A DNA stretch of 64,000 nt from Mesodorylaimus sp. YZB2_4 (Eukaryota > Nematoda > Enoplea > Dorylaimida > Dorylaimidae), in NCBI GenBank assembly GCA_030248295.1, contig JASANH010000647.1, positions 186,001 through 250,000 on the forward strand, read 5' to 3'. The position numbers were made by a program, and so were the translations under genes. Below are positions 1 to 64,000 of this stretch, piece after piece (position 1 is the first letter of the stretch; each line of letters opens with the position of its first letter). The notes beneath the pieces were generated by a model that did no database searches, was not told where the DNA came from, and saw only the letters and a list, made by a program, of their open reading frames with translations.

Positions 1-651
1 ACACGAGGCAATACTCACCCAAAAGCTATCCGAGCAAATGCTCTCAATGACAGGCCAATGCGGATGAAGAACTCGAAAAGGTAGTGTGAGCAGTTTGGAT
101 CCGGACAAAACCGTCATTGAAGCTAACAAGGAACTAACTCACTAGTAACTGGCAAGGATCATAACTGAAAAGCTGGTGCCACCACCTTGTAAGGAGCAAT
201 ATTAGACATGCTAGGAAGTAAGCCAAAGGAGACAGCACTTTCACTTTCACGCTGCAACGAGAGAAATTTATAGATCACCCTGTACTTATATGTACATAAC
301 AAATAAGGTTACAGTGGGCCGAAAAATTTGCATTACATTCAAAGCAGTTTCTTAACAATAAACAGACAAGGAATCTTAATGTTTAAAAAACTTTAACGCA
401 AACGAAAGCTTGTCATACAAAAAATTTATTCAAATCGACCGCCTACGCGCTTTACATTCACCCCTTCCCCCATCGCGAACACGCCAGCAGCTTATCGCGG
501 CACTGCTAGCTCCAGCATGACTGGTTTACTGGTGTACCTACCACTGAATATCTGCCTTTGCTTCAAGTCTGCTTCTGGGTCACTAGAATCGCTTCATACG
601 AATAAGACGAGCATGACTGCATTGCTAACAGGGACGATAAGCACGGTTCGA
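1..651. other. 3' flank of sulfotransferase copy A
   Basis: No convincing coding sequence. On the minus strand an AATAAA signal lies near 424-430, downstream of the sulfotransferase stop at 652, and is a plausible poly(A) signal for that copy. The plus-strand open frame at 517-1023 is antisense to the sulfotransferase and is discounted. Confidence 0.5.
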
Positions 652-1861
652 TCACTTTATCACTTGCCTTCCATGCTTTTTCAAGAACGATGCCTCTTTG
701 AGCAGGGCATCATAGTCGCTGAACCCCAGTTGCTTGCACACTGTCTCGGCCCACCGTTGAGCAATGTCTTGCCTTACCTTCGGGCCAGCACTTTTGCGCC
801 CCTCGCCGACTCGCCCACCATCTTTTCGAACCATTGTGCAGTTTATATTCCATTTTTCAGTTTCCATATATTTTGCAGAAGAGAGCACGAGATTGTCGGC
901 TGCAAAGCGCTTGTCATGTTTGGACATGTACTCGAAGGTGCAGAAACTGTAGACTCGAGAAAGTTCCTCTTCGTTCAGTGGTACTTGAATGAATTCTGCA
1001 ATTTTTGTGATGCAGAATTGTAGGTCGCTTTTCATATCCTCGTAGTGCAGCCACAACACGTCCGGATCGTCGCGCTGAGCATACCAGCTGGTCAAGAGAG
1101 CGTAATAGTCGCAAAGTTTTTGAAACCATTCCAACGCTGCACCCTCCTCCATGTCCTCTTCGGCGCCATAGAATCACAGGAAGAACTTGATGAAGGACCA
1201 ATGGCAATCGTAGGGGTCCCGAATGATTACGATGAATTTCATGCCGTCACCTTTTGGCACCAGATCATATTTGTCGTGGCATTTGAAAACCCGGGGATTG
1301 GCCACTTGCTCAGCGTTCACATCGATGGTGTAAATTGGATTGTGAAATGCTGGTAACCACCACGTCACTTCGTAGATGTCCTGAAATTAAAGTAAGCGCA
1401 TTGAGATAGAATGTTGACGCTAGCGTGGATCGTTATATTCAGACACTATTAGAAAGGCTCACATAATAAGAATCCCTGTGCCTAACGAATGGTCTTTTTC
1501 TCCTGAAATATCAATCCCGTCAAAACAACTCTCATTACGTGGTCTCCTACAATAGTTATGTCTCCAGTTCCTCCTATTCTGTGACTGATTTGATTGTCAA
1601 ATACCGCTTGAAACCAGGTGCAGCATCTTAAAAGTATCTTACTCCGACTGAAGGCTGACGCATATGAGACAGGTTCCCTACCTCAAAGTTTTCATCGCCT
1701 TTGGTCCGAATTTGATGCAATATCTGCTGCAGCCAAGTCGTTCCTGATTTGGGTGGTCCGACAACCACGACATCAGTTGGCCTTGGTTTATACGGGGAGG
1801 GCAATCGCTGGTTCGTCTCGTTGTCGCCGAAAACCCTTCGCATCCTTTCCATAGGATCCAT
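652..1861 (-). pseudogene. PAPS-dependent sulfotransferase copy A, interrupted by an in-frame stop
   Basis: Two exons on the minus strand, 1861-1682 and 1380-652, match the intact copy at 3702-5190 exon for exon and are the same lengths (180 and 729 nt). Exon 1 carries the 5'-phosphosulfate loop PKSGTTW. Exon 2 carries the FKCH catalytic-His region and the RDPYDC 3'-phosphate motif. At 1174-1176 the frame reads TGA where the intact copy has CGG (Arg129). The stop falls about 40% into the protein, so the C-terminal half would be lost. The downstream reading frame is otherwise open, so the break looks recent. Splice sites remain canonical. Sequencing error or readthrough are the alternatives. 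Selenocysteine is unlikely because the paralogue has Arg here, not Cys. Confidence 0.8.
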
Positions 1862-2837
1862 CTTGCTTTGATGGGGCAAGTTGAAAGTATTTGTTGACAC
1901 GTTTGATGTGTTAGAACATGAAGGTAGGCCTGGACAGATGATAAGCTGACTGTGGTGCAAGCATGGAAGACAGGGTTGCGGGTCCTTCTTTAAAAGTTTT
2001 CCTTGAACACAGATTAATCCAGTTGCACCAGTAGATTTCTTATCAGCCGAATGTTCGACCTTTGCTCACTTTAATTGCAATGCACCGTGACGCGCTGCAC
2101 AAACTTTTCAAAACACATCATGCGATGGCGGATAATTGGGGTAGTCAACGCCGTACGCTCTGTTTGTCCGCGTACCAAAAAAGTACATTCCGATAATAAA
2201 CCAGTTGAACTTTTTTGGCAGAGCACGCTGTTTTTGTAAGCCCAGCTCGGAGGGTACAACTTTGGTGCGAGTGCAAATTACATAACCTCCCAAGTATCAA
2301 TTCAAAATCTTCAGTGCCATGAATTTTGCGAGATGAGTTGTCAAGATCGGATAACAGGTCGCCTTTTTTCTCTCATCACAAGTGCAAGTTCAATCGGTGC
2401 CTACCTGAGAAGAACCGCAAATTTGCATTCAACATATCTGAACCCATTTTCTGAACTATGTACGTTATCACAGCAGGAACACTGACTCTGCTTTGCTGCG
2501 ACGCACAGCAAGCAGGAAGGATTATCAGAATTGAAGTGGTTGCTCATACGTTCAGTCTAGGACCTCCCATCATCAGATGCCCCTCGAGACGGCACCAAGT
2601 CGACCCCGCATATTTGTAAACATATCGCGCATAACTTGTTCAGAAAAATTGTTGTGGTCTGTGTATTATTCGACAGATAATTCTACAACTTCCTAATCAC
2701 TAGTCCTGGGTCTAATTTGTGTGTACTTATATAATTAATCTGAAATGCGTCAAAACCAACCCATCCCGTCAAACTGCATAGTTTGATTCTTATCCATGAA
2801 CACACGACCATGATCTACTAGCCCCTAGACCTTGCGC
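1862..2837. repeat. Segmental-duplication remnant, including a decayed serpin last exon
   Basis: This stretch resembles 5540-6860, behind the intact sulfotransferase. It holds one copy (about 2138-2240) of the promoter-like module found three times at 5395-6075. From about 2440 to 2800 it parallels 6310-6850, including a degraded minus-strand copy (about 2475-2612) of the serpin loop exon 6666-6478. In the remnant the acceptor AG is lost, a stretch near the start is deleted and the frame is broken. The duplication that produced sulfotransferase copy A therefore also copied the 3' end of the neighbouring serpin gene. Confidence 0.65.
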
Positions 2838-2957
2838 TCATACTGGTGACCCAAGTTTACTCGTGAGCAAATAGAGACTCGAGAGGTAAGAAGCATGTTG
2901 CTGACTTGACAATACAAGATTCCGACTTGCACTTAAAATAAAGGTATCATCATCTTC

Positions 2958-3120
2958 TGTCCTTTGCAGGATCTGTTGAACCCAGCTAGTGCCGCATTTC
3001 GGCGGTCCCACTATCACGACGGTCTTCGACAGTGCGGGGTAGGCGGCGAAGGATACCGTACAGAAGGCAAACACATTATTTATACTATTCTTCAGATCCA
3101 TCAAAGCCTTGCCAGCTGTT
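2958..3120 (-). pseudogene. Orphan sulfotransferase first exon (PAPS-binding loop)
   Basis: A minus-strand open segment encodes VVIVGPPKCGTSWVQQIL, clearly related to the loop VVVVGPPKSGTTWLQQIL in the two neighbouring sulfotransferases but with Ser-to-Cys and Thr-to-Ser changes. The residues before and after diverge from copies A and B. No good GT donor follows at the expected place, and no matching second exon lies before copy A. It is best read as the residue of a third copy. Splicing into a remote exon is possible but unsupported. Confidence 0.55.
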
Positions 3121-3209
3121 TGCTCAGCTGCACTAAATGCACTTAGGTGCCGGCGCCTGAAAGACTGTTTATGACATGTCTGATTCAACCAGGACATCGT
3201 GGGTTGCAA

Positions 3210-3701
3210 GACAGACTACCGGAATGCTTCCTCCTGATCGGCTGAGGAACTACTAAGCAGAAAGTACTGTACCATCAATCTATGTACTCCTTGTGCTGTC
3301 ATCCCATGCAGTCGACGAACAGCGACAATTGAGCGAGACTTAAACTAACACTATCGCCACTGATTGCAGCAGATTATCAAAGCATTCTTGATGAAAGGGG
3401 CTTCCAATTAACTCACCTGAGAGCTCTTACAGTCAGTTAAACTACGGATGTCGCTGGTTCATTGAAGTTTTGCAACATGGGGCGTAGGAAAAAGCCGTCA
3501 ATAGAGTTGGAAAGCATGTAGTTGTGTAGATGAATGGGATCATGAGACTACTCTCCAAAAAGTGGTATGTAGCACAAAACTGTTTTTATGTCAACCAACT
3601 CCGCAATACCTCAAAGTTAAACGAGCCACAAGGAAAGCTATACAGTACTGGAGAGTTATAAAACAGGTGTCGGCATCTCAGCTTCTGGGCGCACCACCCG
3701 A
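3210..3701. other. Intergenic, no gene seen
   Basis: Region between the orphan exon and the stop of sulfotransferase copy B. I see no open frame with family motifs and no RNA gene. Confidence 0.4.
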
Positions 3702-5190
3702 TCACTTTGTCACTTGCCTTCCATGCTTTTTCAAGAACGATGCCTCTTTGAGCAGGGCATCATAGTCGCTGAACCCCAGTTGCTTGTACACTGTCTCGGC
3801 CCACCGTTGAGCAATGTCTTGCCTGACCTTCGGGCCAGCACTTGTGCGCCCATCGCCAATTCGCCCACCATCTTTCCGAACCATCGTGCAATTTATATTC
3901 CATTTTTCAGTGTCTATGTAATTTGCCGAAAATTGCATTATATTGTCGGCTGCAAAGCGCTTGTCATGTTTGGACATGTACTCGAAGGTGCAGAAACTGT
4001 AGACTCGAGAAAGTTCCTCTTCGTTCAGTGGCACTTGAATGAACTCTGCAATTTCTGTGATGCAGAATCGTAGGTCGCTTTTCAAATCCTCGTAGTGCAG
4101 CCACAACACGTTCGGATCGTCGCGGTGAGCATACCAGCTGGTCAAGAGAGCGTAGTAGTCGCAAAGTTTTTGGAACCATTCCAACGCTGCACCCTCCTCC
4201 ATGTCCTCTTCGGCGCCATAATACCGAAAGAAAAATTTGATAAAGGACCAATAACAATCGTAGGGATCCCGAATTATTACGATAAACTTCATACCGCCGC
4301 CTTTGGGAACCAGATCATATTTGTCGTGGCATTTGAAAACTCTAGGATTGGCCACTTGCTCAGCGTTCACATCGATTTTGTACAGAGGAACGTCAACTGC
4401 TGGTAACCACCACGTCACTTCGTAGATGTCCTGAACATGCGTAGGGGTATTAAATGTCGGTTTCAGGTCGGTCTTCTCAGGCAAATCATGATGGCTTATG
4501 CACAGCGTTTATTCAAAAGTCCCTCCTCGAAATTACCCTATTCCCCCCCCCCCCACCCTTTTGAGAATGTTTGCGGGCCTTGGTTGAAACTTGTAGCTAA
4601 GACCTCCGTGTCTGAGGCTTGCCCGGATTTCGCAATCGATTAATAGATTGGTTAGGATCTGTTGTCTGTGAAGACACTTTGGAAGTAAATGGTATATCCT
4701 ATTCCTATTCCTATACTTTTGGCTCGTGGGTTGCAAATATTCTTAAAAACCGATCCAGCATCTGCCACGGTCCATCATAAAAATTGAATTTTTCAATGAG
4801 CATATCCCCATCCAGCCACCAATCGCAGTTCACCTACCCTACGAGATGTCACTCTACTTGGGTTTTGTTGAACTGGTTTCTGGCGGGCAGTGTTAGACTA
4901 ATGTCAGAGGGCGATGTCCAGCTGACAAAAGGTAAGGGGACCCCATCAAATCAGGCGTAGGTCGCAAGTTAGTCTCAAGGCCGTACATTCCAATGTGGGT
5001 CTACATGTACCTCAAAGTTTTCATCACCCTTGGTCCGAATTTGATGAAGTATCTGTTGTAGCCACGTCGTTCCAGATTTGGGTGGTCCAACAACCACGAC
5101 ATCAGTTGGCCTTGGTTTATACGGGGAGGGCAATCGCTGGTTCGTCTCTTCGTCGCTGAAAATCTTTTGCAGCCTTTCCATTGTATCCAT
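3702..5190 (-). CDS. Cytosolic-type PAPS-dependent sulfotransferase, copy B
   Basis: Predicted to transfer sulfate from PAPS to a small hydroxyl or amine acceptor; the substrate cannot be inferred. Two minus-strand exons: 5190-5011 (60 codons) and 4430-3702, joined in phase 0 with a 580-bp intron, giving 302 aa, which fits the SULT family. Visible motifs: 5'-PSB loop PKSGTTW at residues 37-43, a catalytic-type His at about 95 in FKCHDKYDLVP, the 3'-phosphate motif RDPYDC at about 114, and a C-terminal RKDGG...GDGR segment resembling the family's RKG motif. There is no signal peptide or membrane anchor. The start at 5190 is chosen because copy A shares the same Met and both proteins diverge upstream. 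A 12-base poly-C run (4543-4554) lies in the intron. Confidence 0.85.
4543..4554. repeat. Poly-C homopolymer, 12 bp
   Basis: An uninterrupted run of 12 C in the intron of sulfotransferase copy B. Longer runs occur at 28714-28726 and 53131-53147. Confidence 0.9.
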
Positions 5191-5394
5191 CTTGATGGCT
5201 TTCGGCCTGACGTAGTGAGTTGCAATTACTGTATTTGTCGTTACGGCGGGTGATGTGTCAGGATCACAATATACTGTAAGGTGCAGCAGGGCAGGTTGAT
5301 ACTGATTGTGGTGACAGCAGGCCGAAAAGTATGAATACAGCGAGCTGTGGCTGGTATATGTAAGCCTTGTTGACTTCGTCTTTATCTGGTTGCT

Positions 5395-6075
5395 GGCGCC
5401 GTTTGCTCTGTGTTCGCGTACCCAACAGATACATTCCGATAATGGACCAGCAACTACATTTACTGCCAGTTAAACACTGTATTTTGGCAGTGCACGCTAT
5501 TTTTGACTCACAAGCAGCTCCTAGTGTCTAATAGATTGCTTATAAGTCGAGTGCTCGTCAGTGGTTCCTTTTAATTGCAACGCCTCTATGTAGACTCGTT
5601 GAGAGCGCATTGTGGATTGACAGATAATAATAGTATGATCAACGCGCCGTGAGTTGAGTGCCTGTGTACCAAACAAGTACATTTTGATAAGGGAACTATT
5701 TTGGCAGTGAACGCTGTTTCTGCAAACTCATGCAACCAGCGCACTCAGGGGGGTGGGAGATGTGCGAGACCGAAGCCTTTGAGAGCGGTAACCCTAAGCA
5801 GCGGTACTCTCCAGGCGAACTGGAAAGACGGCTGAAACATGGGTTTGATGCCTTCGTGGTGACATAGAAATGCTGGTTACACTCACAGCCTGCTCACAGG
5901 TACAGGTTGTAACGTGGGGGTTGTATCGACGTAGCGTTATCGGGGTAGTCAACGCCGGCCGTCCGCTCTGTGTTCTCGTACCCAACAAATACATTCCGAT
6001 AACGGACCAGTAACTACATGTACAGTACTGCCAGTAACACTGTATTTTGGCAGTGCACGCTATTTTTGACTTACA
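5395..6075. repeat. Three copies of an about 100-bp module upstream of sulfotransferase B
   Basis: Copies at about 5395-5515, 5622-5735 and 5937-6075, with a fourth at 2138-2240, share an ordered set of blocks: a CGTACC-like start, TACATTCCGATAA, GGACCAG, then TTTTGGCAGTGCACGCT followed by a T-rich stretch. They lie just upstream of minus-strand sulfotransferase start codons. They could be promoter or enhancer modules or a short repeat that was duplicated with the gene. Confidence 0.6.
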
Positions 6076-6477
6076 ATCAGCTCATAGTGTCTAACGTTAA
6101 TCGTAATAAGGTTGTAACGTGTGCAAATGAAGCCTCTAAAATTTGCATCAATGCAAAAATCTTTTTGGTGACGTGACTAGCAGAATGCATAATTTGAGTA
6201 TCGAGTGGTGAGTCGACTTTTTCCTATCACGAGTGTGTCTTCGCCTGTGCCTACGAGTGTCTGTCTGTCATTCAGCATGATAGTCAGCATAAATTTAATG
6301 TACAGTATTTGAACCCATCTTCCAAACTATGTTATTGCAACAAGAATGTTCAATCCAAACGAAGTGGCACAGGACGTTACAGACTGTCCCTCCTCTCTAG
6401 ATATATCTAAGCTGCTATAGTACAAGGTTATCAGTGTGATAAAATACGTATTGCATCGAAGTGCGACCCCGAAACAG

Positions 6478-6666
6478 CTAGATCTCTTCTTTGATTTTAC
6501 CATTGACGACACGTCCGAGGAAGAGGACCGACTCTGCTCTGTTGTGACGCACAACAAACAGGAAGGGATGGTCAGCATTGAAATGGGTGTTGATACGTTC
6601 GGTGTGGGACGCCCCATCATCAGGTACACCTCGAGATGGCGCCGAGTCGGTTCCATCTTCGCCAAC
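6478..6666 (-). CDS. Serpin alternative last exon c
   Basis: Phase-0 terminal exon after acceptor TGCAG: 62 codons plus TAG. The loop starts EDGTDSAPSRGV, then the conserved ADHPFLFVVRH and VLFLGRV. Pro at about P10 would hinder loop insertion, so this isoform may be a weak or non-inhibitory serpin. A decayed copy of this exon lies at about 2475-2612. Confidence 0.8.
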   Translation of the reverse strand, partial: VGEDGTDSAPSRGVPDDGASHTERINTHFNADHPFLFVVRHNRAESVLFLGRVVNGKIKEEI

Positions 6667-9600
6667 CTGCATTGCACAATATAAACATAATGCATATAAC
6701 TCATTCAGAAAATTCATGCGGCCTACTTCATTTTTGATAGATAATTCTACAGCTTCCTAATTGCTAGTCCTGAGTCTAATTTGTGCGGTTACTTATCTAA
6801 ACTAATCTAAATTGTTTCGGCACCAGGCCGTCAAACTGCATGGTTTAATTCTCAGTCCCTCGGCACTCGTCTCGGGTCTATGAAACGACCCATGAACACG
6901 GACTGGCCACTGGTCTCGTGTCGGACAGCAAAAATGAACGGGTGATCGGCGATGAAGCTCTTCGATACCAGGAAGTCGCCAACAATGCTGACGGGGACGC
7001 TGGCAACGGCATTAGCGTCCTCAGTACCACGCTCGGCTACCTGAATGTAATCAGTAGCTTGTTAAGGGGTGGGGTATGAGCACACAGGGAGGCATGTAAT
7101 GTGGATAAGGGGAAGATAATATCTGACAATCAGTACAGGGGGTCAGTGGGAATGTGGGGACTTGGTTTTTCTCTCTTCATCAGTACGAACTCCTATCAGT
7201 GATGTAAGCCCTTACCATCTCCAGGTACCGCAGACACATTATACATGCAGTATTATGCACACCATGCCAGACCAAACTAGGACAGCTACCCCGCCGCATA
7301 CGCTAAAACACGTACAGCAATGTAAGATACGCACAGGCACGATACAGTCAAGCAATCCTGTCAATCAGCGCGTCCTCCGCTTTCGCGCAGGCCCGCCTTT
7401 ATTCGGATCAATCACTCGGCCCGTTAGCAGGACGGAACCACTAGCGTTATGGCGGACAAGAAAAATGAAGGCATGCTCGGCCAAAACGAACTTGGTGTGT
7501 TCATCGAGGACAGCTCCAGGGCCATGAGCCCCGTTTGACGCTTCAGATTCCGTCCCACGTTCATCGACCTAAATCCACATTTTATCAACCGACTTTCCAC
7601 TAAAAAATGTTCGAAGAAGAAAAAGCAAGCAAAGCATCGCCGAAATCGAACGTGCGAACATCGTGCGGAAAGGAGCGAACAAGACGAAATCAAACCGCAG
7701 ATAAAACGAACCAAAATGAGCTAACGATAACGTGCAAGAGCTCTAGCACTGGCTTGCATTCGAGACTGTTTTTGCGCAATGCACACTTTACAAGCTAGCT
7801 ACACTGCACTGCACGACTTGCTCAGATTTGGCACGTGATACGCTAAAAGTAGAGTAAGCTCAGCTCCTATAAGCCATCTGCTTAAACTTGAAGCCAGTGC
7901 TGCATGCGTGCAAGCTGAACTTGCTTCTAACCACAGATATGATAGAACGTGAGATAGGAGTGCGAGTCAGACCTGTCTTGCTTGCTAATCAGCTTTGAGG
8001 CGTGAAATCAGCTAAGAGAGGAGATGCCAAAACACTTACCTTGAAATAAGCTTGGTGGACGGCGCTGGTCGTAAAAAGATCGTGTTTCTTACTGATTCCA
8101 TGCATATCACCGCTGATATCGAAGATGAGCTTGATGCCCAACGCTTGCAAGGCTTCTTTCAATCTGAAGCGGTAGTTGATGACGAACTTGGGAATGGTCA
8201 CGTCCACTTTGGTATCCTTGGCAGCAGCCATCAAACGTTCCAATTCTTTCGGCTCAAGTGTGCGTTCCAGTTGGGACAGGCCTTCTCGATTGGTGGGCAG
8301 AATGATGTAGAGGGTCAGTTCGCGCTGTTTATAATCGATACCCAACACTTGCAAGTCGGGCTGCTCGTAGTAGCGGAACGTGCCTTCCATGCTCATCATG
8401 GGTACCTCGACACCAGGTGCATTGTTTGGTGGATAGAAGAGACGATTGTAAGTGCGTCCCTCAGCGAACGACTTATCCCACTGGGCATTAAGATAGATCA
8501 CATTGATCAATACCATGCGGTCGTCTGAATCGATATTGTTTGGTTGGAAAAGATTCAAGACCTTGTACTCGGTGTGGTCACGCACCCACTCGTTGATTTG
8601 CACACGAGACGAATCTGATTTTCTTTGGAAATCGAAATTGCCCGTCACAGTATCGAAGCACTTGCTAGCAACCTCGGCGTAGTCCCTGAATATGGGGAAG
8701 TTATTGTCGACGTAGAGGGCGTTGGCCATGTGAATGCTGTACAAGTGCGACTGACCACCTTCGCCTCGCAAACTGGCTGTCAAGGCAGCAAATGCCATGG
8801 CTTCATCTTCTCCGTGCAAAGAGGGCGAGAGAATCTGGTGCAGCTCTTGTTGTGCGACCGTCTTGGCACCCACTTCCATCATGGCCAAACCGATGGCGAT
8901 AGATGTCGGTGAGAAAAGGATGTTGTCCTTGGGTGAGTCTTCGATGGCTCGTTTGTACAGGCCGAGAGCCAGTTTCAGGTTGTCCTCGTTCAGCTTAGGC
9001 AACAGGCGGTAGTCTGCCTGGCACAAATACGGCCTATCGCCGCTCGTAATTAGTTGATCCAAGGTGGGCTGATTCGCGCTCGAATTGCCTGGTGGACCAG
9101 AATCGGGAGATCCAGAAACAGGGCTCAAAGTGGAGGAGGAAGAGGAGGCGCTGGTCGAGGCACTGGTGCTGGAAGAAGTCGAACTGTCGGAGGAGGCTCC
9201 ATCATTGCTGCCCGGTGAAGTAGATGAACTCCCACTGGTCGATGAGGAGCTGCTTGAAGCGGAAGTGCTTGAGGAGGTCGATGAGGAGGTCGATGTGCTG
9301 GTTGAGGTGCTGGTCGAAGTACTCGTCGATGTGCTAGTACTTGTGCTAGTCGATGTGCTGCTGCTGGTCGAGCTTTCCGAAGTACTACTGGATCCCGTAG
9401 AGCTCGTGCTGCCAGTGGTATCCTTGGATTCGCTGTCAACTCCCGCAGGCAGATTGGGGGCCGCGTCTGCGAGCACTGTACCTTGCTTACATCTGTTGCA
9501 CGTTTTCGGGCACCAGTGCTTTTGGAAAGTTCCTTCGGCCAATTTCTCACAGAAACCAGCCCAACTGGTGCATACGGGGGACAGATCGACGCAAAGGCTC

Positions 9601-10565
9601 GTTAGTTGTTGGTCCGAGTCTGAAAATGACACAAACTGTCACATTGACGTACGCAGATCACAGACCATGGCAAATATAAACTCTACGAGTAATCCTTTCA
9701 TGTGGTCTATCATCTAGGGCATGTCAAGGGGGGGCGAAACCCTCATGCCCCATTCGCATGCATCACGTATTTCCGTCTTTTTAACGCTCTTTCGCACAAT
9801 AAGACAAGAGTCGTAAGGGCTGTCATAAAGCCAGTTGACACAACTCATGGTCGAAATTGTAGTCTAAACGATGCGGCGATCGTAACCTGACAAAGGGCTC
9901 TATTCCACCTGGCCTAAGTACCACTCACATTCTCTTCATGAGTTTCAAGGCTCCAGAATCGGATGGAAACGTGACTTTTATGTCCCCCGATTGGCCACTG
10001 CAATTTGTGGTGTCATAACTTCACTAGCGACTGCGGCACCTGAACCAGGCGGTTTAGAAAAGATTAGAAAAAGACCCGTTCTTGTAACTTTATCTTGATC
10101 GCACCTGAATATTATAACCATGAATTGGACATCATGGAAGTAGCCCGGGAGAAAATGTGCACCGGAAAGTTGCAGTGATCAGTACAAAATATGTGAAGTG
10201 TGCACATATTTTGATCGCTAATGCATTCCCTGGTCGCAATGCACAAGTGGCAAACGTTGATGCTGAAATGCACTTCTATTAAAAGCAATGTTTTTTCAGG
10301 CCGAACCCCAAGACAAGCTACAAGGGACTCACACTGAACAGTCAAGTGCTCAATGGGCAAGAAGGTTTTTCTTGCGCAAGCTACTTTCATGGACAGTTAG
10401 GTACAGGATGTGGTGGGGTGGGTTGGGTAATGCGGTGGTTGTATGTAATGTGCCAGGAATGGCGAGACAAAATGCCACGTAGTACCCACCTGATTTGACG
10501 CCATCTCCGCGAACAGTCGATATTGCCACGAGAAGGATGATAAACACGATCGAGCGTTGAGCCAT
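6478..10565 (-). CDS. Secreted ShKT-domain serpin with three alternative reactive-loop last exons
   Basis: Minus strand. Exon 1 (10565-10490) encodes a signal peptide (hydrophobic core IVFIILLVAI). Exon 2 (9619-8040, joined in phase) encodes a ShKT domain with six Cys ending TCNRC, a long Ser/Thr-rich linker, and the serpin body through AVHQAYFK. Three last exons can then be joined in phase 0, each with its own stop: 7568-7365 (67 aa), 7040-6852 (62 aa) and 6666-6478 (62 aa). Each begins with a serpin hinge (ERGTE, ERGTE, EDGTD) and ends in the conserved strand pattern, e.g. ADHPFLFVVRH then LFLGRV. Predicted products are 614-619 aa. The 7040 version has the most inhibitor-like hinge (small residues at P12-P9); the 6666 version has a Pro there. 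Such exon sets are known for insect serpins and change target protease. An in-frame ATG at 10574 is an alternative start. Confidence 0.88.
6852..7040 (-). CDS. Serpin alternative last exon b
   Basis: Phase-0 terminal exon with the same length (189 nt) as exon c. The hinge ERGTEDANAVAS is the closest of the three to the small-residue inhibitory consensus, followed by ADHPFIFAVRH and SVFMGRFIDP. The isoform using it is the best candidate for a true protease inhibitor. Confidence 0.8.
   Translation of the reverse strand, partial: VAERGTEDANAVASVPVSIVGDFLVSKSFIADHPFIFAVRHETSGQSVFMGRFIDPRRVPRD
7365..7568 (-). CDS. Serpin alternative last exon a
   Basis: Phase-0 terminal exon, 67 codons plus TGA. 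The hinge is ERGTESEASNGA, followed by AEHAFIFLVRH and VLLTGRVIDP. It sits closest to the shared exon 8040-9619 and ends in a basic tail absent from the other two cassettes. Confidence 0.8.
   Translation of the reverse strand, partial: VDERGTESEASNGAHGPGAVLDEHTKFVLAEHAFIFLVRHNASGSVLLTGRVIDPNKGGPARKRRTR
9120..9420 (-). repeat. Ser/Thr low-complexity coding tract in the serpin linker
   Basis: Alternating Ser-Thr codons encode a long mucin-like linker between the ShKT and serpin domains. It is likely O-glycosylated and extended. The antisense frame (Glu/Val/Leu-rich) is a by-product of this repeat. Confidence 0.8.
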
Positions 10566-12084
10566 GATAACCAACGTCCACTCTGGTCACCGTCCACCTT
10601 TTTTCAGCGAAAGTCAATTGGTCGAAGTCGTCAAGAAATGGAAAACCAAGGCGAAAAAGGGGCTGACGTTCTTCTCGCAGAAAGGTGAATATCGTATTTG
10701 GCGGGCGCGTGGCGAGTGCTGGCCATAAAAGGAGCTCGGTCTTCCGGTGCCCAATCCGGTTTAACCTTAGATTGGCCTTTGTGAAGGTGTCGAGGAGTTT
10801 TTCAAATCGCCTATCTGGCACACATCGAGCACAAGTTTACGATGACCAGTTTTTCATTTTTCACTCTTCGTTTCAGTACGGGCCATGGTCATCGTCGTGG
10901 AACGTATCTCAAGAATTCACCCGGCGTCAGCGAAAACATTCTCCTTCGCCTGATATTTTCTTAGAATCGCGGTCATTGGGCTTTTCTAAACAGAAAAAGA
11001 CCTGACTACTGCGTCTAACATACATTTCTCGACCACACCTCTGTTCGCACCAACAACTTTCACTGCCCCCGTAAATGACCATTCGCGCGAGCATCATGGG
11101 TGTTTTTCTAGAAAACCAATGTCCAGATTGATCACCTGGTCTTCTTGTTATGGGAATCGTCTAAATACATGGCAAACATCCTTGTCATTTAGAGCATTAC
11201 AAAAGATGATTTCGCCCTCGAGGACACACATTTTCACTTGAACTGCTTGCTGACAGCGTGGCCGTGTCCAAGGAGGGTGAACGAGGACGTGTTCTTGACC
11301 ACTCAACCGTGCGCAAACAAGGTGGGTGGAAACTTCCAGCCATGCCATTTGTAGAAAATAAATGGATAATTTGATCTGAAAATTTTATTTTTACCTTTCT
11401 TGTTCATATCCTGCCTTGCACGGGTGCATGCGCCCAGAGGGTTCATTTGTGGCATTTTTCCTATTTTTGCACGTACAGCATATTTTTGTGTTATTTGGGA
11501 CCGTATTCTTGATTCTGACTTGAAGACTAATTACATCCGAACACTACGTTTTTATGACAGGATTTCCAATGTGCCTGGGATCAATGCGCACGGGCCTCAA
11601 AATTGACTAGCGTCAACGGATGAGAGAACAATGCAAAATTCGTAGTGTCCAAAAATGAATACGATTGCAATAGGGCGTGAAGTCAGAATTCAAAGAGGCA
11701 GTAAAGAACACGTATAGTCTGTTCTACCAAGTATTTTATGGATTCACGAAAATCATATATCCTTCTTCGCCACAAATAAATTAGGGCTGGTCTCTTGTCG
11801 AATGGCTTCGTCTAGCATGAGGCAAAGTTGACTAATGCAGTTTCTGTGCTGCTCTTTTCCAATTAGGTGAGTACTCCTGGGCATCATGTCAGTTTGGCTG
11901 TGCCTACGCTTCTTCGCTTATTCCAGTCTAACCATGGATTTTCGTCACAGATGCTTGCATGATTTTGTAGTCGTTACCAATCACCGTGCGCAAATACACA
12001 GCTGAACATAAAAGTCCAAATGGCCTTTTTTACTGATCACAAGCAGTCAGCTGTCAAAAATAAGACACAGCCATCTCTAAATAT
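10566..12084. other. Intergenic, no gene seen
   Basis: About 1.5 kb between the serpin start and the 3' end of the small secreted-peptide gene. No family-like open frame on either strand. The part next to 10565 is the presumed serpin promoter. Confidence 0.4.
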
Positions 12085-12739
12085 TTAGCCCTTGACCGAG
12101 AATCTGTACAGTTTCTGTCTATGATCGTGTTGATCATTCTTGGCCGCAATCAGGTTGCCCAGCTTGGATAAAATGCTGTTCAAATCGCTTGGATCACCTC
12201 GTTTGGCGAAAAGACCTGCTTCGGCATTTGATGCCCCGAAAATGGGTTGCGCTGAAAAACCAAGCAGCTGCGTGAAAAGTGAAGAGCTCCTTTGCTCTAC
12301 TTGGAGTGGCCACAGCTTTGGATAACTTGAATAAGGCCCTTGTTTCTGGCCGATTTCGTTGCAGTCCCAAAAAAGGATGCGAGTTAGTTTTATGGCTGCT
12401 TGATACTTTAGGTTGCGGGTGTCCCGCAGGAGAAGCCGTTATTAAGTGCAGCAGTGGATTTGCAATCACCTACAGTTTAGTTTTCTTGGTATAGGTCTAC
12501 TCACGTGGCTCGGGAGGCCGAGTTCGAACCAGGCCCGGCTTTTTCTCCATTCAGGGAGGCGTGATTTTGCAAACGTCGACCTAGCGAGGGGGCTGCCCTT
12601 GCTTACTTTCAGCGTTGAACCCCAAGCCATCGTCCGGTTCATCGGCCAGCGGTACTTGCGGTCGTCCATTTGCAAAGTCCATCTGCGAGGCGAATACAGC
12701 GACGAGTAGGAGTAAGCTACAATTGAGTGCTCGAACCAT
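12085..12739 (-). CDS. Small secreted peptide precursor (candidate neuropeptide/hormone)
   Basis: Two minus-strand exons, 12739-12607 and 12251-12085, join in phase 1 to give 99 aa. The N-terminus is a classic signal peptide (MVRALNCSLLLLVAVFAS), with likely cleavage near ANG or soon after. An acidic spacer follows, then a dibasic KR in GLFAKR. The 37-residue remainder begins GDPSDLNSILSKLGNLIAAK and ends SVKG before TAA, so the final Gly could donate an amide. The size and order (signal, spacer, KR, C-terminal peptide with terminal Gly) fit a neuropeptide or peptide-hormone precursor. There is a faint resemblance to PDF-type peptides (NSxLxxL pattern) but I cannot assign a family. Splice sites are canonical (GTAAGC donor, TTTTTCAG acceptor). 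A small non-hormonal secreted protein is the alternative. Confidence 0.65.
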
Positions 12740-14627
12740 TTTTGACATTCACGAAATTAGAAGCCGACGCGATTGAACAGCCAGAAAAGCAACAGGCTCT
12801 GTCCCAGTCACTGATGCACTGGGTCGAGTAAGAAGAGTCTCGAACGTAGAACAAAAAGCGTTTTTAATTTTCGACGAGTATCGAGTTGTGGGGGCCTCGG
12901 CTCGAATCGGAAGCAGGTGAAGCCTTGTTGCGTCAATGCGCGGGTGTACGCTGCTAGGACGAATGATGAGAAAATCTTTCCGTTCCCAGAACACAAGACA
13001 TCAAATCCGTCTCCTCAAGCAGCACACATTTCCGGAATGAAGTCTCCTTGTCTCAGCTTGACGTCGTTCCGGTTTGTCGAACTTAAATTAAAACCAGATC
13101 GATACCACTCGAAAACATTTGAAAGAAATAGTAAGATACGTGACATTAATAGTAGCCTCCTGGTTGGCCGAGCAAGTCTGTTGACACGGACCGTCAGCAG
13201 GGGCCCTATTTCCAAGGACCTGGGGCGGGCTAGCTGCCCACGTTCCGAATGGCCTTGGTTGCAAGGAGCATTCATGACCTATGGCTTCTTGCCGTCTAAT
13301 AGAAGGCTTCTATGTGTCAAGCAATACCTTTGAATGACGGTCCGTGACGCACAAAGTCTAAGATGCGTTGGAGTTTTATCAGAAGACCACCGGGGGGCCG
13401 CACTAACGCGACTAGGCACGTCGCTAGGTTGCATGTGCATATCAGCCCAAACAACAAACTGGACTAGAATATACTGTAGACAAGTAAGTCCTCATAACTG
13501 ATTCCCTGGTGCTGCAAAGGCCTAAGGGCGAAGGTGAGGCAGATGGCACTAACGCACATGCGGTCACTTTACAAAAGTGCACAGGTCAAGTACGACCTGA
13601 GCTGCCCAGTATTGACAGTCAACTTGTGCCGACATCGGTATAAGAATCAGTATTGAACTGATATCGATATCTACTTTCGCGCTTTGCAGCGGGAGTTACA
13701 GAAGAGGCAGACACACTGTGATAAGTTAGCAAAATCCGATTCACTGTGTCCACCAAGTACGTTCAGGAAGCCTTTTTCAAATGACCGTTCGATCTGGCCA
13801 AGCGTGCAATATGATGACCTCAGCATTATATGAGGCAATTTTACAGCGGGCGGGAACTGGACGATTGTCTGAAGAATATGTTAGTCGGTTGCCTTGAGTG
13901 AGCCAGCGGCACTCGGCAATTACTAGTGAACAGTACTGTATCTATGGAAACAATAAATGGATGAATAATCCCCAAATTGAGAAGACTGCGTGGCAAGTCC
14001 ATCGCCATACGAAATTCCCAACGGAGGAACTCACGAGCAGAGACCATTACGAAGAATGAGAGGCCGAAGCAGCTAGCTGCTGGTTTGACCGGCCAGTGAT
14101 AAAAAGATTTCAACAGTAAGACCCTTCCGGTGGCCACTTCACAAATCTTGATCATCCTGTCCTGTCTTCTGTGTGGCAGAGCACCCACGCAGGCACAGGC
14201 ACGGGGAAGGTGCGCAGGTCACACAGGCTCCTGTCATTCAGGCTGTGTCCGTAGGTGAACTACTAAACACCAAGATGCCCAATCGTATATATTGGAGCGT
14301 ATATAATCGCTGTGATGGGGGTGACCACGATGGTACAGCATGGACGCAGTAAGCTGGACCTGCACAGGGAATACTTCTACTCAGGAGGAAACTTTTACTC
14401 GTTCACAGCATAGAAACACCGCTGCAGTAAAAGCGATGTAGTCCCTCATCCATCAGCGCCATCAAGGAATCCCTATGCTCCATTGAACAAAGTCCACAGC
14501 GCTGTGGCTAGCTCGTGTCCCTCGCGTAAGTGGTAGATAATCAAAAATGAGGTAGTCTCTAAAATTAATCTTTCTCTCGAGTAATAATTTCATGTTTCAA
14601 ATAGTCTAAATCTGTGCCCTCCCTTTG
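12740..14627. other. Intergenic, no gene seen
   Basis: Several open frames occur on both strands but none has family motifs or consistent splice structure. The start of the region presumably holds the promoter of the secreted-peptide gene. Confidence 0.4.
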
Positions 14628-14699
14628 GCCGTGATCGTCTAGTGGTTAGGACATTACGTTGTGGCCGTAATAACCCAGGTTCGAATCCTGGTCACGGCA
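14628..14699 (+). tRNA. tRNA-His: tRNA-His (GTG anticodon)
   Basis: A 72-nt cloverleaf: acceptor stem GCCGTGA pairs with TCACGGC, D arm contains TAGTGGTTA, anticodon loop TTGTGGC with anticodon GTG, and T loop TTCGAATCC. Both internal Pol III promoter boxes are present and a T-run follows immediately. There is no intron. The G at 14627 would supply position -1, though in eukaryotes that G is usually added after transcription. Confidence 0.95.
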
Positions 14700-15193
14700 T
14701 TATTTTTGCTTTTTTCCTTTTGTTTTCCGTGCTTTACATTTTCTTTTAAAATTATTTTGTGCGCAGCGTGAACAGAATTTTGCATGCATAAGTTACCTTC
14801 AGTGCCAGTTTATACTTCCCCTATTGGCACAGTATGTACTGTTGAGCATGCCTCTGAAAAGGCACTCACCTCTGCCACTCGAGCACCTGCCTAGGATCAA
14901 AATTTAAAATGGCACAAGTCGGTGTCTCCATGGTAGTCGGTCAAAACACAGCAGGGCCAACCGTGGCAGGGCACGCGTCTCCAAGGTCGATTCTTCTGCT
15001 CTATATGCCCTATAAGGATGCCACGCCCGGTCCAGACGCATCGATCGACTGCTGGCTGCCCGCGTCATTTGCCTTCCTTCCTCCCTTTCCACCCGAGCCT
15101 GTCTGACTACACTGCCGCTTTGAGAGCCTCGCAATCTCACCAAGCCAATCTCGAGTTGGAGCAAATAAACGGCCACTCCTAAGAATTGTCGAA
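14700..15193. other. tRNA 3' flank and thioredoxin promoter region
   Basis: T-rich tract (Pol III terminator) directly after the tRNA, then sequence leading to the thioredoxin start at 15194. Open frames here lack motifs. Confidence 0.4.
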
Positions 15194-15736
15194 ATGGTCA
15201 AAGAAGTCAAGAGCGATGTAGGTTCCACCCACGACCGAACTGACCATTGTCCACTTTCTGATATCTTTTAAGGCTGAACTGGACAGCGTGTTGGGCGAAT
15301 CTCATGGGAAACTGGTGGTTATCGATTTCTTCGCCACCTGGTGTGGTCCGTGCGTGAAGATCGCTCCATTCATCGAAGAACTCAGCCACTCTTATTCAAA
15401 TGTGGTCTTTCTCAAAGTAGATGTGGATGGCGAGGGAGTGGTAAGTCCCTTTCTGCCCTCCCTGCAGTCCCATCTTACAGTATTGTATATTTGGATTTCC
15501 CGCCAAAATTTAAACTGAGGTCGACCTCTTTTGGAACCAGTGCACCCAGACTTGCATGCCCATCGCTGACAGGCACCCACCAACCATTTCATTCATTTTA
15601 GCAAGACTCGATTCAAAAGCATCAAATCAACTGCATGCCCACCTTCGTCTTTTTAAAAGATGGCAAACAAATTGATCGTTTGGAAGGAGCCAGCGAAGAC
15701 GAACTGAAGGAGAAGGTTTCCAAGCACGCCACTTAG
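15194..15736 (+). CDS. TXN: Thioredoxin
   Basis: Small dithiol-disulfide oxidoreductase. Three exons, 15194-15217, 15273-15440 and 15602-15736, all joined in phase 0, giving 108 aa, the usual length for cytosolic thioredoxin. The active-site motif WCGPCVK follows VVIDFFATW. The conserved cis-Pro segment [11 protein letters not shown] is present, with the Cys before MPTF typical of animal thioredoxin. No signal or transit peptide, so it is cytosolic or nuclear. The gene is convergent with nischarin, whose stop lies about 430 bp downstream. Confidence 0.95.
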
Positions 15737-16168
15737 AAGTACCACCGCCACTGAGGCTTACTGTAGACAGCCTAGCTAACCAGGCCACACATAGAGCATA
15801 TTTTGCAGTGCAGCACTGATCGTGAGTATCCTTACTGTACCAGCACCAGATCCGTTTTGTCAAAACTAGGATAAAGTCAGACCAAAAGCACCAGATCTCC
15901 CATCCAACTCGATATCAAAATGGCCCTAAGCTTTTCTCTGGAATACAAAAAAATTGAAAAGGAACCATAAAATGTGGTGACATAAAATCCTGTCTCCTCC
16001 CCATCAGGCTGGCACATTCTATACAATTTGGCTTGATCCATACATCTAATCGCATACGTGTAAAAGCATAGATAAAAGCTAGTGTTTCACCTTCATATTG
16101 CAAGTGATCCATCACAAGTTATCTGGCCCAGCTCGAGACTATACCATTCTCACAAGTGAGCATTGGTG
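15737..16168. other. Convergent intergenic region (3' ends of TXN and NISCH)
   Basis: Shared 3' flank between the thioredoxin stop (15736) and the minus-strand nischarin stop (16169-16171). No further gene seen. Confidence 0.5.
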
Positions 16169-19100
16169 CTACTGCGACGCCTCGGCATCTTCACCGGACG
16201 CTTGAGCATCAATTCTCTGCTGCTGCTGTAGTTTCTCTACTGTGTTCGATGTCGATGGTTCACTCGCCCCGCTACTATGAGAGTTCAAAATGGGAATATC
16301 CGGATTTAAGGCTCGACAGATTTGTTCACTCGTTCGTTTCAGTTGTCGTTCCCGATCTTCCTTCGCCTTTCGTATGGCAACTCGAACGCCCACCGTGTCC
16401 GATTCGCGTTGACTCGCTAACTCGCCATCAAGTCGCAGTTCGGACAACCGATCGGCGAATGCCTCCAAAACTCGTGTTCTATACTCGACTCTAGTTTCCA
16501 GAGGATTTCCGCTCAAACGCAGAGTTTCCAAACACGGTAAACGGCCCAGAGGTCGGACATCGGATGCTTGAGCGATACAATTGTCTCGAAGATCCAAATA
16601 CTGAAGTGAGTACAATTTGGACAGCCCTGAAAAATAATTTGTCTGAGCCTATAGTCCCCCCTGCCTCTCACACTAGGTGCGCACTCACCTGCCGGTGTCG
16701 CGTCAAAAAGTGTCCGGATCGTAATGTGTCCGGCGGACGCATTAAGACGGGGTCACCCCCTGTCGTAATAAGTCCGGGGTCATCGAAATGTGTCCGCTTG
16801 GTAAATTAGGGAAATCAAACGAAGGATATGTCAAAAGCCTCGCAGAAAAGGTCGAATTATAAAAGAGCAAAGGCATGGCCAAATTGCACTGAACCTGGAA
16901 TGCGTACTGATTAATGACTTTATTTACTAATGTCGGCACTGATAAGTTCTAATCTGCACTGATAAGTTGTGATCTATCGCCCCGTTCGACGAGCCCCTCA
17001 TTTAAAAGGCTTGTTAGACATTTTAAAAACAAAAATGCTGTAACACCAGAACGCTGGAATAAGTTTTTTCTTTTTTTACAGTGTGGTAGAGCGCAGTATA
17101 TGCTACAGCAAAGTGTGAACTAGTACTGATACTAATGAGTTATTCAGAAGCACATACTCGTATATCAATTAGTTCTGACCTGATTACTGATTATTTATAA
17201 GTGTGATCTTTATTGAACACAGGGATGAATTTGGAAACCCGAGACAGGCTACAGTAACTACAGCGTAGTGGCATAACTAGATAGACATAACCAATAAAAA
17301 GCTTGCAAAAGGCAAACGTGTTGTCATGGAGGAGAAACAATGTCTATTTTGGTCGGACACATTACGATAACCCCAAACACATTTCGACATCGTAATATGT
17401 CCGCCCGGACTCATTACGATGGCGGACACATTACGTCATGACACCGGCCGTTTCGTGCACTGTGTCCCTTCACCCTCAAGTGTACTTACATGTCATCACT
17501 GCTTACCTTGTACAAACCGAATACGATTACCATTCAGCAACAACTTTTTTACATTGCCCAATTTTTTATGCCAATGTTCCACGCTTTCGATACGGTTGTT
17601 TGATAAATTCAATTCCGTCAGTCGAGGCAGATGTTGCAAATATGCAATATCCGTCAAGCCGTTGCACGTCAGGTTCAAGTTTTCTAAGTTGTGCAGGCAC
17701 ATCTGAAACATAAGTATAACTGCAGCTCATGCATGCATCAAACGTGACGATCCAGAAGGGCCTGCCAACCCATCCATATCCAGTTCTAGTCATGGAAAAA
17801 GAGCAGAAAGCAGTTTACCCTTGATTTTATGGCATCACCTTTAACAAGAAAGCTTGATTCTGAACTGAAAATGTGTTTATTCCACCCCGCTTTGTTTTAC
17901 TAACAAGCTCCCTAGCCCGCGGGAAAGGGCTGAAAATCGACCCTTCCCTAGAACGATCAGGACGGGTAAAAAAGTTTTCGGCTCATCTAGTTCAACAAAC
18001 AAAACAAAACAGGATGAACTATACAGTATTTTTACTGTATTTTGAGTCAGGTAAAACCTCTTTCTAGCATCTAACTAAGTTTTTCTGTCCGCCAGATACT
18101 GTACACACGTCAGGGTCCCTTTATACCTTCAGGCGGATACCTAACGACTATTTATGTGCGGTTGACCGAGGAGGTCTTCATCACATGAATATAGTCGCCA
18201 GGTTTCCGCCTGGTAGTAAAAATCGACTCTGAGGCGCCAAGAACACATTTACATGGAGAGTTACTTTTCCAGGCCCAGAAGTACGTCGATATGGCAGTGA
18301 CTAGCGCTAAAAAACCACTCTGCTAGGTACCAGTATGATATGAACGTGTGCCCTGGAAGCCATGCATTTTTCAAGTCTTCGCACAACTTCTTTGAAACAT
18401 TCGAATTTCAGCCCTCTCCCCAATGTGTTCTCTTCCAGCATACAAGGGCCATGGTCAATCTCTGCACAAATGATCCTAAAAATTTCTACCAAAATTTTTC
18501 CCCATGATCTTACTTGCAGCTTCCCTAGCAGCAAAAAATATGCGCACCTAAACCACGTTTTCAGTCAGCTTCAGTAGTGGAGATAGAGCATCCTAACCCA
18601 AACATCGGCACCACCACTTACCATAGAATGATCCAAGTCACGTATCTGATTAAACGAGAAATCGACCACTTTTAATTTATCCCACCTCTGCACGTCAGTT
18701 TGAGAACTGGTAGCATCGACATCGCATTGTTCAGCAACCGAGCCGTCAACGTCTTTCTCGAGCAACATTTCCTATAATAACTCCCATGTAGACTGTATCC
18801 CACACGAGTCCCCTTCAGCCGAGCATACCTTCGGATAGTGCAATGTATAATGGACAGTCAACGAATTGGTCGTATGACGACACGAACCAATCCCAGAAAT
18901 CATGGCCGGATCGCAATCCACTATCCACAACGAGACGATCGATTTGAAAGAGTTTAGGCTGAATGGCAATTTCTGAGGATTTATGTTACTTGATCCAATC
19001 GTCTTCGATTTGCTGCCTTGAACCTAAAATCACAGTTGTGTTTCGATACGTTCATCCTCAAACCAATGCTCTTCGCCATCCTCCAATTAAGCACAAAATG

Positions 19101-21854
19101 ACCACACTTACTTTCAAATGCTGAAGGCGGTGTACAAAATCAAGCACGTGACCAAAGTCCAGCTTCGGGTCACCCGCTTCTGAAAATGACATGACATAAG
19201 TACATCGTTTAGCCAAACGAACCAAAATTCTTACCACAAGTTGGTTCAGGCAACTTCAAGCGCTCGGTTATCGAATGTAGTTCCAAAGTGGTCAATCGAT
19301 AATATTCACCATTCGTCAGCCATTTTTCGCCATTCTCGTAGAATTTGGACGAGAGTTCATCAACGACTGCGTGGACTTCCTACAAAAACACGTTTGTCAT
19401 TCCCCAAAATATCTTGCTATTGTGCAGTTGTTATTCAACAGAAACACGATCCTTTTGCTGACTTCCTACTGTAAACTGATCAGCCCACGGAGAGGCACGA
19501 CTGGCACTAACGATTCGTCAAGTGGGAAAGGTCAGTGTATTCCCTTTTCGAAAAACCTATTTGTGAAAAGACTGTTCGAGACGGGAATACGTCTGTTCCT
19601 CACCGTAAAAAACACGACACACACGCGTAGTCACCCCTAGAAAACACTGTGTATTTTCGTTGTTTGTTATATGCGTTACACTCATCATGCGCGAAAACCG
19701 TGCCCATCGTCGGTTCAAGGTAAATAATGGCCGACGCCACCTCCTCGTCTTTCCATCCGGCACACGGCTACCGTACAGTCCAGTCCTTTCGGTCTATGAG
19801 TAACGTCCAGTCGTACACGAACGGAGAAAATGTCGGAACCGAATAACAACAATACAAATTCTGACGGAGAAACTGCCAAAAAATGCGATTGTCCTCGGGT
19901 GCCTCCATTGGCTCGAACCCAATTAATATGCGAATTATTGGCATTCATTCTTTGCGTGCTCGTTACATCGGCTCAATTAGGCCTTATCGATTTCTACTTT
20001 GTTTATCACGGTCAAACCCTGCTTTGGCTGTTTTGGATCGTGGCTGATTGCTTAGTAATTTCGGTCATGTGCTGGCTTCTTCATTTTGCTATCAACTACA
20101 GCCGCAGATGTTTGAAACGACCATGCGCAAGTGACGATGATGAAAATATTCAATACGCCTTCGTCGTATGGCTGGTCTATTCGCTCGTACTATTGGCTAA
20201 AATCGCTACTTTCTTTCCGCTATATTCACCTAACCTGATACCAAAACAGGCGGAAAACGAAACTGAAGAAGCGAAATTGGAGAAACCGACGATCCTATGG
20301 GGTCCGATTACACTCAAGTTTATTTTAGCCTTATCAGCAGTTATTTTCTTGCTTTTGGTACTTAGTCACCATTACAATCGGTTAAACAAACCAAGAGCAA
20401 CATATCTTAGTTATCTATCCAGTGCTATTAGCATCGATTTGTTAGATAGCGTACTTTTCTTAGAGCTTCTCGTCGAACCGTCGATAGCACCGAGATTAGA
20501 AGCTAACCCCGTGCTTGGAGTAGTCATACTAATCTTTGCCTGTTTCAACTTCGTCCTGCCCACATTTTCCTTGTTCAAACTACGATATAAGAAAGGCCTG
20601 CCTAGTTGGGTTCCCTTGCCCTACGACAAGTTATACGCCCTCTTTTATCTCCTTTTCGTCAACGTCCCCTATTTGGTGATCCGAGCTTATTTATGGCGAC
20701 AAGTTCGACGAGATGTTAGCATTTTCGTGGTCAAGAACATGATCATGATCACAGTGGGAATGAGAGATGTTTGGATGTCGTTCTTAATTTGGAAGAAGAA
20801 GAAAAATCAAAAAAGCGAAACGAAAAGAAACGACGAATCTGGTTCGTCAGCGGAGTGATGAAACTATAACTTCTTATAGGATTATGCACGCACGTACCTA
20901 CACCTCATGAGGATAAGGTGTGCTGATGTGTTCTTTGCTGTATTTCATGTTGAATAAAACTGAAAATCACTTACATATTTGTGAAAATCTAAAAATCGTG
21001 CCAATGGTCTTGGAATGCAGCTGACTCGTCGACAATTCTTTTGCAGCCATACTTCCAATTCGAATACGATGCGTAAATATCTTTCCAATTCCTCTTTCCT
21101 CTTTTTCACGAAATCTTCATCCAAATTGCCCACTAACTTTTTCGGCGGCAAGATTGATTGTTTCAGACACGATGCAAATCTATGACGATCGAATTCAGCA
21201 AAATCTGAGTACCGACGCTCGCATGTCCAATTGTACTCGCCAACATTGATCTGAATGGCGTAGGTCTGAAAAAAATCCAGCTGTAGCTAGAATGACAAAA
21301 ACTTTAATATTAAACTGTACTGTAGGCCTATGCCATTCGTGCCGGCTGTGTTTCCTTGAGTACAGAAATACGCCCCTCCTAATAAAATTAATTTGCGGGG
21401 TAAGACAACCTCAAGCGCCTCAAAAATTGAGCATGTTGCATGCCGAAAGATCGCACAACCAGCAGGGCTAAAAGTCATTCGGAAAACCATTGGCTTTTTA
21501 CGACTTCGTTTTGTTAAGAGCATAAAGCCAGACTGATCAAGCTGCGTCTGAACCTACCCTATCACAATGATTTGACTCCTACATTTGAGATGCAGACTAG
21601 AATGCCCATAAGCTATACTCCAAAAAATTTTTTCCTTTTCTACTGGGTATTCTAGTACGGGCGAAAGTGGCCAAATCTTTTGGCCTACTTTCCCTCACAG
21701 CACACGCTCTCATACAGTAGCGGAGCTGATCTGTAAAAAGAAGACCAGACTAATATCTTACCACAAAATTTTTATCCACAAACTTATAATTTAAAATTCG
21801 TATAAATCGATCTCGATCCTCTGGTTGTACATTTTCTACGCGAAATAAGGCCAT
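16169..21854 (-). CDS. NISCH: Nischarin (PX plus leucine-rich repeats), short form
   Basis: Eight minus-strand exons: 21854-21762, 21265-20975, 19379-19235, 19179-19112, 19023-18829, 18771-18622, 17702-17507 and 16626-16169. All phases agree and the product is 531 aa. Exon 2 carries the PX domain (ERRYSDF, then LPPKKLVG). Later exons match vertebrate nischarin in order: PTC..GDPKLDFGHVLDF, LPFSLNSFKSI, then leucine-rich repeats with LGNVKKLLLNGN, YSLQYLDLRDN and LPCLETL. The tail RTRVLEAFADRLSELRLD with DTV..AIRKAK equals the conserved segment after the repeats. Family role: endosomal phosphoinositide-binding scaffold linked to integrin, Rab and Rac-PAK signalling. Human nischarin is about 1500 aa, so this protein lacks the long C-terminal part. 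It hosts an antisense gene in intron 2 and a MITE-like element in its last intron. Confidence 0.9.
16691..17448. mobile_element. MITE-like DNA element in the nischarin last intron
   Basis: The ends are perfect 9-bp inverted repeats, GCCGGTGTC at 16691 and GACACCGGC ending at 17448. Similarity extends to about 20 of 26 positions. Both ends are packed with copies of a TAATGTGTCCG-type unit in inverted orientation. The 758-bp interior is AT-rich with no transposase frame. No clear target-site duplication is visible. It fits a non-autonomous terminal-inverted-repeat element lying wholly within intron 7. Confidence 0.7.
19830..20858 (+). CDS. TMEM121-like multi-pass membrane protein, nested in a nischarin intron
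   Basis: Intronless, 342 aa, plus strand, wholly within nischarin intron 2 (19380-20974) and antisense to it. After a polar, Asn-rich N-terminus come about seven hydrophobic segments, e.g. LLAFILCVLVTSAQLGL, FILALSAVIFLLLVL and VLGVVILIFACFNFVLP. The C-terminal tail is basic (KKKKN...). The arrangement with SIDLLDSVLFLELL followed by a hydrophobic helix and a VIRAYLW...SIFVVKN block resembles the TMEM121 family as I remember it, a poorly characterised membrane family. A poly(A) signal AATAAA at 20953-20958 lies about 95 bp after the stop and only 17 bp from the host exon. Membrane location is firm; family assignment is moderate. Confidence 0.8.
   Translation: MSEPNNNNTNSDGETAKKCDCPRVPPLARTQLICELLAFILCVLVTSAQLGLIDFYFVYHGQTLLWLFWIVADCLVISVMCWLLHFAINYSRRCLKRPCASDDDENIQYAFVVWLVYSLVLLAKIATFFPLYSPNLIPKQAENETEEAKLEKPTILWGPITLKFILALSAVIFLLLVLSHHYNRLNKPRATYLSYLSSAISIDLLDSVLFLELLVEPSIAPRLEANPVLGVVILIFACFNFVLPTFSLFKLRYKKGLPSWVPLPYDKLYALFYLLFVNVPYLVIRAYLWRQVRRDVSIFVVKNMIMITVGMRDVWMSFLIWKKKKNQKSETKRNDESGSSAE
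20953..20958 (+). terminator. Poly(A) signal of the nested TMEM121-like gene
   Basis: AATAAA on the plus strand 95 bp after the TGA at 20858, just before the edge of nischarin exon 2 (20975). The nested transcript can therefore end without much overlap of the host exon. Confidence 0.6.
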
Positions 21855-22354
21855 CAGAATAACGTTTTTGACGAAAGTATCTCGATATCGGTCGCATGCA
21901 CCAAAGGGCTACAATATCATGCGCGTATGATATTTCAAGAGACGAGATCTCATTCAAGTTTCTAATTTCTTGATCACTTTCTCCAACGAAACGGTTAGAA
22001 TGAAGAGTATTGGCAGGATAATAGGAGAAAGTGATATATCCGACCGGAGAGAGAACCGAAAACTCGTGAATGCGAAAAAAAGAAGTTGCGCACACTGTCG
22101 TAACTTCTAATTTTTACTCCTAGAGGCGCGAAATTCAAATCCGTATGAGTACATGAATCGATGTTCCAACAAGCGATGACGCTCGCTAGCTGGGTGCGTC
22201 CTCGCTCTGTTACACGTGAGAAGGAACATAAAAAATAGCTTTCGCGTGAAAGTTTGTTACCGTGCCTTTTAGTGACAGGTATGGTAACCTTTTCGAGTGA
22301 CGCAATTTCCGTCTCTGATACAGTGACGGAAGTTGGCAGCACCTCCCCAATGAG

Positions 22355-22362
22355 TTATAAAA
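22355..22362 (+). promoter_or_regulatory. TATA-box-like element
   Basis: TATAAAAG about 27 bp before an ATG that begins a possible small gene. The spacing would put the transcription start almost on that ATG, which weakens the link. Confidence 0.3.
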
Positions 22363-22382
22363 GGACACTTGCTGCAGTAATC

Positions 22383-23291
22383 ATGTCGAGGTAAGACGGT
22401 AGGTACGGGACTCATCTTAAACTGATCAGAAAATGTCTTCTACTCTTTACAATCTTGAAATCATGTTATTGCCATCTAGGGAAATGTGTGAGATGTCCTA
22501 TCCCCAGATCTCCAGGGCCATGTACTGTATGTCGTTCCGGCATTGGTGCTGTCATTGCGCAATCATGTAGGCCTATACGCATGAATTCTGGGACTCGTCT
22601 TTGATCTCAGGCCGAAGCACATATAACACAAAATTTGAATTCCCCGCTCTAAGCCGCTTATCACAGTTTTGCACAAATGAAAAGTCCTACTACTTCATGT
22701 GAGTGCGCGTTCCGCACTTCAAAGCTTTTCATACACAAGAAGCACAGCACACCTATCGGTGGCTAAAAAAGACTATTCACTATGTCATAAACTAGGAAAA
22801 AGGCCTGGACGCTGAGACTTTCATCTTTGTAAAACTGTCATAGACAGCTTAACGTTAAAGCAGGAAATTGAAATGTCGAATTGAACTGTGCAAGGTCTGT
22901 GAAATGGTCTACAGCTCGATGCGATGCGACTCTTTTATACGAGCTGATAATAGTGTAGAGCTTTCAGTCACTGTCTAGAGTCCTGATGCAAAAAAAAACC
23001 TTTTTCTTGCAGCTTTCGCTTGACGTCCTCCTTAAAGGCCTCTGATGGTGAGTGGTGCTCGACAATTCTTGAAGCAGAATGCGATCTGTGCAGTAGATGT
23101 GTTCTGTCAACTGCCCGAGGACTGATCGATTTATTTTATTCTCAGATTGCGGCTACAGTTCCCGCAAATCCCAAATATCCTTATATAACCTGTTCAAGCT
23201 TGGTTCTGCCGCTCCTTTGAGACTGGTTCTGGGTCAGCCATCAAGAAAGCACGGGAAAATCTTCGAACTGTTTTTATGCGAGCCAACCTGA
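22383..23291 (+). CDS. Possible small three-exon gene of unknown function
   Basis: Exons 22383-22390, 23013-23047 and 23146-23291 join with canonical GT-AG sites and matching phases to give 62 aa, beginning MSSFRLTSSLKASD and ending LFLCEPT. Both acceptors have strong pyrimidine tracts. There is no recognisable domain, signal peptide or repeat. The first coding exon is only 8 bp and the TATA-to-ATG distance is short. The model rests on splice logic alone and could be chance. Confidence 0.25.
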
Positions 23292-24358
23292 ACTGTTCTT
23301 GACTCACCCTTCTCAGCTAGAACCAACCTTTTGAATGCAGCTTAGCTACTGTGGGGTATTCGAAAAAAAGTGGGAGCCTCATTCTCAAACGGTGGATGGA
23401 TGAAACATTACTGAATTGAAAGATTCAGCTCTGTTTCTGAAGTGATGATTGCAACCAGCAAGCCAACTGTGCAAGGCTATACCAGATCTCATGCACGACT
23501 GAGAAGCGATCCTGCTCCCGTTCGATCGCAAAGCCCAGACACGGTAGGGATTCGCCCCCGCGTCCAGGTAACTCATCGCGCATAATGTCGATGGCTGCAT
23601 ATAATGGCATAAATTGACCCGATGAACGATCACCTTATTTACACACAAAGCAACGTGCAGGAGGAGAGTGCAACAATAACAATTACTTATGCTTTGATGC
23701 TTTACGTCACAGGCTCCTAGAACATCTTAACCTTATTATCTTTATCGAGATAGGTATTTTCCTGCTGAAACTTGCTCGTTCGTCGCTCGTGCCCGCGTAA
23801 ATTGCATTATCGCACGGTCAGACGGTCCTTCGGTTGGCATAAAGCATGTAATTTTATGTACATTTTAAGGATATTAGAGTGTATTTCATTTCTTCAGGGA
23901 CTCAAGGGACAAAGATCTCGCTTTATGGTATTAGTCCATGGGATGGAACTACTTTTCTTTAACACAGACGATTGTGATGACCCTGCTCTATGCCTCAGTT
24001 GTTATCGTTGGGCCTACTGTAAGTGCTCATCTTGCGTCAATGCTAAATGCCACTGGCCAATGTCTTCGGTCAAATCAAAACATCTTAGTGATCTCTCTGC
24101 CTGCAGGGCTCATCCAGTTTAGGAGCTGCATCCCAAACACTTAGCGCAGGAAGAAGAGAAGAATGGATTGATAGCCTTATTGGCCAAGTTTTTGGTTTAA
24201 AAACACAAACTTACTCAGCGAAACAGCGGAGGCCCAGGAAAGCAGCATCGGAAAGCGGCTGCTGATGCCATTAGGCATATCAGGTGCAAAGAAGACACTC
24301 GTCTTTTGCACTGCTCTTCCATATCACCTTTAACGATTTTCGAAGGCGGTTTTGGAAC

Positions 24359-25312
24359 ATGGATAATTCCTCGGCCGTGGATTTAATGCGAAAGGCGTCC
24401 GTGCGAATTCTTACTGATGGCATGGTGGGAAATTCGATCGTATGTAGCATGAGCGTTCTGGGATTTAGCGTGTCAGTGTGCCAACTGCTGGTTATGTTTG
24501 TTTGGAAGCCTCTGCGCGACATGTGCCAAATCCTGGTCATCAATGCGGCTGTGGCCGACGCATTGAAAGCGATAGGGTTCAGCTTACCTTGCTTCAAACG
24601 TCTGTACTTGGCCGCTCGCAGTAAGGATGAAGTGATCGATCAATGGGACTGTATGTTCTGGCTGATGCCTTGCGCATTCACCACTTTCCACAGCATGTCC
24701 TCAGTGCTGGTTCTGAGCGCAGAGAGGCTAGCTGTGATTACAACCCCTGTTTGGTATAAAAATCACAAGCGCTCGTTTCTATGGTCTTTGGCCGTTCTCA
24801 CCTTCTCCGCATCCGCTGTGGCGTCTGTGTTCATGCTGGTGGGTGTCTCGGATAAGCTCTTAATGTTCAGCTGCAACCTGGTTTCATCGACGACCACACA
24901 GTATTATACATTCTTGCTACATTATCAGAACGTGGCCACGGGCGCCATTATTTTGGTCAACTGCATCACGTGCATCATGCTTTTCAAACGATGGCGAGCC
25001 GCCGAGATGGCCAGGGCCGACATGAAGTCGTTCAAAAGAGAAATAGAATTTGGTGCCATCAAAGCAGTGTTTAGTGTCGTCGTTGTCTGCTTGCTTTCTT
25101 TTTTCGGTGCAATGGTGTTTATGGCAGTCATTCAAAATTTAGACGCCACTACCCGAGCTTACTATGGTCCATTTTGGGGATGCTTTCAAATGGTACGCGG
25201 CATGGTCGACTACCCCTTATGGCTAATTTTCAGTAGAAAGTATCGTGCTGGATTGAAAGCTGTGTTTGGTTGTGGGAACACTCAGGTGCGAGCTATTACC
25301 ACATTGCAGTAA
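24359..25312 (+). CDS. Rhodopsin-type GPCR, nematode-like, orphan
   Basis: Intronless, 317 aa from the ATG at 24359, chosen because MDNSS gives a short N-glycosylated extracellular tail; an upstream in-frame ATG at 24284 exists. Seven hydrophobic segments are visible. TM2 has NAAVAD in place of LAxAD. The Cys pair before TM3 and in ECL2 (WDCMFW, FSCNL) is present. The DRY position reads ERL, and NPxxY in TM7 is replaced by DYPLWLIF. These departures resemble divergent chemoreceptor-like families of small ecdysozoans. No ligand can be assigned. The basic loop before TM6 (KSFKREIEFGAIK) fits G-protein coupling. Confidence 0.8.
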   Translation: MDNSSAVDLMRKASVRILTDGMVGNSIVCSMSVLGFSVSVCQLLVMFVWKPLRDMCQILVINAAVADALKAIGFSLPCFKRLYLAARSKDEVIDQWDCMFWLMPCAFTTFHSMSSVLVLSAERLAVITTPVWYKNHKRSFLWSLAVLTFSASAVASVFMLVGVSDKLLMFSCNLVSSTTTQYYTFLLHYQNVATGAIILVNCITCIMLFKRWRAAEMARADMKSFKREIEFGAIKAVFSVVVVCLLSFFGAMVFMAVIQNLDATTRAYYGPFWGCFQMVRGMVDYPLWLIFSRKYRAGLKAVFGCGNTQVRAITTLQ

Positions 25313-26221
25313 GCATCAGAATATATTTGATCACAGCGGCGTTGAGTCGTCAATTCCTAGGTGAATGACAACGTATTGGGACGTGGGTGGCTTGGTCAGA
25401 GGAATATGACCCTATGGTAATGGAATGTGGTGCACGTTTCCTATTTGCGTTTTCGTGTGTGTGCGTGCGTGGTGTATATGAAATGATATCACTATATACC
25501 AAACACAAATACAAGTCGTGGTGTATACTGTACATATATTGTGCTATCACTTGCTTAGAAACCTGTCAAGACCCAGATTTGTGTAGCTAAACCAACGCTT
25601 AGTTTTCTAGTCAATCGTGTCCATTTACGAATAAACGCATAGACTGCAATGTTTGGAGGCAATAATAAAAACCCACACCCACCCATTCTCACAAATTGGC
25701 TTTGGCCCGTACCGTCGCTGGAGTGCCATAAAAACCTTCCGTTTTTCGTCACTAATTCCGGCTTCATTATGAGCAAGAAGGGCAGCTAGACAGCACCTTA
25801 TTGGCACTGTCCATTTATGTAGTCTCGACGCTTGCGGGCAAGACGAAACTGACTCTGGTCCTTCTTGCGTGCTGCCTAGTCATCGATCGGTTTGCACTGG
25901 TGTATGGACACATCTCCTTTTCTGGTAGCCGCTCGGCCATCGAATGAGACGCCAAGCGTACGATAGCAAGTGAAAAGTCGACTTTCTCTCCGGACCACTC
26001 GCTTTCTTTTGATCGACGTCTTATAGTGAAAGATATTTTCCGGGCTTGTGCCTTTCCGTTTTCGCCTACTTTTTTGCTTCATTGAGTTTAGCTTATTTGA
26101 ACCGGAACGGACTATCTTAGTAATTTTTCTGTCAAAGGTTTGACTGCTGGCCGTCTGGCCAGACAGTCCTATTCTAGGGTGCTGCGGGTTCGACCAGTCT
26201 TTCGCATCGATCGGCTGCTCT
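25313..26221. other. Intergenic, no supported gene
   Basis: A minus-strand open frame at 25876-26292 (138 codons, basic, no motif) overlaps the first exon of the next plus-strand gene and is not supported. Otherwise nothing is seen. Confidence 0.35.
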
Positions 26222-28019
26222 ATGGAACAAAAGGGACACAGCAACAGCCGAGCCAAACAAGCCGCAGCTACTGCTCCTATCGATATTCCCACTTCATCGT
26301 CACGATGTCGTAATGAATCGCTTTTTACGCATGTGGAACACCGCGTGCCTCCCGAGGGTAAGATATAAGAACGATCAGAATCAATGCGATTCTCCTCAAT
26401 GCCCCTTTACCATTTGTGGACGCCTTTCATAACTGGCAAATCACTGCAAATATTTCTACTGCTGTTTCAGCTCGTCGACGAAAGTTGGTCGAGCCTCGTC
26501 AAAAGTCAGTGCCGATTTCCAAATCAGTTCCGCATTCCAGTGCTTGCTTCGATGTCATCCCTCCGCCACGGACGAGCGATGTATCGGCGGGTCGACGAAA
26601 CGTGCTTTATCGAGAGATGCAAACCAAGTCGATGCACCAATCGTTCGTGCACGGTCCAACACCCAAGTCTGTCTTCAACGTCATCACACGCAGTCCATCA
26701 AGTTCGGAGGGCTTGTCCAAAAGTTGGACTCCGGGTGCCGTATTCGATTATGTGGAATCGGGTGAATCAAGCAGAGACAATAAGTCGACTGGTCTGGCAA
26801 AAACAACTAGCAACGAATCGCCCTCTTCTTCGGCCTCCTCCTCGTCTTCGTGTTGGAAGCAGCCGAGCGACGTGCCTGTGCATCGATTGCCTAAGCAAGC
26901 TAATAATATTCTCGAAGCCGAGCTTGGCGCAACTCGGACTTCGTTAACGGCCTTCGCTCAGTCCGAACCCGCAAAAGGAACTTGTGGAGGTGAAAAATCG
27001 TCCAATTCGAAAGGCATGGCCGCCGCGGAAACAGCGTTTAACGAGAAAGTAAGTGAAGGGTTTGGAACAGAAATAGCCAGGATTGGACACGGACTCGGTC
27101 CGATTCGACTCGCTCCCTAATCCCATTTAAAACCGACTCTTCGAGTTCCGCCATTTGACCAAGTGTGGCCTGCTCCCTTGTTTGCATTTGTCTGAGGGAA
27201 GCTTTGACGAAGTGTTTTTCTTTCCTGGCAGCCACTCTGATAGGGTTCATGGGGCACAAAGGGCGGCTTCGATACTGAATACATACGGCTGTGAGACGAC
27301 GGCTATGATTGCCGTATTTGTGCCATGCACGGAGCACCTGGTTGACGCACTCGGCTAATTCACACATTCGAGGAAATCCCTTCTTCATTGCTCAACAGTC
27401 CCCTTCGTCGGTTCTGCGGCACCCCATCAGTTTTTTGCGGCTTTCCTAGTGTCACCTCGTTACACGTCCGATGTCTCGAAAGGAGGAGCTAAGGCGGTCT
27501 TTCTTTGAAGCACCTCCTATCGCAGTAGTTCTAGAAAATTGCTTCCCTTGCCACCCACTACGCATGATTTACGTTCAGCTAGCAGAGCCTTGTTCATCGA
27601 TGGTTCGCGGAATGGAACAAAGCAATGGAATTGCTTCAGTCTCAGTTTCGCGTCAGCTTTGGCCCGCGAAAAAGTTGATGGCAATTCCGTTTTATGTAAT
27701 AGCAATGTGGATTTCCTTTTCTGGCCTGCCCTTCGGGCTGGTTTAAGTCTGGTATTGAGGGAACTAGAAAAGCACGGTGAAAATGGGGATGAGGGTTGCC
27801 TGGCAAACTAGTCCTCCATCGATGAGGTCGGGTGCCTGTTTTTCGTTTTTTGGACTGACGCAGTCGTGAGTGCACCTGATTCGACTGTGTGTTCAGGTGG
27901 TTCGTACGAGTTGTGCTGGGTGGAGTTATTCTCCTTACCTCTTGGCGCGTGCTCTCAGTCAGTTTGAGAAGGCAACAGTGGAATACTTGGTCCGTGCCGT
28001 TAATCAAGGAGTCTGTTGA
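26222..28019 (+). CDS. Uncharacterised Ser-rich protein
   Basis: I do not recognise this protein. Proposed exons are 26222-26357, 26471-27048 and 27897-28019, with phases that agree, giving about 278 aa. Exon 2 is convincing: polar, Ser-rich, with a tract of consecutive Ser, and two short motifs that may be conserved, HGPTPKSVFNVITRSP and SWTPGAVFDYVESGES. It ends at a strong GTAAGT donor. Exon 3 (ARALSQFEKATVEYLVRAVN...) is inferred from phase and amino-acid quality, but all three frames are open there, so it is the weakest part. No signal peptide or membrane segment. It is probably a nuclear or cytosolic, largely disordered protein. Confidence 0.5.
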
Positions 28020-28582
28020 ACAGGTCCAAATCGATGCTAGCTCGCTTTTCGACACGCGATTAGCCAATCAATTCGATTTCGCACTTGCCCCGTGGCCATC
28101 GAATTGTTGCCTCGACTTTGTACAAAGTCGCCAAACTGATTCCATATTTGGGTGGATTTGCCAGTGTCGACGGCCGGAGGAGAAACAAAGTAATCTCCGT
28201 CGTCATGCGTGATCAAGTAAGGATCTTTTAGTTTATGCAGGTGTTCACAGATCGTGGGGTTTCGCTGGCCGCCCCACATTGGGTGTGTGTCACACACATG
28301 CTCCTGTTCTTTCCACGTAGGCACTGCAGTGGCAAGCATTGCAGTCCCAGGTGCGAGATGAACATCGAGGTGCGTCAACATAAACTTGTCAGCCTGCTGC
28401 CTTTTATGGCCGTAGCGAAATCTCGTTCGGCCGATCGCGTTACTTGTCACAGACACGACCTAAGCGGTGTTTGTATTGCGATAACTTCGGGCTGGGTTTC
28501 CTGCTAGAAGAGAGGTATAGTCCTTTATTGACGGCAGGAAACGCGGCAAGGAATAGAGTCTGGTTTTGAGAGTCTATTCACG
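28020..28582. other. Unresolved region with open frames on both strands
   Basis: A minus-strand frame of about 139 codons (28037-28456) and plus-strand pieces (around 28075-28210, ending at a possible GTAAGG donor) are both open and look protein-like. I cannot decide between them. Either could be an exon of the preceding gene or an antisense by-product. The last part is the promoter of the dihydropyrimidinase gene. Confidence 0.3.
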
Positions 28583-32077
<3,495 letters not shown>

Positions 32078-32953
32078 AAAGACGAATGCAACGTTCACTC
32101 GATATGTAATTTGATTTCGCCATCGTGATTTTGACGTAATTGCTTTAGACGTGGAATTTCACCATGGAATCGTGTTTGCTTTTTTTCGGGATCTGTGTTA
32201 TCCGTTCGTGCTTTGATAAAAGTGGGATAGAACACGCTTTGGTGTTTGGATAGGAGGCAGTCGAAGAGGGATTTTTTAGATGCTCCAGTCAATTTGATTC
32301 CGCTGGTGTCTAATTTTTAAAGCATGCACTTCTTCAAGTAACATCCTCACCAAGCCAAATCTGTGTGAAAAGTTAGGCTAATGCATATGCAGACGCCAAA
32401 CGTTTGCCAAACACACACTGTAGTCACTGCCACTATTCTTTGGTGCATTTTAGTGCTACCTAAGCAAATTGAAGCAGTCATTTTTTATCTTACAGCGCTC
32501 CTCCCCGCACTCTCCCGCCTCAGGTCAGCCACCGAAGATTGGCCCTGCTCCCGAGAACATGTACAGGCGAACCCGTACCACCGTGCAAACTGCCCATAGG
32601 CTCGTAATCCTGCTGGAGGCTTGAATTGGATCATTTGTGCATTAGCTGGGCAGTGTACTCTTCTTCTTACACCCCTAATCCATACCTTTCCTTGTGAACG
32701 CTGCAGTATTTATTCTGTTTATCTTTCCTTCCCAAGTACAGTTTATTGCTGGTTGACGCAGTTAGGCTGATACGCGCTGATAAGCCATGGCTCCCACGTG
32801 ATGCACTCTCCAAAATACCAGCAAGAATTGCAGTCCCTGCAACTGGAAACTCTTTTATAAGCAGCCCTGAAAGGCAAGATTCCACATTCTTATTCGTTGG
32901 CCCCAGCTCGATCTCCATTATTCTCCAGGTTCTCAACTTCCCAAAATTTAAAA
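32078..32953. other. Intergenic between dihydropyrimidinase and aminoacylase 1
   Basis: 3' flank of the dihydropyrimidinase gene and upstream region of aminoacylase copy 1. No supported gene. Confidence 0.4.
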
Positions 32954-35089
32954 ATGGTTCACCTGTTTGAGAAAGAAGAGGACATTAGCGTCTGCACGTT
33001 TCGTCAGTATTTGCGGATCGACACTGTCCAACCCCATCCTGATTATGGTTAGTGGCATGCTTATCCATCGTGTGCCTTTCTACAAAGCCTCACTTTCAGA
33101 ACTAGCGGTCAAGTTTCTTTGCCATTTGGCTGAAGACATTGGACTAGCGCATCGTGTCATTCGCTTGATACCCGATAAGCCCATTGTCATAATGACTTTG
33201 CAAGGAAAAGAACCATCCTTGCCGTCCCTGCTATTGAATTCGCACATGGATGTAGTACCCGTATTTCCGGTAAGGGATCATGGGGTTGAAGGGGGCAGGT
33301 TGCCTATGGCACTTTATGCAATAGGCCGAATGTTCCTCACTACCGCCCTCCAGTTTGAGTAACGAAATTTTTCCTTACTATAGGAACACTGGACCTACGA
33401 TCCACTTGGTGCTTACAAGGATGAGGATGGCAATATCTACGCTAGAGGCGCCCAGGACATGAAATCGATTGGAATTCAGTAAGGATCTCGGATAGGCAAT
33501 GGCCCATAGCAGATTAGCATGTCATTCTGCATGTTGCAGATACGTCGAAGCCATGCGTTGTCTGAAAAAAGAAGGACAGCATTTTCTGCGGAATGTTCAC
33601 CTAACATTTGTGCCTGGTAAACAAGCGTTTCCAGGGGCTGTATCAAAGCAGTGGTCATGATGTTCTCTTACCTCTAGACGAAGAAATAGGTGGCCACACG
33701 GGAATGGCACTGTTTGTGAAAAGTGATGAATTCAAGAAGTTAAACGTCGGCTTGTCATTGGATGAAGGTAAGACACTCAGTGTCGCCTCTGCCAGCCTCG
33801 CAATATGTAGTACCATACCATACCCAGGAGTCCCAAGCGGCGATGATATTTATCGAATCTATTGCGCTGAACGCGTCAAGTGGTGGTTGAAGGTAAACTG
33901 CAATGGCCAAGAGGGTCACGGCTCAAGGTTCATTGACAACACTGCAGCTGAAAAACTGGTAAGTAGGGCACACATGGTCATGCTGGTCAGCAGTACTAGG
34001 TTGGGCAATTGGAGGTCGAGGATTAAGCTTGCTTATTTTAGCAAGAGGTTATCAACAAGTTTTACGAATTTCGAGAAACTCAAAAGCAACTACTTGCCAA
34101 GAACCCAGCGTTGACCTTGGGCGATGTGACAACAGTGAACATGACCATTCTGAAGGGTGGAGTGCAAGTTAATGTCGTTCCTGCAGAATTTGTGGCTGGT
34201 ATGATGTGCTGGCTTGTCCTCTTTACTAGGGTGGCCCACGTTACTCTTTCTAGATTTTGATATCCGCGTCCCACCGACAGAAGACTTCCAGGTTGGCGAA
34301 GAGATGCTTTGCATAGTGACACGTACACTGCTACTACAATCTTACGTTTCAGAAGATAACGCAGCAGTTTGAATCGTGGGTGACGGACGCGGGGGCAACC
34401 TTCGAGTGGATCGAGGTATTGTGTTTCTACTGTAATTCTTTCATTAGTTTTAGTGAATACCCAACTCTATTTTTAGCATCCTGAAATCAAGGCAGTTACG
34501 TCAGTGGATAAGAGCAGCCCGTGGTGGAACGCTTTCTCTTCCGTGCTTGATAAGATGTAAGATGGTTGGCTTTAATTACTGCAGGTTGCAGAAAATTTCA
34601 CACCCGTTTCAGGGGCCTGAAATATGGAACCGGAGTATTACTTGGTGGTACTGATTCGAGATACTTGAGAGAGGTAAGAATAAGAATCCCTTCCAGGTCC
34701 CAGGCGACCATAACCTAGTCACTTTCTGGGCAGGATATGTAGTATGCATAGTGAACGCGCTAAGAAACGTTGACCAATAGACACGCGCTATGTAGAGGAT
34801 ACGATTCCAATGGACACGCAGAAGCCGCTTCAACCATGGGTGCACAAATTAGTCCAGACATTTCTCTTGACTCTGTTCGAGCATGGTGTCCTGCTGGAGG
34901 GACATAACGACATACTAACACGCTTTTTCATTTCAGTTGGGCTACCCGGCATTCAGTTTCAGTCCAATTATCGAGACTCCTCAATTAATGCACGAACAAG
35001 ACGAATACTTGAACGAGAAGGTCTTTCTAAAGGGCTTGGATATATACACGAAATTGATAGCAGCTTTGGCCAACGTACCCGCAAATTAG
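32954..35089 (+). CDS. ACY1: Aminoacylase-1, tandem copy 1
   Basis: M20 zinc metallopeptidase-fold enzyme that deacylates N-acetyl amino acids in the cytosol. Twelve exons (32954-33047, 33100-33269, 33384-33478, 33540-33616, 33678-33767, 33828-33958, 34042-34198, 34254-34291, 34353-34415, 34477-34556, 34613-34673, 34937-35089), 402 aa, against 408 in human. Motifs are intact: NSHMDVVP metal His and catalytic Asp, GAQDMK, DEEIGG (general-base and metal Glu), LDEG. In the last exon the family's LLHDHDE reads LMHEQDE: the first His is kept and the second is lost. It is the most divergent copy and has the longest N-terminus ([10 protein letters not shown]). Confidence 0.93.
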
Positions 35090-35815
35090 ATCGCTTGACT
35101 TCCCTGTGCTGCCTCTGTATTTTGACATGCGTGAAACAATGGAGATCAGTGTGCATGTGTTTTGTTTGACTACAGGCAGAACAGAGTTATGCTGCTTGTA
35201 GCAACATGACAAATTATCGTTAGCGCACCTATTTTAAATCGTCATGGATTTTTTTAAGGGGGCTAAAATCGTTTGGACCTTCATTCTTGCAAAGCATGAC
35301 GCATGACGCTCTTGCGTAGCATGACGACATGACTTGCAAGCAATAGATGTTGCGTAATTGAAAGTCTTGAGCAACTGGTCCATAAACACGCCTAGCGCCG
35401 ACCAGGCTTCGAGCAGCACGGACTCGCTAAAGTCAGCTAATCCTGATTTAGGTGGGCTAATTCAAGTTGCATACAGGCTTATAACAACACACTTATCGTT
35501 AGCTCGCAAAGCTCAGAGCACTCACGTACTTCGCCGTAGGAAGTCTAATCGTAAGATGTACTATTTGCACATTGCAATCATAGTGCCTCGCTGACGTAAA
35601 CTTTTATTCGAGGTTTCATGCGCTGTACGTACTGCAGACCTTGCGCATTAGGAAATTATTATGCAGTGCGAAGCCTACTTACTTTGTAAAATCGACTAAC
35701 GCAAAGCTGTGAAACATTGACTGACTGTACAGCACTCGTCAAACAGCGCTTTCTGCAATTCCTGCATTTGACACTTTACATTGCTGCACAGCCATACTCG
35801 TACAGTACATAGCAT
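35090..35815. other. Intergenic, no gene seen
   Basis: Between aminoacylase copy 1 and the MSP-domain gene. No convincing coding or RNA feature. Confidence 0.4.
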
Positions 35816-36726
35816 ATGGTCGAACAAAATCAGTCCTGGCCTGATCATTGTGCGCAGAAGTCGGTTGTGCCATTTGCTGCTCGATTCAACGAAACCATGG
35901 ACGACGCTATGGAGGAAAGCAGTATGACGTACGATGACCGATGGTGGGATCGTGTTCAAATCCACCCGACCCTGCTGCGGCTGCGCATCGACGATCGAGT
36001 TCCGTTCATGATCGACAATCAGAGCCAACGCCTGCTCACGTACAAGGTGAAGACCACCCGGCACCACAGCATCTTCCCGAATCGCACGTTCGGTATCGTC
36101 GAGCCGGGCAGTGAAACGACTGGCAGGATCCTCTATCAACCACGAGGCAACGATCACCCTCTGGGAAATGGAGACCACCTGACATTCATGATCAAGCCGT
36201 TGCCCGTCGGGTTCGACGTGTCCGTAAGTTTAGCTTTTATTCTAATACTGCGAGGGGAAGGCATTTCTGAGCGCTCATGGTTCTTTGGCCCTCAATGCTG
36301 TTTACCTTTTAGGAAGTCCGCGAAGCTTGGCAGGTTCAAGATACGCACGCTCGGCCGTTTCGAGTCGATCTGCGAGATGCCAAGCGTCGAACATCGTTGG
36401 TGAATCGCGAATCCAGTCCCCGCAGCGAAGTCAGCAGCCCTCAAAGCGATCGCGAGCCCAGTCCTCGTAGTGATCGCGAATCCAGCCCCCGCAGTGATCG
36501 CGAGTACAGTCCTCGCAGTGATCGCGACGAGGATCGCCGAAGCAAGCGAGACAAAAACCGACGCAAGAGCAGGCATCGTCGTTGGACCAGGCCCTGCCGT
36601 GGTCACCGCGATCCGAACAATCCGGGCAGCCCTCGCTGGACCAGGCCTTGTCGCGGTCACAGAGATGACGACCACAAACGACGAAGCAAGCGTGAATGTG
36701 AGAGCAGCGAGAGGAGCAACGACTGA
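35816..36726 (+). CDS. MSP-domain protein with SPRSDRE repeats
   Basis: Two exons, 35816-36223 and 36313-36726, join in phase 0 to give 273 aa. Residues about 45-135 look like a major-sperm-protein/VAP immunoglobulin-like fold: VQIHPTLLRLRIDDRVPF, then YKVKTT and a PGS segment before the next strand. Exon 2 switches to a highly charged tail with four or five copies of a SPRSDRE-type unit, then a duplicated RWTRPCRGHRD motif and a basic C-terminus. There is no transmembrane anchor, unlike VAP proteins. MSP domains are typical of nematode sperm and also occur in other ecdysozoans; here the RS-like tail suggests RNA or chromatin contact. It sits inserted between aminoacylase copies 1 and 2. Confidence 0.75.
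36415..36540 (+). repeat. Coding tandem repeat (SPRSDRE)
   Basis: A 21-bp unit encoding SPRSDRE, imperfectly repeated about five times in exon 2 of the MSP-domain gene. Confidence 0.85.
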
Positions 36727-37813
36727 GAAGGGGTCATGGTCCGAAGTGAGAGATGGTGTGATGTGTCGATTCGAAATCAGATGCTCGTGGCAACAGTCAT
36801 GTGTGTAATGTGAGTCTGCCGATGAACTAGTCAATGGGAATGTCGGAAATGCAGTTCACCCACATGGCATGCAGGACAGTGATCGATCCAGGTCTTTACC
36901 AGAGATCCCGAGTGCTCACGATCTGCCAAAGCATTGGCAAATCTTCTGCACACGCTGTGCGCATGTACGCGCACGAACAAATGGGAAAAGTAGTCCAGAT
37001 TTGTTTCATATCCAGTCGGTAGTGCGAACCCAGCAGAACTAGGTTAAGTTATTCTCTGCGCTAAATTGTGGCGGCAGCCTGTGATATTGGTTAAATATGA
37101 ACATGCGATACAGACATGCGAAGAGACTGGATATGACTCGACCTCTTGACTACAGTACCTCCGGTAAGGTCCTAACACCCAGAGAAAGTGTGACCAGCAA
37201 AGCGAAAGATCTTTTATGATCGGCTTTGCGCCTGACCGTGAACGTCCGACAGGCAAGTCCACAGCTCTTTGTTGGGTCATAGAGTCAAGAACAATTTTGA
37301 TAATCTTCTGTCCCCTATTGTTATACTAGTCCCTTTGATCACCTGTTTAGTCATTGCAGATATTCTTACAGAACAGTCCCGCGCCTGCTTCATCAGGTGC
37401 GGTTTCGTTTTGCGGTGGCTGAGTAGACCAGTTATTGATCATTGTCAGCCGCTGTCTGCATCGGCTGGTTCAAAACTTGTTCCGTCTGTGATAACAGACT
37501 TCCTAACGCAGCACATTGACCTCAGTGAGCCACTAGTACAGTATGTACTACATGAAAACTCAATGTATAAATGGTAGATCACTTTTGGAGGTCACTGTGG
37601 TCACTGTGGGCGACACTGTTTTGTACTATTTCGGTAAGCCGTTCCCGTCCGACAGCCATATTTTCCACTGACAGAAACTTGCTGCGGTGAATAGTTTGTG
37701 TATTCACGATTAGATACGAGTAAGCGGTACGTTATGTTTACTTCAGAGGCTAAGGCCACAGAATCGCCTTCTCACTCGGTCTAAACTTCAACCTAGTCTT
37801 TTCGCTAGCTACC
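36727..37813. other. Intergenic, no gene seen
   Basis: About 1.1 kb between the MSP-domain gene and aminoacylase copy 2. Open frames present lack motifs. Confidence 0.4.
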
Positions 37814-39742
37814 ATGGAGGATATCAGCGTGACAAAGTTTCGAGAATACCTGAGATTACAGACGGTGCACCCAAATCCGGATTATGGTATGATGGAGGAG
37901 TATGTGGAGTATCGTCCACACGAAATTTGACATTCATTCCCTGCTTTAGAACCAGCAGTGGAATTCTTGTGCCACCTAGCCCACGACGTCGCCTTGCAGC
38001 ATCAAGTGGTTCGTGTACTGCCCAACAAGCCCATCGTCATTATGACCTGGCCTGGCAAGGATCCTAGCTTGACGTCGTTGTTTCTGAATTCGCACATGGA
38101 CGTTGTCCCTGTCTTTCCAGTATTGAACGATAATTTCTTCATGCCACGCATCGAGCAAGCACTCTTGTTCCAGGAGTTCTGGACCTATGATCCATTCAGT
38201 GGTCACAAAGACGAGAAAGGAGACATTTATGGTCGAGGAGCGCAGGACATGAAATGTGTGGGCACACAGTCGGTTTATATGTAGATGCTCTTGTTTCCTG
38301 TCCAGTGCTATGAATTGTGTTGTTTAGATATGTGGAAGCCATTAGGCGGCTGAAGGCAAAAGGCAAGCAGCCACTGAGGACTGTTCACGCAACTTTTGTA
38401 CCAGGTATGCTATCTGTGTAGACTACCATATGATTACATCTCAAACGTTACAGTATGCAGATGAGGAGATCACTGGGATGACAGGAATGGCATTATTTGT
38501 AAATACGCCAGAATTTAAAGCCTTAAATGTGGGTGCTGGTTTGGATGAAGGTAGAAGATGCATTATTCCTAGTAGACGTACCCCGTGTTAAATAGTTAGT
38601 CTCTTTTTAGGTGTAGCGAACGAAAGCGATGTGTACACGATCTTCAATGGCGAGCGTCTTAAGTGGCACCTGAAAGTCATCTGCCGTGGCGATCCTGGTC
38701 ATGGGTCAAAGTTCATTGAGAATACAGCGGCTGAGAAAATGGTAAATAAATGCAAGTTGTATCATCTGACTTAAAAACCAGGAAACCCTCTACCTTTAGC
38801 AAAAAGTCGTCAATCGATTCCTTGAGTATCGTGAGAAACAGAAAACATACTTAAATTCGAGCCCAGATCTGACGATCGGCGATGTGACGTCAGTGAACCT
38901 GACGATTATAAATGGCGGTGTGCAAGCGAACTTTGTTCCGGCAGAGATCGTGCTAGGTAAGCTATCTTTATGGCCACATGCTACTGCAGTCACGTGTCCA
39001 TTTCAGAATTTGATATCCGAGTACCACCCACCGAGGACTACGATGTACGCTCGCTGTATTTCTTCACCAGACTGATATCTACTTCTACATTTTTAGGCAC
39101 TGACGGCTCAATTCGAAAGTTGTGTGCTAACAGCTGGAGCAGAATTGAAGTGGGTTGATGTAAGTTGCTTTAGTTGATATACAAATTAGGTTGCCAACTG
39201 TTGGTTCGGTTGTAGCGGAGTCTAATCAAGACTGCCACTCCATTAGATGACAGCAATCCGTGGTGGACCACTTTCTCCACTGTCATGTCGGAACTGTAAG
39301 GGAATTATTATTCCGAAAGTTATTCATTATTGGCGTGACTTAAATTTTGAAGTATTCATTGTCGATAATGCTTTTAGGGGGTTGAAATATCGTATAGAAA
39401 CGAGTCTTGGCCAAAGTGACGCAAGATATCTCAGAAACGTAAGTGTCTTGATTTAGCACTGACGTGGCAAACTGGAAGCCCACATGATGTTCCACAAGCA
39501 CATTGCGCTGAAGAGAAATTCCTGCTGTGAGAAAAGAAATCTTTGATATTGCAAGAATTACGCCGCAGTTTCCCATTTAGCTCGGCTATGCAGTCTTTGG
39601 ATTCAGCCCGATGATCAACACGCCCCAGTTACTGCATGACCACGATGAACGGTTGAACGAGAAGGTGTACCTGAAGGGAGTGGATATCTATGCGAATTTG
39701 ATTCATGCCTTAGCAAATGTTCCATCGTTTCAAACAAAATGA
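37814..39742 (+). CDS. ACY1: Aminoacylase-1, tandem copy 2
   Basis: Twelve exons with the same phases as copy 1: 37814-37886, 37950-38119, 38174-38268, 38328-38404, 38461-38550, 38611-38741, 38800-38956, 39007-39044, 39097-39159, 39216-39295, 39378-39438, 39581-39742; 398 aa. All catalytic motifs are present: [24 protein letters not shown] and LLHDHDE. It is the best-preserved copy and probably the main active enzyme. Introns are small (about 50-140 bp). The exon 3 donor is GTCGGT, weaker than in its paralogues. Confidence 0.94.
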
Positions 39743-39974
39743 TTGACATTTCTGCGCTGCGTGCAGGCGTCTTGGAAGTCATAGCGTTCAGGATTATTTG
39801 TTTGGTTCTATCCGTGTACAATATATGATTCTCGTGCGCGCAGTAAAATTGTACTTCATCGTGGGGAACCATTTTGGTCACTTTTGGGATCTACCCTCAT
39901 ACATATTGCACGATAACCGCTGTTGTAGCTGACAGCACATGGTGGCAGGAGCTCATCGATTCTGTTTCAGCATC

Positions 39975-42900
39975 ATGAAAGCCATGACAGAAGACATCAG
40001 TGTCACAACTTTCAGAGAATATTTGAGGATACCAACCGTGCACCCAGATCCGGATTATGGTAAGGTGCTGTAGTGAGATCTTTCGTCAGCTGCATGAAAA
40101 AACCTAGCGGTCGCGATGGTGCGGTGGTTTGGCGCTCGTCTATTTGTACTGCTTGCTTGGTAGCGAGTGGCAGGGTTCGTCTTGCGTTCAATTCCCGGCG
40201 ACGGAGGTCGGTTTGTGAAACATAGCCTCGCTGACCTTGCAAGCCAGGTGTGATAGGCATGGATTATGCACGTACTATGCTCTCTGGCCTATTCGTGCAC
40301 TGGTTCAGGGAACCGGTCCGCTTCCCCTAAGTCAGGGACAACACGAGACCGAGAGCGAGGTCGAGGTCGAGTGACTGGTTTGGTTGCAAGCATCGGTAGA
40401 GGACTCTGTAGTCTAGAGTTCCTTGTCTGGACTTGCTCTGTGAGAGCTCCGGGCTCAGGTCCGTCAGAACCCCTTTGGCCGCTCACGTGCGGCCGCTAAC
40501 CGAATTGTGAGTCTGCACGAGGCTTGCAGTGTGGGACTGTAAACTATAGTACAAGGTGTCCGTGGCCTGCGTGGGTGTTCCTGTGGCTTGAGCCATCCTC
40601 TGGTCAGCCATAGTCTGTCCTAAGGTGAGCCGAGGATTTCACAGGACTCACCCTGTGCCACCGACGTGCTCCAAGTGGAGAGCCCAACAAATAGTTAGTC
40701 CCATAAGCTGTAATATTAACAGGGTCTAGAAACATCAACCATTGTATGAGGAACCAGTGTTCGACTCGACGCGGAACGAGGAGCTGGCGTTCAGCTTCGG
40801 ATACCCTTATGTGGCCTCCTAATGGAAGCACAGACAGAAAATCTGCCGCGTGGCTGGTCTCCTCAGTGGTCTCGCTCGCCTATGCTCATGCTCCAGCGCT
40901 TGGTACAGCACTGCATGTTTCAGAACCAGCATTGGCATTTCTGAACCGTTTGGCCCACGACGTTGGTCTTGAATATCAAGTAGTCAGAGTACTTCCCAGG
41001 AAACCAGTGATCATTATGACCTGGCCAGGAAAAGACCCCGCCTTGTCGTCGCTGGTGCTCAATTCGTACATGGATGTCGTTCCAGTCTTTCCGGTATCAA
41101 AACTATGATTGTTTTCTATTTTTATTTGGTGGGTCGGTCGATGTAACACAGCTTATTCACAACGCACCAATTGCGATGCGTCCAAAAAGTAGGCTAAAAG
41201 CTTGGGAATTCGCCTTGTACGCCAGCAGGCTCGGCCGTCCCTTGGTTCTAGCCCTTTAGGCCAAAGCTGTGGTGAGACGGGGCGGCATGTGAGGCAGGTG
41301 ATGGGACAAACGATTTGCCGCAACGCCAGATATTTCAGCAATACTGGAAATACGACCCATTCAGCGCTCATAAGGACGACAGCGGTAACATTTATGGTCG
41401 AGGCACCCAGGATATGAAATCTGCTGGAATTCAGTAAGCCATCTAGTTTCTAGACTCCTTGCTGGACTCTGGTTAGTTTCAGATACGTGGAAGCCATAAG
41501 GCGCCTGAAGTCAAGAGGTGTACGTTTGCTGAGGACTGTGCACGTGACTTTTGTTCCAGGTAAGCTAGTATGGCTAGATTCACTTCTTGGTGGTCGCCTA
41601 CTACAGTACTGTCAGCAGGTGCAGAAAGTCCTCTTTTTCAGACGAAGAAATTGGTGGCTTCACAGGAATGGGATTATTCGTGAACACACCAGAATTCAAA
41701 GTCTTGAATCTTGGCGTGTCACTTGATGAAGGCTATGCAGATTGTTAGGCAATAAATCTTTATCAGCGGGCAGATTTCAGGCATTGCGTGCGAGGATGAC
41801 ATTTATCAAATATTTAATGGGGAGCGCGTAAGATGGCACTTGAGGGTTATATGTCGTGGGAATCCTGGCCACGGATCGAAGTTTATTGAGAATACGGCCG
41901 TTGAGAAAATGGTACTTGCTCAACGATCAATGCTTCATATTTTGCAGTATTTCCTAGACCCCGAAGAGAGGTACCCCAGCAGTATAGACCCTCGCTGACC
42001 TTGCACCCCAGGCTGTAAGAGACTCACCCAGAACAGTCGAGGTCATCCGGAAGGAGAGATGGAAGCCAAACGAGTAGACAGTCTCGTCTATCGAACACCG
42101 GCAAGGCCCACGATCAGAGCCCACCCGCCATCGTTTGAGGAAGTCGGTGTCTGGTCCGGGATGTCCAAGTTTGGGGTCGCTACAAGGGGAGAGTCATTTG
42201 TGCACTGCTCCCCGCACTGCATTGCTGGAAAGGTACGACTGCCAGCCGGTTATAGGCGAAACAAACTGGAATCAAAAAAATTTTTGAAAACTAGCAGATA
42301 ACTGATACAGAAACCAAGCCTGGCAGGCGCAGGTTGTAGAGGCTCGACTGGCAATCGACACTCTGCACGGAGCCGGCACCTGAGAGCGTCACCCGTCAGG
42401 GTGAAGTTTCAGCCATGTGCTCGGTCGGAAGACCAGGTAGGCAGCCCTGGGTTTTTGGCGCGCTGCAAAAGCTCCACCGGTCAGTCCCTCCAGTGATACG
42501 GCCCAGTCGATTACAAGGTGGGAGATATAAAACTCCGACTGGAGCAAAGCAAGTGTAGCGACTATACCTGGGGCTGAAACATCAACCCGAGGAGTGATGT
42601 CTCCCAGCCAGGGGAGATTAATTGTTCTTTCCCACTCTTCATTGCCCACCAGGAACGAGTCTTACAATGACAAGTTGAGAAGTGCATTTTCTCGTATCGT
42701 AGGCCGTTTATGCAAGTTTTGGAGTCCGCGCATTTCAGCGGAGCTCAGTTTTGCCTCTATACGATCATTAGCCCCACCTTATAAGCAAGGCTGGGTAGGG
42801 TCAAGTAATACCGCAGCTTTCCTCTCTGCACAGCAGTTTTACGAGTATATGTTCCTAGTTTTTTCACTCACGATCAGAGCCCGCCATACAAGGGCATCCT

Positions 42901-44456
42901 AGACTACAGGACCCTGGATCCGCCAGACAATGATTGATGGACTCTAAACCCTGTAGGGTGTTCGACAGGCGACCTGGCATTGGCTCACTTGACTTCCATG
43001 TGCTCCACTCGGGGTGTACCGATGCAGGGAACGTATGCTGCAGCTGTGGACTAGGGACCAGGTTGGAAGACGTGGTTGGCGGCCGTATGTAGGTGTTTGG
43101 CATGGAGCAAAAGATCTTCCAGAACTTACGCACCTGATCTTCATTCCTGTGGTTTTCCGCATCAGCAATCACAAGTCTGTCATCAGTGCCCTCTGCTGCA
43201 GCAATCAGACCCGATGGAGCAAGTTGCCCCAGGACGGGCTAGGGTCTAGCCACACCGTAACAATTTTCTTTGCGTAGTGTTGGGGAAAAAGTTGCCACAG
43301 AAAAATTCTTTCCAATAAATTCTTGAAATTTCGCGATGAACAAAAACACCTTTGGGAGTCGAGTCCAGCCAAGACACTGGGCGACTTCGTAACTGTGAAT
43401 CTAACAATTGTGAACGGCGGTGTGCAAGTAAATGTGGTGCCGGCAGAGATAACTTTAGGTAAACGCTGGACTGGTCTTCCCAGCCGCCTTTATAATGTTC
43501 TTCTTTCAGACTTTGACATTCGAGTGCCTCCAACAGAAAATTATGACGTGAGAAATACATCTTCATCGTAACATTGATTTCTTCACTGCTTCACTGTGCA
43601 TTTCAGAAACTGACCAGACAGTTCGAGTCTTGGGTGGAGGAAGCTGGAGCAGAGTATAAATGGTTTGAGGTACGTGGGAGAGATTGTACTGCATAAGAAA
43701 AACTGTCCTTCAAGTTCTATTTTATAGAAAGGTTTGATCAAAACAGTGACCTCTGTGCAAGATAGTAATCCGTGGTGGAGTACCTTCGCTGGTGTTATGA
43801 ACAGCCTGTAGGTATCAATTAGACGCATTGAAACTGCCTCCTGGATGTGATCAGGAGGGGAAGCCGGGTGGAAGAGTCCTACGCTTCAGTTGCTGAGCTT
43901 CAACCAAATGGCGCTCTGGCTGAGATGCAACGTAGAACCTCGTTCATTGGGATTATTTTCACGGCCAGTCTCACAGAATGTTTCTTTTTTTGCAGAGGAT
44001 TAAAGTACAAGGTTGGAATCGATTTCGGTGGAACTGATCTGCGCTATTTCAGAGAGGTAAGCTTGCATTTCGTGAAGTCCTACTTGCACTTACTGGCAGT
44101 CGGATGAAACGTTCCGCTCATTCGCCCTTCATCCTCGCGCATAGACACCCACCTTTGGTATGTCGCAATGCTTGGTGCGGCCATGCATGGTTCTGGCAGT
44201 GCAAGTGAATACGAACATGAGCTGGGGATTGAGTTGTACGGAAGCCACAGCGAATGCACAGCACTTTCTAACACCCTTACCCAACCACTTACTCTGTGTT
44301 TAGCTTGGATATGCAGCCTTTGGATTCTGTCCCATGATCAATGCACCACAGCTGTTACACGACCACAATGAATATTTGAACGAGAATGTCTACTTGGCTG
44401 GTGTTGATATCCATGCCCATCTTATACAAGCTTTGGCCAGCCTTCCTTCATTCTAA
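39975..44456 (+). CDS. ACY1: Aminoacylase-1-like, tandem copy 3, metal-binding His lost
   Basis: Exons 39975-40059, 40924-41093, 41339-41433, 41483-41559, 41642-41731, 41781-41911, 43278-43458, 43510-43547, 43607-43669, 43728-43807, 43996-44056 and 44304-44456 keep one frame (404 aa from the second ATG at 39984, 407 aa from 39975). In exon 2 the family motif NSHMDVVP reads NSYMDVVP (TAC at 41067-41069), replacing a zinc ligand. The exon 5 donor is GC rather than GT. Exon 7 uses an acceptor 24 nt upstream, adding eight codons and replacing the usual QK start; this restores frame around a local change. Introns 1 and 6 (864 and 1366 bp) are filled with SINE-like repeats. Other motifs (GTQDMK, DEEIGG, LDEG, LLHDHNE) remain. 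It is probably expressed but catalytically impaired or altered. Confidence 0.85.
40108..40262. repeat. SINE-like repeat copy 2
   Basis: In intron 1 of aminoacylase copy 3. It starts with a box A-like GGTGCGGTGGTTTGGC and a box B-like GCGTTCAATTCCCGGCGACGG, then CCTCGCTGACCTTGCAAGCCAGG. It shares its core with 31478-31700 and, for the last part, with about 41990-42030. Confidence 0.6.
41960..43110. repeat. SINE-like/dispersed repeat cluster in aminoacylase copy 3 intron 6
   Basis: Contains CCTCGCTGACCTTGCACCCCAGG (as in 40108-40262), a CTCCACCGGTCAGTCCCTCCA stretch (as in 31478-31700), two CACGATCAGAGCCC segments (about 42110 and 42870) and GACCAGGTTGGAAG near 43060. It reads as several nested or truncated members of one repeat family. 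Confidence 0.5.
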
Positions 44457-44922
44457 AGAATAAGGTGCACTGGACTGCGGATCTTTGTAGAGGTATAAGT
44501 ATGCACTGTATAACGATGTGTGATTTTGCAACTTTTTTTCTTCCCCATATTATTTTGAATACGTATGTTGGTAGCAAGAATGCATGGTCTGCCTTCTTGA
44601 AAGCTTGATTGTGCAATAAAAATTCATGCAAAAATGTATTATAATGCTCGCAATTCTTGACTGTTGTCAAGTGGTTTTAGCAAGTGACAAATACGAGTGC
44701 TAAGTAAGTGAGAAATAACCCCTTAGCTGCAGCAGACGTCGTGTGGGCGGCGGCAAGCTGCTTGTAAAAATAACCCGACGATTTTGTTATTCCTGGCTGG
44801 TTCTTATAGGACTATAGTTTCGTGGAGGTTTTTAGGTTTCTTGTAAGTTTCTGCTTGATGCTTGTTGGAACATTACTTAGGCTATATTCTGTTAAAAGCT
44901 GTGCTTAGATCAGTGTCGTGCC
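44457..44922. other. Intergenic, with poly(A) signal of aminoacylase copy 3
   Basis: AATAAA at 44615-44620, about 160 bp after the copy 3 stop, supports this copy being transcribed. The rest is upstream of copy 4. Confidence 0.5.
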
Positions 44923-46739
44923 ATGCCAGAAGATATCAGTGTGACGACTTTTCGAGAGTATTTGCGAATTCCAACCGTGCACCCAGATCCGGACTACGGT
45001 AAACAAATTTGCTTTTTGGTTTTGCAATATCAGGTACTGTACATATTGAAAAAAGCGATAATTTCATGCATAGTTCCCTCAGTGGCAAAAATGTGGGTAG
45101 GACATATACAATACGTACACTGTGGGTAAATTCTTATTGCCTGTCTGTATCTGTGCTGATAAGCATATATATCGGCTTTTTAATTGGCCATAAATTGATC
45201 GTGACTCGTACTAGACAAATAGTGGCCTCATGCAGAATTTTTGAACCCACGCCTCTTCCTTATCAGTTTTGTTCTGGCGATTCCCTTTTTAGAACCGGCA
45301 GTAAAATTCCTTTGTCGCCTCGCCGACGATGTTGGACTAGAACACAAGGTAGTCCAAATATTACCTAAAAAGCCCGTTGTTATTATGACATGGCCCGGAA
45401 AAGATCCCAGTTTACCATCCCTAGTTCTGAATTCCCACGTGGACGTTGTACCTGTCTTTCCAGTGAGTTCCTTTTACGGTTTTGAATGACGAGATGTGAT
45501 GAGCTACGTTTTTTGTTTAGGAACATTGGAAATATGATCCATTTAGTGCCCATAAAGAGGATAACGGAGATATCTATGCTCGAGGTTCTCAGGACATGAA
45601 ATGTGTCGGAATTCAGTGAGTAATTGAAGTGATCTTATTGTTGTCATCTATTGGTGTTTATTTAGGTACGTCGAAGCACTGCGTCGCCTGAAATCGCAAG
45701 GCGTACAATTCCTGAGGACGATTTATCTAACTTTTGTGCCAGGTGAGATGTTCTTTTGGGTTTCGTATGACAATTCTTGTCTACCTTTGTCCTTTTCCAG
45801 ATGAAGAGATCAGCGGGGTCACTGGGATGTCCGTGTTCGTGAAAACGCCAGAATTCAAGTCTTTGAATCTTGGTTTGTCATTAGATGAAGGTGCGTTGAA
45901 TTTAGCTCCTTTACTCTTCACTGGTTTGACTGTCTTTGGATTAGGTGTCGCTAGCGAAAATGACGTTTACAAGGTTTTCTTCGCCGAACGTGTGAAATGG
46001 CATTGAAAAGTGACGTGCACAGGAAATCCAGGCCATGGTTCAAAGTTTATTGAGAATACGGCTGCCGAAAAAATGGTACGTGCGTGCGATGAGACTTTGA
46101 CAGCTTAGATGTAGGCATGTCTGATTCGTTTATGCATACTGTAAGGATAGGCCATTTCAAAATGCTTTCTTCTGTTTTAGCAAAAGATCGTCAACAAATT
46201 CCTAGAATTTCGTGAACAGCAGAAATGCGTGTTGAAATCAAGTCCAAGTTTGACGATCGGGGATGTTACCACGGTCAATTTGACCATTCTGAACGGTGGC
46301 GTTCAAGTAAATGTTGTTCCAGCAGAAATCACGCTGGGTAAGTCGTTTTTCTCGCTCGGTTTTTGTGTGGCATTTATGTGCTTGACTTGACGCACGTTTC
46401 AGACTTCGATATCCGTGTGCCACCAACGATTGACTATGATGTACGTTGTTATTGTTTGTACATTTTGAGACTAATATCTGCTTACCGAATTCGTTTCAGG
46501 GGCTGTCCAAACAATTCGAATCCTGGGTGGTCGGGGCTGGCGGAAAATTTGAATGGTTAGAGGTAAGTTCTGGAACACTACTTTGGAAGTGACGCAGAAG
46601 GCGACCATTGCAGAAAGTCCTAATCCGAACAATGACGCCAGTGGACAATAGCAGCCCTTGGTGGACGGCCTTCTCTGGCGTCTTGGACAACTTGTAAGCA
46701 TCTGGTCTAATCCCGCCGGGCTTAGCTATAAGTAATAGA

Positions 46740-46945
46740 TGTGCTTGACCTGTGGATAAGATAGTGTACTGGTTGCCTAACTGGCTGTGTACACGAAGCA
46801 GCACTCTATTTGATTGCCTTCGTTGGCCATCGCACCTCCAGGCTAGACTGACGCGTATTGAGTTTGATATCTTCGGCTTCTACGACCTGCAGGAGACCTG
46901 CCTGTAGTGTTTCTGAGACTAGATGTTTCTCGCGGCATCTTCTTC
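46740..46945. repeat. Repeat upstream of exon 11a (aminoacylase copy 4)
   Basis: Shares ordered blocks with 47265-47515: a CCTGTGGA..A..TAGTG start, GGTTGCCT..ACTGGC, GCCTTCGTTGGCC, CTCCAGGC and a GATATCTTC/GCATCTTCT end. The two flank the duplicated exon 11. Confidence 0.6.
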
Positions 46946-47264
46946 AGCGTACGTCCGAGCAGCCTCTTACACACATGTGTACAGTATAATGTTTTTATGG
47001 CAATTTATTGCCAACGGGTGAGTTAATGCATTGCATTCGAGAGTGTTGTTTTGACTGGCATCATTCTTTAGGGGGCTGAAGTACTGCACGAGCCGTCTTG
47101 GTGGTCAGACTGACGCAAGATTCCTGAGAGTAGTAAGTGCCGTTCTTTGCATTGCAGGGAATTGAAGTATAGAAAAGAGATATTCTTGGGTGCTACCGAT
47201 TCTCGCTATTTCAGAGAGGTAAGCTTGTTCTTCTGGTGCGACACTGTTGCTTGTGTAGTAGGCG

Positions 47265-47515
47265 TGTTTGGCCTGTGGAGAAGGTAGTGCATTTGGTTGC
47301 CTTAACTGGCCGCCTTATGCGCGGAGCAGTATGTGGCTGCCTTGACTGGCCGCCGCATACAGCGTATCAGTTGCCTTCGTTGGCCGCTCGATACGCTCCT
47401 CCAGGCGAGGCTGAAACCCGTCGGGTTGATGTCTCAGGCACCTACGACTAGGTGGCCTGCCGAGAGGGTCTTTGAGTCCATCCGCTCCCCGCGATATCTT
47501 CTCCAATGTAAGGCT
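47265..47515. repeat. Repeat downstream of exon 11b (aminoacylase copy 4)
   Basis: Partner of 46740-46945, slightly longer because the TTGCCTT-ACTGGCCGCC unit is repeated three times. Confidence 0.6.
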
Positions 47516-48080
47516 ATTCCGCCTAGTACATTTGCTCGCGCAGTCAGTATGGTCAGTTAGGTCATATGGCTGCTTGGTGCTGTGGATGTTGGCTCTTTGC
47601 TTGCAGCATGATAGTTGGCTAGGAAAGTCTCAACGTTGACTGTCTTGATCTGACCTTACACCTTACACTTTCCTGTTTAAGCTTGGCTTTCCAGCTTTCG
47701 GCTTCAGTCCGATGATCAACACGCCGCAATTACTGCACGATCACAATGAACGGTTGAATGAGAACGTATATTTGAAAGGCGTGGAGATCTATACGCACCT
47801 GATTCCTGCCTTAGCCAACGTGCCATCGTTCTAAGAAGATATCGATTCTTTGATTGTCCCAATAGACGGGTGGATGTAGTCTACAAATCCAAGGCTCATG
47901 AATTGACACGCTGCAATTCTGTGGTGGCCAAAAATGTGATTTTTCGGTTGCTAGAATAAACTAGTTTAATCCACATTGTTTGAAGTTGTCTGACTGACAG
48001 AAGTTTTGTCGCGATACCTTTTGCTTGTGCCTACTCGCGTTTTGCAGAAAACTTTGTATCTGTTCGATTACAGGCCGAAA

Positions 48081-48993
48081 ATGCCGTCGATTTCAGTGAA
48101 CGTGAAGATATTGAATGAGAAGAAAGAATGCTCTGTCGTGGTGAGTAACTACTGTATTGTCTTCGAGTGACTCAGAAGCTATAGGAGTCGGAGGTTATTC
48201 TTCGAAGCAGTGTCATCGTTGTGGCAGCAATTCGCATCTTGATCTGTTAGGCTTACTTAGTGGTGCTGTGATTATGGGATTGGGATGTATGGCCACAGGG
48301 GCCATAGCTGACTTCAGTCACCGTGTTATAGATCGACAGCACCGAAACCGCAGCTCAATTGAAAGCCCGAACGGAAGTGCTCTTGGGCGTGTCGGCGAAT
48401 CGTCAAAAATTAGTTTTCAATGGCAAACCTTTGGCTGGTAAGTCCCCTCATGGAATGACCAATTCGGCCGTGTGCTCATGGTGGACCAGACCCCTTGTAG
48501 GACCTACCACTTGCTGTGTACTTTTTAGACGACCGGTCCCTCAACGATCAAGGCGTAAAGGATGGCTCCCGTTTGCACGTGGTTGTCCAGAAATCGGCCT
48601 GTGAAATGGACCCGCAATTGACACGAGCTTTGCACCAGTTTTTGCGTCCTCATTTCACCGAACCAGATTGCAAATCGATTATCCATTATTTCGATAGGGT
48701 AAGTGCTCGTGACTGTGACAGGGTATGTCCGTGTGGGTGTCACAAGTATGACCTGATTGCTGCGTGGGTGAGCCCAGTGTCAGAACTCGTTATGACACCG
48801 AGGTCTCCACGCTCATGTGACGGAGGAGGAAATAAGAATCAGGCCCAAGGAAGGGGAGTAAAATAAGAACAGGAAGCCATTCCGGTGCCCTTTATCGGCT
48901 CTCTGGCAATTCTGTTTTTAGAAACTGGCCAAGGCGGTAGAGGACGTCAGTTTGGATGATATTGAACGGCTGGCTACCCTGTGGTCCAAGTGA
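48081..48993 (+). CDS. UBL4A: Ubiquitin-like protein 4A homologue (GET/BAG6 pathway)
   Basis: Bridges the BAG6 complex and TRC35/TRC40 to deliver tail-anchored proteins to the ER membrane. Four exons, 48081-48140, 48332-48437, 48529-48698 and 48922-48993, with agreeing phases, 135 aa (human 157). The N-terminal half is a ubiquitin-like fold: ISVNVKILNEKKECSVV, ANRQKLVFNGKPLADDRSL, then GSRLHVVVQ. The C-terminus holds the BAG6-binding helix signature VSLDDIERLATLW, matching LTLDDIERLASRF of UBL4A as remembered. There is no di-Gly, so it is not conjugated. Confidence 0.88.
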
Positions 48994-49788
48994 TATGGTC
49001 TGGAAAGGACGTTGCGAATAGTGTACTCTTCCTTATGATGTACCCCTAAATGGCAGTATAACCTGAGTTGTAATCCATCTCCGAACGTGTATTTATGTGG
49101 TATGATGGTGGTCGGGAAGTTCTCATGGTAATGCGCGGTTCGTGCGTTAGTAGACTGCACAGAATGACACACGAGATTCGGAGGCAAGGTAATGGTGTCT
49201 TTGCAAAACCAAGCGGGCATGCTTATCCTAGGGGAGGACTGTGATCCTCAGCTACAAAATTGGAACGTGTTTGTTTTAATTCAAGTGTTTTCGCGGTTCC
49301 GCGTACGCGTACTATTTACTCTTATCAAGTGAGCAAAGGTTGTCCCGCGAGTGCGGAATGTTGCTATCGTATCGCCCACTACATTCGATTGAAAGCAGCA
49401 CTCGCATCGGTTCACTGCCTCTTTATTCCAAGCGTGATGTTGAGGCTCATCAGAAACAGCCGCGCCAAAAGAGACCAAATCGTGCGGAAGAATGTGCACT
49501 ACATGGACCACAGTGGTCCCCGGAGTAAAAATAGTGTTTTTGCCGCGTCATGTGTGCATGTGACAAAATACCAAGTCAGCAAGCTTGTTTAGGAGAATTT
49601 GGTACGATGAAAGGGTACGAGGTGTCGAGTCCACGCTATGCTAATGCCACACGATAGGGCTACCATATATTAGCATGATGAGCGAGCACTACAGCCGACT
49701 ACGTGATAGCAGAGATGATAGTAAAGGCATTGATGCGACGCCTTGATCACCCGCCCTCACATGGAATTTGCACATGGAGTCTTCACAG
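48994..49788. other. Convergent intergenic region
   Basis: 3' flanks of UBL4A (plus) and the peptide GPCR (minus). No supported gene. Confidence 0.4.
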
Positions 49789-51075
49789 TCAGCTGACGCG
49801 CCTTTGAAAGTTTAAGCTGGATTTTCGCAAAGGCAATAGCTGCGACTGTTGGCTCCCCATGGCCAGCAGCGAGTCCCGTTTGCTTTCATTAGTGAAGATA
49901 GAATTCTTCTTTCCGCTGTGGGCCAAGCCGCCTTCGTTTGAGCCTCGCCGCGGGCTGTCCGAGTTATTGGATTGTGGGCGATAGCGGACGAAAGTGTACA
50001 AGAAAGGGTTGATACAAGCGCAGGATATCATCAGGGCTTCCAGCCATCTTAGCTTGGTCGTAATAATCTCGTAATGTTTGGCTTCGCACTCGGAATCGCA
50101 AAATGATTGCCAGACGCTGAAGATTTGATAAGGGAGCCAGCAGAAGACGTAAACTCCGATGACCGAAGCTGATTTCCTTAGAAGACGTACTTTGGTTCGT
50201 GTTTGCCGCTCCACATTAGAACTGCGTCGTCGTTGATAATGCTGATGAGAGGGTGCTGTGCTGTGTCGCCTGTAAGCGCAATGACTGTCGGGCGCGGCCA
50301 TCATGGCCGACCCGATCGACTGTTTCCGAGAGTCCACCTCGTGCTGGATCAAACTCGACTGAAGACGTAAATGCTTCCAAACGTGATATGCACTGCCCAC
50401 GTAACAAAATAGGATGAAGACGAGAGGAATGTAGAAGACGCATAGCAAATGGGCAAAGTTGTAAGCTCGCATAAAGTTAGTCTCCTGCCAAAACAGGAAC
50501 ATGCACATTTTATTGTATGAGAAAGGGTCCTCCACTTCGCCCCATACGAACAGTTGAGGGAGGGCCAGCAAGGCGGCCAGTGCCCAGCTGATGGTAAGTA
50601 ATATGCGTACACGCTTTCGACCATCCCTTACCTGGCTTCGCAAGGGTGCATGTAAGCTTTGGAACATGTCCAGTGCTATACTGACCACCACATTGGAGGC
50701 GATGTGGAATGATAAAATGCTCAAATATTTGAATACGCGGCACAGGAAATCACCTCCGTACCAGAAGTAAGTCAGGAGCCAGATCACAGTACCAGCGCTG
50801 TGGATGAGGAGGATCATCAGGTTAGCCAATGTTAAGTGGACGCCGAGCCAAACCAGACGGGCGTGAGCTGGACGACTACGCAATGCTTTCACGTGTCCGT
50901 GCAGAGCCCACAGATTAATGGGCACTCCGATGAGCATGGCGGTCAAATTGTAGACCACTTCAATGTAGTCGCTGACGGTCAGTCCAGGCGCCATGCTCTG
51001 ACCGGGCTGTGCGGACATGTTCATCATATTCAACAAATACTCGTGGACCATCGCATCATCAAGCTCGTCTTCCAT
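49789..51075 (-). CDS. Peptide GPCR, GnRH/AKH/corazonin-receptor type
   Basis: Intronless in the coding part, 428 aa, minus strand. The N-terminus is Met- and acid-rich with one NMSA glycosylation site. Seven hydrophobic segments follow. The TM3 region FWYGGDFLCRVFKYLSIL...SNVVVSIALD resembles the GnRH/AKH/corazonin receptor group, whose members carry W-x-x-GD-x-x-C-K/R-x-x-K/R-F. DRY is replaced by DMF. TM6 has FCWLPYQIF and TM7 has NPFLYTF. Intracellular loop 3 is long and basic; the C-tail is Ser-rich (phosphorylation). Assignment to the superfamily is good; the exact ligand is not certain. Confidence 0.82.
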   Translation of the reverse strand: MEDELDDAMVHEYLLNMMNMSAQPGQSMAPGLTVSDYIEVVYNLTAMLIGVPINLWALHGHVKALRSRPAHARLVWLGVHLTLANLMILLIHSAGTVIWLLTYFWYGGDFLCRVFKYLSILSFHIASNVVVSIALDMFQSLHAPLRSQVRDGRKRVRILLTISWALAALLALPQLFVWGEVEDPFSYNKMCMFLFWQETNFMRAYNFAHLLCVFYIPLVFILFCYVGSAYHVWKHLRLQSSLIQHEVDSRKQSIGSAMMAAPDSHCAYRRHSTAPSHQHYQRRRSSNVERQTRTKVRLLRKSASVIGVYVFCWLPYQIFSVWQSFCDSECEAKHYEIITTKLRWLEALMISCACINPFLYTFVRYRPQSNNSDSPRRGSNEGGLAHSGKKNSIFTNESKRDSLLAMGSQQSQLLPLRKSSLNFQRRVS

Positions 51076-52112
51076 GCTTGCAGAGATTTGAGTCCTGAAA
51101 CGAACGCGAACCGTGATTACTCGACGACAAATAAATTGAGGTCGAATGGGATTCTAGTTTGAGCATATGCAGCTCATTCTCGTGCAAATTGGTGCGAGCG
51201 CGTACCAAGATGCACCAAAAATGGACAAGCCCGCTGATTAGCAAAAAGCAGTTCGTCAAGGAAAGGCTCGGCCAAAGGGTGGGTTGGCCTCTCGAGTCAA
51301 CGCGACCTCGGGTCTCTGTTCTTGTCCGTCAATGCAATCTTCGAGCCCCGGTCCCCAATCAACTTATCCAAACTTGGCCGCTTATAATTTTCACCACTAG
51401 ACAAATGAGCATTTTAGGGAGTCGACTTTCGAAATGACACTAGAGCGCAACTGAGCGAAAGGCCACAGCCAATAAAGGGATTCGCAATAGCTATGTTTAT
51501 GCGATTTCTAGGCCTCAAGGCTTGTTTTCCACGGCAAGTCGGGCAACCGTGCTACGAGGCAACAAAGCGGACGTCTGAGAAATTCATTACGAGCCTTTTC
51601 AACTACAAATAGACACTTTTCGGAGACCATGATCACGAGTTTACTGGCCGAGAAACCACCCCCAACTGAGCTATTTGCTTAGAACGGAAGCCCCGCTCTC
51701 GTCAATGAGCGGAAGCCGTTTCGAATGGTCCGTGCGCTAACAGGCTCACTGCCGGACAGGAAACTTGTCATAGGGATAAATATGGTCAGTGTAGCCTGTC
51801 ACATGCAGACTATCAGCAGCGGTCACAGGAGCACTCGGGTGGAATGGCCAGGGCGTCGATGGCAACAAGCTCGTCACGCGCCGTCATCAGGTACATTAGC
51901 GAGTTCAGGAATAGCATCGCATTTTCGTTCCCCTACGGGGGGCAGGAGTTGGTCAAGCTCTCGGCTGATTACTTCATAGGAAGAGGGTCGAATGATCCGA
52001 AGCGAGAAGAAACATGGCACGGCACAGCTGTATTAGAGCATAGGCACACTCACAAGGTCTCCACGTAAAGCATGTTTTAAATACTGCATGAAAAACTGAA
52101 AAATTGATGAAT
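51076..52112. other. Intergenic, with one weak small-gene candidate
   Basis: A minus-strand two-exon reading (52073-52054 and 52027-51874) gives a 57-aa product, but its intron would be only 26 bp. Otherwise nothing is supported. Confidence 0.3.
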
Positions 52113-52909
52113 CTATTTTATGGTGGTGCCAAAAGGTCGAGGTGTTGTCACGTTGATCGACGGGCTAGAAAATACACCATCGGAATCCCATAAGGTCAAA
52201 TTACACCAGGTGCGATCCAAACGACGAAATGCGAAGAACATGGGCGCCTCCATGAGCAGACCTCCAACAGCCACGACCAAGACACACCACAAATAATAAC
52301 GAAAACAACCTAACTGGCAGCACAAGCGACACTGTTTACACCACATCATCAGCAACATTGCCCAAAAAAGGCAAATATCGATTCCGAAACTGATCTGAAA
52401 CAATGCCCAATCCAAGATAGCTTCTTGTGGTGATAGCGACCAAGCAGAAGATGGTCGATCCGATTTGGGCACACTCAAACGAAAGTACACGTTTCCGATA
52501 AGAATCGCTGCCGAAACCCGTAATCGTAGCAATGACACGCCCAAATCGACCGCGTCGGTGATCTTGGACGATTTCTCATCTTCTTCATCGATCTTCGTAT
52601 CTTGCTCTTTCAACGCGTATCGCCAACGTTCCCCGTCGCAAACGGTTCTCCGCCATAAGAATGTGCACTGAAGGATGAGATTGTGATTGCGCAGACGAGG
52701 GGCGATGCAAGTGGTCAAGATATAAATCCACATCCACAGGATATCGTACGACTTCCACAATTGGAAATAGGCGCATCGACTCAGCAGGGCCAGCACCCAA
52801 AATATGTGCGACGCGAAAAAGGACAGGGTGCGGAGGCACATGAAGAATCCGTGAACTCGCCAACCCATCGCTGAGTATCGAGGAATGTCTTGGCCGATGC
52901 CAAATCTAA
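52113..52909 (-). CDS. Multi-pass membrane protein of unknown family (3' part)
   Basis: A minus-strand terminal exon. Its 5' edge is a strong acceptor (TTCTCTTCTTTTAG) at 52910, so upstream exons exist but I could not find them. The exon codes for about 265 aa with five or six hydrophobic segments, e.g. FFASHIFWVLALL, ILWMWIYILTT, ISFGIDICLFWAMLLMMW and YLWCVLVVAVGGLLM. A charged loop KEQDTKIDEEDEKSS lies in the middle and two N-glycosylation sites near the C-terminus. Many Cys and Trp. I do not recognise the family. Frame and composition make coding status likely. Confidence 0.6.
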
Positions 52910-55900
52910 AAGAAGAGAAGCAAATTGGAGTTAAAATCGAACGAAAATCCATGGTCTCATTATCATTGAACCGATTGGGAACGTTAACTCTATGATCTTT
53001 TGGACCACATGAGGTTGCCCTCCTCAAAGTCAAAGAGCCTCCCTAAAAATTTTGTGAGCTGAGCTGTTGTAGAACAGTACATGACAGTCTTTATACTATC
53101 AATCACACCCAATGAAGCTTGGTCTTATCGCCCCCCCCCCCCCCCCCAGCTTGACTCACAGCCTCTTACACTGGTAATCGATACCTCTGACTAATAAACG
53201 TAAAGCTTTTTCTTGTTCTGCCTCCCACGCCCCGGTTATTTTCCTGTCACTGGTATTCGTCATTGGCTGACATTGCGCGTACACGACACCCACTCATTGC
53301 GTCATTATCAGTCCAACCCCTGCTACCTGGCATGACCTATCTTATGTCGCTTTTGCTTTCGAGAAAGTTACCAAAACAAAGCAGCGTGCAATTAGCCGGA
53401 AGTCCTTCGAGGACACACAAATCAAAAGCCATCAGAAAGCAAAACATTCAAAAGTTCATTCAGTTTACTCGTTCACTCAAAATTGTCTCTGGCGCATATT
53501 AAAAGAAGCCACAACTAAAATCAGTCACCCTTCTACTATGTTTACAGATAACGATTTGTCTGACTTTAGAACCTGACAACATAACTTACGAGGCTCTAGA
53601 TTTTTCCAGGCCATAAACTTCTATAACTTTTAAAAAACTTACCAAAAACGTTTTTTTCCGAACACACTTAGTTGGCTGGTGGCAATAATTTTACCGATTT
53701 TTGTTCAAACGGACATTTTTCATCACAAAATGTATTGACGTATGTTATACACGTTCAGAATGCCTAGTTCCTAGAACCAGTCAGACGGCTGGCACATAGG
53801 GGCTGGCTGGAAAATCGATTTTCTGACGAGGGTAGCTCGTGAGATGAACTTTTTCTTACCACTCCCCTCGCCTAGACACTAGGCAGCCGGCGTAGGCACT
53901 GTTGAGTCAGCAGAACAGCTCTCAAGGCTTTTACCGTTTTGTGGCACAGAACACAACACACTGTACGTGTTACCAGATGCTTTGTAAATTCATCTTTTTG
54001 GTATCCAGTTTTTCCAGTTTGCCATGTTTGAGTTAGGGCGGATAGAAACTAGTCTTACAATCGGAATAGGAGACGGTGTCTGGATAGATAGTGTGATGAG
54101 CAACGGTGGGCGAGAGGAATATCATCGCAGAATGAACTGTGTTTAATGGCTTCTCACTGAGAAAACAACCGGTCTTCTAGAAAGTGCTTTTGCCTTCCGC
54201 TGACAAGGGGAGGAGATAAATCCTATAGAAATATCGCTCTTCGCTGTATGCAGCTGCTACTGCGGCTCTACACGTTGGCATGGCCAGGTGATAGTAAGGA
54301 TGGAGACCCCTTCCCGCCCCAGGCATGGATATCCCACGAGTAAATACGTAGTTAGCCCCGTGACCCTTTCCCAGCAAGAGCAACATTCTTGCAAATTTTC
54401 TCAGAGCTCATGAAAAATTTCCGGGACAATGCGAAAGGCTGGAATGGGCCCCGCCTTGCGCCTCCAATTTGGAGAAAGGTGCGGCATTCCATGGCCTAAT
54501 GCCTTAATCTTGTTAATTACTCAGAATCAGTTCAACTCACGTCATCGCCAGACATAATAAACTTATTTCTTTTGTGTAAATTGCTTCAATTTCTTGTCTT
54601 CTATTTGCTGACGTCCTCAGTATTGCATGCTAGTCTTAACTGACATGAGTTTCAGATCGATCAATATGTTTGACTGAACAAAAAATTTTCAGCATGATAA
54701 TTTCGTCAGACAAATATGGAAACATTCGTGAGCAAGAGTTATGCTTATCATTAGTTACTGCACCAATGCACGAGCCTCGGTTACTGCCAGAAATAGATTA
54801 TTTTTCGCAAGAAAAATAACAATTTTGTTTGTAATGTAGGTTAAGGGAAACGAAACTAATTTGTAGATACCAGTTGAGTGTAGGTTCGCTGACGACATTT
54901 TTTTATGCCAAACTTGGCTTTGAGTTTGTAAATGACCACTGCATAGCAGCTGGGTGCTGTTGCTAATGACGCGGAGGAAAATTGCGTTTGACTCGATAAT
55001 GAATGCGCCTTTATCCCGCGCTAAGGGGTGTTTACTTTGCACAGTTAAATGGTTTTGCCCAAGTTCGTTGCTTATTTTTGGGCACCCCGCTCTGCTTATG
55101 TTATTGTAGACCGGCGTCTGAATGACGTGCTGTGTCCAGGGGACGGGCTTTTATCCAAATGGATTCTAGATTCTAGCAGATCAAACGATAGGCTCACCCC
55201 ACTCTGCTCTATACCACACCATACAACATCGTAACCAAGTCCAGGTGCCAGAAGACGAATTCAAGGTCCAGGGGGCTTGTGTTCAAATCAATATTGGAGT
55301 CGAGCAGATCTCAGGTAGGCTCATCCATCCTGCTGTATACAGTACCTCATAAAATATCGCAACTCACTCTCAGTGGCCGAAGAAGGCCGTGCCAGATGAT
55401 GATGTTGTAAGACTCAACCCTGTTTTGTTAGGTCTGGCAACTCGAGCTACGCGCAGTTGCCGATCGAAGATCAAAATATCGCGGATAGGTGTTACAAAAT
55501 GAATAAGCTAACAGCAGTATGCCTGACTCGATCGAGACGCAGTGAAAGCAGGAAAAGGCATGGACTGTCAAAAAACTTGGTGTCATAATGCCAGCAGTAG
55601 TGCACATGTGAGGTGCGAGGCTTGTCTGTCTAGCAGCAGAATGAACTCTCGCCCTAAGCAGAAGTGTACAGTAGAATGCAGTGCATGCTGCTGCAAAACT
55701 GACAATGAGTCGGCCACCACGATACGCGTTTTATGTCATGAAGTTTAAGCGATGATGCTCCACGACATTGGATTTTCTTTGCTCAAATTGTTTCTCCTGC
55801 TCCAAGTACCTACATGTGCATATTTTGTTCCCTTGTATCACGAGCCCGAGCACTTTTGCCTCAACTCTTACGCCTTTATTACGGATACTCATTTGTTGGA

Positions 55901-57462
55901 ACAATGGATTCTCTGACCACCAAGAACAGGAACTAGATCTATCGTGGCTCCTACATACAAGCCGGAAGCAGGGGTGTCATTGTCGCACGGTATCTCTGTG
56001 ACATATTTATTGGTCAAGAGGGGCCGCAGCTGTTTCCGTTTTCCTCGTCGGAGTCCAGGTGCCAGCGGTCAGGGCTTGTCGGCAGTGGTGGAATCGCTGG
56101 CCGGTCGACCACATCTGGATCCATTGAAAAGAGGTTCCTTTTGGCACACCTGCTCACCTCGTTATTTGAATCGTAGACCCCGAGCAGCCAAGCCGCGGCG
56201 GTGGTTTCCGCCCGTGCACAAACAATACCATGGCGGCCAATACGCAAACGCCATTACGATTTTGAGGACAATGGGCGCAGACCGCCCGTGTGCAGCTGGC
56301 ACCGATCCGTCGGGCTCTGATGTTTGGAAAGGGGGCAGAAAATAGGCTATTAGCCCCGATGGGAAAAGGGGTGAAAGAAAAACTTGCTCCCAGGCCCTAA
56401 GATGTCCAGTGGCGGCTTGCGACAAAAAGATCTGATTACCTTGTCCTCGTGAACGAGGGCCCGTTCAGCTGCGTCTCGGATCATGGTTTTGATGACCCTG
56501 CCGGCGCCGTCGTGTCGCTCGGCCCAGATGTTCTGCATACCACCAATAGGGTTACACCGATAAATAGTTTTTCGCCATCTTTATGTTTTTTCCCTTTCCC
56601 CTCGTTCCTAGGCGATAATGGGAGGAAGACTACTGTCACCGCCCCGAGGCACTTTTGTACAGGCGAGTGTTATGACTGCGGGGCAGACAGCGAAATATGA
56701 GACTCGCAGGTAAAGTAAATACAGTAGGCATATAGAGTGGAGCAGGTGCGGCCGCCAGCTGGCTTTCCAAAACACCACGAGACATTCGCAACACACCACC
56801 GAAATGTTCACTCTTGTGCACAGGTACGAATATGGGATGGTGAGCGAGAGAAGTGAACCGGGCTCTCGACCTTGAACGCCCCCTTTTTGAACCGGGCTAT
56901 AGAGACGAGCTTTGCCAACAATTGACGGGCCAGACGGCACGAGTTTTGGTGTCACGGGATGCGACGATGTACAATACATCTGGTCCAGACGTCGGCTGAC
57001 GGATGCATTTGACGACTCGGCCTGGGCTAATCGAAAACTACGCAATCGGCGCCGTCAAGGTATTCTGCTTTGAGAAAATAAAACTCTCCAGCCGGCTGGT
57101 TATGACAGTCTACCTGACTGGCCTTTTTTCTGTCGCCTCAGCTGGCTGGACGGCTGCTCCCACTCCCACCTCACCTTGGTGGGCGAAAGAACTAGTTTAC
57201 CGATCAAATGAGACAGCAGGAGACGCTGAAAAAGTGCTTGCAGTCCAGTTCCATCATATCAACTCCCCTCAATGGCAACATCAACGTTTCATCGGCTAAA
57301 ATAAATAAGCTAAGCGAAACACAATAAATAGCCCGAGCCAGTACAAACGAGACACGTTTTGCTAACACACGTTTTGTCGAATTTTGATCAATGTAAACGG
57401 AGCCCAGCACACGTACGAGTACAGACACTTGGTTACAAAAAAGTCACTGCTTGCTGCCCAGG
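52910..57462. other. Gene-poor region with ambiguous exons near 56-57 kb
   Basis: From 53 to 55.9 kb I see no gene. Between 56.0 and 57.05 kb both strands hold protein-like stretches. On the minus strand 56538-56456 reads NIWAERHDGAGRVIKTMIRD and ends at a GTAATC donor. On the plus strand 56613-56709 and 56824-56874 join in frame behind a strong pyrimidine-tract acceptor. I could not build one consistent gene. Missing exons of the 52.1-kb membrane protein may also lie here. Confidence 0.35.
53131..53147. repeat. Poly-C homopolymer, 17 bp
   Basis: The longest of three pure C runs in the window, in gene-poor sequence. Confidence 0.9.
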
Positions 57463-58821
57463 TCAAGGAACCCGCTTAAACTTTGACTCCACATTTATCG
57501 TATCTGACAACATGTCAATGCATTCTTCCACTGAATAACCGTGTTGTTCCAGACTGTAGTCCAAACCGTTCATTGAGGCCAAAAGCATAATGTATCGACA
57601 AGCAATGCGCAAAATACTCAATTTGGAAAGTTTTTGATCAGAAGTCGACGACGGGATGAGTTTGCGTAATCGATCGAAGGCGGCACCGATGGTGTGCACA
57701 CGGGTTCGCTCTCTGGCATTGGCCTCCATACGTCTCTCCACAGTCATGTTCTTGTAATTGCGCCTCAACTTGTTCAATAGCATATCCTCCTCGGTTTCGT
57801 GAAACTGCTCATCGGCACTTTTCGATACGATGGGGGATATCGAGCAATCACCAACTTTCGGTAAGGCATCCTGCTTCTTGACTTGCTGCTTGGACGAATT
57901 CTGCTTTGGACGTTTGGACAAAGTAGGGTGACCAACAGCGGACGAGGACGAACTAGTGACGGACTGAGTGTAAAAATTTGGAAATAAGGGACCCGATAAA
58001 TGCGCTGACGAATCAACAGGAGCCACAGAAAAGGGGAGAAAACCAGGACCGAATAAACCCAAGGAGAACGAAGGCAGAGTTGCTGCTGACGTATCCAAAT
58101 GACTGCTCGAGAGACGACGCAGCTGTTCGGAAGCGAGAGGATGCGGCTTTTCGGTCAAGTCCAAAGGCTCCTCTTGCAATGACGTCACACTGCTGGTGGA
58201 AGCCGATTCGAATCCGTGGTCAACTCCGTCGTGATCACCGATTTCTGTTTTTGTGCGATTGCATTTAGCCAAGCGAAATTTGGCTCTGCTTCGATTTGGC
58301 AATGAGAAGTCCAATGCGAACTCGGAACAGTCGTCCGTGTCGACGGATGACGAAGCCGACTGAGCGCTGCAAGGTGTCTTTGGCAGAGCTGAGTCATCGG
58401 ACGATGCTCGATCGTCGGTGGGGCTCGCATTCCGATTGACCAACGACAGAGTGCTGAAATCGTTGGAGTCTTGCCTTTGGTAGCGTTTCTTCAGTGGCAA
58501 CTCCATTCGACGCTTCTTGCATGGATTTCCAGGCGATTCCAATGCAATGGTGTCCATGCTGGCCACTGGTGGGGGTTCAGGACAGTCCAATATGGGACGG
58601 GTGAAATATGGCGAATACAGCGAGTGCGGCGGGGGTCCTGTGTTGGAGGTTGGATGCGAGTGATTTTGGGATCGACCTTCGCCTCCACCGATGCGTTTAA
58701 CACCTGCGAAGACGAGTGGCGGCTCGATGGTGCATTCCGTCGCCCGCTCCTCCTCCAGCCGCGCGACTAGGCGGTTCGTGCGAGCGTGGAGACAATTCCT
58801 CTCTGACTGTATAAGGCGACG
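57463..58821 (-). CDS. ATOH8: bHLH transcription factor, ATOH8/net family
   Basis: Minus strand. The C-terminal bHLH reads NARERTRVHTIGAAFDRLRK, then a loop, then QKLSKLSILRIACRYIMLLA, followed by the family's extra segment GLDYS...; this is diagnostic of ATOH8/Drosophila net rather than atonal or twist. N-terminal to it is a long Ser/Pro-rich region with PLDLTEK, a CtBP-corepressor-type PxDLS/T motif, and a basic cluster CKKRRMELPLKKR (possible NLS). The first ATG in frame is at 58557, but the frame stays open and protein-like upstream to at least 58821, where a CCGCAG acceptor fits, so a 5' exon with the true start is likely missing. Family role: repressor in tissue patterning. Confidence 0.88.
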   Translation of the reverse strand, partial: RRLIQSERNCLHARTNRLVARLEEERATECTIEPPLVFAGVKRIGGGEGRSQNHSHPTSNTGPPPHSLYSPYFTRPILDCPEPPPVASMDTIALESPGNPCKKRRMELPLKKRYQRQDSNDFSTLSLVNRNASPTDDRASSDDSALPKTPCSAQSASSSVDTDDCSEFALDFSLPNRSRAKFRLAKCNRTKTEIGDHDGVDHGFESASTSSVTSLQEEPLDLTEKPHPLASEQLRRLSSSHLDTSAATLPSFSLGLFGPGFLPFSVAPVDSSAHLSGPLFPNFYTQSVTSSSSSAVGHPTLSKRPKQNSSKQQVKKQDALPKVGDCSISPIVSKSADEQFHETEEDMLLNKLRRNYKNMTVERRMEANARERTRVHTIGAAFDRLRKLIPSSTSDQKLSKLSILRIACRYIMLLASMNGLDYSLEQHGYSVEECIDMLSDTINVESKFKRVP

Positions 58822-61465
58822 CTGCGGTTGAGATAAGGGACAAAAAGTAGGACCGTCGGCGTTTGTGTGCAGGAGTCAAGCGAGGCGAGGGACGTGATGA
58901 TGTCCGAAATGGTTTGGCGAGGGAGTTTGGAAAATGGAGGGCGCTCAGCTGGTCGACCTTGCCCCCTGTGGCCGTGGGTTGTCTCGTCGCGTCGCGTTCC
59001 GTTGAAACGACACGCCGTAGACTGCTGTTTATTATTTTGACAGCCGGTGCTGGTGCTGGAGCGAATGGTGTATAGAATAACACATGTACAAGTACACATA
59101 CAGTGCCCCAGCTTCCGTTCGAGCACGATGATGGCGGTGGTCGTTTTTCCGTCCTCCACCGTATTTATGGTCTCCTCTGGTTGGAGAAACGTGGCCCAGA
59201 CGTTGCGCCAGATGGTCTCCGATCGGCTTGGAGCTGCCAGTTTTTGTTGAATGCCTCGTCCGCGACAGCCGGCGCGAGAAGCCAGTCCACGTGCGAACAT
59301 TTCTTCCAGCATTGTAAATAGTACAGAAGAGCATGCACATATCATGAACGGCCTAGTTCTTCGCGCACACATGACTAGGGCCCACATAAAAGACGGCTGT
59401 CGCCTTGACTGGATTGCCAACTAAGAAAAGAGACTGCATTGGAGAAAGGGAAGATAAGAATGTTAGCCCCTCTCGATAAAATCCCATTGAAATGTATTCT
59501 ATAGAAACACCAAGCGATAGCAGGCCTCGCTGTCAGTTTTTTCTGCGCCTGTTTCAGCTCGGCGCGTGCAAATTTTGACCCTCGCATTCCTCACCCCTCG
59601 TCCTCTTCAAATCGAACTTGCAATAGAAACTGACAACTGTGCAGAAGAAAGTGACCTTGACAGCCCAAAGAGGTAACTGGAAGTCTCAGTCAAGGACACA
59701 CATATCACAGAACGTCCGCAAATATTATTCTGCCCGCTGTCTCGACTGCAGGTGCGCTAGTGACTGACTCGCCCTGCTGCACCTTTTCTGGCAATCACAG
59801 TTAGGAAAAACTGGCTGCGACATCTTAATCATTGCAAGCAGTGCCAGGCACGTCGGGTCTGCACTGGCATCAACACCTTGCCATCCTATCGTGGCTGGAT
59901 ACCAGCTGTCAGTAAACCACACAGGGCAAACAAGAATTCTAAAACCGTTCAAGGAATTCGGGAAAAACGTTTGCTTTCATCAAAGCGTGTCTCATTGGAA
60001 ACGGATGCTCGTTCTCTTGTTTGTTGTCGCTGACGCCTGCTGCAAGGGCCTGTCTATTGTACAACCATCTGTGGAAATAATTGCCTCGATCCTCTTCGAT
60101 ATCGAGCATGCTAATGTTAGGCCCACCTCGTCCACAGCCTCTGCCATTCACACCACATGTTGAAAGCACCTGTTCCCAGCACGGTCTGGGACGCTGTCGC
60201 CTAGCGTGCGCCAAATCTTAGGCCTGTACTGTTTTTCCTGACCCACCTGTTACGAGGGCCGGCTTGGCAAAGATAAAACAGTAGGAGTTGAGGCCAGCAG
60301 TGCAATGACCTGTAGAAACTCAGTGGCTATCTACACCGAATCTGAGACATCTGCGATTTCGATACAACCCACTTCATCACACAAAGCACTGTAAACCAGA
60401 GTAACAGATCAGCCAACCGAAACAGCGGTAGACAACTGTACACTGTACTGTACTGTATTCTGGTTGAGTACATTGCTAACACAGCTACGTGCTTGACAAG
60501 ACTTTACAGAGGGCTGGCATGTGAAATAACCCTCAGATATACCCTCACACGAACGTGAATGGGAGCGATGCTACCGCTTGCAATACGGGAACTGTGATCA
60601 GCAGTCAGGAACTGAGACAAAAACTCGAGCCTTCAGCGGGATTCGAACCCTCACCTCTGAAAGTCCGGTCCAACCTGCTATAACCACTGTACCGTCAAGA
60701 CTCTCGGCACTGCACATATAGCATGTCGACAAATGCGAGTGGACCATATCGCATGGCCAAGTCGGACACTTTCGAGCTGAAACATTGGTAAAAAACTTCA
60801 GTCAGCTTTTCTGGCTCAAAATAGAATTCGATTCCCCAAGAATGTCTTGTGATGAATAAGGTAGCATATACACAACCGTGCGGCGGCTGATCGTTTCCAC
60901 CTGTGATGTTGCTCTCGGAATGCCTTCGCTTGTCGTGGTGGTATGTGGTATGTACAAGCCTTGAGCCTTGAGCTTGAGCTTGAGCCTGCTTGAGCAGTGT
61001 CTGACATTCTGTGTGACATTGTCAAGCAGCAAAGAATACTGTACGGATACGCACCCCGCTGTTGGAGCTAGCAGTCTCAACGTGTTACTTCATGTCCACA
61101 CAGCTGATTTGACGTGGTACAGTATATGCACTAGGTGTAATGCACATGTAGGCACTGAAGCAACACATGCTCAAGTGCGCTATTGTACGTGGCGCTTGCT
61201 CAGAAACTCCTTGGTACATTGCCACGTTAAGGACTGTAAACATGCCGTGACATCAATTATCATTATGCACTGGTTCTCTTGTTAGTTAGTTCATCTGACG
61301 ATAAGAAAACAAGAAAAGGTTCAATGGGCCCACTACCCACACAACCGAAAAGTATAAAAAGTAATGATGTTACCTCCCAGTCACATTTTGCTGTCTGATC
61401 GTATCACGAAAAGATTCCTGTCGCTAAAGTAAGTTCAAGATCTTGTCTCTCTTGGAAGACTGGTT
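58822..61465. other. Intergenic with an unassigned open frame and a tRNA-like repeat
   Basis: The minus-strand frame 59300-59050 (…VEDGKTTTAIIVLERKLGH) is protein-like and may belong to the 5' end of the bHLH gene or another gene; I cannot connect it. From 59.6 to 61.4 kb nothing else is supported apart from the tRNA-like repeat at 60640-60715. Confidence 0.35.
60640..60715 (-). repeat. tRNA-derived sequence
   Basis: On the minus strand: box A-like GGTACAGTGGTTATAGC and box B GGTTCGAATCCC in tRNA spacing. The acceptor stem does not close, so it is a tRNA pseudogene or SINE head, similar to 29150-29232. Confidence 0.55.
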
Positions 61466-63180
61466 ATGAAGGCGAAGGTTTTTCAGGACATGAATTCGAT
61501 ATTCGGTATTCTTGCAATCACTGCGACTTTATTTGCTGTAAGTAATCATTCCATATTGATCCCATACATGCTCTGTAACATGCCATTTTTGAAGGCCACT
61601 CAAATCCAAATCGGGCAGTCGCAATCGAACCAGTATGTGCGAGGCTGCTATTACACCAACTGGGCTCAGTATCGTCCCAACAAGGGCAAGTACACGCCTG
61701 AGAACTACATGCCTGGTTTGTGCACTCACATCTTCTACGCTTTTGTGATCATGGACAATAGTTTCAATTTGAAGTAAGCTTATGACTGAATGGTCTCTAG
61801 AGTGACACTGACGGTCTCGTTCAGACCGTTCGAATGGAACGACGAAGATGAGCAATGGTCGATTGGCAATTACCACAAGGTTGTCAACTTGAAGCAGCAG
61901 CAACCAGACCTCAAGGTCGTGCTGTCGTTCGGTGGTTGGACCTACTCAGAAAATAATGCGGGTCTTTTGACCAGTATGGCCTCGTCAGCGGCCAGCCGCG
62001 CTACATTCATCGACTCAGTCGTCAAATTCGTTCGTCGTATCAACTTTGACGGGTTCGATATCGATTGGGAATATCCTGCAGCGCATGATAAAGCCAATTT
62101 TGCAGCCTTGGTCAAAGAAATGCGTGCAGCCTTCGAAAAAGATGCCCAGGCCAGCGGGAAACCGCGTCTGCTCTTGACTGCGGCAGTGGCTGCTGGTATT
62201 TCAAAAATCAACGCTGGATACGACGGCCAACAGTTGGGCAAAGACTTTGACTACGTCAACATCATGTCCTACGATTTCCACGGTGGATGGGAACAGCAAA
62301 CGGGATTCAATAGCCCGTTGCATGATCGGAATGGAGATCAGTTGGCCATCAGTGTGGCTGCCGAACACTGGCACAAGATTGGTATCCCCAAGTCAAAGTT
62401 GCTGGTTGGCCTGGGCACGTATGGACGAGGATGGACCTTGGCCAGCGCGAGCAACTCTGGTGTTGGCGCTCCAACGGCTGGGTCGGCCCCGACTTTGCCT
62501 TACTCTAGGGAAGCTGGTATCGCCACTTATTACGAGATTTGCGATCTGATCGAAAAAGAGGGCTACCAAGAGCGCTATGATGACCAGCAGCAATCCCCTT
62601 ACGTTGTGGGTGGTCCGGGAAATAACGTATGGATCGGCTATGACAACGTGCAAAGCTTCAACGCCAAGTTGGATTGGATTAAGGCTAACGGATACGGCGG
62701 TGCCTTCATCTGGGCCTTAGATATGGACGACTTTCACGGACAATGCGCTTCGAGCCGAGGACAAAAATATCCTCTCATGAGTGCAATCAATGCCAAGCTG
62801 GGCGGTGGAGCTGTGAGTGAGCCTAGCTACCAGTGCTAGTCAAGTCTCTTATCAGTCTTGCTTTGTAGCCCCCTCCTGGCCCGCAACCAACAATCACACC
62901 ACGACCCACTCAACCGCAGCAGCCTGAAACGCAAAAGCCATCTCAAACACCTCAGACCCCTGCGCCGACAGCCGCTCCAACGCGCCCACCGCAACAACCC
63001 GGGGGCCCCTTCCGTTGCCCATCGCCAGGAAACTTTGGCAACCCCTCCTCGTGCAAAACGTTCTACATGTGTGATGCCCAGAAGAACGCTCATCTATTCA
63101 CATGCCCCGCCGGCTTGGAGTTCAACGACGCAGCTGGGTACTGCGATTGGCCAGACAATGCCAAATGCAAACGAAGCTAG
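61466..63180 (+). CDS. Secreted GH18 chitinase with C-terminal chitin-binding domain
   Basis: Endochitinase that cleaves beta-1,4-GlcNAc chains, likely in cuticle or gut-lining turnover. Four exons, 61466-61537, 61595-61773, 61825-62812 and 62869-63180, phases agree, 516 aa. Exon 1 is a signal peptide (ATG at 61466 or 61490). The GH18 barrel shows GCYYTNWAQYRP, FGGWTYS, the catalytic DGFDIDWEYP (DxxDxDxE intact), MSYDFHGGWE and FIWALDMDDF. A Pro/Thr/Gln-rich linker then leads to a peritrophin-A/CBM14 domain with six Cys ending CDWPDNAKC. Retention of the 56-bp last intron adds VSEPSYQC and a stop, giving a linker-less enzyme without the binding domain. A poly(A) signal lies at 63270. Confidence 0.95.
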
Positions 63181-64000
63181 AAGGGATGCTTAATTAGGAG
63201 CCGTATGCTACACACATACTACAAGCAGAGTTCGCGTGTACGAGTGTCGCTCGTGACGGATAGAACGATAATAAAGCTACATTAGAAAACTCGTGTTTTA
63301 TAGTCCATCGTTAGCTACAATACAGTAGCTCCCAGTTCTGGCAGTTTTTGGAATCTGGGTAGTAGCAAGTGTTTTTTCGAGCCATTCACATTTCTGCATG
63401 GATATCATTCATCGTCACCACCATTCACATGCTCACCCACGTTTCCGCTCTAACGAAACCATAACATTGCATCACGCTCATCAAATTATTTTTGTCTGAG
63501 GGGAATCAATTTTATGTTTTTCCATCTCAATCCTCAGCAGCCATCAGCCTCATACTTGACTTCATTACGTCTATTCTTCACTTAGCCCCGACCCAAACAC
63601 AATACCCTACATCTTCTTTTCTAGCTCCCATTTAAATCATGCCTTTGTCCACAGCTGCCTTACTTTTTGCTGGACACTTGAATACGATCATTCTGCACGC
63701 CTAGTTAGGAAGGCTTTCTTTGGTCCACAGCTAGAGCTCGCCTACTCCGTTTGAGATTCGGTCATTCGAACCGGGTCTTAGAATTTTATAGGTCGTGCGT
63801 ATTGTCCGTATAACGATCTTAAAAGTAAGCTTTCCAATGCCCAGAGGCAGCCTGTTCTGTGACAGTGTTCTTGAACTTATATCCTATCACTTTGCACCTG
63901 CCATGGAATATGCGGATTAGTTTTAGCAAATTATATTCTTGGGGTGCAAAGAGTGATCGATTACTTTCTCGAGATTAGCTTAGTTTCTCTCTAATATTTC
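63181..64000. other. Chitinase 3' flank, no further gene seen
   Basis: AATAAA at 63270-63275 ends the chitinase transcript. The rest up to the window edge shows no supported feature. Confidence 0.5.

Follow-up and report, generated by a model that had tools for sequence, protein, structure and literature searches.

Swapping of the exon that carries the reactive loop is currently understood as a route by which one serpin gene yields many inhibitors. Insects are an established case of alternative loop exons (PMC10513286, PMC4006314); in 161 of the 192 insect cassette genes covered in PMC10513286 the splice site lies at position +1, immediately behind the hinge, so that the isoforms of these genes have the hinge in common. 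The initial annotation of the gene described here presented loop-exon swapping as an insect feature; this holds for insects but is incomplete, as nematode (Caenorhabditis) cassettes have been on record since 2002 (Krüger et al., Gene 293:97-105, as cited in PMC4006314, PMC2556349, and PMC2770083). Non-inhibitory serpins without the hinge motif make up 12 of the 29 serpin genes of D. melanogaster according to PMC2770083, and an ShKT domain combined with a Ser-rich low-complexity region is described in PMC9477421 as a known design of nematode secreted mucins.

We analyzed a 64-kb stretch of DNA (hereafter the window; C17:186001-250000) from a nematode genome of 145 Mb in 1,067 contigs. It holds a serpin gene with three candidate last exons, whose features are as follows, in window coordinates.

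10565..10490, minus strand: exon 1, with the start codon at 10565, an end in phase 1, and the donor CAG/GTGGGT at 10490
Within 10490..10565, minus strand: exon 1 N-terminus MAQRSIVFIILLVAISTVRG, signal-peptide-like by eye
9619..8040, minus strand: exon 2, with the ShKT domain, the Ser/Thr linker, and the serpin body in a single exon
9489..9593, minus strand: ShKT domain with six cysteines (PF01549, 25.1 bits; cut-off 20.9)
9033..9488, minus strand: Ser/Thr-rich (mucin-like) linker, 152 aa long with 95 Ser or Thr residues
8043..8981, minus strand: serpin body (PF00079, 259.7 bits, E 6.5e-77, profile positions 3-315 of 370)
7568..7365, minus strand: alternative last exon 1, 67 aa and a stop, hinge ERGTESEASN
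7040..6852, minus strand: alternative last exon 2, 62 aa and a stop, hinge ERGTEDANAV
6666..6478, minus strand: alternative last exon 3, 62 aa and a stop, hinge EDGTDSAPSR
6844..6849, minus strand: ATTAAA, 2 bases past the stop of last exon 2, a possible poly(A) signal (weak, one hexamer)
6294..6299, minus strand: ATTAAA, 178 bases past the stop of last exon 3, a possible poly(A) signal of the gene (weak, one hexamer)

The final base of exon 1, a G, forms the junction codon with the AC of exon 2, and the joined frame is open over 552 aa. The body exon ends in TTCAAG/GTAAGT at 8040, a donor common to the three candidate last exons, each of which is open, has a length that is a multiple of three, is immediately preceded by AG, continues the body in phase 0, and brings its own stop. 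The predicted joined products are 619, 614, and 614 aa long (last exons 1, 2, and 3), with a single stop at the end. Coordinates, frames, and preceding AGs thus all agree with the three phase-0 last exons originally annotated, and the locus has the layout of a loop-exon cassette, with several phase-compatible loop exons behind one body. That the three exons are used in a mutually exclusive manner is suggested by their stops and phase.

The last exons match PF00079 at profile positions 317-370 with 31.2, 39.4, and 41.5 bits (last exons 1, 2, and 3; curated Pfam cut-off 27 bits), complementing the part of the profile covered by the body and placing the joined protein in the serpin superfamily. 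A genome-wide Pfam serpin search (E 0.001) gave at least 129 matches; last exons 2 and 3 are among those listed, last exon 1 is absent, and no other serpin body in the 64-kb window appears among them. The complementary profile parts and the lack of a second body among these matches bear out the annotated structure of one shared serpin body with three alternative last exons behind it. A profile HMM built from the other loop exons of the genome, with all three C17 exons left out, recovered last exons 1, 2, and 3 in the window at 31.3, 52.1, and 45.3 bits. Its next match in the window reached 7.3 bits, so no fourth loop-exon copy was found there. A chance origin of these matches was rejected, the best of 20 shuffles of the window (base pairs) scoring 9.8 bits against the 31.3-52.1 bits observed.

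Among solved serpins, 162 distinct sequences matched the body with E values no higher than 1e-20, 9j88_B being the best (E 6.8e-45), and antithrombin, antichymotrypsin, ovalbumin, and maspin are included in the best 60 of the 162. Ovalbumin and maspin are non-inhibitory serpins. Within the genome, identity of the C17 body to any of 20 other bodies does not exceed 32%, and its branch is long; a scan of viral contigs for this body gave no match.

Upstream of the body, the Pfam match and the composition of the linker confirm that an ShKT domain and a mucin-like linker are joined to the serpin. The six-cysteine ShKT domain was also recovered genome-wide (C17:195489-195593, E 1.7e-4), its cysteines are spaced C-x6-C-x6-C-x12-C-x3-C-x2-C, and an imperfect 12/24-base tandem repeat lies within the linker at 9277-9360. 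The genome holds at least 73 ShK matches (150 of 167 candidates scored), and among the 73 listed that of C17 is the only one sharing an open frame with a serpin (compared by eye); the next closest ShK-serpin pair among them, on C72, is ∼6 kb apart and on opposite strands. No ShKT-serpin fusion was found in the one open-access literature collection searched, including the available text of PMC4224354 and PMC9699480, which is weak evidence of absence because it covers a single collection.

Elsewhere in the window, sulfotransferase-domain pieces lie on the minus strand at 655-1173, 3705-4508, and 4978-5469, the first two of which look very alike by eye and may represent tandem genes or a duplicate. 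The plus strand carries a chitinase-like open frame of glycosyl hydrolase family 18 (61790-62836, E 2.1e-83) and a tRNA gene (14628-14699), the sole Rfam match of the window that reaches the gathering score, and the window also has a weak Srsx/Srv chemoreceptor match. Genome-wide, profile searches gave 133 cuticle-collagen N-terminal and 27 TTR-52 matches; the Chitin_bind_4 profile had none, nor did its control. Cuticle collagens, TTR-52, and Srsx/Srv chemoreceptors are families characteristic of nematodes, and their matches indicate a nematode host. Fifteen cox1 matches occur on several contigs (L009, L010, L011, and others), some with TAA or TAG stops and many partial, with one cox1 frame open under code 5; either mitochondrial DNA has been copied into the nucleus, or contig C73 was assembled with mitochondrial sequence.

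Other serpins of this genome share the split before the hinge. In 17 of the 20 further bodies compared, GT comes directly after the conserved end (by eye; not seen in C10, C19, and C31), and AG directly precedes the hinge in all 23 other loop exons compared, as in C17, so an intron before the hinge is a putative family feature in this genome. At least two serpin genes have multiple loop exons, C17 with three and C70 with five, the latter located as follows.

6911-3076, minus strand, in L021 (G000:C70:205501-215500): C70 gene, one body and five phase-0 loop exons
6911-6747, 6423-6256, 4755-4588, 4335-4174, 3243-3076, minus strand: the C70 loop exons, phase 0

Two further serpin genes (L028 and L029, C92:61558-62748 and C92:243519-244703) are near-identical and lie ∼181 kb apart in opposite orientation, with a short insert and a Ser/Cys substitution distinguishing their loops. 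Lone serpin loop exons were also seen in L032 (2836-2997, C138), where the exon starts directly after AG, and in L033 (2939-3109, C153:64445).

We compared the hinges with the two patterns given in PMC2770083, a general one, E[EKR]G[TS].(AGS)4 at P17-P9, and a wider Drosophilid form extending to P8. The hinge and tree comparisons used 26 of 29 rows, dropping L023/C19, L024/C31 (partial), and a 9.8-bit match in L026; the hinge of the dropped L023/C19 row, EEKATTASV, would also fail. Ten of the 32 loop-exon matches fall outside the hinge count (C403, C125, C138, C68:157625, C83, C775, C153:64445, C92:90669, C19:991307, and C204), among which C138 would pass with P16 free and C153:64445, without the P15 Gly, would not.

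None of the three C17 exons carries the hinge of inhibitory serpins in either form, whether or not P16 is left free. Among the 23 other split loop exons, five match the general pattern as printed (C70 a, b, and e, C68a, and C68b) and nine the Drosophilid one, rising to 22 for the Drosophilid pattern with P16 free, when only C70_d fails, with Phe at P14. The as-printed shortfall is due mainly to P16, where this genome often has N, D, or S, and the hinge contrast therefore rests on leaving this position free.

The departures of the C17 exons lie at P12-P8. Last exon 1 has E at P11, last exon 2 has D at P12 and N at P10, and last exon 3 has P at P10, so that each carries one or two residues other than A, G, S, or T at P12-P9. 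Position P8 is N, V, and R, respectively, with no T or S, compared to T or S in all 23 others. All three exons keep Glu at P17, Gly at P15, and Thr at P14, and last exons 1 and 3 have A, G, S, or T at three of the four positions P12-P9, a count equal to that of C68c, C38, and C153, which carry the Val at P9 permitted by the Drosophilid pattern. The serpin hinge originally assigned to each exon is thus present in its P17, P15, and P14 residues but matches the inhibitory patterns in none, and the accompanying claim that the gene makes three inhibitors finds weak support, since all three loops leave the hinge at P12-P8 while 22 of 23 others match with P16 free. With these three residues intact and a normal body core, some inhibition is possible.

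On balance, we favor the reading that a single nematode gene exchanges three loops on a serpin that is mostly non-inhibitory or substrate-like and is fused to an ShKT-mucin part. The strongest competitor is the view of the initial annotation, that the gene is a classical cassette encoding three genuine inhibitors that target different proteases and whose hinge can accommodate the changes. The retained hinge residues and small-residue counts of last exons 1 and 3 fit it, as do a complete serpin body and loops of ordinary length (P17 to the A[DE]H motif spans 27, 28, and 28 residues, compared to 28 in C127a, by eye), and the C70 gene shows that the same genome has a cassette with good hinges. 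Like C17, C70 combines a body with several phase-0 loop exons; it differs in that the printed Drosophilid pattern fits four of its five hinges (all but the one with Phe at P14) and the printed general pattern three, against none of three in C17, and in that no ShK lies on its contig among the matches listed, against the ShKT domain of C17. C70 is thereby a putative classical cassette and a clearer multi-inhibitor candidate than C17. Given the non-consensus residues at P12-P10 and the lack of T or S at P8, in addition to the failure of all three C17 exons against both hinge patterns, we consider three true inhibitors a rather unlikely outcome for C17.

A further alternative is that a single last exon is used, most likely that at 7040 or 6666, the others being decaying or unused copies. 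All three acceptors are weak: leave-one-out scores are 1.5, 3.7, and 3.5 for last exons 1, 2, and 3 (lowest, fourth lowest, and third lowest of 26), close to C70_e (1.6) and C10 (3.8), and 8 of the 101 AG sites between 8039 and 6400 outscore the best of them. The 324 bases that separate last exons 1 and 2 contain none of ten kinds of poly(A) hexamer; in C70, AATAAA or ATTAAA follows three of the five exons, and only rarer hexamers follow the other two. Last exon 1 also has the lowest HMM score, is the one absent from the listed genome-wide Pfam matches, and has a codon score per codon of -0.127, inside the noncoding range (maximum -0.021 in 53 stretches) and slightly below that of its frame +1; last exons 2 and 3, with 0.095 and 0.026, barely exceed that maximum, so that codon usage adds little.

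Single-exon use sits poorly with three exons that are all open with an AG in phase, and with strand motifs retained despite deep divergence, which would be difficult to account for if the exons were unused. Over the 24 codons of the C-terminal core after the loop, pN is 0.28-0.34 and pS 0.62-0.74 between the C17 copies (pN 0.38-0.51 of pS), resembling the five C70 copies (pN 0.22-0.31, pS 0.49-1.05), although pS is near saturation and the comparison is rough; all three C17 last exons therefore look constrained, similarly to the C70 copies. We regard single-exon use as improbable. The pattern of poly(A) signals and acceptors leads us to think that exons would be chosen by their 3' splice site and that transcripts with last exon 1 may continue through the copies downstream.

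Duplication of a single last exon inside the gene is the most likely origin of the three. In the loop-exon tree a branch separates them from the 23 others with support 96/83, or 100/97 counting only the C17 and C70 rows, bearing in mind that the long C17 branches may attract each other, and they have VRH in common. Pairwise similarities are less orderly: last exon 1 is 50% identical to last exon 3, 45% to C127a, and 40% to last exon 2, and a BLAST-type search with last exon 2 ranks C52 (33.6 bits) and C68 (33.1 bits) slightly above last exon 1 (31.9 bits), with last exon 3 at 25.7 bits. That the extra exons instead belong to separate serpin genes, with bodies elsewhere or lost, has these rankings and the body-less loop exons C138 and C153:64445 (none detected within about 2.8-2.9 kb upstream) in its favor, but is hardly credible for exons that group together and lie 324 and 185 bases apart on one strand in a window with no other serpin body among the matches listed.

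Under the favored reading of three swapped loops on a mostly non-inhibitory or substrate-like serpin, the gene product would be secreted, consisting of a signal peptide, the ShKT domain, the Ser/Thr-rich mucin-like linker, and the serpin body. The donor at 8040 could be joined to any of the acceptors at 7568, 7040, and 6666, and each choice would add a complete serpin C-terminus (hinge, reactive loop, and last strands) and a stop, such that the isoforms would differ only in their last 62-67 residues; because the intron precedes the hinge, each exon would bring its own. Judging from the P12-P8 departures in all three, the products would mostly not be efficient suicide inhibitors, and the three loops would more likely be shown as protease substrates or binding surfaces, while the ShKT-mucin part may hold the serpin scaffold in mucus or a surface coat. 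More tentatively, this could be a cassette that works without protease inhibition, an ShKT-mucin-anchored scaffold whose three loops serve as bait or ligand surfaces and whose output is loop cleavage or binding instead of protease trapping.

If three off-consensus loops are kept and expressed, exon swapping would serve another use of the serpin loop, and non-inhibitory serpin function would become testable by comparing isoforms. In addition, the fusion connects the ShKT-mucin design known from nematode secretions with a serpin. Toxocara canis MUC-1 type mucins likewise have a signal peptide, a Ser-rich low-complexity region, and ShKT domains (PMC9477421), but as described there MUC-1 has two ShKT domains and no serpin, whereas C17 has one ShKT domain, placed before the linker, and a serpin. 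The C17 protein accordingly falls outside the Tc-MUC type, in which the ShKT domains are paired.

Among serpins, C17 resembles Manduca sexta serpin-1, Drosophila Spn42Da, Pteromalus PpSerpin-1, and the Caenorhabditis cassettes in having one body and several alternatively joined loop exons (PMC4006314, PMC2770083). It differs from the insect cassettes, most of which splice after the hinge (PMC10513286), in that its intron precedes the hinge, each exon has its own off-consensus hinge, and an ShKT domain and a mucin-like linker are added. With the non-inhibitory serpins of D. melanogaster it shares the serpin fold and a broken run of small hinge residues (PMC2770083); in the accounts available, cassettes are described for Spn42Da and not for those non-inhibitory serpins, whereas C17 keeps three off-consensus loops in one gene. 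As a cassette gene alone, C17 is one more nematode example. Its cassette layout is of a known kind, of which it is a variant by its off-consensus hinges, the position of the hinge within the swapped exon, and its ShKT-mucin part.
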